Shown here in pieces: positions 1 through 64,000 of a stretch of DNA of 64,000 nt. The notes under the pieces were generated by a model that saw only the letters and a list, made by a program, of their open reading frames with translations, searched no databases and was not told the DNA's origin. Source of the DNA: Oceanitalea stevensii (GTDB lineage Bacteria; Actinomycetota; Actinomycetes; Actinomycetales; Actinomycetaceae); the NCBI RefSeq assembly GCF_014837105.1, contig NZ_JACSPO010000002.1, positions 137,470-201,469 of the forward strand, given 5' to 3'. Numbering within the stretch: position 1 is the stretch's first letter; each line of letters begins with the position of its first letter. Both the position numbers and the translations under genes were made by a program.

Positions 1-23
1 GGCACGGTCTCGGCAGTGGTCAT
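1..23 (-). CDS. Start of a minus-strand gene truncated by the window edge
   Basis: An ATG at 23 reading leftward gives only MTTAETV before the window ends. A GGAG-like ribosome-binding sequence lies a few bases upstream, and the preceding gene (aminotransferase) stops at 41, so a co-transcribed downstream gene is plausible. Seven codons are too few to identify it. The call rests on start, RBS and spacing only. Confidence 0.35.
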
Positions 24-40
24 GGTGGCTCCGCTCTGTG

Positions 41-1375
41 TCAGGCCTGGTCGGGGCTCGGGGTGTCGACGAGGTGCTCGCCCTGGGCACGGGTCCCGGC
101 CGTCCCGAACATCTCGGTGAGCTCGAGCTCGGCCCGCACCACGCCAGCCAGGCGTCGCACACCCTCACGGATGCGCTCCGGCGTCGGGTAGCAGAAGGAC
201 AGGCGCATGTGGTCCGAGCCCTGGCCGTCGGCGTAGAACGCGGTCCCGGACACGTAGGCGACGAGGTTGGTGACGGCGCGGGGCAGCATCGCCTTGGCGT
301 CCAGACCCGGCGGCAGGGTCACCCACGTGTAGAAGCCGCCGGCGGGGACGGTCCAGCGGGCCTCGGGCAGGTACTCCGTGAGCGCCGACATCATCGCGTC
401 GCGGCGGGTGCGGTACTCCTCGCGGAACTGCTTGACCTGCCCGTACCAGTCGTAGCCCTCGAGGTAGGAGGTGATCGACAGCTGGCTGAAGCGCGACGGG
501 GACAGGATGGCCGCCTCGCTGGCCAGCACGAGCTTCTCGCGGACCGCGTGCGGCGCAGCCGCCCACCCCACCCGGTAACCCGGGGCGAAGGTCTTGGAGA
601 AGGAGCCGAGGTACACGACGCCGTCGGGGTTGTAGCTCTTGAGCGAGGGCAGCGGGTCGCCGTCGAAGCCGAGCAGGCCGTAGGGGTTGTCCTCGAGGAT
701 GAGGACGCCGTGACGGCGGCAGATCTCCACGACCTGCGGGCGCCGCTCCTCCGTGAGCGTGACACCGGCGGGGTTGTGGAAGTTCGGGACCGTGTAGAGC
801 ATCTTGACGCGGCGTCCCTCGGCGGCCAGGCGCCGCAGGGTCGACTCCAGCTCCTCGGGGACGAGCCCGTGCTCGTCCATCGGGACGTGGACGATGTCGG
901 CCTGGTAGGCGCGGAAGACGCCCAGTGCCCCGACGTAGCTCGGTGCCTCGGCGACGACGACGTCACCCGGGTCGATGAAGACCTCGGTCACGAGGTCCAG
1001 CGCCTGCTGCGACCCGGTGGTGACGACGACGTCGTCCGGGTGGGCGTGGACGTGGTCGTAGCGCATGACCTCGACGATCTGCTCACGCATGGCGACCTCG
1101 CCCTGGCCGCTGCCGTACTGCAGCGCCTCCGGCCCGCGGTCACGGAGCAGCTTGGCCGTCATGTCGGCGAGGAAGTCGATCGGCAGCCCGGAGATGTTCG
1201 GCATCCCCCCGGCCAGCGAGACGACCTCGGGGCGGCTGGCGACGGCGAAGAGCGCCCGGATCTCCGAGGAACGCATCCCGTGGGCGCGCTCGGCGTAGGA
1301 GTCGAACCACGGGTCCAGCCGTGTTCCGGCGGCCTCACGGCCTCCGCCGGGGGTCCGGGGCTCGGGGTTCGTCAT
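41..1375 (-). CDS. PLP-dependent aminotransferase, class I/II (2-aminoadipate / LysN type)
   Basis: The 444-residue protein has the fold-type I aminotransferase signature. The motif YTVPNFHNPAG (about 194-204) carries the substrate/PLP asparagine, LEDNPY holds the aspartate that pairs with the pyridine nitrogen (D229), and SFSKTFAPG holds the Schiff-base lysine (K261). The family transfers amino groups from amino acids to 2-oxo acids in the cytoplasm. It lacks the N-terminal GntR domain of MocR regulators, so it is an enzyme rather than a regulator. The ATG at 1375 is preceded by AGGAGG. The substrate cannot be deduced; branched-chain, aromatic and 2-aminoadipate specificities all occur. A gene of this type often sits next to the trx genes near the actinobacterial origin. 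Confidence 0.9.
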   Translation of the reverse strand: MTNPEPRTPGGGREAAGTRLDPWFDSYAERAHGMRSSEIRALFAVASRPEVVSLAGGMPNISGLPIDFLADMTAKLLRDRGPEALQYGSGQGEVAMREQIVEVMRYDHVHAHPDDVVVTTGSQQALDLVTEVFIDPGDVVVAEAPSYVGALGVFRAYQADIVHVPMDEHGLVPEELESTLRRLAAEGRRVKMLYTVPNFHNPAGVTLTEERRPQVVEICRRHGVLILEDNPYGLLGFDGDPLPSLKSYNPDGVVYLGSFSKTFAPGYRVGWAAAPHAVREKLVLASEAAILSPSRFSQLSITSYLEGYDWYGQVKQFREEYRTRRDAMMSALTEYLPEARWTVPAGGFYTWVTLPPGLDAKAMLPRAVTNLVAYVSGTAFYADGQGSDHMRLSFCYPTPERIREGVRRLAGVVRAELELTEMFGTAGTRAQGEHLVDTPSPDQA

Positions 1376-1451
1376 GTGGGTGCCTCCTCCTGCGCGCTCG
1401 TCGACGCGTGTGCCAGGCTACGCCGCCCGCGGGGCGCTTCGGCGCACCCGC

Positions 1452-1790
1452 TCAGGGAACGAGCGTGGCGAGCTGGGCCGCGAGGGCCGGCTTGGGCCGT
1501 GCCCCGACCATCGAGGACACCGGCTCACCGTCCCGGAAGAGGATCATGGTGGGCAGCGAGACGATGCCGTAGGCCTGCATGGTGTCGGGGTTCTCGTCGA
1601 CGTCCAGGGCGACGACGCGCAGCCGGTCCCCGTACTCGACGGCGAGCTCGGAGAGCACCGGCGCGAGCTTGAGGCAGGGCTGGCACCACGACGCCCAGAA
1701 GTCGACGAGCACGGGTCCGGAGGCGCCCAGCACCTCGGTGGCGAAGGTGTCGTCGGTCACCTGCGCCACCGAGGAGGAGGACGGCCTCAC
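1452..1790 (-). CDS. trxA: Thioredoxin
   Basis: A small cytoplasmic dithiol-disulfide oxidoreductase, reduced by the TrxB encoded immediately upstream. The active site reads FWASWCQPC; the usual WCGPC has glycine where this protein has glutamine, which may shift the redox potential. The cis-proline motif SLPTM is present. I chose the GTG at 1790, which overlaps the trxB stop as GTGA and gives 112 residues by translational coupling. A second in-frame GTG at 1769 would give 105 residues, closer to the usual 105-108, but only pyrimidine-rich sequence precedes it. The frame stays open further upstream through trxB; that extension is a shadow. Confidence 0.93.
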
Positions 1791-2791
1791 AGCGAGACGG
1801 CGCCCTGCGGGGTCTGGGACGCGTCGGTGGCCGGCTCGGCGGCCTCGCCCAGGGCGGCGAGGTAGCGCTCGGCGTCCAGGGCCGCGGCGCAGCCGGTCCC
1901 GGCGGCGGTGATGGCCTGGCGGTAGGTGTGGTCCACGGCGTCGCCGCAGGCGAAGACGCCGGGGACGTTCGTGGCGGTGGAGGGGGAGGTGACGACGATG
2001 TAGCCGCTGTCGTCGAGCTCCACCTGGCCGACGAGCATGTCGGTGCGCGGGACGTGGCCGATCGCGACGAACAGGCCGGTCGCGTCCAGCGGCCGCTCCT
2101 CGCCGGTGACGGTGTCGCGCAGGGTGAGACCGGTGACCTTGTCGGTGCCGTGGATGGCGGTGATCTCGCTGTTCCACGCGAACTCGATCTTCGGGTTCGA
2201 CATCGCGCGGTCGGCCATGATCTTCGAGGCGCGCAGCTCGTCACGGCGGTGCACGACGGTGACCTTGGAGGCGAACTTCGTGAGGAAGGTGGCCTCCTCC
2301 ATCGCGGAGTCCCCACCGCCGGCGACGACGATGTGCTGGTCGCGGAAGAAGAAGCCGTCGCAGGTGGCGCAGTAGGAGACGCCGCGCCCGCCGAGGGTCT
2401 TCTCCCCCTCCAGGCCGAGCTCCTTGTAGGCCGAGCCGTTGGCGAGGATGACCGCGCGGGCCCGGTAGGTGTCGCCCTCGGCCGTCGTCACGGTCTTGAC
2501 CTCACCGGTGAGGTCGACGGAGGTGGCGTCGTCGTAGATGACCGTGGCGCCGAACTTCTCGGCCTGGGTCTGCATCTTGTCCATGAGCTCGGGGCCCATG
2601 ACGCCCTCGGGGAAGCCGGGGAAGTTCTCGACCTCGGTTGTGTTCATCAGTGCGCCACCGGCGGTGACGGCTCCGGCGATGACGACGGGCGCGAGGTTCG
2701 CGCGGGCGGCGTAGATCGCGGCGGTGTAGCCGGCGGGGCCGGAACCGACGATGACGACCTCGTGGAGGGTGGTCGGGGTGGTGCTCGTCAT
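1787..2791 (-). CDS. trxB: Thioredoxin-disulfide reductase (NADPH)
   Basis: A 334-residue low-molecular-weight thioredoxin reductase: an FAD flavoenzyme that uses NADPH to reduce thioredoxin. Visible features are the FAD dinucleotide motif [11 protein letters not shown] (about 15-25), the redox-active CATCDG (C141, C144), the NADPH-binding [13 protein letters not shown] that follows, and the C-terminal FAD motif [14 protein letters not shown]. The ATG at 2791 has AAGGA upstream. The gene overlaps trxA by four bases, so the two form a reductase-thioredoxin operon as in Streptomyces and mycobacteria. It may also be read through from murJ, 66 bp upstream. Confidence 0.97.
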
Positions 2792-2857
2792 GGGAGTCCT
2801 TCGTCGCTCGGGGGTGCTGCTCGGGTCAAGGCGCGGAGGCCCGGATTTGTTCCGGGC

Positions 2858-5800
2858 TCACTCGACGGTGAGCTCGGCGAGCTCGATGCGGTTGCGGCCG
2901 TCGGAGTCGGCCACGGGCAGGGACGTGAACCACAGGACGATGCTGTCCGTCTCGACCGGCTCGTCGAAGGCGAACGTCGTGTCCGGGCCCATCTCGCCGG
3001 AGGCGAGGACCTCGCCCTCGGTCGGCTCGTCGGGGCTGGTGGCGCGGATCTCGACGTTGCCGCCCTCGCCCATGAGGTCCATGGTGACCGAGGAGACGAG
3101 GGTGGCCTCCTCGAGCTCGACGTGCAGACCGATCCCGGACTTCATCCCGTACTGGGGGTCGACGTAGGAGCGGGAGCGCCAGTAGGTGTCGGCGTCGCCG
3201 TCGAGCGCCTGCGGGGTGAGCTCGGGGTTCTCCGCGCCGTCACCCTCGGGGTCGAGCGGGGCCAGGGAGGCGACGGCGGGCGGCTCGGGCGGGGTCGTCT
3301 CCTCCGGTGCCGCGGAGGTCTCGGGCTCCGCGGCGGGCTCGGACTCCTCCGGGCTGGCCGGGGCCTCGGTGGTGGCAGCGGGCGGGGCGACGTAGTCCTC
3401 CGGCTCGGCGACGAGGGTGCGGAAGGCGATGATCGCGCCGATGAGGAGCGCAACCAGGGCGACGGCGAGGACGATCGGCGTCGGGTCGAGGCGTCGCTCG
3501 CGGAAGGGGACGGGGGCGCCCGGCTCACGCTCCGGCTCCTCGGCGACGACCGACTCCCACGAGCGGTCCTGAGCCGGCTGCTCCGGTGCCTCCGTGACGC
3601 GCTCGGGGCGCTGCGGGTCGGCCGGGACGCGGCCGTGCTCGAGGGCGGCGCGCACGTCCGCCTCACGGGTCTTCGCGAGCTCCTCCTCGGCGCGGGCCTC
3701 GCGCTCGGCGGCGCGTGCCGCGGCGGCGGCGGAGACCTTCCCGGCACCGGCGGACACGCGCCGGCGCACGGCGTCCACGCCCTTGCGGGTGCTGTCCGCG
3801 ACGGTCGCTGCCGCCCCGCCGACGCCCGCGCCGATGGCGGCGGTGACGACCGAGCCGCGCGGGTGGCGGGCGGCGTGGGGGGCGGCGGCGTCGTCGTCCT
3901 CGGGGGCGACGACGGCGGTGAAGTCCGCGGGGGCGCCGGCCCCGCTCGGCACGGGGCGCGGCTGCCAGTCCGTGGTGTCCAGGGCCGGCTGGCGGGCCTG
4001 GTCGGGGGTGTCGGCGACGACGTCGTCGAAGGAGGGCTGCGTGGGCGCCAGCTCGACGGCCGGCTCGGCGGCGGCGGCCGGGGCGGCGGGCTCGAGGTCG
4101 GCGGCCGGCTCGGCCTCGTCGGTGGGCTCGACGGCGGGCGCCTCGTCCACGAGGGCCGGCTCGGGCACCTCCGCGGCGGGCTCCAGCTCCTCCTCCGGCG
4201 CCGGCGTGGGCACGGCGGGCGCGGGGGGCACGACGGGCGAGGAGGGCAGTGCCGTGGCGGAGGGCGCGGCGGCGGCCGCGGCGGCCCCCACCCCGGCGCC
4301 CGCACCGAGGGAGCCGGCGAGCGGCCACACCGGGTGGTCGCTGGTCAGCGCCTCGACGTTGATGTCGCGCCACGGCGCGAGCTCGCGAATGAGCTCGCTC
4401 GGGGTCCGCGGGCCCTCGCCCGCGAAGGTCCGGGTGCACAGCGCGTCGAGGTCCGCGGGGACGTCGTCGCGCAGGCTGCTCGGCGCCACCGGGACGCCGC
4501 CCACGAGCGGCGCGGGCGGGACCTGACGGGCCAGCTCGGGTCCGCCGTCGGGCTCGGGCCAGGTGCCGGTGAGGGCGAGGTAGAGCAGCCGGACCAGGCC
4601 GAGGGTGTCGACGCGGGCGGCGGAGAGGGGGTCGTGGTCGACGCCGAGGTAGGCCGCGGCCACGCCGAGGCCACCGAGGCGGACCTGGCCGTCGGCGGTG
4701 ACGTGGACGGCGGAGGGCAGGAGGACGAGGTGGTGGACCCCGCGGCGCCGGGCGGCCTCGAGGGCGCTGGCGACCTCCCCGACGACGGCGCGGGCCTGCT
4801 CGGGCGCCATCGGCCCGCTCGTGGCGAGCTCGGCGAGCGAGGGCCCGTTGGCGACGTCGGTGACGACGAAGGCGTGGCCCTCGTGGGCGCCGACGTCGAG
4901 CACCCGCTCGAGGCGGGGGTCGTCGACGAGGGCGGCGCGCCGTGCGGCGTCGAGGGTCTCGGCGGAGGCGCCGGTGGTCGAGGGCAGGACGAGCGCACGG
5001 ACCTCGCGCTCGAGGATCTCGTCGCGCCCGTGCCACAGCGCCGTGGCGGGCAGCACGGGCGTGGTCTCCCGGTCGAGGAGGTAGCGCCCGGACAGGAGAG
5101 TGCCCTGGTCCAGCGTCGGTGCGGTGCCCGGTGCGTGCTCGTCCAGCGTCCTGCTCCCTCTGTCCGGTCCCGGTCCCGGGCCCCTGTCGTCGCGCCCCAT
5201 CGTACGTGCGGGTGCCCCGCCGGCCCCTGCCCAGCCGCGCAGCCCCGGCACGCGTCCCGCAACCTTCCGCAGCACCCGGAGGGCGGGGTCGAGGATGACG
5301 TCGAGCTCGGAGACCTTGAGCAGGCGCAGGAGGAGGAGGTAGCCCACCCCCATGACCGTCCCGACGAGAGCCACCTTGAGCAGCGACTGGAACGCCCGCG
5401 CGATGTCGGCCTGCGCCGTCGAGACGGGCCCGATGAGGTGGAGGAGCAGCCACCCGAGCAGGAGCGGGGGCGTGGCGGCGAGGACGATCCGCAGGTGGCT
5501 GCGCAGCACCCGCCCGCCGTCGAGGCTCGGCAGCTTGAGCCGCAGCGCGAGGTAGGCGATGACCGAGCCGACGACGTTGGAGGCCGCCGTGGCGACCGCG
5601 GCACCCACGAGCCACCACTCCGGGGGCAGCAGCATCGACAGGAGGCTGCCGACGATGACGAGCGCGGTGAGCGGGACCTGCAGCTTGAAGAGGGACTTCG
5701 TGTCCTCGAAGGCGTAGTAGACGCGCTGGATCATCGTGAAGGCGCCGAGCGCCGCGATGCCGCCGAGGAGGGCGACGACGACACGGGCGATGCCCTCTGC

Positions 5801-6898
5801 CTCCGGGATCGTCGTCGTCGGGTAGGCGGCCTGGACGAGCGGGAGGGCGAGGACGGCGAGGGCGCCCCCCGCGAAGACCGTGAACACCGCGATCGTCCGC
5901 AGCCCGAGGGACAGGTCGTCGCGGACCTTGGCGGTGTCACCGGAGGCGGCGTAGCCGGAGACGCGGGTGAACAGCGCCGTGACGAGCGAGACGGTGATGA
6001 GCGACTGCGGCAGCAGGTAGAGGAAGTTCGCGTTGTCCCAGGCCGCGTTGCCGGGGGCGAAGCCCTCCCCGCGATCGGCCGCGGCCGCCGCGAGGTTGGA
6101 GATCGCGATGAAGCCGAGCTGGGCGACGAGGAGGCTGGCGAAGGCCCAGGTCGCGACCTTGCTCGCCCGGCCCAGGCCCGAGCCTCGCAGCCCCCACCGC
6201 GGGCGGAAGCGGAAGCCGGAGCGGTACAGCGGCACGATGAGGATGAGGGCCTGGAGGGCGACGCCGAGCGTCGCGGTCCCGCCGATGACGCCGATGCGCA
6301 GGCCGCTCCAGGCCGCGGGGTCCTCGTGGGCGCCCGTGGCGCGGCCGCCGAAGATGACGATGTAGGCGACGAGGCCGATGAGCGCGATGACGTTGTTGAG
6401 GGCCGGCGCCCACATGTAGGGCCCGAAGTTGCCGCGTGCGTTGAGCACCTGCCCCAGCAGCGTGTACATGCCGTAGAAGAAGAGCTGCGGCACGCACCAC
6501 AGGGCGAAGGCGACGGCGATGTCGAACCACGCCGGGTCCAGCTCGGAGGCGTAGATGGTGACGAGGACGCCCGCGCCAGCCGTGAGGAGGATCGTGAGCC
6601 CGAGCAGGGCGGCGCCGGCGATGGTGAGGAGCCGGTTGACGTACTCGTCGCCGCCGTCGCGCTGCTTCATCGCGCGGACGATCTGCGGGACGAGGATCGC
6701 GTTGAGGACACCGCCCGCGACGAGCATGTAGACGACGTTCGGGAGCTTGTTCGCCACCGAGAAGGAGTTCGCGGCGCCGGTGAGGCCGATCGCGCCGATG
6801 AGGGCGATGTTGCGCAGCAGCCCGAGCACCCGCGAGACGAGCGTGCCGGTGAACATGACCGCTGCCGACCCGGCCAGGCCGCGACGTTCCTCGCTCAC
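2858..6898 (-). CDS. murJ: MurJ lipid II flippase fused to a pseudokinase and an extracellular domain (MviN type)
   Basis: This 1346-residue protein has the same build as mycobacterial MviN. Residues 1 to about 545 form the multi-pass MurJ/MviN core that flips lipid II across the membrane. Residues of about 580-830 form a protein-kinase-like domain in which the catalytic-loop HRD and metal-binding DFG are absent (HHLVLL and GGLG stand there), so it is a pseudokinase. A long Ala/Pro/Glu-rich linker follows, then one membrane segment (about 1165-1185, ALVALLIGAIIAF) and an extracellular C-terminal domain with the look of a discoidin/galactose-binding fold. In mycobacteria the pseudokinase recruits an FHA protein. 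It starts at GTG 6898, overlapping the DUF6049 stop as GTGA. Confidence 0.93.
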   Translation of the reverse strand: MSEERRGLAGSAAVMFTGTLVSRVLGLLRNIALIGAIGLTGAANSFSVANKLPNVVYMLVAGGVLNAILVPQIVRAMKQRDGGDEYVNRLLTIAGAALLGLTILLTAGAGVLVTIYASELDPAWFDIAVAFALWCVPQLFFYGMYTLLGQVLNARGNFGPYMWAPALNNVIALIGLVAYIVIFGGRATGAHEDPAAWSGLRIGVIGGTATLGVALQALILIVPLYRSGFRFRPRWGLRGSGLGRASKVATWAFASLLVAQLGFIAISNLAAAAADRGEGFAPGNAAWDNANFLYLLPQSLITVSLVTALFTRVSGYAASGDTAKVRDDLSLGLRTIAVFTVFAGGALAVLALPLVQAAYPTTTIPEAEGIARVVVALLGGIAALGAFTMIQRVYYAFEDTKSLFKLQVPLTALVIVGSLLSMLLPPEWWLVGAAVATAASNVVGSVIAYLALRLKLPSLDGGRVLRSHLRIVLAATPPLLLGWLLLHLIGPVSTAQADIARAFQSLLKVALVGTVMGVGYLLLLRLLKVSELDVILDPALRVLRKVAGRVPGLRGWAGAGGAPARTMGRDDRGPGPGPDRGSRTLDEHAPGTAPTLDQGTLLSGRYLLDRETTPVLPATALWHGRDEILEREVRALVLPSTTGASAETLDAARRAALVDDPRLERVLDVGAHEGHAFVVTDVANGPSLAELATSGPMAPEQARAVVGEVASALEAARRRGVHHLVLLPSAVHVTADGQVRLGGLGVAAAYLGVDHDPLSAARVDTLGLVRLLYLALTGTWPEPDGGPELARQVPPAPLVGGVPVAPSSLRDDVPADLDALCTRTFAGEGPRTPSELIRELAPWRDINVEALTSDHPVWPLAGSLGAGAGVGAAAAAAAPSATALPSSPVVPPAPAVPTPAPEEELEPAAEVPEPALVDEAPAVEPTDEAEPAADLEPAAPAAAAEPAVELAPTQPSFDDVVADTPDQARQPALDTTDWQPRPVPSGAGAPADFTAVVAPEDDDAAAPHAARHPRGSVVTAAIGAGVGGAAATVADSTRKGVDAVRRRVSAGAGKVSAAAAARAAEREARAEEELAKTREADVRAALEHGRVPADPQRPERVTEAPEQPAQDRSWESVVAEEPEREPGAPVPFRERRLDPTPIVLAVALVALLIGAIIAFRTLVAEPEDYVAPPAATTEAPASPEESEPAAEPETSAAPEETTPPEPPAVASLAPLDPEGDGAENPELTPQALDGDADTYWRSRSYVDPQYGMKSGIGLHVELEEATLVSSVTMDLMGEGGNVEIRATSPDEPTEGEVLASGEMGPDTTFAFDEPVETDSIVLWFTSLPVADSDGRNRIELAELTVE

Positions 6899-9081
6899 GT
6901 GGTGGTCTCCTCCGGAAGGGGTTCGGACTCACCGAGCCGTCCACGGCGGCGCGCACGGCGCACCGTCCGCACGAGCCCGGCGACGAGCATGATGACGAGC
7001 AGGCCGGCGGCGACGGCGGTGCCCACGGTCTCCCAGTCGGCGCGCACACGCACCTGGATCTCGGTGGGCTCGTCGATGGGCGCGCCGTCGGGGGCCGCGA
7101 GGACGACGTCGACGACGACGTCGCCGCTGCCGACGGCGTGGACGGGCACCTGCGCCGTCGCCGACTGCTGGGCCGGGATCTCGAGGGTGACCTCGTCGTC
7201 GGCGACGAGCCGCGGGTCGCGCGGGCTGAGCCGCACGACGACGGTCGCCGGCCGCGACATCTCGTTGGTGACGGCGACGGGGATGTGGGCCGTGTCGTTG
7301 ATGAGGTTGAGGGTGCTGCCGGGCCGGGCGGCGACGAGGCCGCGGCGCACCTCGGAGGCCTCCTCGGCGGCGGCGACGAGGTCGGCGCGGGTGGCCGGCA
7401 GCTCCCGCCACGCCGCCGAGGTGACCTCGAGCAGCGAGGTGCGGACCGGGTCGACGAGTGCGTCCGGCTCCTCGAGCACCCCGGCGAAGGCAGTGGTCTG
7501 CGTGAGGACGTCGGACACGCGCGCGAGCTCGCCGGCGCCGACCTCACCGTCCTCGACGACCGTCTCGGGGAGGTTCTCGCGCTCGACCTCCGGGGCCTCG
7601 CGCCCGAGCATTTCCGAGAGCCCCACCCGCTCCAGCCACGGGGCCTGGGCCAGGGCGGTGAGCTGGTCGGCGAGGAGCGCGGGGTCCCCGGTGAAGTCGC
7701 GGGGCACGGTGAGGAGGAGGTCGCGGCGGTCCGCCGGGCGCTCGCGGGTGACGACCGCGGTCTCGGCGAGGAGGTACTGGCGCGCGGTGACGGGGTCGAG
7801 CTCCACGGGAGCCTGCTCCGGGTCCACGGGCAGCAGCGTCCCGGAGAGCAGCGCGGATAGGCGCTCGTCGGTGAGGACGGCGGGCAGCGTCGTGCCGTCG
7901 ACGGCGACGTCGGCCCGTGCGGACGGGGTGTAGGTGAGCTGGGAGGTGAGCGCCAGGCCGCTGCTCGGCAGCACGACGGCGGCCGCGCCGGCCTCGGAGA
8001 GGGCGGTGACGGTGTCGGCGTCGGGCGTCCGCGCCGCGGGCCACGCCAGGCCCGTCCCGGCGCTCAGCCCGACGTCCTCGAGCGCGGTGTCACGCGCGGC
8101 CGTCACGTCGTCGAGGAGGTCGGTGCGGCCCGCGTGGGTGAGCGCGGCGGCGTCGGCGTCCGCCCACAGGAGGGCGTGGACGGCGCGGCCGGGGGCGTCG
8201 GCGAAGTCGCCGACGGTGGTGCGCAGGACCGTCTTCGGCGCGGTCGCGGGGGTCGTGGGCTCCTCCGTGGCCTCCTCGTCGGCCGGCTCACCGGCCGTGA
8301 GGTCGACGACGGCGGGCACGTCGACGAGGAGGGAGGGGTCGACGGCGAGGTCGACGGCCGGGCGGTCCAGCGCGTCGAGGAGCGGCTCGAGACGCTCGGC
8401 GGCGACGACGTCCAGGCGGGTGCCGGTCTCCTGCGCGGCGGCACGCTCCGGCGCGGTGGGGGTAGCCGCGGCGAGGACGGCGAGCGGCATCGTCTCGACC
8501 TCGATGTCCGGCCACCACAGGAGGAAGCTGCGGACGGCGGGGAAGTCGGAGAGGACGGGGGCGTCGGCGTCGTGCGCGGTGACCTCGAGGCCGCGCGGCC
8601 CCCAGCCGCTGTGGGTCGCGGCAAAGGGCACGGCGTCCGCGGGGACGGTGAGGGTGAAGTCGACCGTCGCACCGGCCGGCACGGGGTCCTCGAGCCGCTC
8701 GGCGTGGAGGAGCGTCGTGGCCGACAGGGACGTCGGGTCGAGCCACCGCTCGAGCAGGGAGCGGCTGATCGGGGCGCTCTGCTGGGCGCGCAGGCGCAGC
8801 TCGGGCACGGCGATCTCCGTGCTCGTGCCGTTGACGATGCTGCCGCGCACGACGAGGTCCTCGCCGGGGCGGAGGACCGCCGGGCTGATGCCGGTGAGGG
8901 TGACGCTGACCTCGGAGGTGGCGACGCCCGTCGTCGGGTCCTCGGTCGCGGGGACGGGGGTGTCGTCCGGGCCGGGGGTCGTGCTCGCGGTGGCGGTGGG
9001 CACGAGGCAGAGGAGGGCCGCGAGCACGAGGAGCACGACGGCTCGCGGGCCGGCCCCGGACGTTGTCCAGGTGATGTTCAT
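6895..9081 (-). CDS. DUF6049 family secreted membrane-anchored protein
   Basis: The 728-residue protein begins with a signal sequence (AVVLLVLAALLCLVPTATAS) and ends with one transmembrane helix (about VAAGLLVIMLVAGLV) and a basic cytoplasmic tail, so nearly all of it is extracytoplasmic. Its length, topology and position between the NUDIX gene and murJ match the actinobacterial DUF6049 family (Rv3909-like). The biochemical role is unknown; the neighbours suggest envelope assembly. The ATG at 9081 overlaps the NUDIX stop as ATGA, and the stop overlaps the murJ GTG, so the three genes are translationally coupled. Earlier in-frame codons lie inside the NUDIX gene and are rejected. Confidence 0.85.
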   Translation of the reverse strand: MNITWTTSGAGPRAVVLLVLAALLCLVPTATASTTPGPDDTPVPATEDPTTGVATSEVSVTLTGISPAVLRPGEDLVVRGSIVNGTSTEIAVPELRLRAQQSAPISRSLLERWLDPTSLSATTLLHAERLEDPVPAGATVDFTLTVPADAVPFAATHSGWGPRGLEVTAHDADAPVLSDFPAVRSFLLWWPDIEVETMPLAVLAAATPTAPERAAAQETGTRLDVVAAERLEPLLDALDRPAVDLAVDPSLLVDVPAVVDLTAGEPADEEATEEPTTPATAPKTVLRTTVGDFADAPGRAVHALLWADADAAALTHAGRTDLLDDVTAARDTALEDVGLSAGTGLAWPAARTPDADTVTALSEAGAAAVVLPSSGLALTSQLTYTPSARADVAVDGTTLPAVLTDERLSALLSGTLLPVDPEQAPVELDPVTARQYLLAETAVVTRERPADRRDLLLTVPRDFTGDPALLADQLTALAQAPWLERVGLSEMLGREAPEVERENLPETVVEDGEVGAGELARVSDVLTQTTAFAGVLEEPDALVDPVRTSLLEVTSAAWRELPATRADLVAAAEEASEVRRGLVAARPGSTLNLINDTAHIPVAVTNEMSRPATVVVRLSPRDPRLVADDEVTLEIPAQQSATAQVPVHAVGSGDVVVDVVLAAPDGAPIDEPTEIQVRVRADWETVGTAVAAGLLVIMLVAGLVRTVRRARRRGRLGESEPLPEETTT

Positions 9082-9599
9082 GCGCGTCCGGCCAGCACGT
9101 CCCTCGCGGTGGCGACCACGCGCCGCTCGTTCGGGTAGGCGAGGCGCGAGGCCACCTCGGTGAGGCTGACCCACGCGACGTCCTCCGCCTCGCAGTCGGG
9201 GTCGTTCTCGATCGTCAGCTCCCCGCCCGTGGCCTCGAGGAGGTAGTGGTGGACGACCTTGTGGACGCGGCGGTCGTCGCCGGAGAACCAGTAGTCGATG
9301 GTCGCGAGGTGGCGCAGCACCCGCCCGGTGATGCCGGTCTCCTCCGCGATCTCGCGCACGGCCGCCTCCTCGGGGGTCTCCTCGCCCTCGAGGTGCCCCT
9401 TGGGCAGGCACCACTCCAGGCGCCCGCCCCGGTTGCGGCGAGCGATGACGGCGGTGAACGCCTGCCGGTCCTCCACCCGCACGACGAGGCCGCCCGCCGA
9501 CGTCTCGTCCACCACCGGCAGCAGCGTCGACCGGGGCGGCGCGGCGCGCGGACGCGGCGGCGCAGGGACGCGCCGACGCGGCGAAGGGACGGCGGACAT
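9078..9599 (-). CDS. NUDIX hydrolase (MutT4-like)
   Basis: A 173-residue NUDIX protein. The full NUDIX box is visible from GHLEGEETPEEAAV through REIAEETGI (G-x5-E-x7-RE-hydrophobic-x-EE-x-G-hydrophobic), so the metal-binding glutamates are intact. Family members hydrolyse nucleoside diphosphates linked to another group; this position matches mycobacterial mutT4, divergent from the CCA-transferase gene and upstream of the murJ operon. The N-terminus (about 30 residues) is Pro/Arg-rich and poorly ordered. I chose the ATG at 9599 because the domain starts soon after it and the longer open frame runs into the opposite gene. The natural substrate is unknown. Confidence 0.9.
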   Translation of the reverse strand: MSAVPSPRRRVPAPPRPRAAPPRSTLLPVVDETSAGGLVVRVEDRQAFTAVIARRNRGGRLEWCLPKGHLEGEETPEEAAVREIAEETGITGRVLRHLATIDYWFSGDDRRVHKVVHHYLLEATGGELTIENDPDCEAEDVAWVSLTEVASRLAYPNERRVVATARDVLAGRA

Positions 9600-9737
9600 G
9601 AGGTCACCATAATCAACTGACCTGGGCGATGCGGCCGTCCCGCGCACGACGGCGCGACATCCGGGCCCCCAGGACGTGACGGACGCCCGCCCCGGCGGCG
9701 TGGCCCCGGGCGCCGTCGGCGTGGCAGGCTGTGGCAA

Positions 9738-11189
9738 GTGCCGCCCGCCAACGACTCGACGTCCTCGCTCGCCCGCACGGCTGCCGCCGCGCTGACCGCG
9801 CTGCCGCCCGCCGTGCTCGACCTGGGCTCCGTCTTCGCCGACGCCGGGCACGAGCTCGCGCTCGTCGGCGGCCCCGTCCGCGACGCCTTCCTCGGCACGG
9901 TGAGCCACGACCTCGACTTCGCGACCTCCGCCCGCCCCGACGACACCGAGCGGATCCTCGCGCGCTGGGCGGACGCCCACTGGGACGTGGGCAAGGAGTT
10001 CGGGACGATCGGCGCCCGCAAGGGGGACGTCGTCGTCGAGGTGACGACCTACCGGACCGAGGCCTACGAGGCGGACTCCCGCAAGCCCGTCGTCGAGTAC
10101 GGCGACACCCTCGAGGGCGACCTCACCCGCCGCGACTTCACCGTCAACGCGATGGCCGTGACACTGCCCTCCCTCACCTTCGTCGACCCGCACGGCGGGC
10201 TGGAGGACCTCGAGGCCGGGGTGCTGCGCACGCCGGTCGACCCCGAGCAGTCCTTCGACGACGACCCGCTACGCATCATGCGGGCCGTGCGCTTCACCGC
10301 CCAGCTGGGCTTCGACGTCGAGGCCGGGACGATGGCGGCGATGTCCGCGATGGCCGACCGCCTCGCGATCGTCTCCCCCGAGCGGGTCAACGGCGAGCTG
10401 CAGCGCATGCTCCTGTCCGAGCGGCCCCGCCGCGGCCTCGAGCTCATGGTCTACACGGGTGTCGCGGCGGTCGTGCTGCCCGAGCTCGACGAGCTCCAGC
10501 GCACCGTCGACGAGCACCGCCGCCACAAGGACGTCTACGAGCACACGCTCGTCGTCCTCGACCAGGCCGTCGAGCTGGAGACCGGCCCCGACGGCGCCGT
10601 GCCCGCCCCCGACCTCGTCCTGCGCCTGGCCGCGGTGCTCCACGACATCGGCAAGCCGGCGACGCGGCGCTTCGAGCCCGGCGGCGGGGTGAGCTTCCAC
10701 CACCACGAGCTCGTCGGTGCCCGGATGGCCGCCAAGCGGCTCAAGGCGCTGCGCTTCGACAAGCAGACGATCAAGGACGTCTCGCGGCTCGTCGAGCTCC
10801 ACCTGCGCTTCCACGGCTACGGCGAGAGCCAGTGGACCGACTCCGCCGTGCGCCGCTACGTCACCGACGCCGGCCCGCTCCTCGAGCGGCTCCACCGCCT
10901 CACCCGCGCCGACTGCACGACCCGCAACCGTCGCAAGGCCCTGCGCCTCGCGGCGGCCTACGACGACCTCGAGGAGCGCATCGCGGCGCTCGCGGAGGAG
11001 GAGGAGCTCGCGCGGATCCGCCCGGACCTCGACGGCGAGCAGATCATGGAGATCCTCGGCGTGCGCCCGGGCCCGGTGGTGGGCCGGGCCTACCGGTTCC
11101 TCCTCGACCTGCGCATGGAGCGCGGCCCGCTCGGGGAGGACGCCGCCCGTGAGGCTCTCCTCGCCTGGTGGGCCGCCAACCAGGACTGA
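9738..11189 (+). CDS. cca: CCA tRNA nucleotidyltransferase (class II, with HD domain)
   Basis: A 483-residue enzyme that adds or repairs the 3'-CCA end of tRNAs. The nucleotidyltransferase head has LVGGPVRDAFLG and the catalytic DLDF, the basic loop RRDFTVNAMA follows, and an HD domain with VLHDIGKP lies near residue 300. This head/HD arrangement is the actinobacterial PcnA/Cca type. It is divergent from the NUDIX-DUF6049-murJ operon, as in Mycobacterium (Rv3907c). The start is a GTG at 9738 with no strong Shine-Dalgarno, so the first few residues are uncertain. The stop is followed by a large palindromic repeat. Confidence 0.95.
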   Translation: MPPANDSTSSLARTAAAALTALPPAVLDLGSVFADAGHELALVGGPVRDAFLGTVSHDLDFATSARPDDTERILARWADAHWDVGKEFGTIGARKGDVVVEVTTYRTEAYEADSRKPVVEYGDTLEGDLTRRDFTVNAMAVTLPSLTFVDPHGGLEDLEAGVLRTPVDPEQSFDDDPLRIMRAVRFTAQLGFDVEAGTMAAMSAMADRLAIVSPERVNGELQRMLLSERPRRGLELMVYTGVAAVVLPELDELQRTVDEHRRHKDVYEHTLVVLDQAVELETGPDGAVPAPDLVLRLAAVLHDIGKPATRRFEPGGGVSFHHHELVGARMAAKRLKALRFDKQTIKDVSRLVELHLRFHGYGESQWTDSAVRRYVTDAGPLLERLHRLTRADCTTRNRRKALRLAAAYDDLEERIAALAEEEELARIRPDLDGEQIMEILGVRPGPVVGRAYRFLLDLRMERGPLGEDAAREALLAWWAANQD

Positions 11190-11253
11190 CGGCACGCCGA
11201 CCCCCGCTGGCCCCCCTCCGGCGGCGGAGGCGGCGGGGACACCCCCTCCCCTC

Positions 11254-11319
11254 CCGCCGACAGCTGACTTGTTACTCCCGGCGGCACCGTCCGCTGGGTA
11301 ACAACTCAGCTGTCGGCGG
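11254..11319. repeat. Intergenic palindromic repeat (TTGTTAC subtype)
   Basis: The left arm at 11254-11275 begins CCGCCGACAGCTGA and ends TTGTTAC. The right arm at 11298-11319 is its reverse complement at 21 of 22 positions. The 22-nt centre can form a smaller stem (CGGCGG against CCGC). It lies between the convergent cca and carbonic anhydrase genes and could terminate both, but the arms have no T-tract. The same base (CGCCGACAGC) recurs at 38.6, 48.1 and 51.4 kb, so it belongs to a dispersed family. Confidence 0.85.
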
Positions 11320-11395
11320 CGGAGGGAGCGGGGAGGCGGCGGAGGGAGCGGGGAGGCGGGGACGGGGCGGGGAGGCGGGGACGGGGGCGGGGACC
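11317..11395 (+). repeat. G-rich direct repeats, possible G-quadruplex
   Basis: The block contains two near-identical copies of GCGGAGGGAGCGGGGAGG followed by repeated GGCGGGGACGGGG units. At least six runs of three or more G lie within about 45 bases (11351-11394). The sequence is noncoding and sits between the palindrome and the end of the carbonic anhydrase gene. It may simply be low-complexity sequence, though it meets the usual pattern for intramolecular quadruplexes. Confidence 0.6.
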
Positions 11396-11402
11396 GCGGC
11401 GG

Positions 11403-11906
11403 TCAGTCGACGGGCTCGAGGAGACCGGTGTCGACGTCGTAGAGGAAGCCGCCGACGGCGACGGTGTCCGGGATGAGCGGGTGGGAGCGCACCTTGGCGA
11501 CCTCCGCCCGGATCGACTGGACCTGGTCGGTGATGACGCCGAGGGACATCCACGTCGCGTCCTGCCCCTGGAGGCGGCCGATCTCGGCCTGCAGCTCCTC
11601 CTCCGAGCGGGAGGCCATCGCGCAGCGGGTGTGGTGGACGACGAGCACCCGGTCGACATTGAGAAGGTTCGTCCCGAGGACGAGCGCGACGAGCACCTGG
11701 TCGGTGACGCGGCCACCGGGGTTGCGCAGGATCTTCGCGTCGCCCGGCACGAGGCCGATCATCCCGAGCGGGTCGATCCGCGAGTCCATGCAGGTGACGA
11801 CGGCGACGCCCGCCCGGGCGACGCCGTCGAAACCCGCGAGCGAGAAGTCGTCGGCGTAGCGGGCGTTCGCGGCGAGGAGGTCGGCAAAGGGGTCGGCAGA
11901 GCTCAT
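11403..11906 (-). CDS. Beta-class carbonic anhydrase
   Basis: A 167-residue zinc enzyme interconverting CO2 and bicarbonate, of the short Rv1284-like type. The zinc ligands are visible: C39 in VVTCMDSR (with the catalytic Asp-Arg pair D41/R43), then H92 and C95 in VVHHTRC. The ATG at 11906 is placed so that [11 protein letters not shown] precedes the first helix. The open frame extends far upstream through the MFS gene on the same strand, but that part is a shadow. It probably belongs with the MFS gene 44 bp upstream. Confidence 0.93.
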
Positions 11907-11950
11907 GGGGTGCGACGCTACTCCGCCATGCGGTCCTGTCGCCGCCCGGC

Positions 11951-13270
11951 TCAGGTCGCGGACCCGTCCCGCTCGCTCGCGTGGACCGGGCGCGGAGCGT
12001 CGGCGAGCCGGTGGGTCCCCGCGCTGTAGCCGAGCGAGACGGCGAGGTAGACGACGGCGAGGACGGCGAAGACGACGCGGGACCAGCCGGTGTCCGGCAG
12101 CGCCCAGGCGCCGAGCGCGGCGGCCGCGACGAAGGCCGCGTTGTACAGGACGTCGTAGAGCGAGAAGGCGCGGCCGCGGTAGTCGTCGTGGGTGTCGCGG
12201 TGGACGACCGTGTCGACCGCGATCTTCGCGCCCTGGACGCTCAGGCCGAGGAGCACCGCCGAGACGGCGACGACGACGAGCTCCGGGGTGGTGACGAGCA
12301 GCGCCTGGCTCAGGCCCCCGATCGCGAGGCACACGACGATCCACCGCGAGGGCGACATCCGCTCGTGTGCGAGCGGCGTGAGGACGATGGCGAGGCCGTT
12401 GCCGGCGAAGGAGATGCCGCCGAGGAGCGCGAAGGTGGCCAGCCCGGCTCCGGCGTCGGCCGGGTCGGACAGGAGGTTGCGGGAGATGAGGATGAGCGCG
12501 ATGAAGTTGACGCCGTAGAGGAAGCGGTGGAGCGCCATGACGCCCAGCCCCAGGCCCGGGGTGCCGCGGCGGACGAGGTAGCGCGCGCCGTCGGCGAGGT
12601 CCGAGACGGTCTGCCGGATCGCCACGGCGACGCCGGTGCGGGGCCGGACGGTGGGGCCGAGCTCGCCCCGGCGCAGCCGCAGGGCGAGGGCCGACGCGGC
12701 GGCGAAGAGGAGCGCCGCGGCGACGAGCGCGGCGGAGTTCTTCGCGGCGGTGGGCACGAGCAGCCCGGTGACGAACCCGATGCCACCACCGGCGACGGCG
12801 GACACGGCGCCCAGGGTGGGCGTCAGCGTGTTGGCCATGAGGAGCTGCTCGCGCGGGACGACGCGCGGGAGGCCCGCCGAGAGCGCCGCGAGGAGGAAGC
12901 GGTTGACGCCGAGGGTGACGAGGGCGAGGACGTAGACGACCACGGACACGCCCGCGGTCCCGATGAGGACGGCGAGGAGGAGGGCGAGCACCACACGCAC
13001 GGCGTTGCCGACGAGCAGCACCTGACGGCGGCTCCACCGGTCGAGCAGCGGCCCGGCGAAGGGGCCCACCACGGTGAAGGGCAGGAGGAGGACCGCGAAG
13101 GCGGCCGCGACGCCCGAGGCGGTGGCCATGTTGGCGGGGTTGAAGAAGAACAGGGTGGCCAGGCCCACCTGGAACATGCCGTCACCGCACTGGGAGACGA
13201 GCCGGACGGCGAAGAGCTTCCGGAAGCCGGGGTGGACGGCGAGGGTGCGCAGGTCGGCGGGGATGCTCAC
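11951..13270 (-). CDS. MFS transporter
   Basis: A 439-residue, roughly 12-helix major facilitator of the MFS_3/EntS-like drug and metabolite exporter group. The loop between helices 2 and 3 carries a typical basic MFS motif ([17 protein letters not shown]). The substrate cannot be read from the sequence. The start codon at 13270 faces the divergent padR-ino1 operon, and the PadR-type operator lies in the 106-bp intergenic region. Control by that PadR is therefore possible, because PadR regulators often repress a neighbouring exporter gene. Confidence 0.88.
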
Positions 13271-13324
13271 CGGTGCAGGCTATCCCGCGGCCGACCGGCC
13301 TCCCGAGTGCGCTACGCTCGGCGA

Positions 13325-13345
13325 GATATATCGGTGCGATACATC
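13325..13345. promoter_or_regulatory. Putative PadR operator (imperfect palindrome)
   Basis: The half-sites GATATATCG and CGATACATC surround a GTG centre. They are reverse complements at 8 of 9 positions and are strikingly AT-rich for this genome. The site lies 31 bp before the padR start and about 55 bp before the divergent MFS start. Autoregulation of padR-ino1 and control of the exporter are the natural inference; no binding evidence is visible in sequence alone. Confidence 0.6.
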
Positions 13346-13376
13346 GCGGCGACCGGTCAGAGGGGGAGGAGAGCGC

Positions 13377-14000
13377 ATGAGCACCCGTGCGGAGGTCCTC
13401 GAGCTCGCGATCCTCGGCCAGCTCGGCAGCGCGCCCATGCACGGCTACGAGCTGCGCCGGCAGCTGAGTGCGCAGCTCGGCGCCTTCCGCACCCTGTCCT
13501 ACGGCTCCCTCTACCCCGCGCTGCGCCGCCTCACCGAGGCCGGCCTCATCGCCGAGGCGCCCACCGGCTCCCTGCCCCACCCGCTCGCCGGGCGCCGGGG
13601 CCGCATCGTCTACGAGCTCACCGCTGCGGGCCGGGAACGCCTGGCCGCGACCCTCGCGACGGCGGACCCCGCCGCGTGGGAGGACGAGGCCTTCGACGTC
13701 CGCTTCACCCTCTTCGCCACCACCGACGCGCGCACCCGCCTGCGGATCCTCGAGGGGCGCCACGCGCGGATGGTCGAGCGGCTGTCCCTGCTGCGCGAGT
13801 CCACCCAGCGCACCCGCGACCGGATGGACGCCTACACCGCCGAGCTCGCCCGGCACGGCCTGGAGCAGGTCGAGCGCGAGGTCGAGTGGCTGGAGAACCT
13901 CATCGACACCGAACGGGGCACCCCCGGTGCCCTCGACCTCCGATCACCCGGACCCGCGGGCGACCCGCCCGCACCCCCCACCCACAAGGAGCAAGAATGA
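13377..14000 (+). CDS. PadR family transcriptional regulator
   Basis: A 207-residue regulator with an N-terminal winged helix (residues about 1-85: [20 protein letters not shown] ... [17 protein letters not shown]) and a C-terminal dimerisation helix with the repeated Arg/Glu pattern typical of PadR. It starts at ATG 13377 behind an AGGGGGAGGAGAG ribosome-binding region. It overlaps ino1 by four bases (ATGA), so regulator and inositol-phosphate synthase are co-translated. This pairing is widespread in actinobacteria and suggests that PadR sets ino1 expression. The effector is unknown. Confidence 0.93.
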
Positions 14001-15076
14001 GTTCAATCCGCGTAGCCATCGTGGGCGTCGGCAACTGTGCGTCCTCCCTGGTCCAGGGCGTGCGCTTCTACGCCGACGCCGACCCGGAGACCACCGTCCC
14101 CGGCCTCATGCACGTGACCTTCGGGGACTACCACGTGCGTGACGTCGAGTTCGTCGCCGCCTTCGACGTCGACGCGAAGAAGGTCGGCCTCGACCTCGCC
14201 GAGGCGATCAACGCGAGTGAGAACAACACCATCAAGCTCTGCGACGTCCCGGCCACCGGGGTCACGGTCCAGCGCGGCCACACCCTCGACGGCCTGGGCA
14301 AGTACTACCAGGAGATGGTCGACGAGTCCGACGCGGAGCCGGTCGACGTCGTCGCCGCCCTCAAGGACGCCCAGGTCGACGTCCTCGTCTGCTACCTGCC
14401 GGTGGGCTCGGAGGAGGCCGCCCGCTTCTACGCGCAGTGCGCCCTCGACGCCGGCGTCGCCTTCGTCAACGCCCTGCCCGTCTTCATCGCCGGCACCAAG
14501 GAGTGGGCCGACAAGTTCACGGCCGCGGGCGTGCCGATCGTCGGTGACGACATCAAGTCCCAGGTGGGCGCCACCATCACCCACCGCGTGCTCGCCAAGC
14601 TCTTCGAGGACCGTGGTGTGCGCCTGGAGCGCACCTACCAGCTCAACGTCGGCGGCAACATGGACTTCAAGAACATGCTCGAGCGCGACCGCCTCGAGTC
14701 CAAGAAGATCTCCAAGACGCAGGCCGTCACCTCGAACATGACGGGCGAGCTCAGCGCCCGCAACGTCCACATCGGCCCCAGCGACTACGTCCAGTGGCTC
14801 GACGACCGCAAGTGGGCCTACGTCCGTCTCGAGGGCAAGGCCTTCGGCGAGGTGCCGCTCAACCTCGAGTACAAGCTCGAGGTGTGGGACTCCCCGAACT
14901 CCGCGGGCATCATCATCGACGCGATCCGCGCCGCGAAGATCGCCCTGGACCGTGGCATCGGCGGCCCGCTCCTGTCCGCCTCGAGCTACTTCATGAAGTC
15001 CCCGCCGGAGCAGCGGAACGACGACACGGCGCGCGCCGACGTCGAGGCCTTCATCGCGGGCCAGCTCGAGCGCTGA
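13997..15076 (+). CDS. ino1: Inositol-3-phosphate synthase
   Basis: A 359-residue cytoplasmic enzyme that converts glucose-6-phosphate to 1L-myo-inositol-1-phosphate with transient NAD oxidation. The product feeds phosphatidylinositol and mycothiol synthesis. Visible features are the NAD motif [13 protein letters not shown] at the N-terminus, the catalytic-region [15 protein letters not shown] and [11 protein letters not shown], and the phosphate-binding [20 protein letters not shown] near the C-terminus. The length matches the compact actinobacterial form. The ATG at 13997 overlaps the padR stop, and a strong hairpin follows the stop. Confidence 0.97.
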
Positions 15077-15084
15077 CCCCGCGA

Positions 15085-15126
15085 CGACGAGGACGCACCA
15101 CCCGACCGGGAGGTGCGTCCTCGTCG
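15085..15126 (+). terminator. Hairpin terminator after ino1
   Basis: A perfect 15-bp stem (CGACGAGGACGCACC paired with GGTGCGTCCTCGTCG) encloses a 12-nt loop just after the ino1 stop. There is no T-tract, which is usual for high-GC actinobacterial terminators. Confidence 0.85.
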
Positions 15127-15286
15127 CGTGTGAGGGGCTTCGTCGAGACCCGCGGAGAGTCTGGGCGGATCGTGTGAAAGGCACCCTGGACGAGCGCACC
15201 GTCCCGGGGTGCGGCAGGGTCGGTACCGCATACTTGGGGGTCGCCGGGCACACATGCCCGGCACACCGCAGCCGAGGAGGAGACGC

Positions 15287-17542
15287 GTGGCGGCCACAAA
15301 GGAGCCGGGACGCCGGAGCAGCGCCACGACGAAGGGCCGCAAGCGCCGCTTCGACTACCCACGCTCGGGCAAGGGGCCGATCCGGCGCTGGCTGCCGAGC
15401 TGGCGGGTGGTGCTGGGCGCCGTCGTGACGGGCGTCGCGATCGTCGTCGGCGTCTTCGCCGCCGCCTACGTCACGACCGAGATCCCCGAGCCGGGCGACT
15501 TCTCCCAGGCGCAGGGCACGCACGTCTACTTCGCCGACGACGAGACGGAGATGGGCAGCTTCGCGGAGTACAACCGCGAGATCATCGACCCGAGCACGCT
15601 GCCCGCCCACGTGGGCAACGCCGTCGTCGCCTCGGAGGACCGGCGCTTCTACGAGAACGTCGGCATCGACCCGATCGCCATCGGCCGCGCGCTCGTCAAC
15701 AACCTGCGCGGCAACCCGACCCAGGGCGGGTCGACGCTGACCCAGCAGTACGTCGAGCGCTACTACATCGGCACGACGACGAGCTACGTCGGCAAGTTCC
15801 GTGAGGCGATCCTCGCGCTCAAGATCGACCGCGAGCTGTCCAAGGACGAGATCCTCGGCGACTACCTCAACACCATCTACTTCGGTCGCAACGCCTACGG
15901 CATCGAGACCGCGGCGCAGGCCTACTTCGACAAGCCGGCCGCCGAGCTCACCCTCTCCGAGTCCGCGCTGCTCGCCGGGGTGATCCCCGCGCCGAGCGCG
16001 TGGGACCCGGCCATCGACCCGGAGCGCGCCGAGGAGCGGTGGGCACGCACCCTGGAGTTCATGGTCCGCGACGGCTGGATCACCCAGGAGGAGGCCGACG
16101 AGCAGACCTTCCCCGAGACGGTCGAGCACGTGCGCTCCGACACCTACGCCGGGCCCAACGGCTACCTCCTCGACATGGCCCGCCGCGAGCTGGTCAACAA
16201 GGCCGGCCTCACGGACGAGGAGATCGACACCCTCGGCCTGCGGGTGACGACGACGATCGACCCGCAGGCCCAGGAGGCGGCGGTCGAGGTCGTGGACGCG
16301 CTGCCGGAGGACCGCCCCGACGGCAACCGGGTGGCGCTCGTGTCGATCGACCCCGGGTCCGGGCAGATCGTCGCGCTCTACGGCGGGCCGGACTTCGTGT
16401 CCCAGCCGCGCAACGCCGCCACGCAGGACGTGGCCCAGGCGGGCTCGACCTTCAAGCCGTTCACGCTCGTCGCCGCCCTCGAGGACGGCATCCCCCTGAG
16501 CCAGACCTACCCGAGCTACACGCCGATGGAGATCGAGGGCTTCGAGAAGCCGGTCAACAACTACGACGACTTCGACCGTGGCTACATCGACCTCGTCGAG
16601 GCGACCGAGCAGTCCGTCAACACGACCTACTCGCTCCTCAACATGGAGGTCGGCCCGGAGCGGTCGGTCGAGGCCGCCGTCGCCGCGGGCCTCCCGGAGG
16701 ACACGGCCGGCCTCGAGCCCGTCCCCTCCAACGTCCTCGGCCCGGCGTCCCCGCACCCGATCGACGTCGCCCGCGCCTACGCGACCTTCGCCGCGCAGGG
16801 GGTGCGGCACAACCCGTACATCGTCGCCGAGGTGACCGACGCGGACGGCAACGTCATCTACGCCGGCACCTCCAACGGCACGGAGGTCTTCGAGCCGGAC
16901 GTCATGGCCGAGGCGACCTACGCGATGACCTCGGTGATCAACGAGGGCACCGGCGTGCGCGCCAACGACCTCGGCCGGCCCGCGGCGGGCAAGACCGGCA
17001 CCTCGAACGAGGGCCGCTCGGCGTGGTTCGCCGGCTTCACCCCGCAGCTGGCCACCGTCGTGGCGATGTACCAGGTGGGCGAGGACGGGACCGAGGAGTC
17101 CCTCACGCCCTTCGGGGAGTACGCGTCGATCACCGGCTCGACCTACCCGACGACGATGTGGCGCGACTTCATGGCCACGGTCCTCGAGGGCGAACCGGTG
17201 GAGGAGTTCCCCGAGCGCCCGGCCCCGCCGGAGCCGACGTACGTGCCGCCGCCGCCCGCCCCCGAGCCGGAGTTCGAGCCGGAGCCCGAGGAGACGGAGG
17301 AGCCGACGACCGAGGAGCCGACCGAGGAGCCGACGACGGAGGAGCCGACGACCGAGGAGCCGGAGCCCGAGCCGGAGCCGACGACGGAGGAGCCGACCGA
17401 GGAGCCCACCGAGGAGCCGACCCAGGAACCGACGGCACCATCCACGCCCCGGCCGCCCGGGGGTGGGGGCGACGGCGACACCGGCGGCCAGCCCGGCCGC
17501 CCCGGCGGCGGTCAGGGCGGTCAGCGCCCACCGGGCGGCTGA
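15287..17542 (+). CDS. Class A penicillin-binding protein (transglycosylase/transpeptidase)
   Basis: A 751-residue bifunctional peptidoglycan synthase. A basic cytoplasmic tail is followed by one membrane anchor (VVTGVAIVVGVFAAAYV), a GT51 glycosyltransferase domain (EDRRFYENVGID, GGSTLTQQYVE) and a transpeptidase domain with SxxK (AGSTFKPF), SxN (EQSVNTT) and KTG (AAGKTGTSN). The C-terminal about 110 residues are a Pro/Glu/Thr repeat (EEPT units) ending in Gly/Pro-rich sequence, which probably spans the wall. I chose the GTG at 15287 because GAGGAGGAG precedes it at good spacing; an earlier ATG at 15209 has no such signal. It would be anchored outside the membrane at septal or lateral wall synthesis sites. 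Confidence 0.95.
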   Translation: MAATKEPGRRSSATTKGRKRRFDYPRSGKGPIRRWLPSWRVVLGAVVTGVAIVVGVFAAAYVTTEIPEPGDFSQAQGTHVYFADDETEMGSFAEYNREIIDPSTLPAHVGNAVVASEDRRFYENVGIDPIAIGRALVNNLRGNPTQGGSTLTQQYVERYYIGTTTSYVGKFREAILALKIDRELSKDEILGDYLNTIYFGRNAYGIETAAQAYFDKPAAELTLSESALLAGVIPAPSAWDPAIDPERAEERWARTLEFMVRDGWITQEEADEQTFPETVEHVRSDTYAGPNGYLLDMARRELVNKAGLTDEEIDTLGLRVTTTIDPQAQEAAVEVVDALPEDRPDGNRVALVSIDPGSGQIVALYGGPDFVSQPRNAATQDVAQAGSTFKPFTLVAALEDGIPLSQTYPSYTPMEIEGFEKPVNNYDDFDRGYIDLVEATEQSVNTTYSLLNMEVGPERSVEAAVAAGLPEDTAGLEPVPSNVLGPASPHPIDVARAYATFAAQGVRHNPYIVAEVTDADGNVIYAGTSNGTEVFEPDVMAEATYAMTSVINEGTGVRANDLGRPAAGKTGTSNEGRSAWFAGFTPQLATVVAMYQVGEDGTEESLTPFGEYASITGSTYPTTMWRDFMATVLEGEPVEEFPERPAPPEPTYVPPPPAPEPEFEPEPEETEEPTTEEPTEEPTTEEPTTEEPEPEPEPTTEEPTEEPTEEPTQEPTAPSTPRPPGGGGDGDTGGQPGRPGGGQGGQRPPGG

Positions 17543-17560
17543 TCCGGACGCACGCACGCA

Positions 17561-17594
17561 CGAGAGCACAGCTCCTTCCGGGGCTGTGCTCTCG
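17561..17594 (+). terminator. Hairpin terminator after the PBP gene
   Basis: A perfect 12-bp stem (CGAGAGCACAGC with GCTGTGCTCTCG) and a 10-nt loop lie 19 bp after the PBP stop, before the convergent aldolase gene. There is no T-tract. Confidence 0.85.
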
Positions 17595-17725
17595 GCGTCT
17601 CCGGGGCCGGCCGCGCGCGGGCGCGTGCGGTGTCGCCACCGGGGCCGTGAGAGGCGGGCGCCAGGCCGTGGGCCGTGCGCCACGTTCCGGGCGGGGCGCT
17701 TCGTGGCACGCTCCCTGGCGCAGCG

Positions 17726-18766
17726 TCAGCCCAGGATGCGCACCAAGCCGCTGACGAGAGCCTGGACGTCCTCCTCGGTGGTGTCGAAGGAGCACACCGC
17801 CCGCAGCACGCCCGCGGGCCGGTCCCACGCGAGCACCGGGAGCTGCGCCGTGACCGCTCCGACCGCCGCCGGCGGCACCGGCAGGAACACGGCGTTGGCC
17901 TCCACCGGGTGGACCGGCTCGAGGCCGAGCTCCGAGCGCAGCAGCGCGGCGAGGTGGTCGGCGGCGTCGTTGGCGTGCTGCGCCGTCGTGCGCCACAGCT
18001 CGTCGGTGAGCAGCGCGAGGAGCTGCGCGGAGACGAAGCGCATCTTCGAGGCCAGCTGGGTGGAGGCCTTGCGCAGCCGGGCGACCGGCTCCACGAGCGC
18101 CGGGTCGAGCACGACGATCGCGTCCCCGAACAGCGCCCCGTTCTTCGTCGCGCCGAACGAGACGACGTCCACGCCATGCGCCGTCGTGAGCGCGGCGAGG
18201 GAGGTGCCGAGCCGGGCGGCCGCGTTGGCCAGGCGGGCGCCGTCGACGTGGACGGAGGCGCCGTGGCCGTGCGCGGCCGCGACGAGGCCGGCGAGCTCCT
18301 CGGGCCGGTAGACCGTGCCGAGCTCGGTGCTCTGGGTGAGGGACAGGGCGGCGGGGCGGGCGTGGTGGACGCTGCCGTCGTCGGCGGCGAGGACTGCGGC
18401 GACGTCCGCGACGTCGACCTTCCCGTCCGGCGCCGGGAGCGTGCGCACGGCGGCGCCGGCGACGAGCTGGGGAGCGGTCGACTCGTCCGTGGCGAGGTGG
18501 GCGTGCTCGGAGGTGAGGACGGCGTCCCACTTCTGCAGCATCGCCCCGAGCGCGACGACGTTGGCGCCCGTCCCGTTGAAGACCGGCAGGATCGTCGCGT
18601 CGGGGCCGAAGACCTCCCGCGCGCGGGCGTCGAGGGCCGCGGTGACGGGGTCGGCGCCGTAGGACGGCGCGTGGCCCTCGGCGGCCGCGGCGAGGGCGGC
18701 GAGAACGGCCGGGTGGGCGCCGGAGGCGTTGTCGGAGGTGAAGCCGCGCGTGGTCATGGGCGCCAT
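17726..18766 (-). CDS. ltaE: Low-specificity L-threonine aldolase / beta-eliminating lyase family
   Basis: A 346-residue fold-type I PLP enzyme. The cofactor lysine is K208 in SFGATKNGALFG, the Asp that binds the pyridine nitrogen is in VHVDGARLANAA, and the N-terminal TSDNASG motif matches threonine aldolases. The reaction is cleavage of L-threonine or L-allo-threonine to glycine and acetaldehyde. Two in-frame ATGs (18766 and 18757) could start it; neither has a strong RBS, and MTTRGF at 18757 may be the true start. It is transcribed away from the ribosomal protein operon. Confidence 0.9.
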   Translation of the reverse strand: MAPMTTRGFTSDNASGAHPAVLAALAAAAEGHAPSYGADPVTAALDARAREVFGPDATILPVFNGTGANVVALGAMLQKWDAVLTSEHAHLATDESTAPQLVAGAAVRTLPAPDGKVDVADVAAVLAADDGSVHHARPAALSLTQSTELGTVYRPEELAGLVAAAHGHGASVHVDGARLANAAARLGTSLAALTTAHGVDVVSFGATKNGALFGDAIVVLDPALVEPVARLRKASTQLASKMRFVSAQLLALLTDELWRTTAQHANDAADHLAALLRSELGLEPVHPVEANAVFLPVPPAAVGAVTAQLPVLAWDRPAGVLRAVCSFDTTEEDVQALVSGLVRILG

Positions 18767-18890
18767 TGTGCGCCCGAAGGTGATGTGGATGACGCTCCGG
18801 GAGCACGTCGTCGTACGTTAGAGTGGTGCGTTGGCCGCGGCCGGTGCGTACCTGCGTACCCGTCCGTAGCCGCAATCGCATCACCCTCCT

Positions 18891-18909
18891 GTCACGGACC
18901 GTCCGTGAC
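18891..18909 (+). promoter_or_regulatory. Hairpin with CCG loop in the rpsF leader (possible S6:S18 site)
   Basis: A perfect 8-bp stem GTCACGGA/TCCGTGAC closes on the trinucleotide CCG, 12 bases before the GAGGAGG ribosome-binding site of rpsF. S6:S18 complexes are known to bind rpsF leader structures carrying an exposed CCG, so this is a candidate autoregulatory element. The published motif is larger, and I could not fold the whole leader. Confidence 0.4.
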
Positions 18910-18938
18910 CGCCAAGTCCAGAGGAGGTGGGTATAAGC

Positions 18939-19229
18939 ATGCGCCAGTACGAGCTGATGATCATCCTCGACCCGGAGGTCGACGAGCGCACCGTCGCCCC
19001 GTCGCTCGACAAGCTGCTCTCGGTCATCACGACCGGTGGGGGCCAGGTCGACAAGGTCGACATCTGGGGTAAGCGTCGTCTTGCCTACGAGATCAACAAG
19101 CGTTCCGAGGGCATCTACGCCGTCGTCAACATGACGGCGACGCCGGAGCTCGCCCAGGAGCTCGACCGCCAGCTCGGGCTCAACGAGTCCGTCCTGCGCA
19201 CCAAGCTCATCCGTCCGGACGCTCACTGA
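18939..19229 (+). CDS. rpsF: 30S ribosomal protein S6
   Basis: The 96-residue S6 protein begins [17 protein letters not shown] and has the usual RNA-recognition-like fold with [16 protein letters not shown] in the middle. It pairs with S18 on the small-subunit platform. The ATG at 18939 follows the strong RBS GAGGAGGTGG; an in-frame upstream GTG overlaps that RBS and is rejected. It heads the conserved rpsF-ssb-rpsR-rplI operon. Its leader contains the CCG-loop hairpin. Confidence 0.97.
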
Positions 19230-19267
19230 GCATCCCGACCACCCCCTGACCCCTAGAGGAGACCGAC

Positions 19268-19828
19268 ATGGCAGGCGAGACCGTCATCACCGTGGTGGGC
19301 AACCTCACGGCTGACCCCGAGCTGCGCTTCACCCCCTCCGGTGCGGCCGTCGCGAGCTTCACCGTGGCCTCGACGCCGCGGACGTTCGACCGGCAGTCCA
19401 ACGAGTGGAAGGACGGCGAGACGCTGTTCATGCGCTGCTCGGTGTGGCGGGAGGCGGCGGAGAACGTCGCCGAGTCGCTCGCCAAGGGCAACCGCGTCAT
19501 CGTCCAGGGGCGCCTCGTCCAGCGGTCCTTCGAGACCCGTGAGGGCGAGAAGCGCACCGTCGTCGAGATGCAGGTCGACGAGGTCGCTCCGTCCCTCCGC
19601 TACGCCACGGCCAAGGTCACGCGCACGCAGCGCGGTGGCGGCGGCGGGGGCGGCTTCGGCGGCGGTGGCGGCGGCGGCCAGCAGGGTGGCGGTTTCGGTG
19701 GCCAGCAGAGCGGTGGCTTCGGTGGCGGCCAGCAGGGCGGCGGCTTCGGCCAGCCGGCCGGCGGCCAGGCCGACGACCCGTGGGCCACGGGTGGGTCGAG
19801 CTCGTTCGGTGACGAGCCCCCCTTCTGA
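19268..19828 (+). CDS. ssb: Single-stranded DNA-binding protein
   Basis: A 186-residue SSB with an N-terminal OB fold (about 1-110: [20 protein letters not shown] ... ATAKVTRT). A long linker made almost only of Gly, Gln and Phe repeats follows, and it ends in the acidic tip DEPPF that recruits repair and replication partners. The protein coats single-stranded DNA at forks. The glycine-rich linker (about 120-165) is longer than in E. coli. It lies between rpsF and rpsR with an AGGAGA-type RBS. Confidence 0.97.
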
Positions 19829-19880
19829 TCAGACGTACAGCGTGGCGTGAGCCGCGCATGAAGAACCCAAGGAGCACATC

Positions 19881-20120
19881 ATGGCGAAGCCCGTACTTCG
19901 CAAGCCCGGCAAGAAGAAGGCCAACCCGCTGAAGTCGGCCAAGGTCGAGGGCATCGACTACAAGGACACCGCGCTGCTGCGCAAGTTCATCTCCGACCGC
20001 GGGAAGATCCGTGCGCGTCGAGTGACCGGTGTGTCCGTCCAGGAGCAGCGCGCCATCGCCAAGGCAGTCAAGAACGCCCGCGAGATGGCCCTGCTGCCCT
20101 ACGCGAGCTCCGCTCGCTGA
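19881..20120 (+). CDS. rpsR: 30S ribosomal protein S18, cysteine-free (C-minus) form
   Basis: The 79-residue S18 has the conserved core [17 protein letters not shown] and [12 protein letters not shown]. The N-terminal zinc-binding cysteines of the C-plus type are absent (KKKANPLK), so it is the zinc-independent form. It assembles with S6 on the platform of the 30S subunit. RBS AAGGAG lies upstream of ATG 19881. It sits inside the rpsF operon, so this appears to be the main housekeeping copy rather than a zinc-starvation paralogue. Confidence 0.96.
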
Positions 20121-20137
20121 CCTAAGGGAGACACACA

Positions 20138-20587
20138 ATGGCCAAGCTCATTCTCACCCACGAGGTCACCGGCCTCGGCGAGGCAGGCGACGTCGTCGAG
20201 GTCAAGGACGGCTACGCCCGCAACTACCTCGTTCCCCGTGGCCTGGCGACCGCCTGGACCAAGGGCGCGCAGAAGCAGATCGACCAGATCCGCAAGGCCC
20301 GCAAGGCCCGCGAGATCTCCACGGTCGAGGACGCCCGCGCGGCGCGCGACTCGCTGCAGTCCAAGCCGGTCGTCGTCGCCGTGCGCGCCGGCTCCGGCGG
20401 CCGCCTGTTCGGCTCCGTGACCACCGGCGAGATCGCCGACGCGGTCAAGGCTGCCGGCGGTCCGGCGATCGACAAGCGCAAGATCGAGGTCACCAACCCG
20501 ATCAAGTCGCTCGGCGAGCACCGTGTGCAGGTTCGCCTGCACGCCGACGTCCAGGCCAACCTCACGGTCCAGGTCGTCGAGGCCTGA
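20138..20587 (+). CDS. rplI: 50S ribosomal protein L9
   Basis: The 149-residue L9 begins [30 protein letters not shown] in the standard N-terminal 23S-binding fold. A long connecting helix (about 40-75, Lys/Arg-rich) and the C-terminal domain follow. It is the last gene of the rpsF-ssb-rpsR-rplI operon, 17 bp after rpsR with GGGAGA upstream, and is followed by a strong hairpin. Confidence 0.97.
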
Positions 20588-20605
20588 CCAGGCCCTAGCC
20601 GTACT

Positions 20606-20645
20606 CGAGGCGCCGGCCGGTGGGAGACCGCCGGCCGGCGCCTCG
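20606..20645 (+). terminator. Hairpin terminator after rplI
   Basis: A perfect 15-bp GC-rich stem (CGAGGCGCCGGCCGG with CCGGCCGGCGCCTCG) and a 10-nt loop end the ribosomal protein operon. The neighbouring MATE gene converges from the right, so it may work for both directions. Confidence 0.88.
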
Positions 20646-20708
20646 CGCGTTCCCGGCTGCCGGGCTCAGGTGTGGGGTCCGCGTCCTCTGAGGTCCACAA
20701 GGCCACAC

Positions 20709-22055
20709 CTAGGCTGCGCCGAGGACCATCCACCTCTCGCCGCGGGCGCGCAGCCCCGTGGTGAGCGCGCGGGCGGCCATGAAGCCCCCCGCGAAGGCCG
20801 CCCACAGCCAGGCCAGGCCCACGCCGTCGTGCGGCGCCCAGGCCCACACGGCCGCGAGCAGTGGGACGTAGACGACGAGCGTGACGACGCCGGCCCACGC
20901 GAGGAAGGTGCCGTCGCCCGCCCCGATGAGCACGCCGTCGAGCACGAACACCCACCCGGCCATCGGCATGAGCAGTCCGGTGACGACGAGCGCGACGGCC
21001 GCGGCCGAGCGGACCTGCGGGTCGGTGGTGAAGAGGGTGGTGATCCACCAGCCGCCGCCGGCGATGACGACGCCGATGACGGCGCCCGCGCCGACCCCCC
21101 ACTGCAGCGTGCGGCGCAGCACGGCACGGACCCGGGAGGTGTCGCCCGCGCCGAGCCCCTGACCGACCATCGCCTGCGCGGCGATGGCGAGGGCGTCCAT
21201 GGCGAAGGCCGCGAGCCCCCACAGCGAGTTGACGACCTGGTGGGCGGCGAGCGGCACGGCCCCCAGGGCGGTCGCGGTGACGACGGTGAGGAGGATGGCC
21301 ACGCGCAGGCTCACGGTGCGCACGAGCAGCGGTGTCCCGGCGCGTGCGTTGGCCCAGATCCCCGCTGCTCGAGGGCGCAGGGAGACGGACAGGCCGCGGG
21401 CGCCGCGGAGGACGACGACGGCGAGGGCGAGTGCCATGAGCGTCTGGGCGATCGCCGTGCCGAGCCCGGACCCGGCCACGCCCATGTCGAGGCCGTAGAT
21501 GAACACGGCGTTGAGGGCGACGTTGACGGCGGCCCCCGCCGTGGCGACGACGAGCGGCGTGCGCGTGTCGAGGAGGCCGCGCAGGGTGCCGGTGGCCGCG
21601 AGGACGACGAGCATGCCGGGCAGCCCGCCGGCCGAGTACTGCAGGTAGGCGACGGCGTGGGGCGTGACGGCGTCCCCCGCGCCGAGGGCACTGACGATCC
21701 ACGGCGCACCGGCGCCGAGGAGCGCCGCGGTGAGGACGCCGAGGCCCAGGGCGAGCCACATGCCGTCGACGCCGGCCGTGACGGCGCCCGCCCGGTCACC
21801 CGCACCGATGCGGCGGGCGGTGGCCGCCGTGGTGGCGTAGGCGAGGAAGACGAAGACGCCGACGGTGGAGACGAGGAGGGTGGAGGACAGGGACAGGCCC
21901 GCGAGCTCGGCGGTGCCGAGGCGGCCGACCATGACGGAGTCGACGAGGACGAAGAGCGGCTCGGCGACGAGCGCCCCGAGGGCGGGGACGGCCAGGGAGA
22001 GGATCTGCCGGTCGAGGGATCGCCCACTGTCCCCAGCGCGCCGTGGGTTGTCCAC
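20709..22055 (-). CDS. MATE family efflux transporter (DinF-like)
   Basis: A protein of about 448 residues with 12 predicted membrane helices in two MATE halves (first half from ILSLAVPALGALVAEPLFVLVDSVMVGRLG, where the PLFVLVDS segment is typical). MATE proteins export organic cations or other compounds using H+ or Na+ gradients. The start is uncertain: the GTG at 22055 and a TTG just before it lie behind GGAAGG at long spacing. The frame stays open to 22193, but that extension runs through the DnaA-box cluster and has no membrane-protein character, so I excluded it. The gene is divergent from dnaB. Confidence 0.88.
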   Translation of the reverse strand: MDNPRRAGDSGRSLDRQILSLAVPALGALVAEPLFVLVDSVMVGRLGTAELAGLSLSSTLLVSTVGVFVFLAYATTAATARRIGAGDRAGAVTAGVDGMWLALGLGVLTAALLGAGAPWIVSALGAGDAVTPHAVAYLQYSAGGLPGMLVVLAATGTLRGLLDTRTPLVVATAGAAVNVALNAVFIYGLDMGVAGSGLGTAIAQTLMALALAVVVLRGARGLSVSLRPRAAGIWANARAGTPLLVRTVSLRVAILLTVVTATALGAVPLAAHQVVNSLWGLAAFAMDALAIAAQAMVGQGLGAGDTSRVRAVLRRTLQWGVGAGAVIGVVIAGGGWWITTLFTTDPQVRSAAAVALVVTGLLMPMAGWVFVLDGVLIGAGDGTFLAWAGVVTLVVYVPLLAAVWAWAPHDGVGLAWLWAAFAGGFMAARALTTGLRARGERWMVLGAA

Positions 22056-22214
22056 CAATGTGCCGACCAATTTCCTTCCACACTGTGTGCACGAGCCGAC
22101 CCGCGCGATTCCGGGAGTTCGGGAGAGTTGCACGGGTGTTATCCACATGATTGTCCACCGCCTGTGCACGGAGGGGCCAGCCCTATCCACCATCTGTCCC
22201 CAGGGTTGTCCACA
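22048..22214 (+). promoter_or_regulatory. Cluster of five DnaA-box-like 9-mers upstream of dnaB
   Basis: All five face the same way: TTGTCCACC at 22048-22056, TTATCCACA at 22139-22147, TTGTCCACC at 22151-22159, CTATCCACC at 22183-22191 and TTGTCCACA at 22206-22214. Two match the TT(A/G)TCCACA consensus exactly and the rest differ at one or two bases. The surrounding 314 bp between the MATE and dnaB starts is less GC-rich than the genome and holds no other gene. It probably binds DnaA, either to regulate dnaB or to titrate the initiator. Confidence 0.75.
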
Positions 22215-22369
22215 CCCGTGGATGGATCCGTGCGCCTGTGCACCGTACGGTGCACGGGCAGGTCATCGCGCGCGTGGCGCACCTCTCGGGTGCGCCGCCG
22301 GCCCGTCTGGGTCGACGCGGACCGGGGCATGTCAGTGGTCCGCGATAGACCAGGAGCAGGAGGGTGACG

Positions 22370-23737
22370 ATGACTGATCTGGACGACCGGGTCCTCGAGT
22401 CCGGACGGGGTGGGCGCGAGCTCTACGACCGCACGCCGCCGCAGGACCTCGCCGCGGAGCAGAGCGTGCTCGGCGGCATGCTCCTGTCCAAGGACGCCAT
22501 CGCCGACGTCGTCGAGGAGCTGCGGGGACCGGACTTCTACCGGCCCGCGCACGAGCTCGTCTACGACGCGATCATCGACCTCTACGGCCGCGGTGAGCCG
22601 GCCGACGCCGTCACCGTGGCCGCCGAGCTCGGGCGGCGCGGCGAGCTGGGCCGGGTGGGCGGCGCCGCCTACCTCCACACCCTCATCGCCTCGGTGCCCA
22701 CCGCGGCCAACGCCGGCTACTACGCCCGGCTCGTGCGCGACCAGGCGGTGCTCCGGCGTCTCGTCGAGGCGGGCACCCGCATCGCCCAGCTCGGCTACGC
22801 GACCGACGGCGGGGACGTCGACGAGCTCGTCAACTCCGCCCAGGCGGAGGTCTACGCCGTCACCGAGCAGCGCACGAGCGAGGACTACGTCCCGCTGCGC
22901 GACACGATCAACCTCACGATGGAGGAGATCGAGAACGCCGCCAACCGCGGGGAGGGCATGGTCGGTGTCCCGACCGGGTTCAACGACCTCGACACGCTCA
23001 CGAACGGCCTGCACGGCGGCCAGATGATCATCATCGCTGCCCGGCCGGCCATTGGAAAAAGTACGCTGTCGCTGGACATGTGCCGCTCGGCGTCGATCAA
23101 GCACGGGCTCACCTCGGTGATCTTCTCCCTCGAGATGGGCCGCACCGAGCTGACCATGCGTCTGCTGTCCGCGGAGGCCGGGGTGCCGCTGCAGAACATG
23201 CGCAAGGGCACCATGCGCGACGAGGACTGGACCAAGGTGGCCGCGGCGATGAGCCGGGTGTCCGAGGCGCCGCTGTTCATCGACGACAGCCCGAACATGT
23301 CGCTCATGGAGATCCGCGCCAAGGCGCGGCGCCTCAAGCAGCGCCACGACCTGCGCCTCATCGTCGTCGACTACCTCCAGCTCATGTCCTCCGGCAAGCG
23401 GGTGGAGTCCCGGCAGCAGGAGGTCTCGGAGTTCTCCCGTGCGCTCAAGCTCCTCGCCAAGGAGCTCGAGGTGCCGGTCATCGCCGTCGCCCAGCTCAAC
23501 CGTGGCCCCGAGCAGCGCACCGACAAGAAGCCGGCGATGAGCGACCTCCGCGAGTCCGGCTCCCTTGAGCAGGACGCGGACATGGTCATGCTCCTCCACC
23601 GCGAGGACGCCTACGACAAGGAGACCCGCCCGGGCGAGGCCGACATCATCGTGGCCAAGCACCGTAACGGTCCCACCGACACGATCACCGTGGCGTTCCA
23701 GGGCCACTACTCGCGGTTCCACGACATGGCGCACTAG
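22370..23737 (+). CDS. dnaB: Replicative DNA helicase
   Basis: A 455-residue hexameric 5'-3' helicase that unwinds the fork and recruits primase. The N-terminal domain (QDLAAEQSVLGGMLL ...) and the RecA-like domain are complete. Walker A is ARPAIGKST (K230), the Walker B region is LIVVDYLQLM, and the arginine-finger region contains VAQLNRGPEQRTDKKP. There is no intein. The ATG at 22370 follows AGGAGGG at ideal spacing; a GTG six bases earlier is the alternative. The P-loop codons ATT GGA AAA AGT (23051-23062) all end in A or T, very unlike the rest of the gene. Confidence 0.97.
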   Translation: MTDLDDRVLESGRGGRELYDRTPPQDLAAEQSVLGGMLLSKDAIADVVEELRGPDFYRPAHELVYDAIIDLYGRGEPADAVTVAAELGRRGELGRVGGAAYLHTLIASVPTAANAGYYARLVRDQAVLRRLVEAGTRIAQLGYATDGGDVDELVNSAQAEVYAVTEQRTSEDYVPLRDTINLTMEEIENAANRGEGMVGVPTGFNDLDTLTNGLHGGQMIIIAARPAIGKSTLSLDMCRSASIKHGLTSVIFSLEMGRTELTMRLLSAEAGVPLQNMRKGTMRDEDWTKVAAAMSRVSEAPLFIDDSPNMSLMEIRAKARRLKQRHDLRLIVVDYLQLMSSGKRVESRQQEVSEFSRALKLLAKELEVPVIAVAQLNRGPEQRTDKKPAMSDLRESGSLEQDADMVMLLHREDAYDKETRPGEADIIVAKHRNGPTDTITVAFQGHYSRFHDMAH

Positions 23738-23772
23738 GGGGCGTCCGGCCCTGACGAGGACCGGATCGGTGG

Positions 23773-24318
23773 TCAGCCCGCAGTGCCACACTCGTGGCCC
23801 GGTGGCATGAGCGTGATCGACCAGGTGAGGTCGACCGACCCTTCTCGGCCTCCTTCGTCGAGGTAGGTGACGTTCGGAGCGGAGACCGGAGACGGCTTCG
23901 TCGAGTCCAGGCGCAGCACCATCACCAGGAGGTCGGTGGCGCCTGACTCGATCGTGCGTGAGCCCTCGTCCACGGGCATCTGGTCGCCCCTGAGGACGCC
24001 GCCCTCCCACTCCAGGGGGAACATCGCCCACTCCACCACCTCCACGCTCGGTGTCCCGAAGTCGATCCGCTGGACCTCGACGGGAGCGTCCGACACGTTG
24101 GACAGCTGTTCCCAGCCGATCGTCGCGAGGCCCTCGGTGTCGGTGACGGCGCACACCTCACCCGTACCACCATCGGACGTGGTCAGGGCGCTGGACGCCC
24201 CCAGTGAGCACGCGGTCGACATCAGGGCGAGGCAGGACGCCAGGAGCAGCACCGCGGAGCGGCCAGGGGCGGACCGTGGCCCGGCGGGTGCCGAGGAGGG
24301 ACGCCTCCATCTGCGCAT
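23773..24318 (-). CDS. Putative lipoprotein of unknown function
   Basis: A 181-residue protein with a basic start, a hydrophobic signal segment (AVLLLASCLALM) and a lipobox-like STAC, so it is probably lipidated at about C37 and held outside the membrane. The mature part is rich in Thr, Ser, Glu and Val with only a few cysteines (GEVCAVT, HECGTAG), which could form one disulfide. I do not recognise a family. Codon third positions are less G/C-biased than in neighbouring genes, consistent with rapid evolution or acquisition. It converges on dnaB, whose stop is 35 bp away. Confidence 0.65.
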   Translation of the reverse strand: MRRWRRPSSAPAGPRSAPGRSAVLLLASCLALMSTACSLGASSALTTSDGGTGEVCAVTDTEGLATIGWEQLSNVSDAPVEVQRIDFGTPSVEVVEWAMFPLEWEGGVLRGDQMPVDEGSRTIESGATDLLVMVLRLDSTKPSPVSAPNVTYLDEGGREGSVDLTWSITLMPPGHECGTAG

Positions 24319-24424
24319 GAGTGGTCATCCCCGTGTCGTGCGGTCACGCCCTCGTGGCCGTCGTGGGGGCAACATAGCGAGCGCGGAGCCGCGGGCACAA
24401 CGACGCCGGGCGGCGGGGAACCGC

Positions 24425-25138
24425 TCACGCGCGCCGGGTGGAGGGGTCCTCCCCGATCCGCAGGAGCGGGATGCGCTCGATCCAGCCGGCGCCGCGGGCG
24501 AGCCCGCGGTCCGCGCCGCGCAGTGCTCCCGCCGCTGCCGCCGGTCCGTGGCGCCGCGCGACGTCGAGCAGGTCGCGCAGCCGGTCCACCACGGTGAGCG
24601 GGAGGGCGGCCAGGACGTTGCCGGGCGGGCGGCGCGCCACGACCGGGTGGGCGCGCGTCGGGGCGGTGCGCCGGACGAGCTCCCAGTACACGCCCAACCG
24701 GCGCAGCGTGCGCCGGTCGGTGACGGCCTGCAGCCGCGGCAGCAGCTCGTCCTCCTCGTCCCGGACGTCCTCTCGGAGCACCGCGGTCAGCCGGTCGAGC
24801 AACGGCCCACGTGCGGGGTCGTCCAGGTCGAGCTGCTCGAGGCGGGTGACGAGCTCGTTGACCTCCTGGTGCTCCTGCTCGACCTCGAGGGTGAGCGCGT
24901 GCCCGTCGGGCAGGCTCCGGCGCATGACCGGCCAGAGCACCGACTCCTCGGCGAAGGCGTGGGGGAAGACGAGGCGGTAGATCCGTGTGAGCACGGCCGC
25001 CTGGGCCTCCCCGGCCGACCCGTTCAGCTCGTGGAGGAGGCGGTCGAGCGTGATGTGGTCCTTCTTCTGCCGGGCGAGGACGCTGATCGCCCCACCCAGC
25101 TCGGCGACGTCCTGGTCGGCGACGGATCGGTACGCCAC
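24425..25138 (-). CDS. Hemerythrin-like HHE domain protein with one ligand replaced
   Basis: A 237-residue cytoplasmic protein whose first about 140 residues match the HHE cation-binding fold: H28, H60 with E64 (FPHAFAEESVLWP) and H90 (EQEHQEVNEL) are in place. The last motif reads REDVRDEEDELLP, so the expected His is Asp (D124) while the following acidic ligand is kept. The metal centre may thus be altered or mononuclear. The C-terminal about 100 residues are basic, helical and unidentified. Proteins of this family bind O2, NO or iron, but the role here is unknown. It is monocistronic between the lipoprotein and aldo/keto reductase genes. Confidence 0.8.
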   Translation of the reverse strand: MAYRSVADQDVAELGGAISVLARQKKDHITLDRLLHELNGSAGEAQAAVLTRIYRLVFPHAFAEESVLWPVMRRSLPDGHALTLEVEQEHQEVNELVTRLEQLDLDDPARGPLLDRLTAVLREDVRDEEDELLPRLQAVTDRRTLRRLGVYWELVRRTAPTRAHPVVARRPPGNVLAALPLTVVDRLRDLLDVARRHGPAAAAGALRGADRGLARGAGWIERIPLLRIGEDPSTRRA

Positions 25139-25220
25139 GTCGGTCCCCCTGCTCGGTCGGTGGTTCCGGGCTCACATGCTCGACCCGCTCCCGCCCGGCC
25201 GCAACGGGAGCGTCGCGGTG

Positions 25221-26153
25221 TCAGGGAACGGCGTGCCCAGCGGCGCGGACCAGGCCGTACCACTCGGCCCGTGTGAGCGGGATGTCGGACCCGGCGCTCG
25301 CGGCCGTGACGCGTTCCGGCGTCGTCGTCCCCAGGACCACCTGCATGCCGGCGGGGTGCCGCGTGATCCACGCCGTCGCGATCGCGAGGGGCGTGACGTC
25401 GTAGCGTGCCGCGAGGCGGTCGAGCTCGGCGTTCAGCTCGGGGTGGTCCTCCGCCCCGAGGAAGACGCCGCTGCCGTCGCGCTTCTGGAACGGCGACCAC
25501 GCCTGGACGGTGATGCCGTGGATGCGGCAGTAGTCGAGGACCCCGCCGCCGTCGCGGACGACGGCGCCGTCCACCGTCATGTTGGCGGCCAGGCCCTGGG
25601 TGACGATCGCGGAGTGCGAGAGGGACAACTGGAGCTGGTTCGCGACGATCGGCTGACACACGGCCGTGCGGAGGAGATCGATCTGGCGGGGCGTGTGGTT
25701 GGAGACCCCGAACGCGCGGACCTTGCCGGACCGCTCGAGCTCGTCGAAGGCGCGGGCCACCTCCTCCGGCTCGACGAGCGCGTCGGGACGGTGGATGAGC
25801 AGGACGTCGACGTAGTCGGTGCGCAGCGCCCGCAGGGAGCCCTCCACCGAGGAGACGATGTGGTCGTAGGAGGAGTCGTAGGACCCCTCCGCGGGCACGA
25901 TGCCGGTCTTCGTCTGGAGGATGACCTCCGCGCGCTCCGACGGGCTCAGGTCGAGCGCCGAGCCGAACCGGTCCTCGCAGGCGTGCATCTGCCCGCCGTA
26001 GATGTCGGCGTGGTCGAAGAAGGTGACGCCGGAGTCGCGGGCGGCGCGGTAGAGGCTGCGGATCTCGTCGTCGGACTTGTCGCGGATACGCATCATCCCG
26101 GCGACGACGTTGGGGACGAGGGTGTCGGTCGGTCCCAGGGGCACGCTGCGCAT
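25221..26153 (-). CDS. Aldo/keto reductase (YdhF-like)
   Basis: A 310-residue TIM-barrel NADPH oxidoreductase. The catalytic tetrad is visible: Asp and Tyr in FFDHADIYGG, Lys in LQTKTGI and His in LLIHRPD. The C-terminal GTTTPERV forms part of the cofactor site. Family members reduce aldehydes or ketones; the physiological substrate is unknown. The ATG at 26153 lies at good distance behind GGAAAGGA; a GTG six bases earlier is the alternative start. The gene follows the photolyase gene on the same strand with an 89-bp gap. Confidence 0.92.
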   Translation of the reverse strand: MRSVPLGPTDTLVPNVVAGMMRIRDKSDDEIRSLYRAARDSGVTFFDHADIYGGQMHACEDRFGSALDLSPSERAEVILQTKTGIVPAEGSYDSSYDHIVSSVEGSLRALRTDYVDVLLIHRPDALVEPEEVARAFDELERSGKVRAFGVSNHTPRQIDLLRTAVCQPIVANQLQLSLSHSAIVTQGLAANMTVDGAVVRDGGGVLDYCRIHGITVQAWSPFQKRDGSGVFLGAEDHPELNAELDRLAARYDVTPLAIATAWITRHPAGMQVVLGTTTPERVTAASAGSDIPLTRAEWYGLVRAAGHAVP

Positions 26154-26242
26154 CGTCACGGTGTCCTTTCCTCTGCCCTCACGGGCGGTGTCGGCGTCGG
26201 GGCCACGCTACGGGCTGCACGTGGATCTCGCGTGGGGTCATG

Positions 26243-27607
26243 TCACCTGCCGGAGCGGCTGCCCTTGGCCTCCTCGTAGCGGCGCAGCGCCTCGACCCGC
26301 TCCGCGGCGTGGTCGACGATGCGCTCGGGATAGCCGTGGGCAAGGCCGTCCGGCACGGTCCACGGCTGGTGCGCCGCCCGGCCCTGGACGTGGGCCAGCT
26401 CCGGCACGTAGCGGCGGACGTACGCGCCGTCGGGGTCGAAGCGCTCCCCCTGGGTGACGGGGTTGAAGACGCGGAAGTACGGGGCGGGGTCGGTGCCCGT
26501 CCCCGCCACCCACTGCCAGCCGTGGTTGTTGGAGGCGATGTCGCCGTCGCGCAGGTGCTCGAGGAAGTACCGCGCCCCGTGGCCCCACCACACGTGCAGG
26601 TCCTTGACGAGGAAGCTCGCGACGACCATCCGCACCCGGTTGTGCATCCACCCCTCGGCGAGCAGCTGCCGCATGCCCGCGTCGACGAAGGGGAAGCCCG
26701 TCCGCCCCTCCTGCCAGGCCCGCACGTGGTCCGCGGCCTCGCCGTCGACGTCCGCGTACGCCATGCCGCGCAGGTCCTCGCGCAGGTCCGACCAGGCGGA
26801 CTCCGGCCGGTGCCACAGGACGTCGGCGTAGAACTCGCGCCAGCACAGCTCGGTGACGAAACGCTGCGCGCCGTCCGTGCGCCCGGCCGGGTGCGCGGCG
26901 ATGTCGGCGAGCATCGTGCGCGGGTGGATGGTGCCGTACTTGAGGTGCACGGACATCTGGGAGGTGACGTCGAGGTCGGGCCGGTCGCGGCCGTCGCCGT
27001 ATCCCTCGAGGTCCTCCTCGAGGAACTCCTCCCAGCGGGCGTGTGCCGACGTCTCGCCGCAGCTGACGTCCGACCCCGCGCCCCAGGGGAGGGGTGAGGA
27101 CTCGACGCCGCGGTGCCAGCGCAGGCCGTCGGGCAGCGGCGCGGGCCGTGGCCAGCCGTGCTCCCGCCAGGCGCGGGAGAACGGGGTGAAGACCTGGAAG
27201 GATCCGCCGTCGGCCTTGCGCACGAGCCCCGGCCCGACGGCGTAGGGGGTGCCGGTCGCGACGAGCGGCACCTCGCCCAGGGCGCGGTCGGTCCGCTCGT
27301 CGCGTTCGCGGCCGTACGGGGTGGTCTCCCGGCTGACGTGGACGCTGCCGGCGCCGACCTCGCGCACGAGCCGGGGGATCTCCTCCTCCGGCCGTCCGAC
27401 GCGGACGACGACGGCGCCGTCGTAGGACTCGTCGAGCTCGGTCAGGGCGGCGGCGAGGTGGGCGAGGCGCACCGTCCCCGCCGACGCGAGGAGCGCAGGG
27501 TCCGCGACGAACACGGGCAGCACCTCCCCGCCCGCCTCGTGGGCGGCGAGCAGGGCCGGCAGGTCGTGCAGGCGCAGGTCGCGGCGCAGCCACAGCAGAG
27601 CGGTCAT
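26243..27607 (-). CDS. phrB: Deoxyribodipyrimidine photolyase (class I CPD)
   Basis: A 454-residue blue-light flavoenzyme that splits UV-induced cyclobutane pyrimidine dimers. The N-terminal antenna-binding alpha/beta domain begins MTALLWLRRDLRLHDLPAL. The FAD domain holds the family signatures RTGFPFVDAGMRQL, the tryptophan-rich GWMHNRVRMVVASFLVKDL and HGWQWVAGTGTDPAPYFRVFNP. The start at 27607 fits the domain boundary; upstream in-frame ATGs (MMAPM...) add only a few residues, and a longer frame reaches into the divergent gene. Pairing with an aldo/keto reductase is not obviously functional. Confidence 0.95.
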   Translation of the reverse strand: MTALLWLRRDLRLHDLPALLAAHEAGGEVLPVFVADPALLASAGTVRLAHLAAALTELDESYDGAVVVRVGRPEEEIPRLVREVGAGSVHVSRETTPYGRERDERTDRALGEVPLVATGTPYAVGPGLVRKADGGSFQVFTPFSRAWREHGWPRPAPLPDGLRWHRGVESSPLPWGAGSDVSCGETSAHARWEEFLEEDLEGYGDGRDRPDLDVTSQMSVHLKYGTIHPRTMLADIAAHPAGRTDGAQRFVTELCWREFYADVLWHRPESAWSDLREDLRGMAYADVDGEAADHVRAWQEGRTGFPFVDAGMRQLLAEGWMHNRVRMVVASFLVKDLHVWWGHGARYFLEHLRDGDIASNNHGWQWVAGTGTDPAPYFRVFNPVTQGERFDPDGAYVRRYVPELAHVQGRAAHQPWTVPDGLAHGYPERIVDHAAERVEALRRYEEAKGSRSGR

Positions 27608-27731
27608 GGGCGCCATCATCCGGTGCGGCCCGCGGTGACGCCCGCTGGTGTGCCGACCCATCCGCCGGGTGACCGGCTCCGAACCACGGGCGTGGTGGCA
27701 CCGGCCGCCCGACCGACCGGAGGGAGAGGCC

Positions 27732-28529
27732 ATGGCCTTCGACATCGACCGTTACGCCCGCGAGTCACAAGCCCTGCGCTGGGAGGACCTCGACCTGGAC
27801 GCCTTCCGGCGGGACCCCCTCCCGCCCGAGACCCTCCGGGTGCTGCGGTACATGTGCGACGTCGAGTTCCACACGGTGTGCTACCTCCGCGACATGCTCG
27901 TGACCCCCTCACGTCGCGACGGGGAGGTGAGCACCTTCATGACGATCTGGAACCGGGAGGAGTTCTGGCACGGGGAGGCCCTGTCCCGCGTGCTCGCGCT
28001 CCACGGGATCACCATCGAGTTCGACGAGGTGAAGGCGCGGCGGATCAAGGTCGGCTGGCGTGACCGGCTCGCGCCCGTGCGGCAGTCGGTGCTGTCGAAC
28101 ATCGTCGGCAAGGACTTCATCGCGGTCCACATGACCTGGGGCGCCCTCAACGAGTGGTCCACCGCGGCGGGGTACAAGCGCCTTGCCGCTCTCACCCCCC
28201 ACCCCGTGCTCGAGACGCTGCTGCGCCGCATCGCCGCGCAGGAGAGCAAGCACATCGCGTTCTACACGACGCAGGCCCGGGCGAGGCTCGAGGGCAACGT
28301 CAAGGCCCAGCGCCTCGTGCGGCTGGCGCTGCGGACGGCGTGGGAGCCCGTCGGGTCGGGCATCTCACGTGAGGAGGACGTCGACTTCGTCCTCTCCCAC
28401 CTGTTCTCGGGCCCGGACGGCCGCAAGGAGGTCGAGGCCATCGACCGGCACCTCTCCCGGCTGCCCGGCCTGGACGGGCTGCGTCTGGTGTCGGACGCTG
28501 TCGACGCACGCGGGAGGGTGGCGGCATGA
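27732..28529 (+). CDS. Ferritin-like diiron-type protein of unknown function
   Basis: A 265-residue, all-helical protein with a plausible carboxylate/His metal set: VEFH (about 50), NREEFWHGEAL (about 80-88), LNEWSTAAGY (about 140) and AQESKHIAFY (about 170). This ExxH pattern, repeated in two helix pairs, is that of ferritin-like diiron oxygenases such as acyl-ACP desaturases, but length and other motifs do not match a family I can name. The ATG at 27732 follows GGAGGGAGAGGC. It overlaps the next gene, a shorter-motif paralogue, by four bases. The two probably act together. Confidence 0.75.
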   Translation: MAFDIDRYARESQALRWEDLDLDAFRRDPLPPETLRVLRYMCDVEFHTVCYLRDMLVTPSRRDGEVSTFMTIWNREEFWHGEALSRVLALHGITIEFDEVKARRIKVGWRDRLAPVRQSVLSNIVGKDFIAVHMTWGALNEWSTAAGYKRLAALTPHPVLETLLRRIAAQESKHIAFYTTQARARLEGNVKAQRLVRLALRTAWEPVGSGISREEDVDFVLSHLFSGPDGRKEVEAIDRHLSRLPGLDGLRLVSDAVDARGRVAA

Positions 28530-29389
28530 GCGCGTTCGACGTGCGGGCGTACACGCGGGACCCGCTCGACCTGCGCGAGTCGGGGACGCCCGGCCCGTCC
28601 GGGCTCCGGCCGGCCGCCCTCGACGCCGTCGCCTACCTCTGGTCGGTCGAGGGGGCCGCCCTCGACCGGGTCCGTGACGTCCTCGTGACGCCGACCCACG
28701 CCGACGCCCGGGTCACCGCCTTCCTCATCACGTGGACCTTCGAGCAGCACGCCCTCACCGAGCGCCTGGCCGGCGTGCTCGCGGTCAACGGGCGCGCCGT
28801 CCAGCCGCCGCCGGACTCGCGGCAGGGCCGCGCGCGACGAGTGTGGGACGAGCGGGTGGCCCCGACGGTCGGAGCCGTGCGCAGCAACCTTCTCGGCGCG
28901 GACGTCACGAGCGCGCACCTGTCGGCCGGCTGGCTCGACGCGGCGACGACCGGCCTGCTCCACGGTCGTCTCGCCGAGCTCGATCCTCGGCTCGCGGAGC
29001 TGTCGCGGCTGGTTCACGCACTCAAGGCGCGCCATCTGGAGTTCTTCGCCGCGGAGCTCGACTGGCGGCTGAGCATCGGCCCGTCGTCCTCGGCCGCGCT
29101 GGGCCGCCCCGGGGCGGCCCGCCGCGTCGGCTCGGTGTCCGGCGCGCGCCGGCACGGGCGGCGTGCCGCTGCGGCCTGGCGGTGGCCGGGGACCCGGTAC
29201 GTGAACCCGGGACCTGCCGGCGAGGTCGCCCGACAGCTCCTCGGCCGGCACGGGGGGATCGAGGTGGTGCGGGCCCTGGACGCGAGCTTTGCCGCGTTCC
29301 CCGGCCTCGGCAGGTCCCACCCGATCGAGGCTGGGCTGCGCGCCCTGCTCGGCGGAAGCCGCCGCGCGCCCGAGCCGGCGGGTGTCTAG
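28526..29389 (+). CDS. Degenerate paralogue of the upstream ferritin-like protein
   Basis: The 287-residue protein aligns along most of its length with its upstream neighbour: RDVLVTPTHADARVTAFLIT parallels RDMLVTPSRRDGEVSTFMTI, and VRSNLLGADVTSAHLSAG parallels VLSNIVGKDFIAVHMTWG. Several metal ligands are lost: EFH is EGA, NEW is DAA, and QESKH is LKARH. It is therefore likely a non-catalytic partner, or it binds a different centre. An extra basic, Gly/Ala-rich stretch lies at about 190-225. The ATG overlaps the previous stop (ATGA), which suggests a stoichiometric complex. Function is unknown. Confidence 0.75.
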   Translation: MSAFDVRAYTRDPLDLRESGTPGPSGLRPAALDAVAYLWSVEGAALDRVRDVLVTPTHADARVTAFLITWTFEQHALTERLAGVLAVNGRAVQPPPDSRQGRARRVWDERVAPTVGAVRSNLLGADVTSAHLSAGWLDAATTGLLHGRLAELDPRLAELSRLVHALKARHLEFFAAELDWRLSIGPSSSAALGRPGAARRVGSVSGARRHGRRAAAAWRWPGTRYVNPGPAGEVARQLLGRHGGIEVVRALDASFAAFPGLGRSHPIEAGLRALLGGSRRAPEPAGV

Positions 29390-29426
29390 GGTGCTGAGGA
29401 CTGGCGGGTGGTGCAAGGAGGCGACC

Positions 29427-29762
29427 ATGACGGGATCGCGGGCGGCTCCGCGGAGCGCCGAGGGCGACTCCTCGACCGACGACGAGCGCTGGCTCGTCCT
29501 CGACGGGCGCCGGTGGCGGCGGCAGGACCCCAGCCTCCCGCCGGAGGTCGCCGAGCGGCTGCTGTCCCACCTCGGCCGTGGCCGCTCCGGCGTCCGGGCG
29601 CTGAGGAAGGCCGGCCAGGACCCGGCCCCTGCCCGGGAGCGCGTCGGCCTCGCCAAGCACGGCCTGGGCGAGCGCGGCACCCCGTGGTGGGAGCAGGACG
29701 ACGACGAGCGGCGTCGGCGCTGGCTGACGGCCCTCGCCCGGCTCGACGAGCTCGACGACTGA
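29427..29762 (+). CDS. Small conserved protein (often labelled biopolymer transporter Tol)
   Basis: A 111-residue soluble protein with the pattern GRRWRRQDPSLPPEVAERLL, then RERVGLAKHGLGERGTPWW, and an acidic-basic C-terminus. I recall small actinobacterial proteins with this arrangement that databases often label as a Tol biopolymer transporter, although nothing here looks like transport. The ATG at 29427 follows AGGAGG. It lies 37 bp after the ferritin-like pair on the same strand. Its function is unknown. Confidence 0.75.
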   Translation: MTGSRAAPRSAEGDSSTDDERWLVLDGRRWRRQDPSLPPEVAERLLSHLGRGRSGVRALRKAGQDPAPARERVGLAKHGLGERGTPWWEQDDDERRRRWLTALARLDELDD

Positions 29763-29811
29763 GCCGGTCGAGCGGCGGACACGGTGCGGGACAGCCTGGC
29801 AGGCTGCGGGC

Positions 29812-30258
29812 ATGGCGAGCGACCCGCGCGAGGAGCGGCCCCGCGTCCTCCTGCGCCAGGAGGTGCGGCGCTGGGAGGGAGTGATGCTGGCGGTGCTGGT
29901 GGTCGCCGCGTTCGCCGTCGTGTGGTGGGTCGTGACCAGGCACCGGTCGGGCAGCCTCCTGCCGATGCTGCCGAGCACCGCCTTCTTCGCGGTCTTCGTC
30001 CTCACGCTCCTGCGGCCCAAACGGGTCGAGCTGCGCGACACCGAGCTCGTGCTGCGCTCCGCCGTGCGCACTCGGCGCATCCCGTACGAGGAGATCATTG
30101 CCGTCAGGGGCGACATCCCCAGCCGGATCGACTGGAGCACCCGCCTCTCAATCGAGCTGCGTGACGGCCGTAGCGTGGCGGTGCCCTCCACCCGCGAGCC
30201 GCTCACCCTCGTCCACGAGCTCATCGCCGAGCGGATCGGTCAGCAGCCCACTGGCTGA
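29812..30258 (+). CDS. Small membrane protein with PH-like domain
   Basis: A 148-residue protein with a short basic N-terminus and two membrane helices (VMLAVLVVAAFAVVWWVV and STAFFAVFVLTLL). A C-terminal cytoplasmic domain of short beta strands (RVELRDTELVLRSAVRTRRIPYEEIIAVRG) looks like the bacterial PH-like domain of small membrane proteins. No catalytic residues are seen. The start at ATG 29812 has a weak upstream purine stretch. It lies just before a large inverted repeat, which may end its transcript. Confidence 0.7.
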   Translation: MASDPREERPRVLLRQEVRRWEGVMLAVLVVAAFAVVWWVVTRHRSGSLLPMLPSTAFFAVFVLTLLRPKRVELRDTELVLRSAVRTRRIPYEEIIAVRGDIPSRIDWSTRLSIELRDGRSVAVPSTREPLTLVHELIAERIGQQPTG

Positions 30259-30285
30259 CCGCGCCACCCGGTGCGTGTCGCTGTC

Positions 30286-30376
30286 CTGCGCACAGGTCCG
30301 CGACACTCGGTCGCCACGCCGGGACACCTGACGAACAGGCGGCACTCGCGGCGACCTGTGCGCAGATCCGCGTCAC
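30286..30376. repeat. Paired repeats forming an inverted structure
   Basis: The pattern CTG[C/T]GC[A/G]CAG[G/A]TCCGCG[A/T]CAC occurs twice in the same orientation (30286-30306 and 30356-30376, 17 of 21 identical). Because the unit contains a near-palindrome, the copies can also pair: CTGCGCACAGGTC at 30286 with GACCTGTGCGCAG at 30353. A small stem (CCTG/CAGG) sits between. It occupies the 171-bp gap between the membrane protein and the oxidoreductase gene and is unrelated to the CGCCGACAGC family. Confidence 0.7.
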
Positions 30377-30429
30377 CGGTGCGGGGCGGGTCCGGGAATG
30401 CCGGCGCCGCCGATCCGGTTGCAGCGCCC

Positions 30430-31122
30430 ATGACAACGATCGGACTCATCGGCAGTGGACACATCGGCAGCGCCCTCGCGCGTCTCGCGGTCGCCGCGGG
30501 GCACGAGGTGGTGCTGAGCAACAGCCGCGGGCCGGAGACGCTCTCCGACCTCGTCGCGGAGCTCGGCCCGCTCGCCCGGGCGGCGACGGCGGAGGAGGCG
30601 GCCGCGGCCGGCGAGATCGTCGTCGTGACGGTCCCGTTCACCGCCTACCGGAAGGTGCCGGTCGAGCCGCTGCGCGGCAAGGTCGTCATCGACACCAACA
30701 ACTACTACCACGAGCGAGACGGCCACATCCCCGAGCTCGACGACGAGTCGACGACGGTGAGCGAGATGCTCCAGGAGCACCTGCCCGGGTCGAAGGTCGT
30801 CAAGGCCTTCAACAACATCAACTTCGCCCACCTCGCCGAGCTCCCTCGTCCCGCCGGCAGCCCCGAGCGCTCCGCCATCCCGATCGCCGGGGACGACGCC
30901 GCCGCCAAGGAGCAGGTGACCGCGTTCATCGACTCGATCGGCTACGACGTCGTCGACGCCGGGCCGCTCGCCGAGGGCTGGCGCTACCAGCGGGACACCG
31001 CCGCCTACGGGACGGTCTACGTGACCCCCGGGACCACCTACCCCGACTGGACCGCGCAGCCCGCGCCGGTCGCCGTCGTCGAGGAGGCGCTCGCCGCCGC
31101 GCGGCGCTACGGGGACATGTAG
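30430..31122 (+). CDS. NADPH-dependent F420 reductase / NAD(P)-binding oxidoreductase family
   Basis: A 230-residue protein with an N-terminal Rossmann motif (IGLIGSGHIGSALARLAVAAGH) followed by SNSRG, which typically recognises the NADP phosphate. Further landmarks are VVVTVPF, DTNNYY and KAFNNI, as in the F420_oxidored family (F420:NADP reductases and related ferric-reductase-like domains). The reaction is hydride transfer between NADP(H) and an unidentified partner. Two luciferase-like, possibly F420-dependent enzymes lie in this window at 37.6 and 58.0 kb. The ATG at 30430 lies just downstream of the paired repeats. Confidence 0.85.
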   Translation: MTTIGLIGSGHIGSALARLAVAAGHEVVLSNSRGPETLSDLVAELGPLARAATAEEAAAAGEIVVVTVPFTAYRKVPVEPLRGKVVIDTNNYYHERDGHIPELDDESTTVSEMLQEHLPGSKVVKAFNNINFAHLAELPRPAGSPERSAIPIAGDDAAAKEQVTAFIDSIGYDVVDAGPLAEGWRYQRDTAAYGTVYVTPGTTYPDWTAQPAPVAVVEEALAAARRYGDM

Positions 31123-31206
31123 CCCCCACTCCTCACATCCCGTCCGGTCCGGCCGATGGTCTGGACATACCGGCAGACCGCCGGCGGACCGGACGGAGGT
31201 GGCGGC

Positions 31207-31341
31207 GTGACCACAACGGTGGACCAGCAGGCCCCGGCGCAGCGCCCCAGCTCGTGGCGGGACAAGGTCTTCGCGCAGTACGAGACCGACCAGGCGCGGC
31301 TCCGTGTGCTCCTCGCGGAGGACGCGGAGGAGCACCTGTAG
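31207..31341 (+). CDS. Hypothetical 44-residue protein
   Basis: A small ORF starting at GTG 31207 behind a strong GGAGGTGG ribosome-binding site. It encodes an N-terminal disordered part and a short amphipathic helix (SWRDKVFAQYETDQARLRVL) ending in acidic residues. Its stop is only 4 bp from the stop of the convergent PIN-domain gene. The codon pattern looks coding. It resembles no family I can name; an antitoxin-like role is speculative because it is on the opposite strand. Confidence 0.55.
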   Translation: MTTTVDQQAPAQRPSSWRDKVFAQYETDQARLRVLLAEDAEEHL

Positions 31342-31345
31342 GACC

Positions 31346-31750
31346 TCAGCGGGCGCCGAGCAGCTCCTCGAGGGTCGCGACCCGCACCTCCTGGGCGGCC
31401 TGCCGCGCCACCTCCTCGTCGAGCGTGACGAAGGCGTCGGCCTGCAGCCGGGTGAGCGCGACGTACTCCGCCGTGCCCGTGTCCTCCCACGACATCCGCT
31501 CGGCCACGTCCCACGCCGCCCGCAGCAGCACCCGGTCGCCCAGCACGCGGATCCGCAGGCTGCGGACGTGGTCGAAGCACGCCTGCGCCTCCTCGCGGCT
31601 CACCTGCCCCGAGCGGGTGCAGCGGTACAGGAGCGAGAGCAGCTCCGAGCGCAGGAGCGTCGGCGCCACCAGCTGCGCCCCCTTGCCCGGCCGGACCGCC
31701 CCGAGGCCGAGCTCGAGCGCGACATCGGCACCGATGACGTAACGCGGCAT
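31346..31750 (-). CDS. PIN domain protein (VapC-like ribonuclease)
   Basis: The 134-residue PIN protein carries the acidic pattern of this nuclease fold: D9 (VIGADV), E36 (LRSELL), E95 or D90 (WEDTGTAEYVAL) and D111 (VTLDEEV). VapC toxins cut tRNA or rRNA with these residues and Mg2+. No antitoxin gene is visible upstream: only 31 bp separate it from the ABC transporter gene end. It is thus either an orphan or controlled in trans. The start is ATG 31750. Confidence 0.82.
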   Translation of the reverse strand: MPRYVIGADVALELGLGAVRPGKGAQLVAPTLLRSELLSLLYRCTRSGQVSREEAQACFDHVRSLRIRVLGDRVLLRAAWDVAERMSWEDTGTAEYVALTRLQADAFVTLDEEVARQAAQEVRVATLEELLGAR

Positions 31751-31781
31751 GGCACTCCCACTCCCTCCACGGAAGTGCCCG

Positions 31782-32621
31782 CTATTTCACCGTATCCGGC
31801 GCCTTCCCGCCACCCGGGCCGCGGTCCCAGTCGCCCGTCGCGGGGACGACGAGCGGCGTGTGCGAGACGGGGTCGTCGATGACGACGCAGGGCAGGCCGA
31901 AGACCTCCCGGACGAGCTCCGCCGTCATGATCGACGACGGCGCACCGCTCGCCACCACCTCCCCGTCCTTCATGACGACGAGGTGCGTCGCGTAGCGCGC
32001 CGCGTGGTTGAGGTCGTGGAGGACGGCGACGATCGTGCGTCCCTGCCGGTGGAGCTGGGTGAACAGGTCGAGGAGCTCGATCTGGTGGGCGATGTCGAGG
32101 AAGGTCGTCGGCTCGTCGAGGAGGAGGATCTCCGCCTGCTGCGCCAGGGCCATCGCCACCCACACCCGCTGCCGCTGCCCGCCGGAGAGCTCGGCGACGA
32201 GACGGTCGGCCAGCGAGTCGGTGCCGGTCGCCTCCAGGGCCTGCCACACGGCGTCGTCGTCCTCCGCCGTCCACTGCCGCACGAGCCGCTGGTGCGGGAA
32301 GCGGCCGCGGGAGACGAGGTCGGCGACGGTGATGCCGTCCGGGGCCTCGCTGCTCTGCGGCAGCAGCCCGACGACGCGGGCCACCTCCTTGGACCTGTAC
32401 TCCCCGAGCGCGCGGCCGTCGAGCACGACCTCCCCGGCCCGGGGCCGCAGGACGCGCGCCAGGGCCCGCAGCAGGGTCGACTTCCCGCACGCGTTGGGCC
32501 CGATGATCGCGGTGAACGACCCGTCGGGGACGGCGACCGAGAGGTCGGTGGAGACGGTCCGCCGCTCGTAGGCGAGGGTGAGGTCGCGGGCGGCGAGCCG
32601 CGCGCCGGGAAGGTCGGTCAC
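31782..32621 (-). CDS. Iron-siderophore ABC transporter ATP-binding protein
   Basis: A 279-residue FecE/FepC-type ATPase with Walker A (GPNACGKST), Q-loop (GLLPQSSEAPDG), signature (LSGGQRQRVW), Walker B (ILLLDEPT) and H-loop (LHDLNHAARYA). It powers uptake of a ferric siderophore through the two permeases encoded upstream. The start is GTG 32621, overlapping the permease stop as GTGA. It is last in the three-gene operon that begins at the iron box. Confidence 0.94.
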   Translation of the reverse strand: MTDLPGARLAARDLTLAYERRTVSTDLSVAVPDGSFTAIIGPNACGKSTLLRALARVLRPRAGEVVLDGRALGEYRSKEVARVVGLLPQSSEAPDGITVADLVSRGRFPHQRLVRQWTAEDDDAVWQALEATGTDSLADRLVAELSGGQRQRVWVAMALAQQAEILLLDEPTTFLDIAHQIELLDLFTQLHRQGRTIVAVLHDLNHAARYATHLVVMKDGEVVASGAPSSIMTAELVREVFGLPCVVIDDPVSHTPLVVPATGDWDRGPGGGKAPDTVK

Positions 32622-33667
32622 CGTCGTCGCACCTCGATCATGAGCAGGGCCAGGAGGTAGATGCCGCCGCCCACCACCGTGACGATCCCGACCGGGACGC
32701 CACCGCCGGGCAGGGCGTGCTGGGCGACGACGTCGGCCCCCAGCATGACGAACGAGCCGGTCACGGCCGCCGGGAGGAGGGGCAGGCCGGCGCTGCCGGT
32801 GAGGCGGCGCGCGATCTGCGGCGCGGCGAGCGCGACGAAGGCGATGGGGCCGGCGGTGGCCGTGACGACGGCGGTGAGCGCCACGCCGCCGAGGACGAGC
32901 AGCAGCCGCGCCGGCTCCACGCGCAGGCCGTGGGCGCGGGCGGCGTCGTCGCCGAGCTCGAGCTGGCGCAGGGAGGGGGCGAGCAGCCCGAGCGGCGTGA
33001 GCAGCGCGAGGGCGAGGAGGGCCGGGACCAGCTCGTCCCAGCCGACGAGCGAGATCGACCCGGCGCCCCAGATCGCCGCCGCCATCGCCACCTCGGTCTC
33101 GGCCCGCAGCAGGAGGTAGGTGTTGACGGCGTGCAGCGCCGCCGTCACGGCGATACCGACGATGATGAGCCGGAAGCCGAGGATCCCGCCGCGGTAGGCG
33201 AGGAGGTAGACGACGACGGCGGTGGCCAGCCCGCCCAGCAGCGCACCGATCGTCGTGGACAGGGCGGCGGTGCCCGCGACCGTGAGCACGACGAGCGCGC
33301 CGGTGTAGGAGCCGGTGACGAAGCCGATGATGTCGGGGGAGCCGAGCGGGTTGCGGGTGAGGGACTGGAAGATCGCCCCCGAGACGCCGAGCGCCCCGCC
33401 GAAGACGACGGCGGTGAGCACCCGCGGCAGACGCCACTCGACGACGATCTCGTGCGCGAAACCGGCACCCGGCTCGAGCGCCGCCCGCACCACCTCGACC
33501 GGTGAGAGCGGGTAGTCGCCCAGCCCGAGGGCGAGCAGCGCGAGGAGGACCGTGACCCCGGCGAGCACGGCGGTGACGGCGACCTGGCGGCGCGGCACCC
33601 GGCGGGCGCTGCCGGGCAGCCCCACGGTCCGCGCGCGGTGCTCCGCCCGTGGCGTGGACACGCTCAC
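32618..33667 (-). CDS. Iron-siderophore ABC transporter permease (FepG-like)
   Basis: A 349-residue FecCD-family permease with about ten helices, including the FecCD landmarks SGAIFQSLTRNPLGSPDIIGF and AGPIAFVALAAPQIARRL, where the latter contacts the ATPase. It forms a heterodimer with the product of the gene upstream. The GTG start at 33667 overlaps the previous stop as GTGA, and the stop overlaps the ATPase start in the same way, so the three proteins are made in a coupled fashion. Confidence 0.93.
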   Translation of the reverse strand: MSVSTPRAEHRARTVGLPGSARRVPRRQVAVTAVLAGVTVLLALLALGLGDYPLSPVEVVRAALEPGAGFAHEIVVEWRLPRVLTAVVFGGALGVSGAIFQSLTRNPLGSPDIIGFVTGSYTGALVVLTVAGTAALSTTIGALLGGLATAVVVYLLAYRGGILGFRLIIVGIAVTAALHAVNTYLLLRAETEVAMAAAIWGAGSISLVGWDELVPALLALALLTPLGLLAPSLRQLELGDDAARAHGLRVEPARLLLVLGGVALTAVVTATAGPIAFVALAAPQIARRLTGSAGLPLLPAAVTGSFVMLGADVVAQHALPGGGVPVGIVTVVGGGIYLLALLMIEVRRR

Positions 33668-34713
33668 AGCCCGCTCACCCCGCGGCGGCGCACGAGCGCG
33701 ATGAGCACCGGGGCGCCGAGCACGGCCGTGACGATCCCGGCGGGCAGCTCCCCGGGCAGCAGGACGACGCGCCCGACGACGTCGGCGGACAGCAGGAGGA
33801 TCGGGGCGAGGACCATCGTGTAGGCCATGATCCACCGCTGGTCCGGGCCTGCGATCCACCGCGCCACGTGCGGGACCATGAGGCCGATGAAGGCGATCGG
33901 CCCGGCGATCGCCGTCGCCCCGCCCGCCAGCACGGTGATGACGAGGACCGACAGCACCCGCACGAGCGGCAGCCGCGCCCCGAGCGCGCGCGCGAGGTCC
34001 TCCCCGAGTGCGACGGCGTTGAGGGAGGGGGCCAGCGCGAGGGCGAGGACGAGGGCGGCCACGAGGAACGGGGCCAGCGCGGTGAGCGCCGTCGCGTCGC
34101 GCCCCGCGAGGGAGCCGGACTCCCAGGCCCGCATCGCCTGGAAGCTCGCCGGGTCCGCGAGCACCATCGCCGAGGTGATGCCGCTCAGCACCGCCCCCAG
34201 CGCGACGCCGGCGAGCGTGAGCGTCACCGGGCGGGCACCGGTCCGCAGCGAGGAGCCGACGGCGTAGACGAGGACCGCCGCCGCGAAGGCACCGCCGAAG
34301 GCGAACCACAGGTAGCCCCACACGCTCGTCACGCCGAGCACCCCGACGGCGATCGCGACGGCGAAGGCCGCGCCGGCGTTGACGCCGAGGATGCCCGGGT
34401 CGGCGAGCGGGTTGCGGGTGAGGGCCTGGATGAGCGCCCCGGCCACCCCGAGCGCGGCACCGGCGGCGAGCGCGATCGCGGTGCGCGGCAGCCGCCCGTC
34501 GAGGACGACGGTCGCCTCGACCGGGTCCGGGTTGGTGCCGAGCAGCGCGCCGAGGACGTCAGCGGGAGCGATGGCCCGCGAGCCGATGGCCATGCTCGCC
34601 ACGAGAGCCAGCAGGAGGACCGCGAGGGCGGCGAGCAGCCACAGGGCGCGGGTGCGTCCGCGCCGGGCCCGACCGGGGCCCTGCACTGCCGGGCTCTTGA
34701 CCAAGGTCCGCAC
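33664..34713 (-). CDS. Iron-siderophore ABC transporter permease (FepD-like)
   Basis: A FecCD permease of 349 residues with the motifs GALIQALTRNPLADPGILGV and AGPIAFIGLMVPHVARW. It is the first gene of the permease-permease-ATPase operon. The GTG at 34713 lies only six bases from the iron box, so translation from it would require a nearly leaderless transcript. A second in-frame GTG ten codons downstream (VQGPGRARRG) is the alternative. Expression should be repressed by DtxR/IdeR when iron is plentiful. Confidence 0.92.
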   Translation of the reverse strand: MRTLVKSPAVQGPGRARRGRTRALWLLAALAVLLLALVASMAIGSRAIAPADVLGALLGTNPDPVEATVVLDGRLPRTAIALAAGAALGVAGALIQALTRNPLADPGILGVNAGAAFAVAIAVGVLGVTSVWGYLWFAFGGAFAAAVLVYAVGSSLRTGARPVTLTLAGVALGAVLSGITSAMVLADPASFQAMRAWESGSLAGRDATALTALAPFLVAALVLALALAPSLNAVALGEDLARALGARLPLVRVLSVLVITVLAGGATAIAGPIAFIGLMVPHVARWIAGPDQRWIMAYTMVLAPILLLSADVVGRVVLLPGELPAGIVTAVLGAPVLIALVRRRGVSGL

Positions 34714-34719
34714 GAGTAC

Positions 34720-34738
34720 TTAGGTTAGCCTCACCTAC
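34720..34738. promoter_or_regulatory. DtxR/IdeR-type iron box
   Basis: TTAGGTTAGCCTCACCTAC matches the palindromic 19-bp actinobacterial iron box (TTAGGTTAGSCTAACCTAA) at all but two positions. It lies in the 67-bp region between the divergent permease and binding-protein genes and so can control both. The iron-bound regulator would repress siderophore uptake. Confidence 0.88.
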
Positions 34739-34740
34739 GT

Positions 34741-34759
34741 GCCCGGTGGACCACCGGGC
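34741..34759. promoter_or_regulatory. Perfect inverted repeat before the binding-protein gene
   Basis: GCCCGGTGG and CCACCGGGC flank a single A, giving a 9-bp perfect dyad next to the iron box and 21 bp before the ATG at 34781. It could be a second operator or an mRNA hairpin in a short 5' leader; the sequence does not tell which. Confidence 0.5.
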
Positions 34760-34780
34760 GACTTCCTCCGAGAGGCCACC

Positions 34781-35782
34781 ATGCCCCGACGCCGTCCTGC
34801 CGCGCGACTCGTGACCGCGACGCTCCTTCTGTCCCTCACCCTCGCCGCGTGCGGGGACGACGGCGGCTCGCAGGAGCCGGAGGACCAGGCGCCGGCGACG
34901 ACGGACGGCGCCTTCCCCGTCGTCGTCGAGACGACGTTCGGGGACGTCACCGTGGAGGAGGAGCCGGAGCGGGTCGTCGCGCTCGGCTGGGGCGACGCCG
35001 AGACGGCGCTGGCCCTGGGCGTGCAGCCGGTCGGCGCCTCGGACTGGCTCGGCTTCGGCGGGGAGGGCGTAGGCCCGTGGGCGCAGGGCCTGTACGACGA
35101 GGCCCCGGAGATCATCGAGACCATGGAGCCCTCCTTCGAGGCGATCGCCGCCCTCGAGCCGGACCTCATCCTCGACGTCAAGAGCTCGGGCGACCAGGCC
35201 CGGTACGACCGCCTCGCCTCGATCGCGCCGACGATCGGCGTGCCCGAGGGCGGTGAGAGCTACCTCACGACCACCGAGCAGCAGCTCGAGATGATCGCCG
35301 CGGCGCTCGGCCAGCAGGAGGGGGGCGAGCAGCTCCTCACCGACCTCGAGGACACCTTCGCCCAGGCCCGCGCCGACCACCCGGACTGGGAGGGGCTCAC
35401 CGCCACCGCGGCCACCCTCACGAGCGAGGGCTGGGGCGCCTACGTCGAGGGCAGCGAGCGGGTGGACTTCCTCGAGAAGCTCGGCTTCGTGCAGAACCCG
35501 CAGATCGCGGAGATGGAGCCGGACGCGTCGGGCTTCTCCGTCTCCCTGTCGGCCGAGCGCCTCGACGCCCTCGACGCCGACCTCGTCGTCGCCTTCCCCA
35601 TCTTCATCGAGACGAGCGAGATCACCGAGGACCCGATGTTCCAGCAGCTCCCCGCCGTCGCGGACGGCCGCGCCCTCGTCATCGACGGGGACCTCGCCTC
35701 GGCCTACTCCCTCGGCACGGTCCTGTCCCAGCAGTACGCGGTCGAGCAGATCGTGCCCATGCTCGAGGAGGCACTGTCGTGA
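34781..35782 (+). CDS. Iron-siderophore ABC transporter substrate-binding lipoprotein
   Basis: A 333-residue FepB/FhuD-type binding protein. A signal peptide with lipobox LTLAAC places the lipidated cysteine about 25 residues in, tethering it outside the membrane. The mature part has the class III fold pattern (PERVVALGWGDAETALALGV, EAIAALEPDLIL, YLTTTEQQLEMIAAALG). It captures the ferric siderophore for the divergent permeases. The ATG at 34781 follows AGAGG. It overlaps the siderophore-interacting protein gene as GTGA. Confidence 0.95.
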   Translation: MPRRRPAARLVTATLLLSLTLAACGDDGGSQEPEDQAPATTDGAFPVVVETTFGDVTVEEEPERVVALGWGDAETALALGVQPVGASDWLGFGGEGVGPWAQGLYDEAPEIIETMEPSFEAIAALEPDLILDVKSSGDQARYDRLASIAPTIGVPEGGESYLTTTEQQLEMIAAALGQQEGGEQLLTDLEDTFAQARADHPDWEGLTATAATLTSEGWGAYVEGSERVDFLEKLGFVQNPQIAEMEPDASGFSVSLSAERLDALDADLVVAFPIFIETSEITEDPMFQQLPAVADGRALVIDGDLASAYSLGTVLSQQYAVEQIVPMLEEALS

Positions 35783-36606
35783 CCCAGGTCCTGCAGCGCA
35801 CCAAGGCCGTCAAGCCGGCCGGTGCCCGCTCCACCTACGCCCGCGTCGTGCGTACCGAGCGGGTGAGCCCGAGCTTCGTGCGGGTCGTCCTCACCGGCGC
35901 CGACGACACCCTGGCCCGCACCTTCGTCCCCATGGGCTACGACCAGTGGTTCCGGCTCTTCCTCGCCGCCCCCGGCCGTGACCTCCCGGTCCTGCCCGAC
36001 GGCGGACCCGAGGGCTGGTACAGCCGCTGGATGGAGCTGGACCCCGAGGACCGCGGCTCGGTGCGCAACTACACCGTCCGCGCGGCCCGCCCGCTCACGG
36101 ACGGTGGCTGGGAGATCGACGTCGACTTCGTCGTCCACACCGACCCCGCCACCGGCGAGGTCGCCGGCGTCGCGGCAGCCTGGGCGCTCGGCGCCCGCCC
36201 CGGCGACGTCGTCGGGATGCTCGACCAGGGCACCTTCTACGCGACCGGGCCGGTGGCCGGCAAGGCCGTCGTCGTCGTCGACGAGAGCGGGCTGCCCGCC
36301 GCCGAGGGGATCGCCCGCTCGCTGCCGGTGGACGAGCACGCCGTGTTCCTCATCGAGGTCGCCCACCCTGAGGACCGTCGCCCGCTCCCGAGCTTCGCCA
36401 GCACCCGGGTGCGGTGGGCCGTGCGCGAGCCCGGCGCCGCACCCGGGGACGCGGCGCTCGCGCTGCTCCACGAGGAGCGGCTGGAGCCGACCGACTACGT
36501 CTACGCCGTCGGCGAGACCGCGCTCGCGCTGGGTGCCCGCGCGTGGGCGCAGCGCGCCGGGGTGCCCAAGGCGCAGGTCGACTTCTGCGCCTACTGGCGG
36601 CGCTGA
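35779..36606 (+). CDS. Siderophore-interacting protein (NAD(P)H-linked FAD ferric reductase)
   Basis: A 275-residue SIP/ViuB-family flavoprotein. The FAD-binding motif RNYTVR is visible at about residue 95, followed by the DFVVHTDPATGEVAGVAAAWA region, and a C-terminal nucleotide-binding domain ends in the typical KAQVDFCAYWRR. It reduces ferric siderophores in the cytoplasm to release iron. It starts at GTG 35779, overlapping the binding-protein stop, so it shares the iron-box promoter. The final 16 bp overlap the end of the convergent FAD oxidoreductase gene. Confidence 0.93.
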   Translation: MTQVLQRTKAVKPAGARSTYARVVRTERVSPSFVRVVLTGADDTLARTFVPMGYDQWFRLFLAAPGRDLPVLPDGGPEGWYSRWMELDPEDRGSVRNYTVRAARPLTDGGWEIDVDFVVHTDPATGEVAGVAAAWALGARPGDVVGMLDQGTFYATGPVAGKAVVVVDESGLPAAEGIARSLPVDEHAVFLIEVAHPEDRRPLPSFASTRVRWAVREPGAAPGDAALALLHEERLEPTDYVYAVGETALALGARAWAQRAGVPKAQVDFCAYWRR

Positions 36607-37577
36607 GCCGGCTCGAGCAGCCCCGCCGCGGCGTGGGCGTCGGCGAGCGCGAGCTCGCCGTTGATGCCGATCGCCGCCCGTGAGCCCAGCTCGGCCGCGC
36701 CGAGCACCTGGCAGGACAGGTCGACGACGTTCCCCGCCGCCCACACGCCCGGCACCGAGGTGCGGCCCTCGTCGTCGGTCTCCAGCGCCGTGCCCATGTC
36801 GCTCGTCACCGTCCGCGCCCCGAGCCCCTCCAGGGCGGCGCTGTTGAGCCGGAAGCGGGGGGCGACGAAGACCGCCCCGCACGCCACGCGCGTGCCGTCG
36901 TCGAGAACGACGGCGCTGGTGCCGTCCTCCCCGGTGACCAGCTCCCGTGCCCGCCCGGGCACCACCCGCACGCCGCGGGCGGCGAGCAACCGGGCGCCGT
37001 CGTCGTCCACGGGGCCGGCGTCGTGGGTGACGACGGTGACGTCCTGCGACCACTGCCGCAGCAGCAGCGCCTGGTTGACCGCGCCCTCCGTGCTGCCCGC
37101 GAGGACGACGAGCGGCCGGTCACGCACCTCGTAGCCGTGGCAGTAGGGACAGTGGAGGACCTCGGACCCCCACCGCTCGGCCAGGCCGGCGACGTCGGGC
37201 AGCTCGTCGACGATCCCGCTCGCCACGACCACCCGGCGCGCCCGGAGGCGCCGGCCACCGGCCAGCTCCACCCGGAGCGTCGGCTCCGCGGCGTCCTCGA
37301 CGACGACGGCGATCGCCTCGTCCGCGACGATCTCCACCCCGTAGCCGCTCACCTCACGGCGGGCGACGGCGAGGAAGTCGCCCGGCGCGGTGCCGTCGCG
37401 GGTGAGGAACCCGTGGAGGGCCGCGGAGCAGGCGTTGCGCGGGCTGCCCGCGTCCACGACCGTGACGGAGCGGCGGGCGCGGCCCAGGACGAGGGCGGCG
37501 GACAGACCCGCCGGTCCCGCGCCGATGACGACGACGTCGCGGGACTCGGGAGCGGTGGAGGCATCATCCATCCCCAT
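36591..37577 (-). CDS. Thioredoxin-reductase-like NAD(P)/FAD oxidoreductase
   Basis: A 328-residue two-domain flavoprotein with FAD motif VVIGAGPAGLSAALVLGRARR, a redox-active CPYC (HCPYCHGYEV) and the C-terminal VWAAGNVVD. It resembles thioredoxin reductase but with CPYC rather than CATC, a class commonly found as stand-alone oxidoreductases of unknown partner. No thioredoxin gene is adjacent. Start is ATG 37577 or the second ATG at 37571. It is convergent with the siderophore-interacting protein gene and overlaps its stop. Confidence 0.9.
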   Translation of the reverse strand: MGMDDASTAPESRDVVVIGAGPAGLSAALVLGRARRSVTVVDAGSPRNACSAALHGFLTRDGTAPGDFLAVARREVSGYGVEIVADEAIAVVVEDAAEPTLRVELAGGRRLRARRVVVASGIVDELPDVAGLAERWGSEVLHCPYCHGYEVRDRPLVVLAGSTEGAVNQALLLRQWSQDVTVVTHDAGPVDDDGARLLAARGVRVVPGRARELVTGEDGTSAVVLDDGTRVACGAVFVAPRFRLNSAALEGLGARTVTSDMGTALETDDEGRTSVPGVWAAGNVVDLSCQVLGAAELGSRAAIGINGELALADAHAAAGLLEPAQRRQ

Positions 37578-37645
37578 ACTGTGCGGCCCGTCGCGGCGGG
37601 CGGCATCCCGCGACGGGGGCGGCCGGCCGTCCTAACCTCGATGGA

Positions 37646-38626
37646 GTGACCCGCCTGCGCCTCTCCCTCCTCGACCGCTCCCGAACCCGCGCCGGTGAGG
37701 AGCACGCGGCGGCGCTCCGGGCCACGGTGGGGCGGGCGCAGCGGGCCGAGGAGCTGGGCTACCACCGGTTCTGGGTGGCCGAGCACCACGCGGTGCCCGG
37801 GATCGCGAGCGGTGCCCCGGCCGTCCTGGCGGCGGCGGTGGCGGCCGCGACGAGCCGCATCCGGGTGGGCTCGGGCGGTGTCATGCTGCCCAACCACCGG
37901 CCGATCGTCGTCGCCGAGCAGTTCGCCGTGCTCGAGGCGCTGCACCCGGGGCGCATCGACCTCGGGGTGGGGCGGTCCCTGGGCTTCACGGCGCCCGTCC
38001 GGGAGGCGCTCGGTACCACGCGGTACGCGCCGGAGGCCTTCGCGGCGGACCTCGCGGCCCTGCGGGACTTCCTCACCGGGCACGGGCCGGTGACTGCGAT
38101 GCCGGTCGTCACGGACCCGCCGCCCGTCCTCGTCCTCGCCACCGGCAGCGGACTGGAGGTCGCGGCGCGGGCCGGGCTGCCCGTCGTCGTCGGCGGACCG
38201 GCCCTGTCCGCGGACGACGGCGCGATCGCCCGCTACCGGCGCGAGTTCCGGCCCACCGAGGCCTGCCCGGAGCCCTACGTCGTCATCAGCCTCGAGGTCA
38301 TGGTCGCCCGGACGACGACCCACGCGCGTGACCTCCTGCTCCCCGAGGCGTGGGCGATGGCGGAGTCGCGGACCACCGGGGCCTTCCCGCCGCTGGAGCC
38401 CGTCGAGGCGGTGCGGCGACGGCAGCCGACGGACAAGCAGCGCGCCACCATCGCGGGCTTCCTGTCCTCGGCGCTGTACGGCACGCCCACCGCCGTCGGG
38501 GTGTCGCTCGCGGCGCTCGCCGAGCGGACCGGGGCCGACGAGGTCATGGTCTCGACGTCCACCTACGACCGCGAGGAGCTCGCCCACGCCGATGCCGCGC
38601 TCACCGAGGCGGTGAACGCGGCGTAG
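37646..38626 (+). CDS. LLM-class flavin-dependent oxidoreductase
   Basis: A 326-residue bacterial luciferase-like TIM-barrel enzyme (single component, no luminescence implied). Landmarks are LGYHRFWVAEHHAVPG, RIRVGSGGVMLPNHRPIVVAEQFAVLEALHPGRIDLGVGR and the C-terminal GTPTAVGVSLAALAERTGADEVMVSTSTYD. The pattern is that of the MsnO8/YhbW-like family using FMN. It starts at GTG 37646, divergent from the FAD oxidoreductase 68 bp away. The substrate is unknown. Confidence 0.9.
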   Translation: MTRLRLSLLDRSRTRAGEEHAAALRATVGRAQRAEELGYHRFWVAEHHAVPGIASGAPAVLAAAVAAATSRIRVGSGGVMLPNHRPIVVAEQFAVLEALHPGRIDLGVGRSLGFTAPVREALGTTRYAPEAFAADLAALRDFLTGHGPVTAMPVVTDPPPVLVLATGSGLEVAARAGLPVVVGGPALSADDGAIARYRREFRPTEACPEPYVVISLEVMVARTTTHARDLLLPEAWAMAESRTTGAFPPLEPVEAVRRRQPTDKQRATIAGFLSSALYGTPTAVGVSLAALAERTGADEVMVSTSTYDREELAHADAALTEAVNAA

Positions 38627-38640
38627 CTCCCGGCCCCATG

Positions 38641-38683
38641 CGCCGACAGCCGGATTCCTCCCGGAGGAATCCGGCTGTCGGCG
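38641..38683. repeat. Intergenic palindromic repeat (GGATTCCTCC subtype)
   Basis: Two 21-nt arms (38641-38661 and 38663-38683) are perfect reverse complements around one central base. The left arm begins CGCCGACAGC and ends GGATTCCTCC. It lies between the convergent LLM and SRPBCC genes and probably works as a bidirectional terminator. The same arm sequence is found inside the coding region of gmhA-hldE at 48062 and 48157. Confidence 0.92.
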
Positions 38684-38698
38684 ATAGGGGGCAGGGGG

Positions 38699-39160
38699 TT
38701 AGCTGGGGTTCTCGACGTCGCCGCGCCAGGCGCCGCTCTCGACGCCGCGGGACTCGATGAACTCCTTGAAGCGGGCGGCGTCCGCCTTGACCTGACGGGT
38801 GTCGAAGCCGAGAGCGGAGCCGACCTTCTCCTTGGCGTCGGACGGCTCCCAGTCGATCTGGATCATCACGCGCGTGGTCGTGTCGCTGAGCCGGTGGAAG
38901 GTGACGACACCGGCCTGCTTGACGTCGCCGCCCACGCTGCGCCACGCGATCCGCTCGTCCGGGTGCTGCTCGGTGATCTCGGTGTTGAACTCGCGCCGCT
39001 GACCACCCACGGTCGTCACCCACCGGTTGAGGGTGTCGGTCACCTGGGTGATCGACTCGACGCCCTCCATGAACTGGGGGAAGGACTCGAACTGGGTCCA
39101 CTGGTTGTAGGCGGTGCTCACGGGAACGTCGACGTCGATCGACTCTTGTACCTGGCTCAT
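38699..39160 (-). CDS. SRPBCC family protein (polyketide cyclase/dehydrase-like)
   Basis: A 153-residue single-domain START/Bet v1-like protein beginning MSQVQESIDVDVPVSTAYNQWTQFESFPQFM, a hallmark of the polyketide_cyc group. Such proteins bind a hydrophobic ligand in a deep cavity; no catalytic residue is obvious. The ATG at 39160 follows AGGAGGACGAG. The stop is TAA, uncommon in this window. The function here is unknown, though members are often stress-related. Confidence 0.88.
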   Translation of the reverse strand: MSQVQESIDVDVPVSTAYNQWTQFESFPQFMEGVESITQVTDTLNRWVTTVGGQRREFNTEITEQHPDERIAWRSVGGDVKQAGVVTFHRLSDTTTRVMIQIDWEPSDAKEKVGSALGFDTRQVKADAARFKEFIESRGVESGAWRGDVENPS

Positions 39161-39234
39161 CTCGTCCTCCTGGAGGTCGGTGACGGTGGGCGTCCTGCCT
39201 ATCAGCGGCCGGGCCGGCCTGCCACCGGACGGCG

Positions 39235-39462
39235 TCAGCGGCGGGCGCGGCGACGGCGCACGAGGGCGCCCACGGCCCAGCCGACGAGGAAGATGAGGAG
39301 CAGCACCAGCCACATCGGTGCCCCGACGCTGAGCCAGAACAGCTCGATGCGCACCTCCCTGCGGTTCTGCACGACGAAGGCGATCGCCAGCACGGCCAGG
39401 GCCAGGCCCACCCACGTCGAGGGCTCCACGCGCCCGGTCCGGCCGGTCTCGGTGCTCCGCAT
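39235..39462 (-). CDS. LapA-domain small membrane protein
   Basis: A 75-residue protein with two helices (WVGLALAVLAIAFVVQNRREVRIELFW and WLVLLLIFLVGWAVGALVRRRRARR). The NRREVRIELFW joint and basic tail are those of the LapA/DUF1049 family. Its role in actinobacteria is not established. The ATG at 39462 follows GGAAGGA. It lies 74 bp upstream of the SRPBCC gene and may be co-transcribed. Confidence 0.82.
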   Translation of the reverse strand: MRSTETGRTGRVEPSTWVGLALAVLAIAFVVQNRREVRIELFWLSVGAPMWLVLLLIFLVGWAVGALVRRRRARR

Positions 39463-39555
39463 GGTGGGTCCTTCCGCTCGGCGACAGTCCCACTGTGCCC
39501 GGTGCCGCACGGCCGGGCGAGCGGGGAGACGCGGCGGCGCGGTTAGCTTGCGGGG

Positions 39556-40752
39556 ATGTCCCCCTTCCCTTCCGTGCAGCCCCCGTCACCGGCCCCGCGC
39601 GGGACCGTGAGCGGCTCGGTGTGGCGTGCGCCGGGGATGCCGCTGCTCGTCGCGATGACCGTCCTCGCCTTCTCCGGCTACGCCGCCCTGCTGCCCGTCG
39701 CCCCGCTGTGGGCGGTCCAGGGCGGGGCGGGCTCCGTCGGGGCGGGGCTGGTCAACGGCGTCCTCATGCTCTTCACGGTCCTCACCCAGCTCGTCGTGCC
39801 CACCGCGCTGCGGCGCCTGGGCTGGGCGCCGGTGCTCGTGGCCGGCATGCTGCTGCTCGGGCTGCCGTCGGCGGCGCTCGGGCTCAGCGACGGCCTGCTG
39901 CCGGTGCTCGTGATCTCCGCGGTGCGCGGGCTCGGCTTCGGCGTCGTCACAGTGACGGGCAGCGCGATCGTCGCCGAGCTCGTCGAGCCCGAGCGGCGGG
40001 GCGCGGCCATCGGCGCCTACGGGCTGGCGATCGCCGGACCGCAGGTGCTCCTCCTGTCCGCCGGGCCGTGGGTCGTCGAGCAGCTCGGCTACGGCCTGGT
40101 CTTCGCGCTCGGGGTGCTGCCCGCGCTCGGTGTGGTGCCCGCCGTCCTCCTCTCACGGCGGCTCGAGCACGTCCCGGAGGCGACGGAGCGTGCGCCCTAC
40201 CTGCGGCTGCTGCGCCCGATGGCCCTCCTCCTCGCCGTCACGCTCGCCGGCGGCGCGCTCATCACCTTCATGGCCCAGATGAGCAGCAGCGCCGCCCTCA
40301 GCACCGTGGCGCTGCTCCTCCTCACCGTGGCGGCCGCCGTGGCGCGCTGGCGGGTGGGCGCCCTGGCCGACCGGTTCGGACCCCGGCCCTTCCTGTGGCC
40401 CCTCGTCCTCCTCACGGGCGCGGGCATGGCGGTGGTCGCCTGGGCCGTGCGCGACCCGCAGGCCACCGCCGTCGTCGCGCTCCTCCTGGGCGCCGCCCTC
40501 GTCGGGACCAGCTACGGCGGCCTGCAGAACCTCACGCTCGTCCTGTCCTTCCGCGCGGTGAGCCGCCCGCACTACGGCTCGGCCAGCGCGGTGTGGAACA
40601 TCGGCTTCGACGCCGGGACGGGACTGGGCGCCGTCGTCGTCGGGATGGTGGCCGCGGGCAGCTCGTTCACCACGGCCATGCTCGTCGCGGCAGGCGTCTC
40701 CCTCCTCACCCTGCCCCTGGCGCTGCTGCGCCGCGGCCCCGGGGAGGGCTGA
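39556..40752 (+). CDS. MFS transporter
   Basis: A 398-residue major facilitator with about 12 helices. The cytoplasmic loop RWRVGALADRFGPRPFLW carries the conserved MFS D-R-x-G-R-like pattern, and the glycine-rich GLGFGVVTVTGSAIVAELVEPERRGAAIG resembles the antiporter motif C region, favouring drug or metabolite export. The substrate is unknown. The ATG at 39556 has a weak RBS. It is transcribed toward the glycosyltransferase gene but separated from it by 62 bp. Confidence 0.88.
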   Translation: MSPFPSVQPPSPAPRGTVSGSVWRAPGMPLLVAMTVLAFSGYAALLPVAPLWAVQGGAGSVGAGLVNGVLMLFTVLTQLVVPTALRRLGWAPVLVAGMLLLGLPSAALGLSDGLLPVLVISAVRGLGFGVVTVTGSAIVAELVEPERRGAAIGAYGLAIAGPQVLLLSAGPWVVEQLGYGLVFALGVLPALGVVPAVLLSRRLEHVPEATERAPYLRLLRPMALLLAVTLAGGALITFMAQMSSSAALSTVALLLLTVAAAVARWRVGALADRFGPRPFLWPLVLLTGAGMAVVAWAVRDPQATAVVALLLGAALVGTSYGGLQNLTLVLSFRAVSRPHYGSASAVWNIGFDAGTGLGAVVVGMVAAGSSFTTAMLVAAGVSLLTLPLALLRRGPGEG

Positions 40753-40814
40753 GCCGCTCGGCGTGCGTGCCTCCCTCACCCGCCCCATGCTGAGGGACGT
40801 CGAGAGGAGAAGGC

Positions 40815-41726
40815 GTGACGCAGGCCACCACGGGGCGTGAGGTCGAGGACGAGCGCGTGAGCGTCGTCGTCGTGAGCCGGAACCGACGCGAGGAGCTGCT
40901 GCGGTCCCTCGCCCGGCACCGCGCCCCGGTCGTCTACGTCGACAACGCCTCCACCGACGGCAGCGCCGACGCCGTCAGCGAGCGCTTCCCGGACGTCGAG
41001 GTCGTCCGCCTGGCCCGCAACGCCGGCGCCTACGGGCGCACCCTCGGCGTACGGCGCGCCCGGACGCCCGTCGTCGCCTTCGCCGACGACGACTCGTGGT
41101 GGGCGCCCGGGGCACTCGCGACCGCGGCCGCGCACTTCGCCGCGCACCCGCGGCTCGGGCTCGTCCAGGCACGCATCCTCGTCGGGCCCGAGGAGCGGCT
41201 CGACCCGACCTGCGCGGAGATGGCCGCCTCGCCGCTGCCCGGTGACCCGGAGGTGCCGGGTGCCCCGCTCCTCGGCTTCATCGCCTGCGGTGCGGTCGTG
41301 CGGGTGGAGGCCTTCTGCGAGGCCGGCGGCTTCGACGACGTCGTGCGCTTCCCCGGCGAGGAGGAGCGCCTCGCCCTCGACCTCGCCGACCACGGCTGGC
41401 ACCTCAGCTACCTCGACGACGTCGTCGCCCACCACCACCCCTCGCCCGTCCGCGGCCCGGCCGACGCCCGCCGTCGTGCGCTCGCCCGCTCCGCGGTCCT
41501 CACCGGCGCGATGCGGCTGCCCCGGCGGGACGCGCTCACCCGGGTCCGGCGGACGGTGGCGGCCGGCGCCGTCCAGCGGGCCGGGGCGAGGGACGCGCTC
41601 GCGGACCTCCCGGCCGCGCTGCGCCGTCGTCGCCCGGTGTCGGACCGGGTGGCCGCGCAGGCGGCGATGCTCCGCCGTACACCCGTGCCGACCAGACCAG
41701 GACACCGAGACGGAGGACAGCGATGA
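40815..41726 (+). CDS. Family 2 glycosyltransferase
   Basis: The 303-residue GT-A enzyme shows [18 protein letters not shown], then VDNASTDGS, the metal-binding DDD ([10 protein letters not shown]) and the acceptor-side [15 protein letters not shown]. It transfers a sugar from a nucleotide donor. It clearly resembles the GT2 encoded at 56992-57888 (VDNGSSDGT, CDDDTWW, GEEELLAADLAAVGW), so the two are paralogues flanking the heptose operon. GTG start at 40815 follows GAGAGGAGAAGG. It overlaps the next gene as ATGA. Confidence 0.9.
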
Positions 41727-42685
41727 GGGCAGTGCAGCGCAGCGGCCGTGCGGTCGTGACCGGAGGGGCGGGGTTCCTCGGCAGCCACCTGTGCGAGGCC
41801 CTGCTCGACGACGGCTGGCAGGTCGTGGCGCTGGACAACTTCCTCACCGGCGCCCCGGGGAACGTCGCCCACCTGGCGCAGCGGCCCGGCTTCGAGCTCG
41901 TCCACTGCGACGTCACCGAGAACATGCACGTGCGCGGCGACGTCGACCTCGTCCTCCACTTCGCCTCGCCCGCCTCGCCCGTGGACTACCTCGAGCTGCC
42001 CATCGAGACGCTGCGCGTGGGGTCCGTGGGCACCGAGCGGGCGTTGCGGCTGGCGCGGGACAAGGGGGCCCGGTTCGTCCAGGCCTCGACCTCGGAGGTC
42101 TACGGCGACCCGCAGGTCCACCCGCAGCCGGAGACCTACTGGGGGCACGTCAACCCGATCGGTCCGCGCGGGGTCTACGACGAGGCCAAGCGCTACGCCG
42201 AGGCCCTCGTCACCGCCTACCGCGGCGCCCACGGCGTGGACACCGGGATCGTGCGGATCTTCAACACCTACGGGCCGCGGATGCGCCCCTACGACGGACG
42301 CGCCATCCCCACCTTCATCCGCCAGGGCCTCGCCGGCGAGCCGCTCACCGTGGCCGGGGACGGCAGCCAGACCCGCTCGGTCTGCTACGTCGACGACCTC
42401 GTCACCGGGATCCTCGCCCTCGCCCGCAGCGGCCACCCCGGGCCGGTCAACATCGGCAACCCGCACGAGCGCACGGTGCTCGAGATCGCCGAGGCGGTCG
42501 TCGCCGCCACGGGCGGACGCTCACGCATCGAGTTCGTCGAGCGGCCGGTCGACGACCCCGAGGTGCGGCGTCCCGACACGACGCTGGCCCGGACCGAGCT
42601 GGGCTGGGAGCCGCGGGTCTCGTGGGAGGAGGGCCTGCAGCGCACCGTCGACTGGTTCGCCGCCGCCCTCGCCAGGTCGGCGTGA
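41723..42685 (+). CDS. NAD-dependent sugar epimerase/dehydratase (UDP-glucuronate decarboxylase-like)
   Basis: A 320-residue extended SDR with [18 protein letters not shown] at the N-terminus, STSEVYGDP, the catalytic Tyr/Lys pair in [11 protein letters not shown] and a UXS-like [15 protein letters not shown]. The YDEAKR motif is typical of UDP-glucuronate decarboxylase, which makes UDP-xylose, though related epimerases share it. It forms an ATGA-coupled pair with the GT2 upstream, so it probably supplies that enzyme's donor. It is not an HldD heptose epimerase by these motifs. Confidence 0.88.
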
Positions 42686-42692
42686 GCCCGGG

Positions 42693-43217
42693 TCAGAAGA
42701 GCGTCGGCCCGGCCGGGAGGAACCCCTCGCGCTCGAGCAGGCGTGCCTTGACCGCCAGCCCGTAGCGGAAGCCGCCCAGGCTGCCGTCCGAGCGCAGCAC
42801 GCGGTGGCACGGGACGAACAGGGCGGCGGCGTTCGCCGCGCACGCTGCGGCGGCCGCGCGGACCGCCGCCGGACGCCCCGCCCGTGCCGCGTACTCGGTG
42901 TAGGTGATCCGCTCACCCGCGGTGACCGTGCGCAGCACCTCCCATGCGTGGCCCTGGAAGCTGCCCGACCGCTGACGGACCGCCACCCGGCCCGGGGCCG
43001 CGAGGTCGCCGTCGTAGTAGGCGACGACGGCGGTGAGCGCCTGGTCCAGCGCGTCACCGTCCGCGCGGTCGGGTGCCGACCGCAGCGAGGGGTGCACGAG
43101 CGGGAGCAGGGAGGCGACGTCGTCGGTCCACCCGGAGGCGAGGACGCTGTCGGCGTCGGCGAGCACGGTGAAGGCGCCGTCGGGGGTGGCCACGGTCCCC
43201 CAGCGGGCGGCGCTCAT
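42693..43217 (-). CDS. ogt: Methylated-DNA--[protein]-cysteine S-methyltransferase
   Basis: A 174-residue suicide repair protein that transfers O6-methyl from guanine to its own cysteine. The active site is VPCHRV with C137, and [20 protein letters not shown] forms the DNA-binding HTH with the arginine finger. The start ATG 43217 overlaps the Ada-AlkA stop as ATGA, so both repair proteins come from one transcript. Confidence 0.95.
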
Positions 43218-44842
43218 CGCGACCCTCCGGCGCGGGCGGCGCCCGCCGCCTGCCACAGGTGCAGGGCGGCGTAGGAGCGCCACGGGGCCCAGCTGCCGGC
43301 GCGCTCGGCGAGGACCCGGTGCGCGGCCGGCGCCGGGAGGCCCTCCTCGAGCACGCCCAGGGCGCGCGCCCCGGCGACGAGGGCGACGTCCCCGGTGAGC
43401 CAGGAGTCCGGGTCCCCGAGCACGCGCATGGCGACGTAGGCGGCGGTCCACGGACCGATCCCGGGCAGGGAGAGCAGCTGCGCCCGCAGGACGTCGGAGG
43501 CGGCCCCGACGTGGAGGTCGAGCCGCCCGTCGGCGAGCGCGCGGGCGGCGGTGAGCACCGCCGTCACGGACCGGGCCGGCAGTCGCAGCGGCCGGTCCGG
43601 GTCGGGTGGCGCACCCGGGACGGGGGCGGGCACGTGCCGGGCGATCTGCGCCGGGGTGGGGAACACCCGGTCGAGACCCGGCACGGCGGAGGCGTAGGGG
43701 GAGCCCGCCACGGCGGTGAGGCGGCTGAGGTGCGTGCGCGCGGCGGCGACGGAGATCTGCTGCCCGACGAGTGCCCGGACGAGGAGCTCGCCGGGGTCCG
43801 CCGCGCCCGGCACCCGGACCCCCGGCGTCCTCTCGACGAGCGGGGCGAGCGCGGGGTCGGTGGACAGGGCCGCGTCGACGGCCACCGGGTCGGCGTCGAG
43901 GTCGAGCATCCGGCGCACCCGCGCGACGGCGGTGGCGATGTCCGCGAGGGAGGTGAGCTCGAGCCTCGCCCGCAGCTCCCGTCCCTCGGGCGTGGCCACG
44001 AGCTCGACGGCGCCCGGCCCGTGGGGCAGCGTGAGCGTGCGGGCGTAGCGCACCGGTCCGTCGTCGGGCACCTCGGCCACCTCCACGCCGGTGACGGCGC
44101 GGGCGGCGAGGAAGCGGAACACCCCGCGGGCGTCGAAGGGCAGCCGCACCGGCAGGTCGACCTCCAGCCGGACCGGCGCCGTCGCGCCTCCTCCGCTCGC
44201 GGCCCGCGGCGGGCCGGGGGCGCCGGCCCGCGCTCGCAGGTCCCGCGGGGTGGTGGCGAACACCTCGCGCACCGTGTCGTTGAACTGGCGCAGGGACGCG
44301 AAGCCCGCCGCGAACGCGACGTCCGCGATCGGCAGGTCGCTGCCGACGAGCAGCGCGCGCGCCGTCTGGGCCCGCCGCGCCCGGGCGAGCGCCAGCGGGG
44401 CCGCGCCGAGCTCCGTGACGAGGAGCCGGTGGACGTGGCGCGGGGTGTACCCCAGCCGCGCCGCGAGCCCGTCGACGCCCTCGCGGTCGACGACGCCGTC
44501 GGAGATGAGCCGCATGGCCCGGCCGGTGACGTCCCGGCGCAGGTCCCACTCGGGCGTGCCGGGCGCCGCCTCGGGCAGGCAGCGCTTGCACGCGCGGAAG
44601 CCGGCCGCGTGGGCGGCCGCCGAGGTGAGGTAGAAGGTGACGTTCTCCGGCCGTGGCGTGCGCGCCGGGCACGAGGGCCGGCAGTAGATGCCGGTGGAGG
44701 ACACGGCCGTGAAGAACTGGCCGTCGAACCTCCTGTCGCGGGCGGCGATCGCCCGGTAGCGCTCCGCGAACAGCGGGTCGCCCGCCGCGCACGCCGGGCG
44801 CGCCTGCCGCGCGGTGCGCGAGCGGTCACCGGTGAGTGTCAT
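43214..44842 (-). CDS. alkA: Ada-like regulator fused to DNA-3-methyladenine glycosylase (AlkA)
   Basis: A 542-residue fusion. Residues 1-90 form the Ada zinc domain with C54, C58, C85 and C88 ([15 protein letters not shown]); a phosphotriester methyl would be moved to one of these. Residues of about 100-205 form an AraC-type DNA-binding domain. The rest is an AlkA glycosylase with helix-hairpin-helix [21 protein letters not shown] and the catalytic Asp region in WLTGDVAL. It can thus sense alkylation and excise damaged bases. The ATG at 44842 fits the Ada domain start. It lies, seemingly by chance, inside the glycan locus. Confidence 0.94.
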
Positions 44843-44920
44843 GGGTCCAGTACAGCCCCTCGCGCCGAGCCCGTCTGGCGGTTTTCGGACCTGGCGGGTG
44901 GCCGTGCCGGCGGCGCGTGC

Positions 44921-44987
44921 GACCTCCCCGGTTCTCCTCACCACGCCCCGCTGCGAGGGGGGAGGTCGGAGGAAGACCGGGGAGGTC
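44921..44987. repeat. Inverted repeat at the end of the glycan operon
   Basis: GACCTCCCCGGTTCTCCTC at 44921-44939 pairs with 44969-44987 at 17 of 19 positions. The right arm runs two bases into the GT9 stop codon. It is the probable terminator of the eight-gene operon and sits before the alkA start. A further GAGGGGGGAGGTC inside the loop could compete for pairing. Confidence 0.75.
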
Positions 44988-45951
44988 AGTGGGAGGGCTG
45001 GAGGGCCAGGAGACCGGACGTCGCGGCCGCCACCTCGTCGACCGTGATCGCGGCGAGGGCCGGGTCGACCTCCGCGGCGTGCGGGTCGCCCGTGCCGTCG
45101 CCGTGCCACAGGACGACGTGCCGCTCGGTGTCGAGGGCCGGGCCCCACGTCGTCGGCGGGGTGGGGCCGAAGAGGAGTACCGAGGGCGTGCCGACGCCCG
45201 TCGCGACGTGTGCGACCCCCGTGTCACCGCACACGAGCAGACGGGCGCCGGCCACGAGGGCGGCCAGGCCCGGGACGTCGTGTTCGCCGGCCACCGACCG
45301 GCCGACGTCGCCGGCCACCTCCGCGCACAGCCCCGCCTCCCCGGCCGAGCCGGTGACGAGCACCCGGTGCCCGTCAGCGCTCAGCCGCCGGGCCAGCTCG
45401 CGCCAGCGCTCCACCGGCCAGCGGCGCGACCCGGAGGCCGCACCGGGGTGGAGGAGGACGGCGTCCGCGACGCCCTCCGCCGGCTCGACGGGCAGGCGCA
45501 GGTCCTCCGGCCCGCACTCGCCGCCCGCGGCGGTGAGCAGGCGGCACCAGCGCGCCACCTCGTGCTCGTCCGCACGGAACTCCGGTGCGACGTCGCCGGC
45601 GGAGGCGGGATGCCCGGCCTCCGGGCTGGCGAAGGCGACGAGCCGGGACGGGCCCGTGACCGCGAGCAGCCGGTGGCTCTGCGGCCCACGGCCGTGGAGG
45701 TTGACGGCCACGTGCCCGCCGGCCCCGCCCACGGCCAGCGGCTCGTCCAGCCCCACGGTGGGGACGACGGCGTCGACCAGCCCCAGCCGGACGAACCACC
45801 CGCCGATCCCCTCGGGACCGGCAAGCACCACCCGCCGGCCCGGCCACGCCCGGCGCACCCCGCGCAGCGCCGCGACCCCGGTGAGCGCGTCACCGAGGCC
45901 GAGCGCCCGCAGGACGAGGACGTCGCCGGGCCCGAGACCGGCTAGGGCCAC
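44986..45951 (-). CDS. Family 9 glycosyltransferase (heptosyltransferase-like)
   Basis: A 321-residue GT-B enzyme of the ADP-heptose:LPS heptosyltransferase family. It starts [31 protein letters not shown]. The donor-side loop [18 protein letters not shown] and the [30 protein letters not shown] segment are characteristic. It is last in the operon that encodes heptose synthesis, so nucleotide-heptose is the likely donor. It overlaps the SDR gene by ten bases. The acceptor is unknown; no LPS is expected in this organism. Confidence 0.9.
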
Positions 45952-46634
45952 GACGGCTCGCCGGAGGCCATGACGAGCATCTCCCGGATCTCGCTGCCCA
46001 CCGGCTGCTGCAGCGCCATGAGGACGGCGCCGGCGGTGTGGGCCGGGTCGTTGAGGTCCTGGTCAGGGCCGGGCTTGAAGCGCTCGTCGCGGCCGTCGAA
46101 GAAAGCCGTGCGCATGCCGCCGGGCACGAGGCAGGTGACGCCCACCCGCCCGGCGTACTCGGCGGCCAATGCCTGGGAGAAGCCGCGGATCGCGAACTTC
46201 GAGGCGGAGTAGGCCGTCGCGGCGTCGGCGCCCTTGAGGCCGAGCGTGGAGGAGACGGTGACGACCGTCCCGCGGCTCTCCTCGAGGTGGGGCAGGGCGG
46301 CGCGCACGACGGCGACCGTCCCGAGGAGGTTGACGTCGATGACCCGCCGCCAGTCCACGGGGTCGATGTCGAGGATCGGCCCGCACGCGTCGGTTCCCGC
46401 CGCCGTGACGACCGCCGTCGGCGGCCCTACCTGCTCGACGAGCGAGGCGACCGCCGCGGTCGCCGCGTCCCAGTCGCTGAGGTCCGCCACGACGTGCGGC
46501 ACGTCGACCGACGGCGCGACCCGGTCGATGACGGCCGGGCGCCCGCCCGCCGCCCTCACCGCCTCGACGACGGCGGCCCCCAGGCCGCCGGCCCCTCCGG
46601 TGACGTAGACAGTTCCGACCTCGCGCAGCTTCAC
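45942..46634 (-). CDS. Short-chain dehydrogenase/reductase
   Basis: A 230-residue classical SDR with the cofactor loop VTGGAGGLGAAVVEAV, the catalytic Ser in VVTVSSTLG and YxxxK in YSASKFAIRG. It oxidises or reduces a hydroxyl/keto group with NAD(P)(H). At this size it is not the extended-type HldD epimerase, but its place directly after gmhA-hldE suggests it modifies the sugar or glycan. Its ATG overlaps the previous stop (ATGA). Confidence 0.9.
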   Translation of the reverse strand: MKLREVGTVYVTGGAGGLGAAVVEAVRAAGGRPAVIDRVAPSVDVPHVVADLSDWDAATAAVASLVEQVGPPTAVVTAAGTDACGPILDIDPVDWRRVIDVNLLGTVAVVRAALPHLEESRGTVVTVSSTLGLKGADAATAYSASKFAIRGFSQALAAEYAGRVGVTCLVPGGMRTAFFDGRDERFKPGPDQDLNDPAHTAGAVLMALQQPVGSEIREMLVMASGEPSWP

Positions 46635-48748
46635 CCTGCTCCTCCCGTTGACCGTGCGTGCTCCGCGGCCTGGGCGGCCTGCTCGGAGCGGCTGATGATG
46701 GATGTCGTCGACCGGCCGCCCAGGTAGGGCAGCAGGACGACCCGGCCGCCGTGCGCCTGCACGACCTCCGTCTCCGGCAGCGGCCTGCCGCCGTAGTCCC
46801 CGCCCTTGGCCCAGATGTCGGGCCGCAGGTGGGTGAGCGTGCCGCGCGGGTCGTCGGCGTCGAGGACGACGACGGCGTCCACGCAGTCCAGCGCCTCGAG
46901 CACCTTGGCGCGGTCGGCCGCGGGCACGACCGGTCTGCCCGGTCCCTTGAGGCGAGTGACCGACGCGTCGGAGTTCATGAGGACGACGAGGCGGTCACCG
47001 AGCCGGCGCGCCGCCTGCAGCGTCGCGACGTGGCCGGCGTGGACGATGTCGAAGCAGCCGCCGGTCGCGACGACCGTCGCCCCGTCCCCGCGCAGCCGGG
47101 TGGCCAGCTCGCGCAGGGCGTGCGGCTCGGCCTTGAGGACGCCGCCGCGCTCGGTGGGCGCCTCGGGGGCGGGCTCGCCGGTGGGCCGGCGGCGGCCGCG
47201 GAAGCCCTCGGCCCCGCCCGCCGCCACCCAGGCCGAGGCGTCCGCGACGGCGGACTCGACCGCCTCGGAGAGCAGCGCGCCGGACGCCAGGGCGCTGGCG
47301 GCGCTCGCGGCGAAGCGGTCGCCCGCACCGCAGGGGTCGCCCCCGTGGGTGGCGACGGCGGGGACGTAGCTCGTCTCGTCGTCGTGCGCGGCGAGGAAGG
47401 CGCCGTCGGGGCCGGCCGTCACGCACACCCCCCGGGCCTGCCACGTGGTGCGCAGCGCGGCGGCGGCGACGTCGGCGGGCGCGTCGGGGCGCTCGACGGC
47501 GGCGCGGGCCTCGCTGAGGTTGGGGGTGACGAGGGCCGCGCCGGGCACCGGGGCGCCGCCACGCGGGTGGGGGTCCCACACGAGCCGGGTGCGGCAGGCG
47601 GCGTCCGCGAGCAGTTGCCGCAGCCCGGGGTGGCGGGTGGTGCCGGCGCCGTAGTCGGAGACGAGGACGGCGTCGGCGCTCGCGAGCACCCGGGCCACCT
47701 CCTCGAGCGGGAGGTCGTCGCCGGGGCTGCCGGGGCCGCCGTCGTCGACGCGGACGAGGGACTGGCCGCCGCTGCGGATGCGGGTCTTGCGGCGGGTGGC
47801 GCCCTCGTGGGGCAGGCGCAGGACCGTGAGGTGCTCCTCGAGCTCGGTGACGAGCCGGTCACCGTGCTCGTCGTCGGCGATGGGCGCGACGAGGGTGACG
47901 CGGCCGGTGCACAGGAGCGCCGCGAGGCCCGCGCCACCCGGGCTGTGGCGGGTGGTGCTCACGTCGAGAACCGGGACGGGGGCGTCGGGGGACAGGCGCG
48001 TGACCTCGCCGTCGACGTCCGCGTCGAGGACGACGTCCCCGACGACGACGACGTGCGGCGCGGAGGAATCCGGCTGTCGGCGAATGGGGGTCGCGAGCCA
48101 TTCGCGCGAAGGCGCCTCCCCCTCCCGCCGAGAGCTGGAATTCTCCGGACCCACGTCGCGAGAGCCGGATTCCTCCCCCACCCCGAGGTGGCGGTCGAGG
48201 GCGGCGCAGAGGGCGTGGATGGCGACGAGGTGGCCCTCCTGGACGGCCGCCGTCGAGGGGGCGTCGACGCACAGCGCGTCGTCGCACAGCTCGGCGAGCG
48301 GGTTGGGGACGGGGCCGGTGAGTCCCCAGACGGTGAGTCCGAGCTCGCGGGCGCGCTCGGCGGCGCGCAGCACGTTGGGGCTCTTGCCGGAGGTCGACAG
48401 GAGGACGAGGACGTCGCCGGGGCGTCCGTGGCCCTCGACCTGCCGGGCGAACATCTCCTCGGCGCCGTAGTCGTTGACGATCGCGCTCACGCTCGAGGAC
48501 TCCGAGCACAGCGAGATCGCCGAGAAGGAGCGGCGGTCGTGGAGGAAGCGGCCGACGAGCTCGGAGGTGAGGTGCTGCGCCTCCGCGGCGCTGCCGCCGT
48601 TGCCCGCCGCGAGCAGGCGCGCGCCGCCGGGCAGCCGCTCGGCGAGCTCGGCGGCCCACTGCTCCACGGTGCCGGCGTGGTCCTGGAGGAAGGTGAGGGC
48701 GGTCTCGAGCTCGGCCCGGTGCTCGTCGATCCAGTCCTGGGCGCTCAT
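46631..48748 (-). CDS. gmhA-hldE: GmhA-HldE fusion: sedoheptulose-7-P isomerase + heptose kinase/nucleotidyltransferase
   Basis: A 705-residue protein in one unbroken frame. Residues 1-190 are GmhA (SIS fold: AAGNGGSAAEAQHL, STSGKSPNVLRA, zinc-site VQEGHLVAIH). Residues of about 231-525 are the PfkB-like HldE kinase (GDPCGAGDRF). Residues of about 550-705 are the HIGH-type nucleotidyltransferase (TGGCFDIVHAGH, KGGDYGG). The enzyme would isomerise sedoheptulose-7-P, phosphorylate C1 and later attach a nucleotide. The linker (192-229) is encoded entirely by a palindromic repeat (48062-48176). Separate GmhA and HldE are usual; here the repeat removes the boundary. ATG 48748 overlaps the GT4 stop as ATGA. 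Confidence 0.93.
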   Translation of the reverse strand: MSAQDWIDEHRAELETALTFLQDHAGTVEQWAAELAERLPGGARLLAAGNGGSAAEAQHLTSELVGRFLHDRRSFSAISLCSESSSVSAIVNDYGAEEMFARQVEGHGRPGDVLVLLSTSGKSPNVLRAAERARELGLTVWGLTGPVPNPLAELCDDALCVDAPSTAAVQEGHLVAIHALCAALDRHLGVGEESGSRDVGPENSSSRREGEAPSREWLATPIRRQPDSSAPHVVVVGDVVLDADVDGEVTRLSPDAPVPVLDVSTTRHSPGGAGLAALLCTGRVTLVAPIADDEHGDRLVTELEEHLTVLRLPHEGATRRKTRIRSGGQSLVRVDDGGPGSPGDDLPLEEVARVLASADAVLVSDYGAGTTRHPGLRQLLADAACRTRLVWDPHPRGGAPVPGAALVTPNLSEARAAVERPDAPADVAAAALRTTWQARGVCVTAGPDGAFLAAHDDETSYVPAVATHGGDPCGAGDRFAASAASALASGALLSEAVESAVADASAWVAAGGAEGFRGRRRPTGEPAPEAPTERGGVLKAEPHALRELATRLRGDGATVVATGGCFDIVHAGHVATLQAARRLGDRLVVLMNSDASVTRLKGPGRPVVPAADRAKVLEALDCVDAVVVLDADDPRGTLTHLRPDIWAKGGDYGGRPLPETEVVQAHGGRVVLLPYLGGRSTTSIISRSEQAAQAAEHARSTGGAG
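48062..48176. repeat. Palindromic repeat translated as the GmhA-HldE linker
   Basis: Outer arms at 48062-48082 (GGAGGAATCC followed by GGCTGTCGGCG) and 48157-48176 (CGCGAGAGCC then GGATTCCTCC) pair with two mismatches. A third, diverged arm (CGCCGAGAGCTGG...TTCTCC) lies at 48126-48146. The left arm equals the intergenic copy at 38663-38683 base for base. The 115-nt block has no stop in the gene's frame and encodes residues 192-229, rich in Ser, Arg, Glu and Pro. Confidence 0.92.
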
Positions 48749-49971
48749 GCGGTCGCCGCCTTCCGTGGTGTCGTAGTGCGGGCGGTGCGGACCTCGGCGT
48801 AGGCAGCCTCGGTCGCCGCCGCCACCCGCTCCCAGCTGAAGCGCTCCTCTGCGCGGGCGCGGGCGGCCTCGCCGTAGCGGGCCCGCAGGTCCGGGTCGAC
48901 GAGGAGGCGGGTGATCGCCGCGGCGAGCGCGTCGGGGTCGCGCGGGGGGACGAGGGCACCGGTGCGGCCGTCCTCGACGGAGTCGAGCAGCCCGCCGACG
49001 GCGCTGCCCACGAGCGGGCGCCCGCAGGCGGCCGCCTCGAGCGGCACGATCCCGAAGGGCTCGTACCAGGGTGTCGCGACGACGATGTCCGCCGAGCGGA
49101 TGAGCGCCGGCACCTCGGTGCGTGACGCGGAGCCGACGAAACGCACCCGGTCGGAGACCCCGAGCTCCTCGGCGAGGGCGTGCAGGCGCCGGGCCTCGGG
49201 GTCGGTGCGGATCTGGGACTGATCCGGACCGCCGGCGACGAGCAGCTCGACGTCGGGCAGCAGCGGCAGCGCGGCGACGACCGTCTCCACGCCCTTGCGC
49301 TCGACGAGCCGCCCGAGCGAGAGCAGCCGGAAGGGCTGGTCGCCGCGCGAGGGGTGGACCTCGCCGTCGGGGCTGAAGAGCTGGACGTCCACCCCGCACG
49401 GCACGACGCGCACCCGTGACCGGTCGACGCCCATCGCCTCGAGCTCGGCGACCTCGTCGCTGCACGTCGCGACGACGAGGTCCGCCTCGGTGGCCACCCG
49501 GGTCTCGGCCTCCACCCGGCCCGCGGGGCTGGTGTCCTTGGCCCCCTGGTGGCGGCGCTTGACGGTGCCGAGGGCGTGGAAGGTGTGGACGACCGGCACG
49601 GGCACCTGCTCGGCCGCCTCGAGGGCGGCCAGCCCGGACATCCAGAAGTGGGAGTGGACGACGTCGGGCCGCTCCCCGTCCGCCCAGCGGCGAGCCAGCC
49701 ACCGGCCGAGCTCGGGCATGTAGGGCAGCAGGTGGTCCTTGGGCAGCACGCGCGCCGGACCGGCGGGGACGTGGACCACCCGCACCCCGGGCAGCATCTC
49801 CACATGCTCGGGCAGCTCGGGGTCGTCCCGGCGGGTGTAGACGGCGACGTCGTGTCCCCGCCGGGCGAGCGCGGCCGCGAGGGCGGCCACGTGGACGTTC
49901 TGCCCGCCGGCGTCCTCACCGCCGAGCGCCGCCAGCGGGCTGGCGTGCTCCGACACCATCGCGATCCTCAT
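48745..49971 (-). CDS. Family 4 glycosyltransferase
   Basis: A 408-residue GT-B enzyme. It has the glycine-rich acceptor-domain start (SEHASPLAALGGEDAGGQNVHVAAL), VHSHFWMSG, the donor-domain RLLSLGRLVERKG and the EX7E catalytic motif in TPWYEPFGIVPLEAAACGRPLV. It resembles the MshA/sucrose-synthase-like branch in its GGQNVHV motif. It transfers a sugar within the operon's glycan; donor unknown. The ATG at 49971 overlaps the upstream stop as ATGA. Confidence 0.92.
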   Translation of the reverse strand: MRIAMVSEHASPLAALGGEDAGGQNVHVAALAAALARRGHDVAVYTRRDDPELPEHVEMLPGVRVVHVPAGPARVLPKDHLLPYMPELGRWLARRWADGERPDVVHSHFWMSGLAALEAAEQVPVPVVHTFHALGTVKRRHQGAKDTSPAGRVEAETRVATEADLVVATCSDEVAELEAMGVDRSRVRVVPCGVDVQLFSPDGEVHPSRGDQPFRLLSLGRLVERKGVETVVAALPLLPDVELLVAGGPDQSQIRTDPEARRLHALAEELGVSDRVRFVGSASRTEVPALIRSADIVVATPWYEPFGIVPLEAAACGRPLVGSAVGGLLDSVEDGRTGALVPPRDPDALAAAITRLLVDPDLRARYGEAARARAEERFSWERVAAATEAAYAEVRTARTTTPRKAATA

Positions 49972-50927
49972 CGGACGACCTCCTTCAGCAGCGACTGCCA
50001 GTCCGCGAGGAAGCGGACGGCGGAGAAAGCCTCGGTGGCGTGGCGGCGGGCGGACTGCCCGCGCTCCCGCGCCTCGGCGGGGTCGGCGAGCCAGCGCAGC
50101 GCCGCCTCCTCGAGCACCCGCGGGTTGGCCGACACGACACCGGCGTCCGCGGGGACGGCCTCGGGGGCCGCCGTCGTCGCCAGGGCGAGGACCGGCAGGC
50201 CGATCATCATCGCCTCGATGAGCGAGAGCCCGAGTGAGGTCCACCGGTAGGGGTGGAGGTAGGCGCGCTGCCGGCCGAGCAGCGGGTGCATCTCGGACTG
50301 GCGGACGTCCTCGTGCAGGTGGCCGGCCAGGTGCGGGGCGTGCTCCTCGAGCGCGGCCATCCCCATCCCGTACACGGACAGCGGGACGGTGCGGGACAGG
50401 TCGAGGACGACGTCGGTGCCCGCCACCCGCCACCGGCGCACCGGCTCGTTGACGACGACGCCGACCCGCTCCTCCTCGCCGGCGTACAGGTACCCGGGGT
50501 CGAGGACGCCGTGGTCGATGACCGTCGTCGGCGCGCGGCCGCAGTCCCACACGAGCGCGTTGAAGTGGGTGACGTGGACGACCGGAATGTCGTCGCGGTC
50601 GGCGAGGGGGTGGCGGGTGCGCACGGCGTCGCCGTTCGGGGTGTTGTGCTCGACGTAGACGGCGGGCACGTCCCGGCCCGGGCGCAGGCCGGTCCACTCC
50701 TCGAAGAGCGCGATCTCGTGGGGCCGCTGGAGGACGACGACGTCGCAGCCCTCCTCCCGCAGCTGGGCGGGGCTGAGCTCGCGGGCGTTCGGGGGCCAGT
50801 CCCACGTGCGCGCCCGGCCCAGGCCGTCGGGCCCGCGGTCGGGGAGCACCGGGATGAGGTACTCGTCGGGACCGGTGACGAAGGGGGTCAGCCAGGACCC
50901 GTGGACGTGCCAGACGGCGACCTTCAC
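49968..50927 (-). CDS. Glycosyltransferase (GT-B, unassigned family)
   Basis: A 319-residue protein with a GT-B look: VKVAVWHVHGSWLTPFVTGPDEYLIPVLP at the N-terminus, YVEHNTPNGD in the middle, and a C-terminal donor-type segment PYRWTSLGLSLIEAMMIGLPVLALATTAAPEAV that parallels the EX7E region of GT4 enzymes. I cannot assign a CAZy family with confidence. GTG 50927 overlaps the GT9 stop as GTGA, so it is part of the same coupled operon and probably adds a sugar to the same product. Confidence 0.82.
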   Translation of the reverse strand: MKVAVWHVHGSWLTPFVTGPDEYLIPVLPDRGPDGLGRARTWDWPPNARELSPAQLREEGCDVVVLQRPHEIALFEEWTGLRPGRDVPAVYVEHNTPNGDAVRTRHPLADRDDIPVVHVTHFNALVWDCGRAPTTVIDHGVLDPGYLYAGEEERVGVVVNEPVRRWRVAGTDVVLDLSRTVPLSVYGMGMAALEEHAPHLAGHLHEDVRQSEMHPLLGRQRAYLHPYRWTSLGLSLIEAMMIGLPVLALATTAAPEAVPADAGVVSANPRVLEEAALRWLADPAEARERGQSARRHATEAFSAVRFLADWQSLLKEVVR

Positions 50928-52138
50928 GCCATGACCTCCTGGGGGACGAGGGACGCGACGGCGTCCACGACCTGCTGGGGACGGATGCCGGTGAGGCAGG
51001 GGTGGCCGGGCACCGGGCACTCCCGGGCGCGGGTGCCGGCGCACGCGGCGAGCTGGTCGCCGAGGACGATGGTCGGCACCCCGTAGGGCGCCCACCGCTC
51101 GGCGGGCACCACCGGGGAGAAGAGGGAGACGACGGGCGTGCCGACGGCGGCCGCCAGGTGCGCGGGGCCGGTGTTGCCGACGACGACGCACGCGGCGCCG
51201 TCGAGCACCGCTGCGAGCTGGGGCAGGTCGGTGCGGCCGGTGAGGTCGTGGACCCCCGGCCTGGCGGGCAGCGGCGTCTCCCTGGGCCCGCCCGTGACGA
51301 CGACGTCCCACCCCGCCCCGACGAGTGCCTCCGCGATCGCCCGCGCATGCTCGGGCGCAATCGCCCGCGCCGGCACCGACGCCCCCGGATGAAGGACCAC
51401 GTACCCGCCCCGTCGCCGAGCGCTGAGTTGTTCCTCCACGAGGGGGGCGCCGCCAGTAACAACTGAGCTGTCGGCGCGAAGGGGGTGACCTCCCGGGCCC
51501 TCCCCCCGTCGCCGAGCGCTGAGTTGTTCCTGGACGAGGGGGGCACCGCCAGTAACCACTGAGCTGTCGGCGCGAAGGGGGTGACCTCCCGGGCCCTCCC
51601 CCCGTCGCCGAGCGCTGAGCTGTTCCGCGGTCAACGGGTTGTCGGGGAGGGGGCGGCGGACGGCGAGGCGGCCGTCGTCGCCCTCCGGGAGCCCCGCCCC
51701 GGCGGCGCGGGCGAGGTCGAGGGCTGCTTCGACCTCGTGCAGCCCCTCGGGACGCTGGTGGCGGACGTCGAGCAGCGAGCCGGGGTAGTCGACGCTCGTC
51801 GCGGCGACGTGCCCGATCCCCGCCATCTTCGCCAGCAGCGCCATCGGCAGCGGGCTCTGGTGGAAGGAGGTGAAGATGACCGCCCGGTCGTAGCGGCGCC
51901 CCGCGAGGGTCGCGACTAGCTCCTCGATCGCTGCGGGGTCGACCGCCGGCGGTCGGTAGCCGGACCACGGGGCCGCGACGACGAGCACGTCCCGCACCCC
52001 CGGCAGCAGCCGCGCGGCCGCGGCACCGGTGGGCGAGGCGAGGAGGTCGACATCGTCGCGGGCGGCGAGGGCGCGGACGGCGGGCCCGGTGAGGAGGACG
52101 TCGCCGTCGTTGTCGAGGCGCACGGCGAGGGTCGTCAC
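50924..52138 (-). CDS. Family 9 glycosyltransferase with repeat-encoded insertion
   Basis: A 404-residue heptosyltransferase-like enzyme: MTTLAVRLDNDGDVLLTGPAVRAL at the N-terminus, the donor loop VVLHPGASVPARAIAPEHAR, and VVGNTGPAHLAAAVGTPVVSLFSPVVPAERW. Residues of about 171-242 between the two Rossmann domains are encoded by two 96-nt units and a partial third (EQLSARRRGEGPGGHPL...). Without it the protein would be about 332 residues, normal for GT9. The insert falls in the interdomain loop, where it may be tolerated. The start ATG 52138 overlaps the GT2-GmhB stop. The donor is probably a nucleotide-heptose. Confidence 0.9.
   Translation of the reverse strand: MTTLAVRLDNDGDVLLTGPAVRALAARDDVDLLASPTGAAAARLLPGVRDVLVVAAPWSGYRPPAVDPAAIEELVATLAGRRYDRAVIFTSFHQSPLPMALLAKMAGIGHVAATSVDYPGSLLDVRHQRPEGLHEVEAALDLARAAGAGLPEGDDGRLAVRRPLPDNPLTAEQLSARRRGEGPGGHPLRADSSVVTGGAPLVQEQLSARRRGEGPGGHPLRADSSVVTGGAPLVEEQLSARRRGGYVVLHPGASVPARAIAPEHARAIAEALVGAGWDVVVTGGPRETPLPARPGVHDLTGRTDLPQLAAVLDGAACVVVGNTGPAHLAAAVGTPVVSLFSPVVPAERWAPYGVPTIVLGDQLAACAGTRARECPVPGHPCLTGIRPQQVVDAVASLVPQEVMA
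51414..51626. repeat. 96-nt tandem repeat with palindromic core inside the GT9 gene
   Basis: Unit 1 is 51414-51509, unit 2 is 51510-51605, and unit 3 is cut short at about 51626. Units differ at only a few bases. Each unit contains an inverted pair: CGCCGAGCGCTGAGTTGTTC against GTAACAACTGAGCTGTCGGC, close to the intergenic palindrome at 11254-11319. The 96-nt length is a multiple of three and no unit has a stop in the GT9 frame, so copies can be added without breaking the protein. Confidence 0.93.
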
Positions 52139-53649
52139 TGGTCCTCACCCGCCATCGCGAGGACGAGGTCGACGGCGGAGGAGAGGTCCGCGGCGACGTG
52201 CTCGGCCTGCTCGACCTCCTCCTCGCGGGTCACCGGCGTAGGGACGAGGACGGCGCGAGCGCCTGCGGCCCGGGCGGCACCGACGTCGGCGCCGATGTCC
52301 CCGACGACGACGCACTCGTGCGGCTCGACGCCCAGCGCACGCGCGGCGCGCAGCACCATCCCCGGGCCGGGCTTGCGGCAGGTGCAGCCGTCCTCGGGGC
52401 CGTGCGGGCAGTGCTCGACGACGTCGAAGGAGCCGAGGAGGTCCTGGACGCGCTCGTTGACCCGGCCGACGTCCTCGGCCGCGATGAGGCCCCGGGCGAC
52501 ACCCGACTGGTTGGTCACCATCCCGATGAGCAGCCCGCCCGCGCGCAGCCGGCGCAGCGACTCCGCGGCGCCGGCCACCGTGCGGACTTTGGCCGGGTCC
52601 CCGTTGTAGGGGACGTCCTCGACGATCGTGCCGTCGCGGTCGAGCAGGGCGGCGCGCACCGGCGGTGGCCACGCGGACACGTCGCGGAAGCGGACCGCCC
52701 CGTGCAGCCGGTGCCACACCGCGGACCACGGGATGGCCACGCTCGTCCACGCCATGCGGCGCCACTCCGCGGCCCAGCCCTCCTCGCCCGGGCGGGGCCC
52801 GGGCGCGATGCGACGCGCGGCGAAGTCGGCGGTGAGCCCCGCCCACGTCGCGGCGGCCACGGTGGCCGCGCGATGACGACCGGCCACCGCGAGGAGCGCG
52901 GCGGCGCTCCCGGCGGCCACGGTGGCGACGTGCCACCGGAAGCGGCCTCGCCCGGTCCCGCCGATCTCCCGCCAGGTGGGGCCGTGCAGCGCGCGCATGA
53001 GGGAGTCGGAGGCCGAGCCGGCCTGCATGCGCAGGCTCACGGCGTCGTCCGCGGGGCGGACCGGGTGGAGGATCTCGCGCTCCCCGCGGACCAGCTCCCA
53101 GCCGGCCTGCGTCACGCGCAGGGCGAGGTCGGCGTCCTCCCGGTAGGCGCGGGGGAAGCGCTCGTCGAAGCCGTGGACCGCGGCGAGGGCGGCGCGGCGG
53201 TAGGCCATGTCGGCCGTCGCCCACAGCGCCGTCTCCAGCCCCGCGGTGTTGCGCTCCCAGTCGGTGGGGCGGCGGTGCTCGGGCAGCGGGACGGTGATCC
53301 GGCCCTGCGTGGCGCCCACCCGCGGACCGGCGGCCGCAAGGTCCGCGGCCAGCCGGGTGGCCCAGCCGGCGGGGAGGCGCACGTCGTCGTCGAGGAAGGC
53401 GACCCACTCGGTGGTGGCGGCCCGCCAGCCCGCGTTGCGGGCGGCGGCGGGGCCGCGGCCGCCGGAGCGCAGGACGTCGACGGGCACGGCGCCGTCGGGC
53501 AGGTCGAGGGGCTCGGTCCGGTCCAGCGGTCGGTCGTCGACGAGGACGATGCGCGCGGGGGCGGGTCCGTCCTGGCCGAGCAGGTCGGTGAGCACCTCCC
53601 GCAGGGACGGTCGGCCGACGGTCGGCAGGACGACGGTGTAGTCGCTCAC
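52135..53649 (-). CDS. gmhB: Family 2 glycosyltransferase fused to D,D-heptose 1,7-bisphosphate phosphatase
   Basis: A 504-residue fusion. Residues 1 to about 240 form a GT-A glycosyltransferase (VVLPTVGRPSLREVL, VDDRPLDRT, FLDDDVRLP, EDADLALRVTQAGWE). The middle contains hydrophobic stretches (AAALLAVAGRH). Residues of about 330-500 are a HAD-IIIA phosphatase of GmhB type: LLDRDGTIVEDVPYNGDP with the nucleophile Asp, TNQSGVARG, zinc-binding CPHGPEDGCTCRKPGPGM and VVGDIGADV. The HAD part removes the C7 phosphate between the two HldE steps. Joining it to a GT suggests that sugar synthesis and transfer are physically linked. ATG 53649 overlaps the carbamoyltransferase stop. Confidence 0.93.
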   Translation of the reverse strand: MSDYTVVLPTVGRPSLREVLTDLLGQDGPAPARIVLVDDRPLDRTEPLDLPDGAVPVDVLRSGGRGPAAARNAGWRAATTEWVAFLDDDVRLPAGWATRLAADLAAAGPRVGATQGRITVPLPEHRRPTDWERNTAGLETALWATADMAYRRAALAAVHGFDERFPRAYREDADLALRVTQAGWELVRGEREILHPVRPADDAVSLRMQAGSASDSLMRALHGPTWREIGGTGRGRFRWHVATVAAGSAAALLAVAGRHRAATVAAATWAGLTADFAARRIAPGPRPGEEGWAAEWRRMAWTSVAIPWSAVWHRLHGAVRFRDVSAWPPPVRAALLDRDGTIVEDVPYNGDPAKVRTVAGAAESLRRLRAGGLLIGMVTNQSGVARGLIAAEDVGRVNERVQDLLGSFDVVEHCPHGPEDGCTCRKPGPGMVLRAARALGVEPHECVVVGDIGADVGAARAAGARAVLVPTPVTREEEVEQAEHVAADLSSAVDLVLAMAGEDQ

Positions 53650-55340
53650 GCGACCGCCACCGCGGCGTCGTCCGTCACCGCCGCCCCGGCCGCCTCGTGG
53701 GCGTCGAAGAGCTGGGAGCGCCGGACGAGGTGGGGCCCGAGGACGAGGAGGTCGACCGGCGCGGAGCCGAAGAGCTCGAGCGCGTCGCGGGGGTCGTCGA
53801 CCATGGGCCGCCCGGCCGTGTTGAGACTCGTGTTGATGACGACGGGCAGGCCGGTGCGCCCGGCGAAGGCCGCGATCGTCGCGCCCAGGCGCGGCTGGCG
53901 CTGCGGGTCGACGGTCTGGATGCGCGCGGTGCCGTCGACGTGGACGGCGGCCGGGATCCGGTCACGCCACTCCGGGCGCACGGAGTGGACGAAGAGCATG
54001 TAGGGGCTGGGGATGGGGCCGTCGGTGAAGATCTCCTCGGCACGGTCGGCGAGGACCATGGGCGCGACGGGGCGGAACTGCTCGCGGCCCTTGACGTCGT
54101 TGATGCGTTCGAGGTTCTCCTCCAGGCCCGGGTGGGCGAGCAGCGACCGGTGGCCGAGCGCGCGCGGCCCGAACTCGCTGCGGCCGTCGAACCAGGCGAC
54201 GACGCCGTTGCCGGCGAGGACCTCGGCCACCTGCTCGGGCAGGTCGTCGGGGGTGGTGAAGGGGACCTTCGCCGTCGTCAGCCACTGCGCGAGCTCGTCG
54301 TCGGACCAGGCGCGGCCCAGGTCCGCGCCCGCGATCGGGCGCGGCTCGGACCCGCGGTCCGCGGCCACCTGGAGGGCGGCGCCGAGCGAGGTCCCGGCGT
54401 CGCCGGCGGCGGGCTGGACCCACACGTCCTCGAAGGGGGTCTCGCGCCAGATGCGGGAGTTGGCCACGCAGTTGAGCGCGGTGCCGCCCGCCATCGTCAG
54501 CGCCGTGTCGCCGGTCTGCTCGTGCAGCCAGGAGGCGAGGTCGACGAGGACCTCCTCGAGGCGTGCCTGCACCGAGCAGGCGAGGTCGGCGTGGGGGCCG
54601 CCCCACGTGCCGTCGTCGACGCGCGGCTCCACCCACCGCGACCAGTCGGGGACCGGGGCCTGGAATCCGCCGTCGTCGGTGGCGTGGATGGTCTCGCGCA
54701 GCTCCTCGAGGAACCGCGGCTTGCCGTAGGAGGCCAGCGCCATGACCTTGTACTCGTCGGAGGAGCGAAGGAAGCCGAGGTGCTCGGTGAGCGACTCGTA
54801 GAGCAGACCCAGCGAGTGGGGCAGCTGCTGCCCGGCGAGCGTCTCGAGCCTGCCGCCGGAGTAGCGGCCGGCGAGGTGGGAGGCGTGCTCGCCGCGGCCG
54901 TCGAGGACGAGGACGCTCGAGCTCGCGTGCGGGGAGGCGAGGGCGCCGGAGGCGGCGTGCGCGACGTGGTGGGGGACGAAGACGACCTTCTCCGGGTCCA
55001 GTCCCGGCAGCGCGGCGGCGAGGAACTGCGGGGCGCGCTCGGCGTAGGTGAGGCGCAGGTGGTCCCACGGGTCGTCCAGGCCCATCTCGTGCGCGGGCCG
55101 CGCGAGGGAGGGGTCGAAGGAGTAGGCGACGGCGTCGAGGTCCTTGGGCTGCAGGCCCGCCTGCTCGAGGCACCAGCGCATCGACAGCTCGGGCAGCTCC
55201 CACGCCGAGAAGGGCACCGGGCGCTTGCCGTGCTTGCGCCGGCTGAAGCGCTCCTCCTCGGCTGCCGCCACCACCGTGCCGTCGATGACGAGGGTCGCCG
55301 ACGGGTCGTGGAACAGCGCGTTGACGCCCAGAACTCGCAT
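53646..55340 (-). CDS. NodU/CmcH family O-carbamoyltransferase
   Basis: A 564-residue carbamoyltransferase beginning MRVLGVNALFHDPSATLVIDG and AEEERFSRRKHG, with the metal-site HHVAHAASG and TMAGGTALNCVANS in the Kae1-like domain, and the YrdC-like C-terminal domain signature EQFRPVAPMVL. It uses carbamoyl phosphate and ATP to carbamoylate a hydroxyl, as on Nod factors and antibiotic sugars. As the first gene of the operon, it probably carbamoylates the heptose-containing product. ATG 55340 has AGGAGG at ideal spacing. A longer open frame upstream crosses the promoter and is rejected. Confidence 0.93.
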   Translation of the reverse strand: MRVLGVNALFHDPSATLVIDGTVVAAAEEERFSRRKHGKRPVPFSAWELPELSMRWCLEQAGLQPKDLDAVAYSFDPSLARPAHEMGLDDPWDHLRLTYAERAPQFLAAALPGLDPEKVVFVPHHVAHAASGALASPHASSSVLVLDGRGEHASHLAGRYSGGRLETLAGQQLPHSLGLLYESLTEHLGFLRSSDEYKVMALASYGKPRFLEELRETIHATDDGGFQAPVPDWSRWVEPRVDDGTWGGPHADLACSVQARLEEVLVDLASWLHEQTGDTALTMAGGTALNCVANSRIWRETPFEDVWVQPAAGDAGTSLGAALQVAADRGSEPRPIAGADLGRAWSDDELAQWLTTAKVPFTTPDDLPEQVAEVLAGNGVVAWFDGRSEFGPRALGHRSLLAHPGLEENLERINDVKGREQFRPVAPMVLADRAEEIFTDGPIPSPYMLFVHSVRPEWRDRIPAAVHVDGTARIQTVDPQRQPRLGATIAAFAGRTGLPVVINTSLNTAGRPMVDDPRDALELFGSAPVDLLVLGPHLVRRSQLFDAHEAAGAAVTDDAAVAVA

Positions 55341-55362
55341 GCCGCCTCCTGAGTGGTCCAAG

Positions 55363-55376
55363 TCACCTATAGGTGA
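55363..55376. promoter_or_regulatory. Perfect 14-bp palindrome between divergent genes
   Basis: TCACCTATAGGTGA is a perfect palindrome 22 bp before the carbamoyltransferase start and 59 bp before the divergent aldehyde dehydrogenase start. Its AT-rich centre stands out in this genome. It is a good candidate operator controlling both transcripts; the TATA centre might also be part of a -10 element. Confidence 0.65.
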
Positions 55377-55435
55377 TTCGCTGCTCACGCTGCCCGAGAG
55401 AAGCACTTCTCGCACGTCGACAAGGAGGCCCGTCC

Positions 55436-56896
55436 GTGACGACCACCCAGACCGCCCCGGCCCGCACCGTGGAGCTCGCTCTCCACCTCGTGGACGGACG
55501 CACCGCACCGGCCACCGGCCCGCGCCGGCTGCAGCGGGAGGACCCGAGCGGCTCGGGCACGGTGACAGCGCTCGTGCCCGCGACGGCGCAGGAGGTCACC
55601 GCCGCGGTCGACGCCGCCTGGCAGGCGCGCACCGCCTGGCGCCGCACGGCACCGGCGGAACGGGCGGCGGCGCTGCGCGCGGCCGCGGCGGCCGTCCGGG
55701 CCGACGCCGAGCGCCTCGGTGGGCTGCTCACGGCGGCCACCGGGCGGCTGCTCGGGCAGTCGGTGGAGTCCGCGACCGTGGCCGCCGACCTCCTCGAGGA
55801 GGCGGCGACGACGGGCCTCGGAGCGGCCGGCCGCACGCTCGCCGGCGCCACGGGTGCGCTGGACGTCGTGCGCCGTGAGCCGCGCGGCGTCGTCGCCGTC
55901 ATCACCCCGTGGAACGACCCGTTCCCCGCGGCGGCGGGCCTGCTCGCGGCCGCGCTCGTCACCGGCAACACCGTGGTCCACAAGCCCTCGGAGCGCTCGG
56001 CCGTGCCGGGCTGGGAGATGGCCCGGCTCGTCGCCGACGCGCTGCCCGCCGGGGTGCTCAACGTCGTCAACGGCGACGGCGAGACCGGTGCGGCGCTCGT
56101 CGCCGACGAGCGCGTGGCCCTGGTCGCGCACGTGGGCTCGACGGTGGCCGGTCGGCGAATCGCCGCCGTCGCCGGGGTGCGGGGGGCGAAGGTGCTCCTC
56201 GAGAACGGCGGCGCGGACGCGATCGTCGTCGACTCCGGCGTCGAGCCGCGGTGGGCGGCCGAGCAGATCGCGACGGGCGCCTTCACCAACACGGGACAGA
56301 TCTGCACGTCCGTCGAGCGCGTGTACGTGCACGACGACGTCGCCGACGCCGTCGTCTCCCAGCTCGCCGACGTCGCCCGCGGCCTCGTCGTCGGGGACCC
56401 GGCGGACCCGGCGACGACGCTCGGTCCCCTCGTCGACGCCGAGCAGCTCGCCGTCGTCGACACGCACGTGCGCGCGGCGCTGGACGCGGGTGCCCGGTGC
56501 ATCACCGGCGGCGCGGCCCTGGACCGGCCGGGCAGCTTCTACCCGCCCACGGTCCTCGACGGCTGCCCGCCGGACTCGGACGCCGTCGCGGAGGAGACCT
56601 TCGGGCCGGTGGCCGCGATCGTCCGCGTGCCCGACTTCGACACGGCGCTCGCGCTCGCGGGCGAGAGCCGGTACGGGCTGGCCGCCACCGTCCTCACCCC
56701 GGACCTCGGCCGCGCGCTGCACGTTGCCGAGGAGCTGGAGGTAGGCACCGTCAAGGTGAACGGCGTCTTCGGTGGCGCGCCGGGCGGCTCGGCCGACCCG
56801 CGCCGCGACAGCGGCACCGGCGCCGGCTACGGCCCGGACCTGCTCACCGAGATGACCGTCCTCAAGACGGTGCACCTCGAGGCCCCGGGCGCCTGA
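55436..56896 (+). CDS. Aldehyde dehydrogenase family protein
   Basis: A 486-residue NAD(P)-dependent aldehyde dehydrogenase. Visible parts are the cofactor-site VAVITPWNDPFPAAAGLLAAAL and NTVVHKPSE, the catalytic Glu in LLENGGADAIVVD, the catalytic Cys in NTGQICTSVERVY and EETFGPVAAI. It oxidises an aldehyde to an acid. GTG 55436 follows AAGGAGG. It is divergent from the glycan operon and may share its palindromic operator, but a direct role in glycan synthesis is not shown. Confidence 0.92.
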   Translation: MTTTQTAPARTVELALHLVDGRTAPATGPRRLQREDPSGSGTVTALVPATAQEVTAAVDAAWQARTAWRRTAPAERAAALRAAAAAVRADAERLGGLLTAATGRLLGQSVESATVAADLLEEAATTGLGAAGRTLAGATGALDVVRREPRGVVAVITPWNDPFPAAAGLLAAALVTGNTVVHKPSERSAVPGWEMARLVADALPAGVLNVVNGDGETGAALVADERVALVAHVGSTVAGRRIAAVAGVRGAKVLLENGGADAIVVDSGVEPRWAAEQIATGAFTNTGQICTSVERVYVHDDVADAVVSQLADVARGLVVGDPADPATTLGPLVDAEQLAVVDTHVRAALDAGARCITGGAALDRPGSFYPPTVLDGCPPDSDAVAEETFGPVAAIVRVPDFDTALALAGESRYGLAATVLTPDLGRALHVAEELEVGTVKVNGVFGGAPGGSADPRRDSGTGAGYGPDLLTEMTVLKTVHLEAPGA

Positions 56897-56918
56897 TCCC
56901 GCCTTCCCCCCTTCCGCC

Positions 56919-56986
56919 CGAGTACGCACGGACGGTCACCGCGGCGCCCTTCCGAGGGCCGCTGGGTGACGGTCGGTGCGTACTCG
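56919..56986. repeat. Inverted repeat (CGAGTACGCAC type) between convergent genes
   Basis: Arms at 56919-56940 and 56965-56986 (CGAGTACGCAC...GTCACC) pair at 20 of 22 positions, with an inner stem GCGGC/GCCGC and CCCT/AGGG in the 24-nt centre. It separates the aldehyde dehydrogenase and GT2 stops, so bidirectional termination is likely. Its layout resembles the CGCCGACAGC palindromes but its arm sequence is different. Confidence 0.85.
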
Positions 56987-56991
56987 AGTAG

Positions 56992-57888
56992 CTAGCCGTA
57001 GCGGCGGGCGGTCGACTCGCGCTGGGAGCGTTCGAGCGCCTGGAAGCGCGCCTCGGCGTGCGCGGGCAGCACCCGCCGCTCACTGAGCACCCAGGGCGTC
57101 CCGCGCAGCGCCGCGAGCACGCCCTCGAGCGCGGGGCGCGAGCGCAGCTGGCCGAGCACCACCGCGGTGCGGCGCAGGGCGGCGGGCAGCGGGCGGCGCA
57201 GCCAGGTGAACCACAGGGTGTTGCGCACGCCGTCCCGCAGTCGCTTGGTCGTGTCCCGCGCCGTCGAGGCGTGGTGGTGGACGGTGGCGGTCGACAGGTA
57301 GCACAGCTCCCACCCGACGGCGGCGAGGTCCGCGGCGAGGAGCTCCTCCTCCCCGCCGAGCCACAGGCGGGGGTGGAAGCCGCCGACGCCGAGGAACGCC
57401 GTGCGCCGCACGACGGACGCGCCCGCGAGGAAGCTGCCGAGCGCCGGCCCGGGCAGGCCCGGGCGCCCCTCGACGGGGGAGTCGCGCAGCTCGGCGACGA
57501 TCGCGTCCTCCGTCCCGGCGGGCTCGACGACGATCCGCGCGGTGAGGACGGCGACGTCCGGGTGGGCGTCGAGGGCGTCCGCCGCGGCCGTGAGGCTGCC
57601 CGGGTCCCACCACGTGTCGTCGTCGCAGAAGGCGACGTAGGGGGTGTCGAGGAGCTGGACGCCGAGGTTGCGGCCGACCGCACCGAGGTTCCGGCGGCTC
57701 TCGAGGAGCGTCACCCACGGGTGGTCGCGACGCACCGCCTGCGCCGTCCCGTCGCTCGAGCCGTTGTCGACGACGACGACCGGCGGCGCCTCGGGCAGCT
57801 CGCGCAGCAGGCGCAGGGTGCGGTCCAGCTCGGTCCGCCGGTCGTGGGTGATGACGACGACGCCGACTCGCGGTGCAGGTGGGGTCAT
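56992..57888 (-). CDS. Family 2 glycosyltransferase
   Basis: A 298-residue GT-A enzyme with VGVVVITHDRRTELDRTL, VDNGSSDGT, the DXD region FCDDDTWWDP and LWLGGEEELLAADLAAVGWELCYL. It is a paralogue of the GT2 at 40815. The start at ATG 57888 gives MTPPAPRVG and fits the domain; an upstream in-frame ATG adds a dozen residues. It lies on the far side of the heptose operon and may add a side sugar to the same glycan; this is inferred from location only. Confidence 0.9.
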   Translation of the reverse strand: MTPPAPRVGVVVITHDRRTELDRTLRLLRELPEAPPVVVVDNGSSDGTAQAVRRDHPWVTLLESRRNLGAVGRNLGVQLLDTPYVAFCDDDTWWDPGSLTAAADALDAHPDVAVLTARIVVEPAGTEDAIVAELRDSPVEGRPGLPGPALGSFLAGASVVRRTAFLGVGGFHPRLWLGGEEELLAADLAAVGWELCYLSTATVHHHASTARDTTKRLRDGVRNTLWFTWLRRPLPAALRRTAVVLGQLRSRPALEGVLAALRGTPWVLSERRVLPAHAEARFQALERSQRESTARRYG

Positions 57889-57989
57889 GGCCCCCATTGG
57901 AGCCCGACCCGTCGCGTCCCGCACGGGCGCGGCCGACGGCGGTCCGAGCCCGGCGGAATAGGCCGACGACGACGCCGCGTTGCCCCGGC

Positions 57990-58886
57990 ATGACGGACTA
58001 CGGCCACGACCTCCTCTTCGGCTCCTTCATCACGCCGACCAACGCCTCACCCGAACGGGTCGTCGCCCTCACGCAGGCCTCGGAAGCCGCGGGCCTCGAC
58101 CTCGCGACCTTCCAGGACCACCCCTACCAGCCCGCCTTCCTCGACACGTGGACGCTGCTGTCCTACGTCGCGGCGCGCACGGAGACGATCCGGCTCGCCC
58201 CGAACGTCGCCAACCTGCCCCTGCGTCCGCCCGCCGTGCTGGCCCGGGCCGCCGCCAGCCTCGACATCCTCAGCGGCGGCCGGCTGGAGCTCGGCCTGGG
58301 CGCCGGCGGCTTCTGGGACGCCATCGAGGCGATGGGCGGCACCCGACTCACGCCCGGCGAGAGCGTCACCGCGCTCAGCGAGGGCATCGACGTCATCCGC
58401 GCCGTCTGGGACACGAGCACCCGTGAGCGCCTCGTCCTCGACGGCGAGCACCACCGCCTCGACGGCGCGAAGCGCGGTCCCGCGCCCGCCCACGACATCG
58501 GCATCTGGGTCGGTGCCTACAAGCCGCGCATGCTGCGGCTCGTCGGCCGCCAGGCCGACGGCTGGCTGCCCTCCCTCGCCTACCTCGAGAGCCTGCAGGA
58601 CCTCGCGGACGGCAACGCGGCGATCGACGAGGCCGCCACGGCCGCCGGCCGCGACCCGCGCGCGGTGCGCCGTCTCCTCAACATCGGCGGGCAGCTCGCC
58701 GCCCAGCGCAGCTCGCGCCTCCTCGTCGGCCCCCCCGAGCAGTGGGCCGAGCAGCTCGCCGCCCTCGCCCTGGAGCACGGCGTCAGCGCCTTCATCCTCG
58801 ACGGCGACAACCCCTCCGCCTACGCCGTCCTCGGCCGGGAGATCGCCCCCGCCGTCCGTGAGCTCGTCGCGGCGGAGCGCGCCTGA
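57990..58886 (+). CDS. LLM-class oxidoreductase (possibly F420-dependent)
   Basis: A 298-residue luciferase-like TIM-barrel enzyme: GLDLATFQDHPYQPAFLDTWTLLSYVAARTETIRLAPNVANLPLRPPAVLARAAASLDILSGGR in short blocks along the first 100 residues matches the F420/FMN-dependent LLM group. The active-site and cofactor residues cannot be assigned with certainty. Its stop shares one base with the next start (TGATG), and the next gene begins with a related but reduced LLM domain. The two are likely co-translated and may form a complex. Confidence 0.88.
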   Translation: MTDYGHDLLFGSFITPTNASPERVVALTQASEAAGLDLATFQDHPYQPAFLDTWTLLSYVAARTETIRLAPNVANLPLRPPAVLARAAASLDILSGGRLELGLGAGGFWDAIEAMGGTRLTPGESVTALSEGIDVIRAVWDTSTRERLVLDGEHHRLDGAKRGPAPAHDIGIWVGAYKPRMLRLVGRQADGWLPSLAYLESLQDLADGNAAIDEAATAAGRDPRAVRRLLNIGGQLAAQRSSRLLVGPPEQWAEQLAALALEHGVSAFILDGDNPSAYAVLGREIAPAVRELVAAERA

Positions 58887-61015
58887 TGGACTACGGACAC
58901 CCCCTCCAGCTCGGCGTCCTCCTCCCCGCGACCACGGCCTCGGTCGCGCTCGCGGTGCGCGCCGAGGAGCTCGGCCTCGACCTCGTCGCCCTCCCGGACG
59001 GCGACGCCGGCCACGAGGCCTGGACGCTCCTGTCCTGGGTCGCCGGCCGCACCCGGCGCATCGGCCTGGTCCCGGCCCCCCTCGGCACGACGGCGCGGCC
59101 CCCGGCCGTCGTCGCCCGGGCCGCCGCCAGCCTCGACCTCCTCAGCGCCGGACGCCTCACCCTCGCCCTCGACGGTGAGCCCGCCGGCGCGCTCGAGGAG
59201 GTCGTCGACGTCGTCCGCGGCACCTGGGACGCCGCCGCCCCCACGCCGCTGACCTACCGCGGCGAGCACCACCGGCTGTCCGGAGCCCAGCGCGGCCCCG
59301 CACCGGCGCACACGGTCCCCGTGTGGCTCTCGGCCGACGGACGCGATGGCCTCGACCTCGTCGGCCGCGCCGCGGACGGCTGGGTGATCCCGACGGCCAC
59401 CACCCCCGCCGCGCTGCGCGACGGCAACGCCCTCGTCGACGTCGCCGCCACCTCCGCCGGCCGCGACCCGCGGGAGGTCCGCCGCGTCCTCACGGTCGAC
59501 GCCGCCGCCACCCTCGAGGAGCTCCTCACGGCCGTCGTCGGCGACGGCGTCGGCACCCTCCTCCTCGCGACCGACGACGCCGCAGCGCTCGAGCACCTCG
59601 CCCGCGAGCTCGCCCCCGCGCTGCGCGCGGGCGTCACCGCCGAGCGGGAACGCCGGGGCACCGCCCCCGCCCCCACGCGCAGCAGCGCCGTCCGGGCCGC
59701 CCGCCGGCCGGGCATCGCCTACGACGCCGTGCCCGCGGCGCTCGCCGACCACGCCGTCGAGCCCGGCGACGCCCGGTACGCGAGCGTCCGCTCCACCTAC
59801 CTGCGCGGCGGCTCGCCCGGGCTCGTGCTCCGCCCGGGCACGGCCGGGGAGGTGGGCCAGGCGCTGCGCTTCGCCCGCGCCCAGGCGGTGCCGCTGTCGC
59901 TGCGCAGCGCCGGGCACGGGATCAGCGGCCGCTCCACCAACGACGGCGGCATCGTCCTGGACCTGTCCCGGATGAACGGCATCGAGGTGCTCGACGACGC
60001 CCAGCGGCTCGTGCGCCTCGGCCCCGGCGCCCGCTGGGGCGAGGTCGCCGCCGCCCTCCAGCCCTACGGCTGGGCGATCACCTCGGGCGACTACGGCGGC
60101 GTAGGCGTCGGTGGCCTCGCGACCACCGGTGGCATCGGCTTCCTCGGCCGCGCCCACGGCCTGACGATCGACCACGTCCGGGCGGTGGAGATGGTCCTCG
60201 CCGACGGCAGCGTCGTCCGCGCGAGCGAGGAGGAGAACCCCGACCTGTTCTGGGCGGCGCGGGGCGCCGGCTTCACCGTCGGCGTCGTCACCGCCTTCGA
60301 GCTGCAGGCCGCGGAGGTCGGTGACGTCGGGGTGGCCCAGCTCGTCTTCGACGCGAGCGACACCGCCGACTTCCTCACCCGCTGGGGCGCCGCCGTCGAG
60401 GCCGCGCCGCGCGAGCTGACGAGCTTCCTCATGATGGGCGCCCCGCGGGGCGGGCAGCTCGTCGCGCAGACGACGACCGTCGTCGACTCCGCCGATCCCG
60501 CGACGATCCTCGCGATGCTCCAGCCCTTCGCGCAGCTCGCCCCGCTCGTGGGGCAGTCCGTCCAGGTCGCGCCCTACGCCGCGGTCGTCGCGACGCCCGA
60601 GGCCGCGCACGCGGGCCAGGGCGAGCCGGTGACCCGCTCGGGGCTGCTCGAGCACGTGACGCCGCGGTTCGCGGCCGACGCGGAGCGGCTGGTCCGCTCC
60701 GGGCACACCTTCTTCTTCCAGATCCGCGCGATGGGCGGCGCGACCGGGGACGTCGCGCCGGAGGCCACGGCCTTCGCGCACCGCTCGGCGAACTTCTCCG
60801 TCGTCGCCTTCGGGTCCAGCCGCCGCAACCTCGACGCCGTGTGGGACGGGATCCACCACCACACGGTCGGGCTCTACCCGAGCTTCGAGACCGACCCGCG
60901 GCCCGAGCGGCTCAGCGAGGCCTACCCGCCGGCGCACCTGGAGCGCCTGCGCGCCATCAAGCGCCGCTACGACCCGGACGGCGTCTTCCGGGACAACCAC
61001 GACATCGCCCCGTGA
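58886..61015 (+). CDS. Fusion of a reduced LLM domain and a berberine-bridge-like FAD oxidase
   Basis: A 709-residue two-part protein. Residues 1 to about 255 look like an LLM domain (LLSWVAGRTRRIGLVPAPLGTTARPPAVVARAAASLD pattern) but are about 45 residues shorter than the upstream LLM protein. From about 290 an FAD_binding_4 domain begins: RSAGHGISGRSTNDGG with a His suited to covalent FAD, then GDYGGVGVGGLATTGGIGFLGR. A BBE-type C-terminus follows (KRRYDPDGVFRDNHDI). It would oxidise an alcohol or sugar with O2. An LLM-FAD-oxidase fusion is unusual. ATG 58886 overlaps the preceding stop by one base. Confidence 0.88.
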   Translation: MDYGHPLQLGVLLPATTASVALAVRAEELGLDLVALPDGDAGHEAWTLLSWVAGRTRRIGLVPAPLGTTARPPAVVARAAASLDLLSAGRLTLALDGEPAGALEEVVDVVRGTWDAAAPTPLTYRGEHHRLSGAQRGPAPAHTVPVWLSADGRDGLDLVGRAADGWVIPTATTPAALRDGNALVDVAATSAGRDPREVRRVLTVDAAATLEELLTAVVGDGVGTLLLATDDAAALEHLARELAPALRAGVTAERERRGTAPAPTRSSAVRAARRPGIAYDAVPAALADHAVEPGDARYASVRSTYLRGGSPGLVLRPGTAGEVGQALRFARAQAVPLSLRSAGHGISGRSTNDGGIVLDLSRMNGIEVLDDAQRLVRLGPGARWGEVAAALQPYGWAITSGDYGGVGVGGLATTGGIGFLGRAHGLTIDHVRAVEMVLADGSVVRASEEENPDLFWAARGAGFTVGVVTAFELQAAEVGDVGVAQLVFDASDTADFLTRWGAAVEAAPRELTSFLMMGAPRGGQLVAQTTTVVDSADPATILAMLQPFAQLAPLVGQSVQVAPYAAVVATPEAAHAGQGEPVTRSGLLEHVTPRFAADAERLVRSGHTFFFQIRAMGGATGDVAPEATAFAHRSANFSVVAFGSSRRNLDAVWDGIHHHTVGLYPSFETDPRPERLSEAYPPAHLERLRAIKRRYDPDGVFRDNHDIAP

Positions 61016-61019
61016 CAGA

Positions 61020-61054
61020 CGTGCGGGGCCCGTGCAGTCCCCGGGCCCCGCACG
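61020..61054 (+). terminator. Hairpin terminator after the LLM-FAD fusion gene
   Basis: A perfect 12-bp stem (CGTGCGGGGCCC with GGGCCCCGCACG) and an 11-nt loop immediately follow the stop codon. It faces the convergent hexapeptide-protein gene, whose stop is ten bases away. Confidence 0.87.
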
Positions 61055-61063
61055 GTGGTCTGG

Positions 61064-61432
61064 TCAGGCGGCGTGGATGAACGCGTCGGGACCGACGACG
61101 GCGAAGTCGGGCACGCGCACGTCCCCGGCCACCTTGGCGCCGTCCCGCAGCCGCGCTCCGCGCCCGACGACGGCGCCCGGGCCGACGTGCGTGTTCTTGC
61201 CGATCCGGGCACGGGCGGCGACGACGGCCTCGCGGTCCACCCAGGCGCCGTCGTCGAGGTGCGCCTCGGCACCGACGCGGGCGCCGGGGTCGACGTAGGC
61301 GGTGGGGGCGACCCACGCGGTCGGGTGCACCTTCGCGCCGCGCTCGACGAGCCCACCACCGTTGGGGTGCTGGACGTAGCGCAGCATGGTGCCGTCGTCG
61401 TCCTCGAACTCGACATGCTTGCGGCGGGCCAC
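61064..61432 (-). CDS. Left-handed beta-helix (hexapeptide repeat) protein
   Basis: A 122-residue protein made almost wholly of hexapeptide-like repeats (AKVHPTAWVAPTAYVDPGARVG..., ARIGKNTHVGPGAVVGRGARL), the fold of acyltransferases and gamma-carbonic anhydrases. No clear catalytic His/CoA-site or metal triad is evident, so it may be a structural or incomplete member. GTG 61432 follows AGGAGAACC. It is a single gene convergent with the oxidase fusion. Confidence 0.78.
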   Translation of the reverse strand: MARRKHVEFEDDDGTMLRYVQHPNGGGLVERGAKVHPTAWVAPTAYVDPGARVGAEAHLDDGAWVDREAVVAARARIGKNTHVGPGAVVGRGARLRDGAKVAGDVRVPDFAVVGPDAFIHAA

Positions 61433-61532
61433 GGTTCTCCTCCCGGGTACGGGTCCTGCTGTCACTCCTCTCAACGGGCGCGGCGGCCGCAGGATTCCAG
61501 CCGCGGGGCCGCGCGGGCTGTGAGACTCGCCT

Positions 61533-62828
61533 CTACCGGCCCAGGACCCGCGTGCGGTAGCCGTTGGCGAAGACCCGGCCGGGGTCCAGCTCCTCGCGCA
61601 GCGCGCGGACCTCGCCCATCCGCGGGTACCGCCCGGCGAGGTCGGCGGCGCCGAGGCCGTGGAGCTTGCCCCAGTGCGGGCGCCCCTCGTGCGCGAGCGC
61701 GATCGCCTCGAAGGCCCGGAAGTACTCGCGGGCGGGGGAGCGGTGGAACTGGTGGACCGCGACGTACGCGGTCTCCCGCCCGTACGCCGTCGAGAGCCAC
61801 ACGTCGTCGGCGGCGGCGAAGCGCACCTCGACGGGGAACTGGACCGCGGCGCCCGGCCGGCCGTCCACCCACGCGCGCAGCCCGGCGAGCACGGCGGGCA
61901 GCGCGGCGCGGGGCACCGCGTACTCCGACTCGACGAAGCGCACCCGTCGGCTCGTCGCGAAGACGCGGGGGGAGACGTCGTCGTACTCGCGCCGGGAGAG
62001 CACCCGCGTCGCGAGCCGGTTGAGCCCGGGCACCCACGCCGGACGCAGCCGCCCGGCCTCGTTGACGACGGCGTAGGCCGCGTTGGTCAGCACCTCGTCC
62101 TCCAGCACCCGCCGCCACGCCGGCAGCGGGCGCTGCGGGCGGGCACCCTCGTGGCGGGTGTTCGCCTTGGTGAGGCAGCGCTCGGTGTGGGGGAACCAGT
62201 AGAACTCGTAGTGGTCGTGCCCGGCGACGCGCTCGTCCAGCCCCTCGAGGACCGCGTCGAGCGGGGCGACGTCCTCGACGGCGTGCAGCGTGAAGGCCGG
62301 CACGCACCGCAGCGTCACCTCGGTGACGATGCCGAGCGCACCGAGCCCGACGACGGCCGCCTCGACCGGCGGCCCGGCACCGTCCCCGAGACGCACGACC
62401 TCCCCGTCCCCGCGGACCAGCTCCAGGCCCACCACCTGGGTCGCGAGACCACCGAAGCGGGCGCCGGTGCCGTGCGTCCCGGTCGACAGCGCGCCGGCGA
62501 GGGTCTGGACGTCGATGTCGCCGAGGTTCTCCAGCGCCAGGCCGTGCGTCGCCAGCAGGGCGCTGAGCTCGCGCAGCCGGGTGCCCGCGCGCACCCGGAC
62601 CCGGCCCTCGGGCTCGACGGCGACGATCCCGGTGAGCCGGTCGAGCCGCAGCTGGACGTCGCGGGCCTCGGCCACCGGCGTGAAGGAGTGCCCCGCCCCG
62701 ACGGCCGTCACGCGCCGGCCCGTGGCCGCGGCGCGCCGGACGATCGCGGCCACCTCGGCGGTGTCCCGGGGGACGAGGACCTCCGCCGGGGTCACGGCGA
62801 CCGTCCCGGACCAGTTGCGCCACGTCAC
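61533..62828 (-). CDS. FAD-linked D-arabinono-1,4-lactone oxidase family (alditol oxidase-like)
   Basis: A 431-residue flavoprotein. The FAD_binding_4 domain has TAVGAGHSFTPVAEARD with a His suited to covalent flavin attachment and TGTHGTGARFGGLATQV. The ALO C-terminal domain ends with HWGKLHGLGAADLAGRYP, which contains the family HWxK motif. Members oxidise aldonolactones or alditols such as xylitol with O2. The GTG start at 62828 overlaps the upstream gene's stop as GTGA, so a shared substrate pathway is possible. Confidence 0.9.
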   Translation of the reverse strand: MTWRNWSGTVAVTPAEVLVPRDTAEVAAIVRRAAATGRRVTAVGAGHSFTPVAEARDVQLRLDRLTGIVAVEPEGRVRVRAGTRLRELSALLATHGLALENLGDIDVQTLAGALSTGTHGTGARFGGLATQVVGLELVRGDGEVVRLGDGAGPPVEAAVVGLGALGIVTEVTLRCVPAFTLHAVEDVAPLDAVLEGLDERVAGHDHYEFYWFPHTERCLTKANTRHEGARPQRPLPAWRRVLEDEVLTNAAYAVVNEAGRLRPAWVPGLNRLATRVLSRREYDDVSPRVFATSRRVRFVESEYAVPRAALPAVLAGLRAWVDGRPGAAVQFPVEVRFAAADDVWLSTAYGRETAYVAVHQFHRSPAREYFRAFEAIALAHEGRPHWGKLHGLGAADLAGRYPRMGEVRALREELDPGRVFANGYRTRVLGR

Positions 62829-63976
62829 CCGAAGCTCATCCCCTCACCGCGGTAGGTGGGCACGGAGGCGACGAGGGCGCCGTCGTCGACGACGTGGACC
62901 GTCGTCACCCGCTCGAGCTGCTCCCCCGACTTCGCCGGCCGGAACCACACGAGGTCCCCGATGCGGAGCGCGCCGGCCGCGTCCCCGACCACCGGGGTCT
63001 GCACCTCCCCGGCCCCCTCCGTGCCCGTGAGCCGCAGCCCCGGCGGGTGAACGGGGGAGGGCAGCCGCGTGGCGCTCGCCGGGCCGGAGGCGGTGAAGCC
63101 GGTGGAGAAGACCGTCGCCACCCGCGGGGCCGGCCGGCGGACCACCGGGGAGACGAGGAACAGCGCCGGCGCCGGCCGGAAGGCGCGGTAGCCGTCGAAG
63201 AGCGTGGGGCCGAGGAGGCCCGACCCGGCGGTCACCTCCGTCACCTCCGCCGAGCGGCCGTAGAGGTGGAGGCTGCCGGTGCCGCCGACGTTGACGAGCG
63301 GGACGTCCACGACCTCCCGCACCGCCGCGACGAGCGCGGGACGACGACGGCGCAGCTCGGCGGTCGACACCGCCTTGACCACCCGCTCGGGCAGCGACGC
63401 GTCGGGCACCCCAGCCACCTGCGCGTCGTAGCACATGACCCCGACGAGCTCGACGCCGGGGGTCGCGGCGACCCGCCGGGCGGCGGCCGCCGCCTGCGCC
63501 GGGGTGCGCACGGATGAGCGGCGCACCCCGAGGCGCACCGGGCCCAGCCGCAGCGACGCGTCGAGGTCGAGGCACACCCTGACCGGCCGGTGCGGGCCGG
63601 CGCCGGCGGCCCGGAGCAGCCCGAGGTGGGCGGGGTGGTCGACCATGACGGTGATGCGCTCGCGCAGCGCGGGGTCGGCGGTGATCTCGGTGAGCGTCGC
63701 GGCGTCCGCCGTGGGGTAGGCGAGGAGGACGTCGTCCCACCCGTGGCGGGCGAGCCACACCGACTCGGCCGCGGAGTAGGTCATGAGCCGCTCGGCGCCC
63801 AGCTCGGTGAGCACCCAGCGGCAGCGCACCGACTTCGTCGCCACCCGCACCGGCAGTCCGCCGGCGCGCCCGTCCAGGGCGGCGGCGTTGGCGCGGAGGG
63901 CGGCGAGGTCGAGGACGGCGGCGGGCGCGGGGACGTCGGTGCCGGCGAGCGCGTCGACGAGCCGGGGCGGCAGCAT
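62825..63976 (-). CDS. Alanine racemase N-domain / D-threonine aldolase-like PLP enzyme
   Basis: A 383-residue fold-type III PLP enzyme. The N-terminal TIM barrel carries the cofactor lysine in RVATKSVRCRWV, and GVMCYDAQVAG and NVGGTGS form the phosphate-binding side. The C-terminal domain resembles the D-serine dehydratase-like domain and ends with VPTYRGEGMSFG. Candidates are D-threonine aldolase, D-serine dehydratase or an amino-acid deaminase; sequence alone does not decide. It precedes and overlaps the lactone-oxidase gene. It starts at ATG 63976. Confidence 0.88.
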   Translation of the reverse strand: MLPPRLVDALAGTDVPAPAAVLDLAALRANAAALDGRAGGLPVRVATKSVRCRWVLTELGAERLMTYSAAESVWLARHGWDDVLLAYPTADAATLTEITADPALRERITVMVDHPAHLGLLRAAGAGPHRPVRVCLDLDASLRLGPVRLGVRRSSVRTPAQAAAAARRVAATPGVELVGVMCYDAQVAGVPDASLPERVVKAVSTAELRRRRPALVAAVREVVDVPLVNVGGTGSLHLYGRSAEVTEVTAGSGLLGPTLFDGYRAFRPAPALFLVSPVVRRPAPRVATVFSTGFTASGPASATRLPSPVHPPGLRLTGTEGAGEVQTPVVGDAAGALRIGDLVWFRPAKSGEQLERVTTVHVVDDGALVASVPTYRGEGMSFG

Positions 63977-64000
63977 GAGCGGAGGCTACCTGCGCTCCCG

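Follow-up and report, generated by a model that had tools for sequence, protein, structure and literature searches.

Does a repeat that lies exactly where two genes have become one also explain how they became one? In the window analyzed here, a continuous stretch of 64,000 nucleotides, gmhA and hldE share a single reading frame, and the joint between them is built of repeat units that recur elsewhere in the genome. A first-pass annotation had proposed that a mobile palindrome fused the two genes by inserting in frame. The results below indicate that the repeat marks the joint and is not a demonstrated cause of the joining.

GmhA and HldE are encoded by one gene

The gene and its two parts, identified by the open frame, domains and purifying selection (whole gene) or by matches to Pfam and NCBIfam models (parts), are as follows.

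46631-48748, minus strand: fused gmhA-hldE gene, 705 aa
48179-48748, minus strand: GmhA (sedoheptulose-7-phosphate isomerase) domain, residues 1-190
46634-48061, minus strand: HldE (heptose kinase and adenylyltransferase) part

The 46631-48748 frame runs for 705 codons with no stop, and Pfam and NCBIfam models place a SIS/GmhA domain (residues ~20-188), a PfkB/HldE kinase (230-513) and a cytidylyltransferase (549-688) along it in the order of a GmhA-HldE architecture, so that the single frame read in the first-pass annotation is borne out. Both halves are under purifying selection, with dN/dS of 0.08-0.16. Because the scores against the NCBIfam GmhA and HldE equivalog models fall under the curated cut-offs, the enzyme activities are putative. 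Judged from sequence, the Georgenia satyanarayanai clade has a genuine GmhA-HldE fused enzyme, with these putative activities.

An AlphaFold2 model of the fused protein, computed with 11 fused homologues as input (mean pLDDT 70.7), gave pLDDT values below 50 at residues 191-227, the stretch encoded by the repeat; this stretch is flanked by a helix ending at residue 188 and a strand starting at residue 232. Thus, the repeat-encoded linker between GmhA and HldE is predicted to be disordered.

The gene lies in an ADP-heptose/heptosyltransferase operon (44986-53649) in a Gram-positive actinobacterium. Overlaps of 4-10 nt between the end of one open reading frame and the start of the next are found at most of the other junctions of this operon; the first-pass annotation had claimed one at every other junction.

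Repeat units at the joint

The units at the joint and the intergenic palindrome that they match are listed here.

48062-48176, minus strand: repeat-derived linker, residues ~192-229, units A+ A+ A-; pLDDT <50 at 191-227
48157-48176, minus strand: unit A+, first in the mRNA, GGAGGAATCCGGCTCTCGCG, peptide EESGSR
48126-48147, minus strand: A+-like unit, CGGAGAATTCCAGCTCTCGGCG, peptide ENSSSRR
48062-48082, plus strand: unit A antisense to the gene (A-), peptide RRQPDSS along the gene; exact match to the 38641-38683 arms
38641-38683, no strand assigned: intergenic 21-bp perfect family-A palindrome, terminator-like by folding energy and orthologous hairpins

Frame and domain limits confirmed the 115-nt in-frame repeat at 48062-48176, which extends from codon 191/192 to codon 229. 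Its arm GGAGGAATCCGGCTGTCGGCG, at 48062-48082, had been reported as identical to 38663-38683; it is, and it is equally identical to the second arm of that palindrome, at 38641-38661 on the reverse strand. In shuffled sequence, only 0.02 matches to this arm are expected by chance, even when 3 mismatches are allowed. The description of the joint as a palindrome was right in that repeat units are present, but the units form an A+, A+-like, A- series rather than one simple palindrome: the outer arms pair perfectly over 14 nt only, with an 87-nt spacer between them.

Two families of hairpin-forming units in the Georgenia satyanarayanai clade

This genome (3.53 Mb) belongs to the G. satyanarayanai clade, as placed by its named relatives. 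Unit A (GGAATCCGGCTSTCGGCG), with up to 2 mismatches allowed, has 199 copies in it versus 3 for a reversed control, and unit B (GNAACAACTNAGCNNTCGGCG), of a second and related family, has 229 copies versus 0 for its control, the counts being dependent on the search patterns used. The corresponding A/B counts in four relatives are 38/282 (G001), 75/61 (G002), 215/60 (G004) and 26/0 (G003), and counts in other genera are 0-4, such that the units are nearly absent beyond the genus. These are families of short units of 18-21 nt that end in TCGGCG; as a rule they are arranged in inverted pairs, which form terminator-like hairpins immediately behind stop codons. Several of the contig ends C1, C8, C9, C11, C27 and C28 of this assembly (G000) lie inside or near unit arrays, and the copy number is therefore probably a lower bound. 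Long direct repeats returned by a general repeat finder mainly reflected similarity among G+C-rich coding sequences and were set aside.

G002 additionally has an 18-bp unit, CGCCGACAGCCGACTTAC with its variants, in tandem arrays (e.g., G002:C16:75831-75938 and G002:C12:280779-280904). Arrays related to this unit replace hairpins at orthologous intergenic sites and are found in frame in the linker of an RNase H-phosphatase gene.

The window holds intergenic pairs of both families; that of family B is the following.

11255-11318, no strand assigned: intergenic inverted pair of family-B units

The family-A palindrome at 38641-38683 has a 1-nt loop, lies between the 3' ends of two convergent genes and folds with -58 kcal/mol over 71 nt (z -7.2); orthologous hairpins are present in G004 and G002. 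Across 564 kb of this genome taken without bias, and with genes called by a simple purpose-made caller whose calls outside the window are approximate, unit clusters occur at 1.17 per kb in convergent gaps, 0.34 in tandem gaps, 0.10 in divergent gaps and 0.01 in coding sequence. Single matches with 3 mismatches within coding sequence (C11:165350 and 226299) were taken as chance. Such a skew of the clusters toward convergent gaps is that of 3'-end hairpins, terminators among them.

As in terminators, then, a stable hairpin is found just past stop codons, with enrichment in convergent gaps and stems that are kept at orthologous sites. A T-run after the stem was absent from the stems examined, as exemplified by ATAGGGGGCAGGGGG after 38683. 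Terminators without a T-run have been proposed for actinobacteria. From position and folding, the intergenic hairpins are putative transcription terminators. Between 36 and 54 kb of the window, no Rfam family reached its gathering score.

The fusion among relatives

The fused gene is present in all four clade genomes that have the two genes, namely this one, G001 (L068), G002 (L062) and G004 (L061); G003, of the same genus, has no close match to gmhA or hldE. The joints measure 114, 120, 75 and 114 nt, respectively, all multiples of three and all stop-free. No two of the four linkers are the same in sequence. This genome and G004 have A+A+A- at the joint, G002 has a degenerate A+ together with A-, and G001 has B+B+; the A- unit lies at a common 3' edge of the linker in this genome, G004 and G002.

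Relatives lacking the repeat had been predicted to carry separate, overlapping genes, and this proved correct in four sister Georgenia (sp. SYP-B2076, G. thermotolerans, G. ruanii and sp. EYE_87), in which gmhA ends in TGA, the start of hldE overlaps it and no unit is present. Beyond the clade, the same fusion was found in four Cellulomonas genomes, two Nakamurella genomes, Sanguibacter suarezii and G042; judged by eye, the joints of these fusions, from at least three lineages, contain no matching units. Explaining a tree of 45 sequences takes 5 changes of state, and well-supported branches force 4 of these; by this tree the fusion arose several times. A fusion without the repeat had been named as what would refute the insertion hypothesis; such fusions do exist outside the clade, but they are independent events and none lies inside it. 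They therefore leave the hypothesis standing inside the clade.

A conserved internal start for HldE was considered and rejected: in-frame GTG codons lie near the joint in this genome, G004 and G001, and none does in G002. In fact, G002 has no in-frame ATG, GTG or TTG across the joint, and HldE there is accordingly without a start codon of its own.

Units in the linkers of other proteins

In the sampled stretches of this genome, all three of the other coding copies lie in interdomain linkers, those of a GT9 heptosyltransferase, LigD and an RNase H-phosphatase. The first of these is in the window.

51408-51627, minus strand: family-B units in the interdomain linker of the GT9 heptosyltransferase gene (50924-52138)

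This segment contains three family-B + units and two 96-bp direct copies. The GT9 linker carries B units in this genome and G001, A units in G004, and none in G002 and the sister species. The RNase H-phosphatase linker (L266, G000:C11:233288-233344) has B units in this genome and G001 and an 18-bp array in G002, while the two-domain gene is free of units in G003, G004 and G026. The LigD linker (L185, G000:C28, near 111065) has A units in this genome and degenerate A-like units in G004 and G002, with no clear unit in G001 and G003. Since all three linkers exist elsewhere without units, units enter linkers that are already there.

Coding + units are all read in one codon phase (EESGSRR, EQLSARR), and coding - units in one of two (RREPDSS, ADSSVVT); every frame used yields a polar peptide. 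With so few independent loci (four), this restricted frame use is a pattern and not proof of selection.

Did the repeat cause the fusion?

Our preferred reading, to which we give a probability of roughly 55%, is that units colonized a tolerant linker after the fusion; we regard this as no less likely than a fusion brought about by insertion. The two genes would have fused first, or through an unrelated deletion or frameshift, with the units arriving later. Hairpin units of the clade would then have colonized the linker of the fused enzyme and been degraded, duplicated or swapped in each species. More generally, units may build up in frame in multidomain proteins, whose disordered linkers would tolerate many soluble peptides, and their spread would rely on copying or conversion instead of a transposase. 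Colonization after fusion is favored over insertion because the other coding units lie in pre-existing linkers and because no GmhA tail is left at the joint. Four genomes are informative about the cause of the fusion, and because the clade contains no fused gene free of units, the arrival of the units and the fusion are inseparable in time.

The insertion proposed in the first-pass annotation is a possible but somewhat doubtful alternative. A hairpin element arriving at the gmhA stop/hldE start would have abolished the stop and shifted the frame, so that the two genes became one, with translation through the hairpin preventing termination. This would account for the separate overlapping genes of the unit-free sister species, the units in all four fused species and the A- unit at one edge in this genome, G004 and G002, which would fit the presence of an element at the joint in an ancestor; moreover, the elements favor gene 3' ends, and the GTGA/ATGA overlaps require a change of frame that an insertion of other than a multiple of three could supply. 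However, an insertion at the stop/start overlap should have preserved the GmhA tail of sister species, more than 10 codons long, and none is recognizable; the sister-type hldE start has likewise left no trace. The type of unit at the joint also varies by species, units enter linkers that exist without them, and the fusion occurs elsewhere without matching units. For these reasons, the claim that the insertion caused the fusion is not upheld. Frame use and disorder would be expected under insertion as well.

We consider it improbable that the joint was a recombination-prone spot, at which a single deletion, running between units on either side of the gene boundary, took out the stop together with both tails and left the units as a scar. 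Such a deletion would explain both lost tails and the A+...A- layout, and unit arrays and duplications are common, but no intermediate with a unit on each side of the boundary was found. Least credible of all is a chance or assembly artefact, in which the frame would be open only through G+C richness and two proteins would be made: stops are rare in G+C-rich frames, contigs of this assembly end in repeats and three genomes have the in-frame GTG, yet four separately sequenced genomes concur, every linker is stop-free and a multiple of three, G002 offers no start across the joint, and both halves are under purifying selection.

Comparison with known repeat systems

Rickettsia palindromic elements (RPE; Ogata 2000/2002) are short, palindromic, genus-restricted repeats, with several families per genome, that lie in frame in unrelated conserved genes; they are ~150 bp long, contain an open reading frame for a conserved peptide, and are intragenic in nearly half of the cases (PMC10969869, PMC2229807). 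The Georgenia repeats are also palindromic and genus-restricted, comprise several families, and are found in frame, where they are tolerated, in gmhA-hldE, GT9, LigD and RNase H-phosphatase genes. Unlike the ~150-bp RPE with its one peptide, the Georgenia units are 18-21 nt long and variably arranged (75-120 nt at one site), most copies lie just past stop codons, the coding copies are in interdomain linkers, and the host is of a different phylum. The Georgenia repeats thus resemble RPEs but are not that family, being set apart by size, open reading frame and layout.

In-frame fusion to genes is described in reviews for RPEs and other MITE-like repeats, which may thereby give rise to proteins (PMC2229807, PMC10969869). 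ERIC, Correia/NEMIS and YPAL are intergenic stem-loops of the MITE type that sometimes join reading frames and have been proposed as makers of new proteins (PMC2229807). The Georgenia units share terminal inverted repeats with these, the stems being mostly 18-28 bp, but differ in that no target duplication was seen (the flanks are diverged) and no transposase was identified in a search for the Y1 family.

REP/BIME sequences with their RAYT transposases are short extragenic palindromic units that occur as inverted pairs at gene 3' ends, as the Georgenia units do. A Y1/RAYT transposase was tried as the mobilizer and rejected, since the Y1_Tnp domain (PF01797) was found in none of 6 genomes, while control genomes were positive. 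A mobile element in the transposon sense, as the repeat had been called, is therefore not supported: no IS200-type (Y1) transposase was found in the genus, and empty sites, with their diverged flanks, show no target duplication.

Hairpin stems are exchanged at orthologous sites

Comparison of orthologous flanks revealed that the hairpin persists across species while the sequence of its stem is replaced. Among the sites compared, which were picked from short clusters, C22:229063 has a B stem in this genome and G001 and an A stem in G004 and G002; C22:232840 has B in this genome and G001, A in G004 and the 18-bp array in G002. At C27:136292 (site 16), this genome and G004 have A, G001 has B, and the stem of G002 falls between the two types; at C27:220204 (site 17), A is again found in this genome and G004, and B in G001. 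The 30 stems at nine exchange sites, a set that leaves out the G002 stem at 38641 with its mismatches near the loop, are mostly 18-28 bp long and have 641 of 674 positions paired. Empty sites occur as well (sites 3, 5 and 9), with strongly diverged flanks. Because this genome and G004 are sisters with ~94% identity and the remaining species are at ~90%, the stem exchanges are recent.

Tentatively, we suggest that the terminator hairpins are species 'dialects', in which the inner stem (CCGGATTCC, CTGAGTTGTT or the 18-bp array) is swapped, and the outer CGCCGA and the hairpin are kept, between species that are 6-10% apart. A genome-wide homogenizer, be it sequence-directed conversion, a binding factor or an unknown mobilizer, might then also rewrite interdomain linkers in frame, including the joint of the newly fused enzyme. 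The uptake-sequence terminators of Neisseria and Haemophilus, with their DUS dialects, offer a parallel in that a repeated word stands in inverted pairs behind genes. Georgenia has such pairs behind genes and 'dialects' at common sites, but its units are about twice as long, its copies number hundreds rather than thousands, and its stems are replaced wholesale and not by one or two bases.

If stem exchange is general, it would provide a natural system in which to study the copying or conversion of dispersed hairpins with no obvious transposase, and the way in which disordered linkers, including those of fused enzymes, gain sequence. In-frame palindromic repeats have been known as an oddity of Rickettsia; similar repeats are now seen in a free-living actinobacterium, with terminator-like hairpins. 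In this small group of soil actinobacteria, terminator-like units sit in the linkers of multidomain enzymes. Nothing relevant to Georgenia repeats or to an actinobacterial GmhA-HldE fusion was found in the open literature searched.

At one further locus (L215, on G004:C109, the orthologue of C11:668031 in this genome), the hairpin site has expanded and now holds many A- arms, arrayed at a ~32-nt period, which suggests slippage or unequal exchange of single arms.
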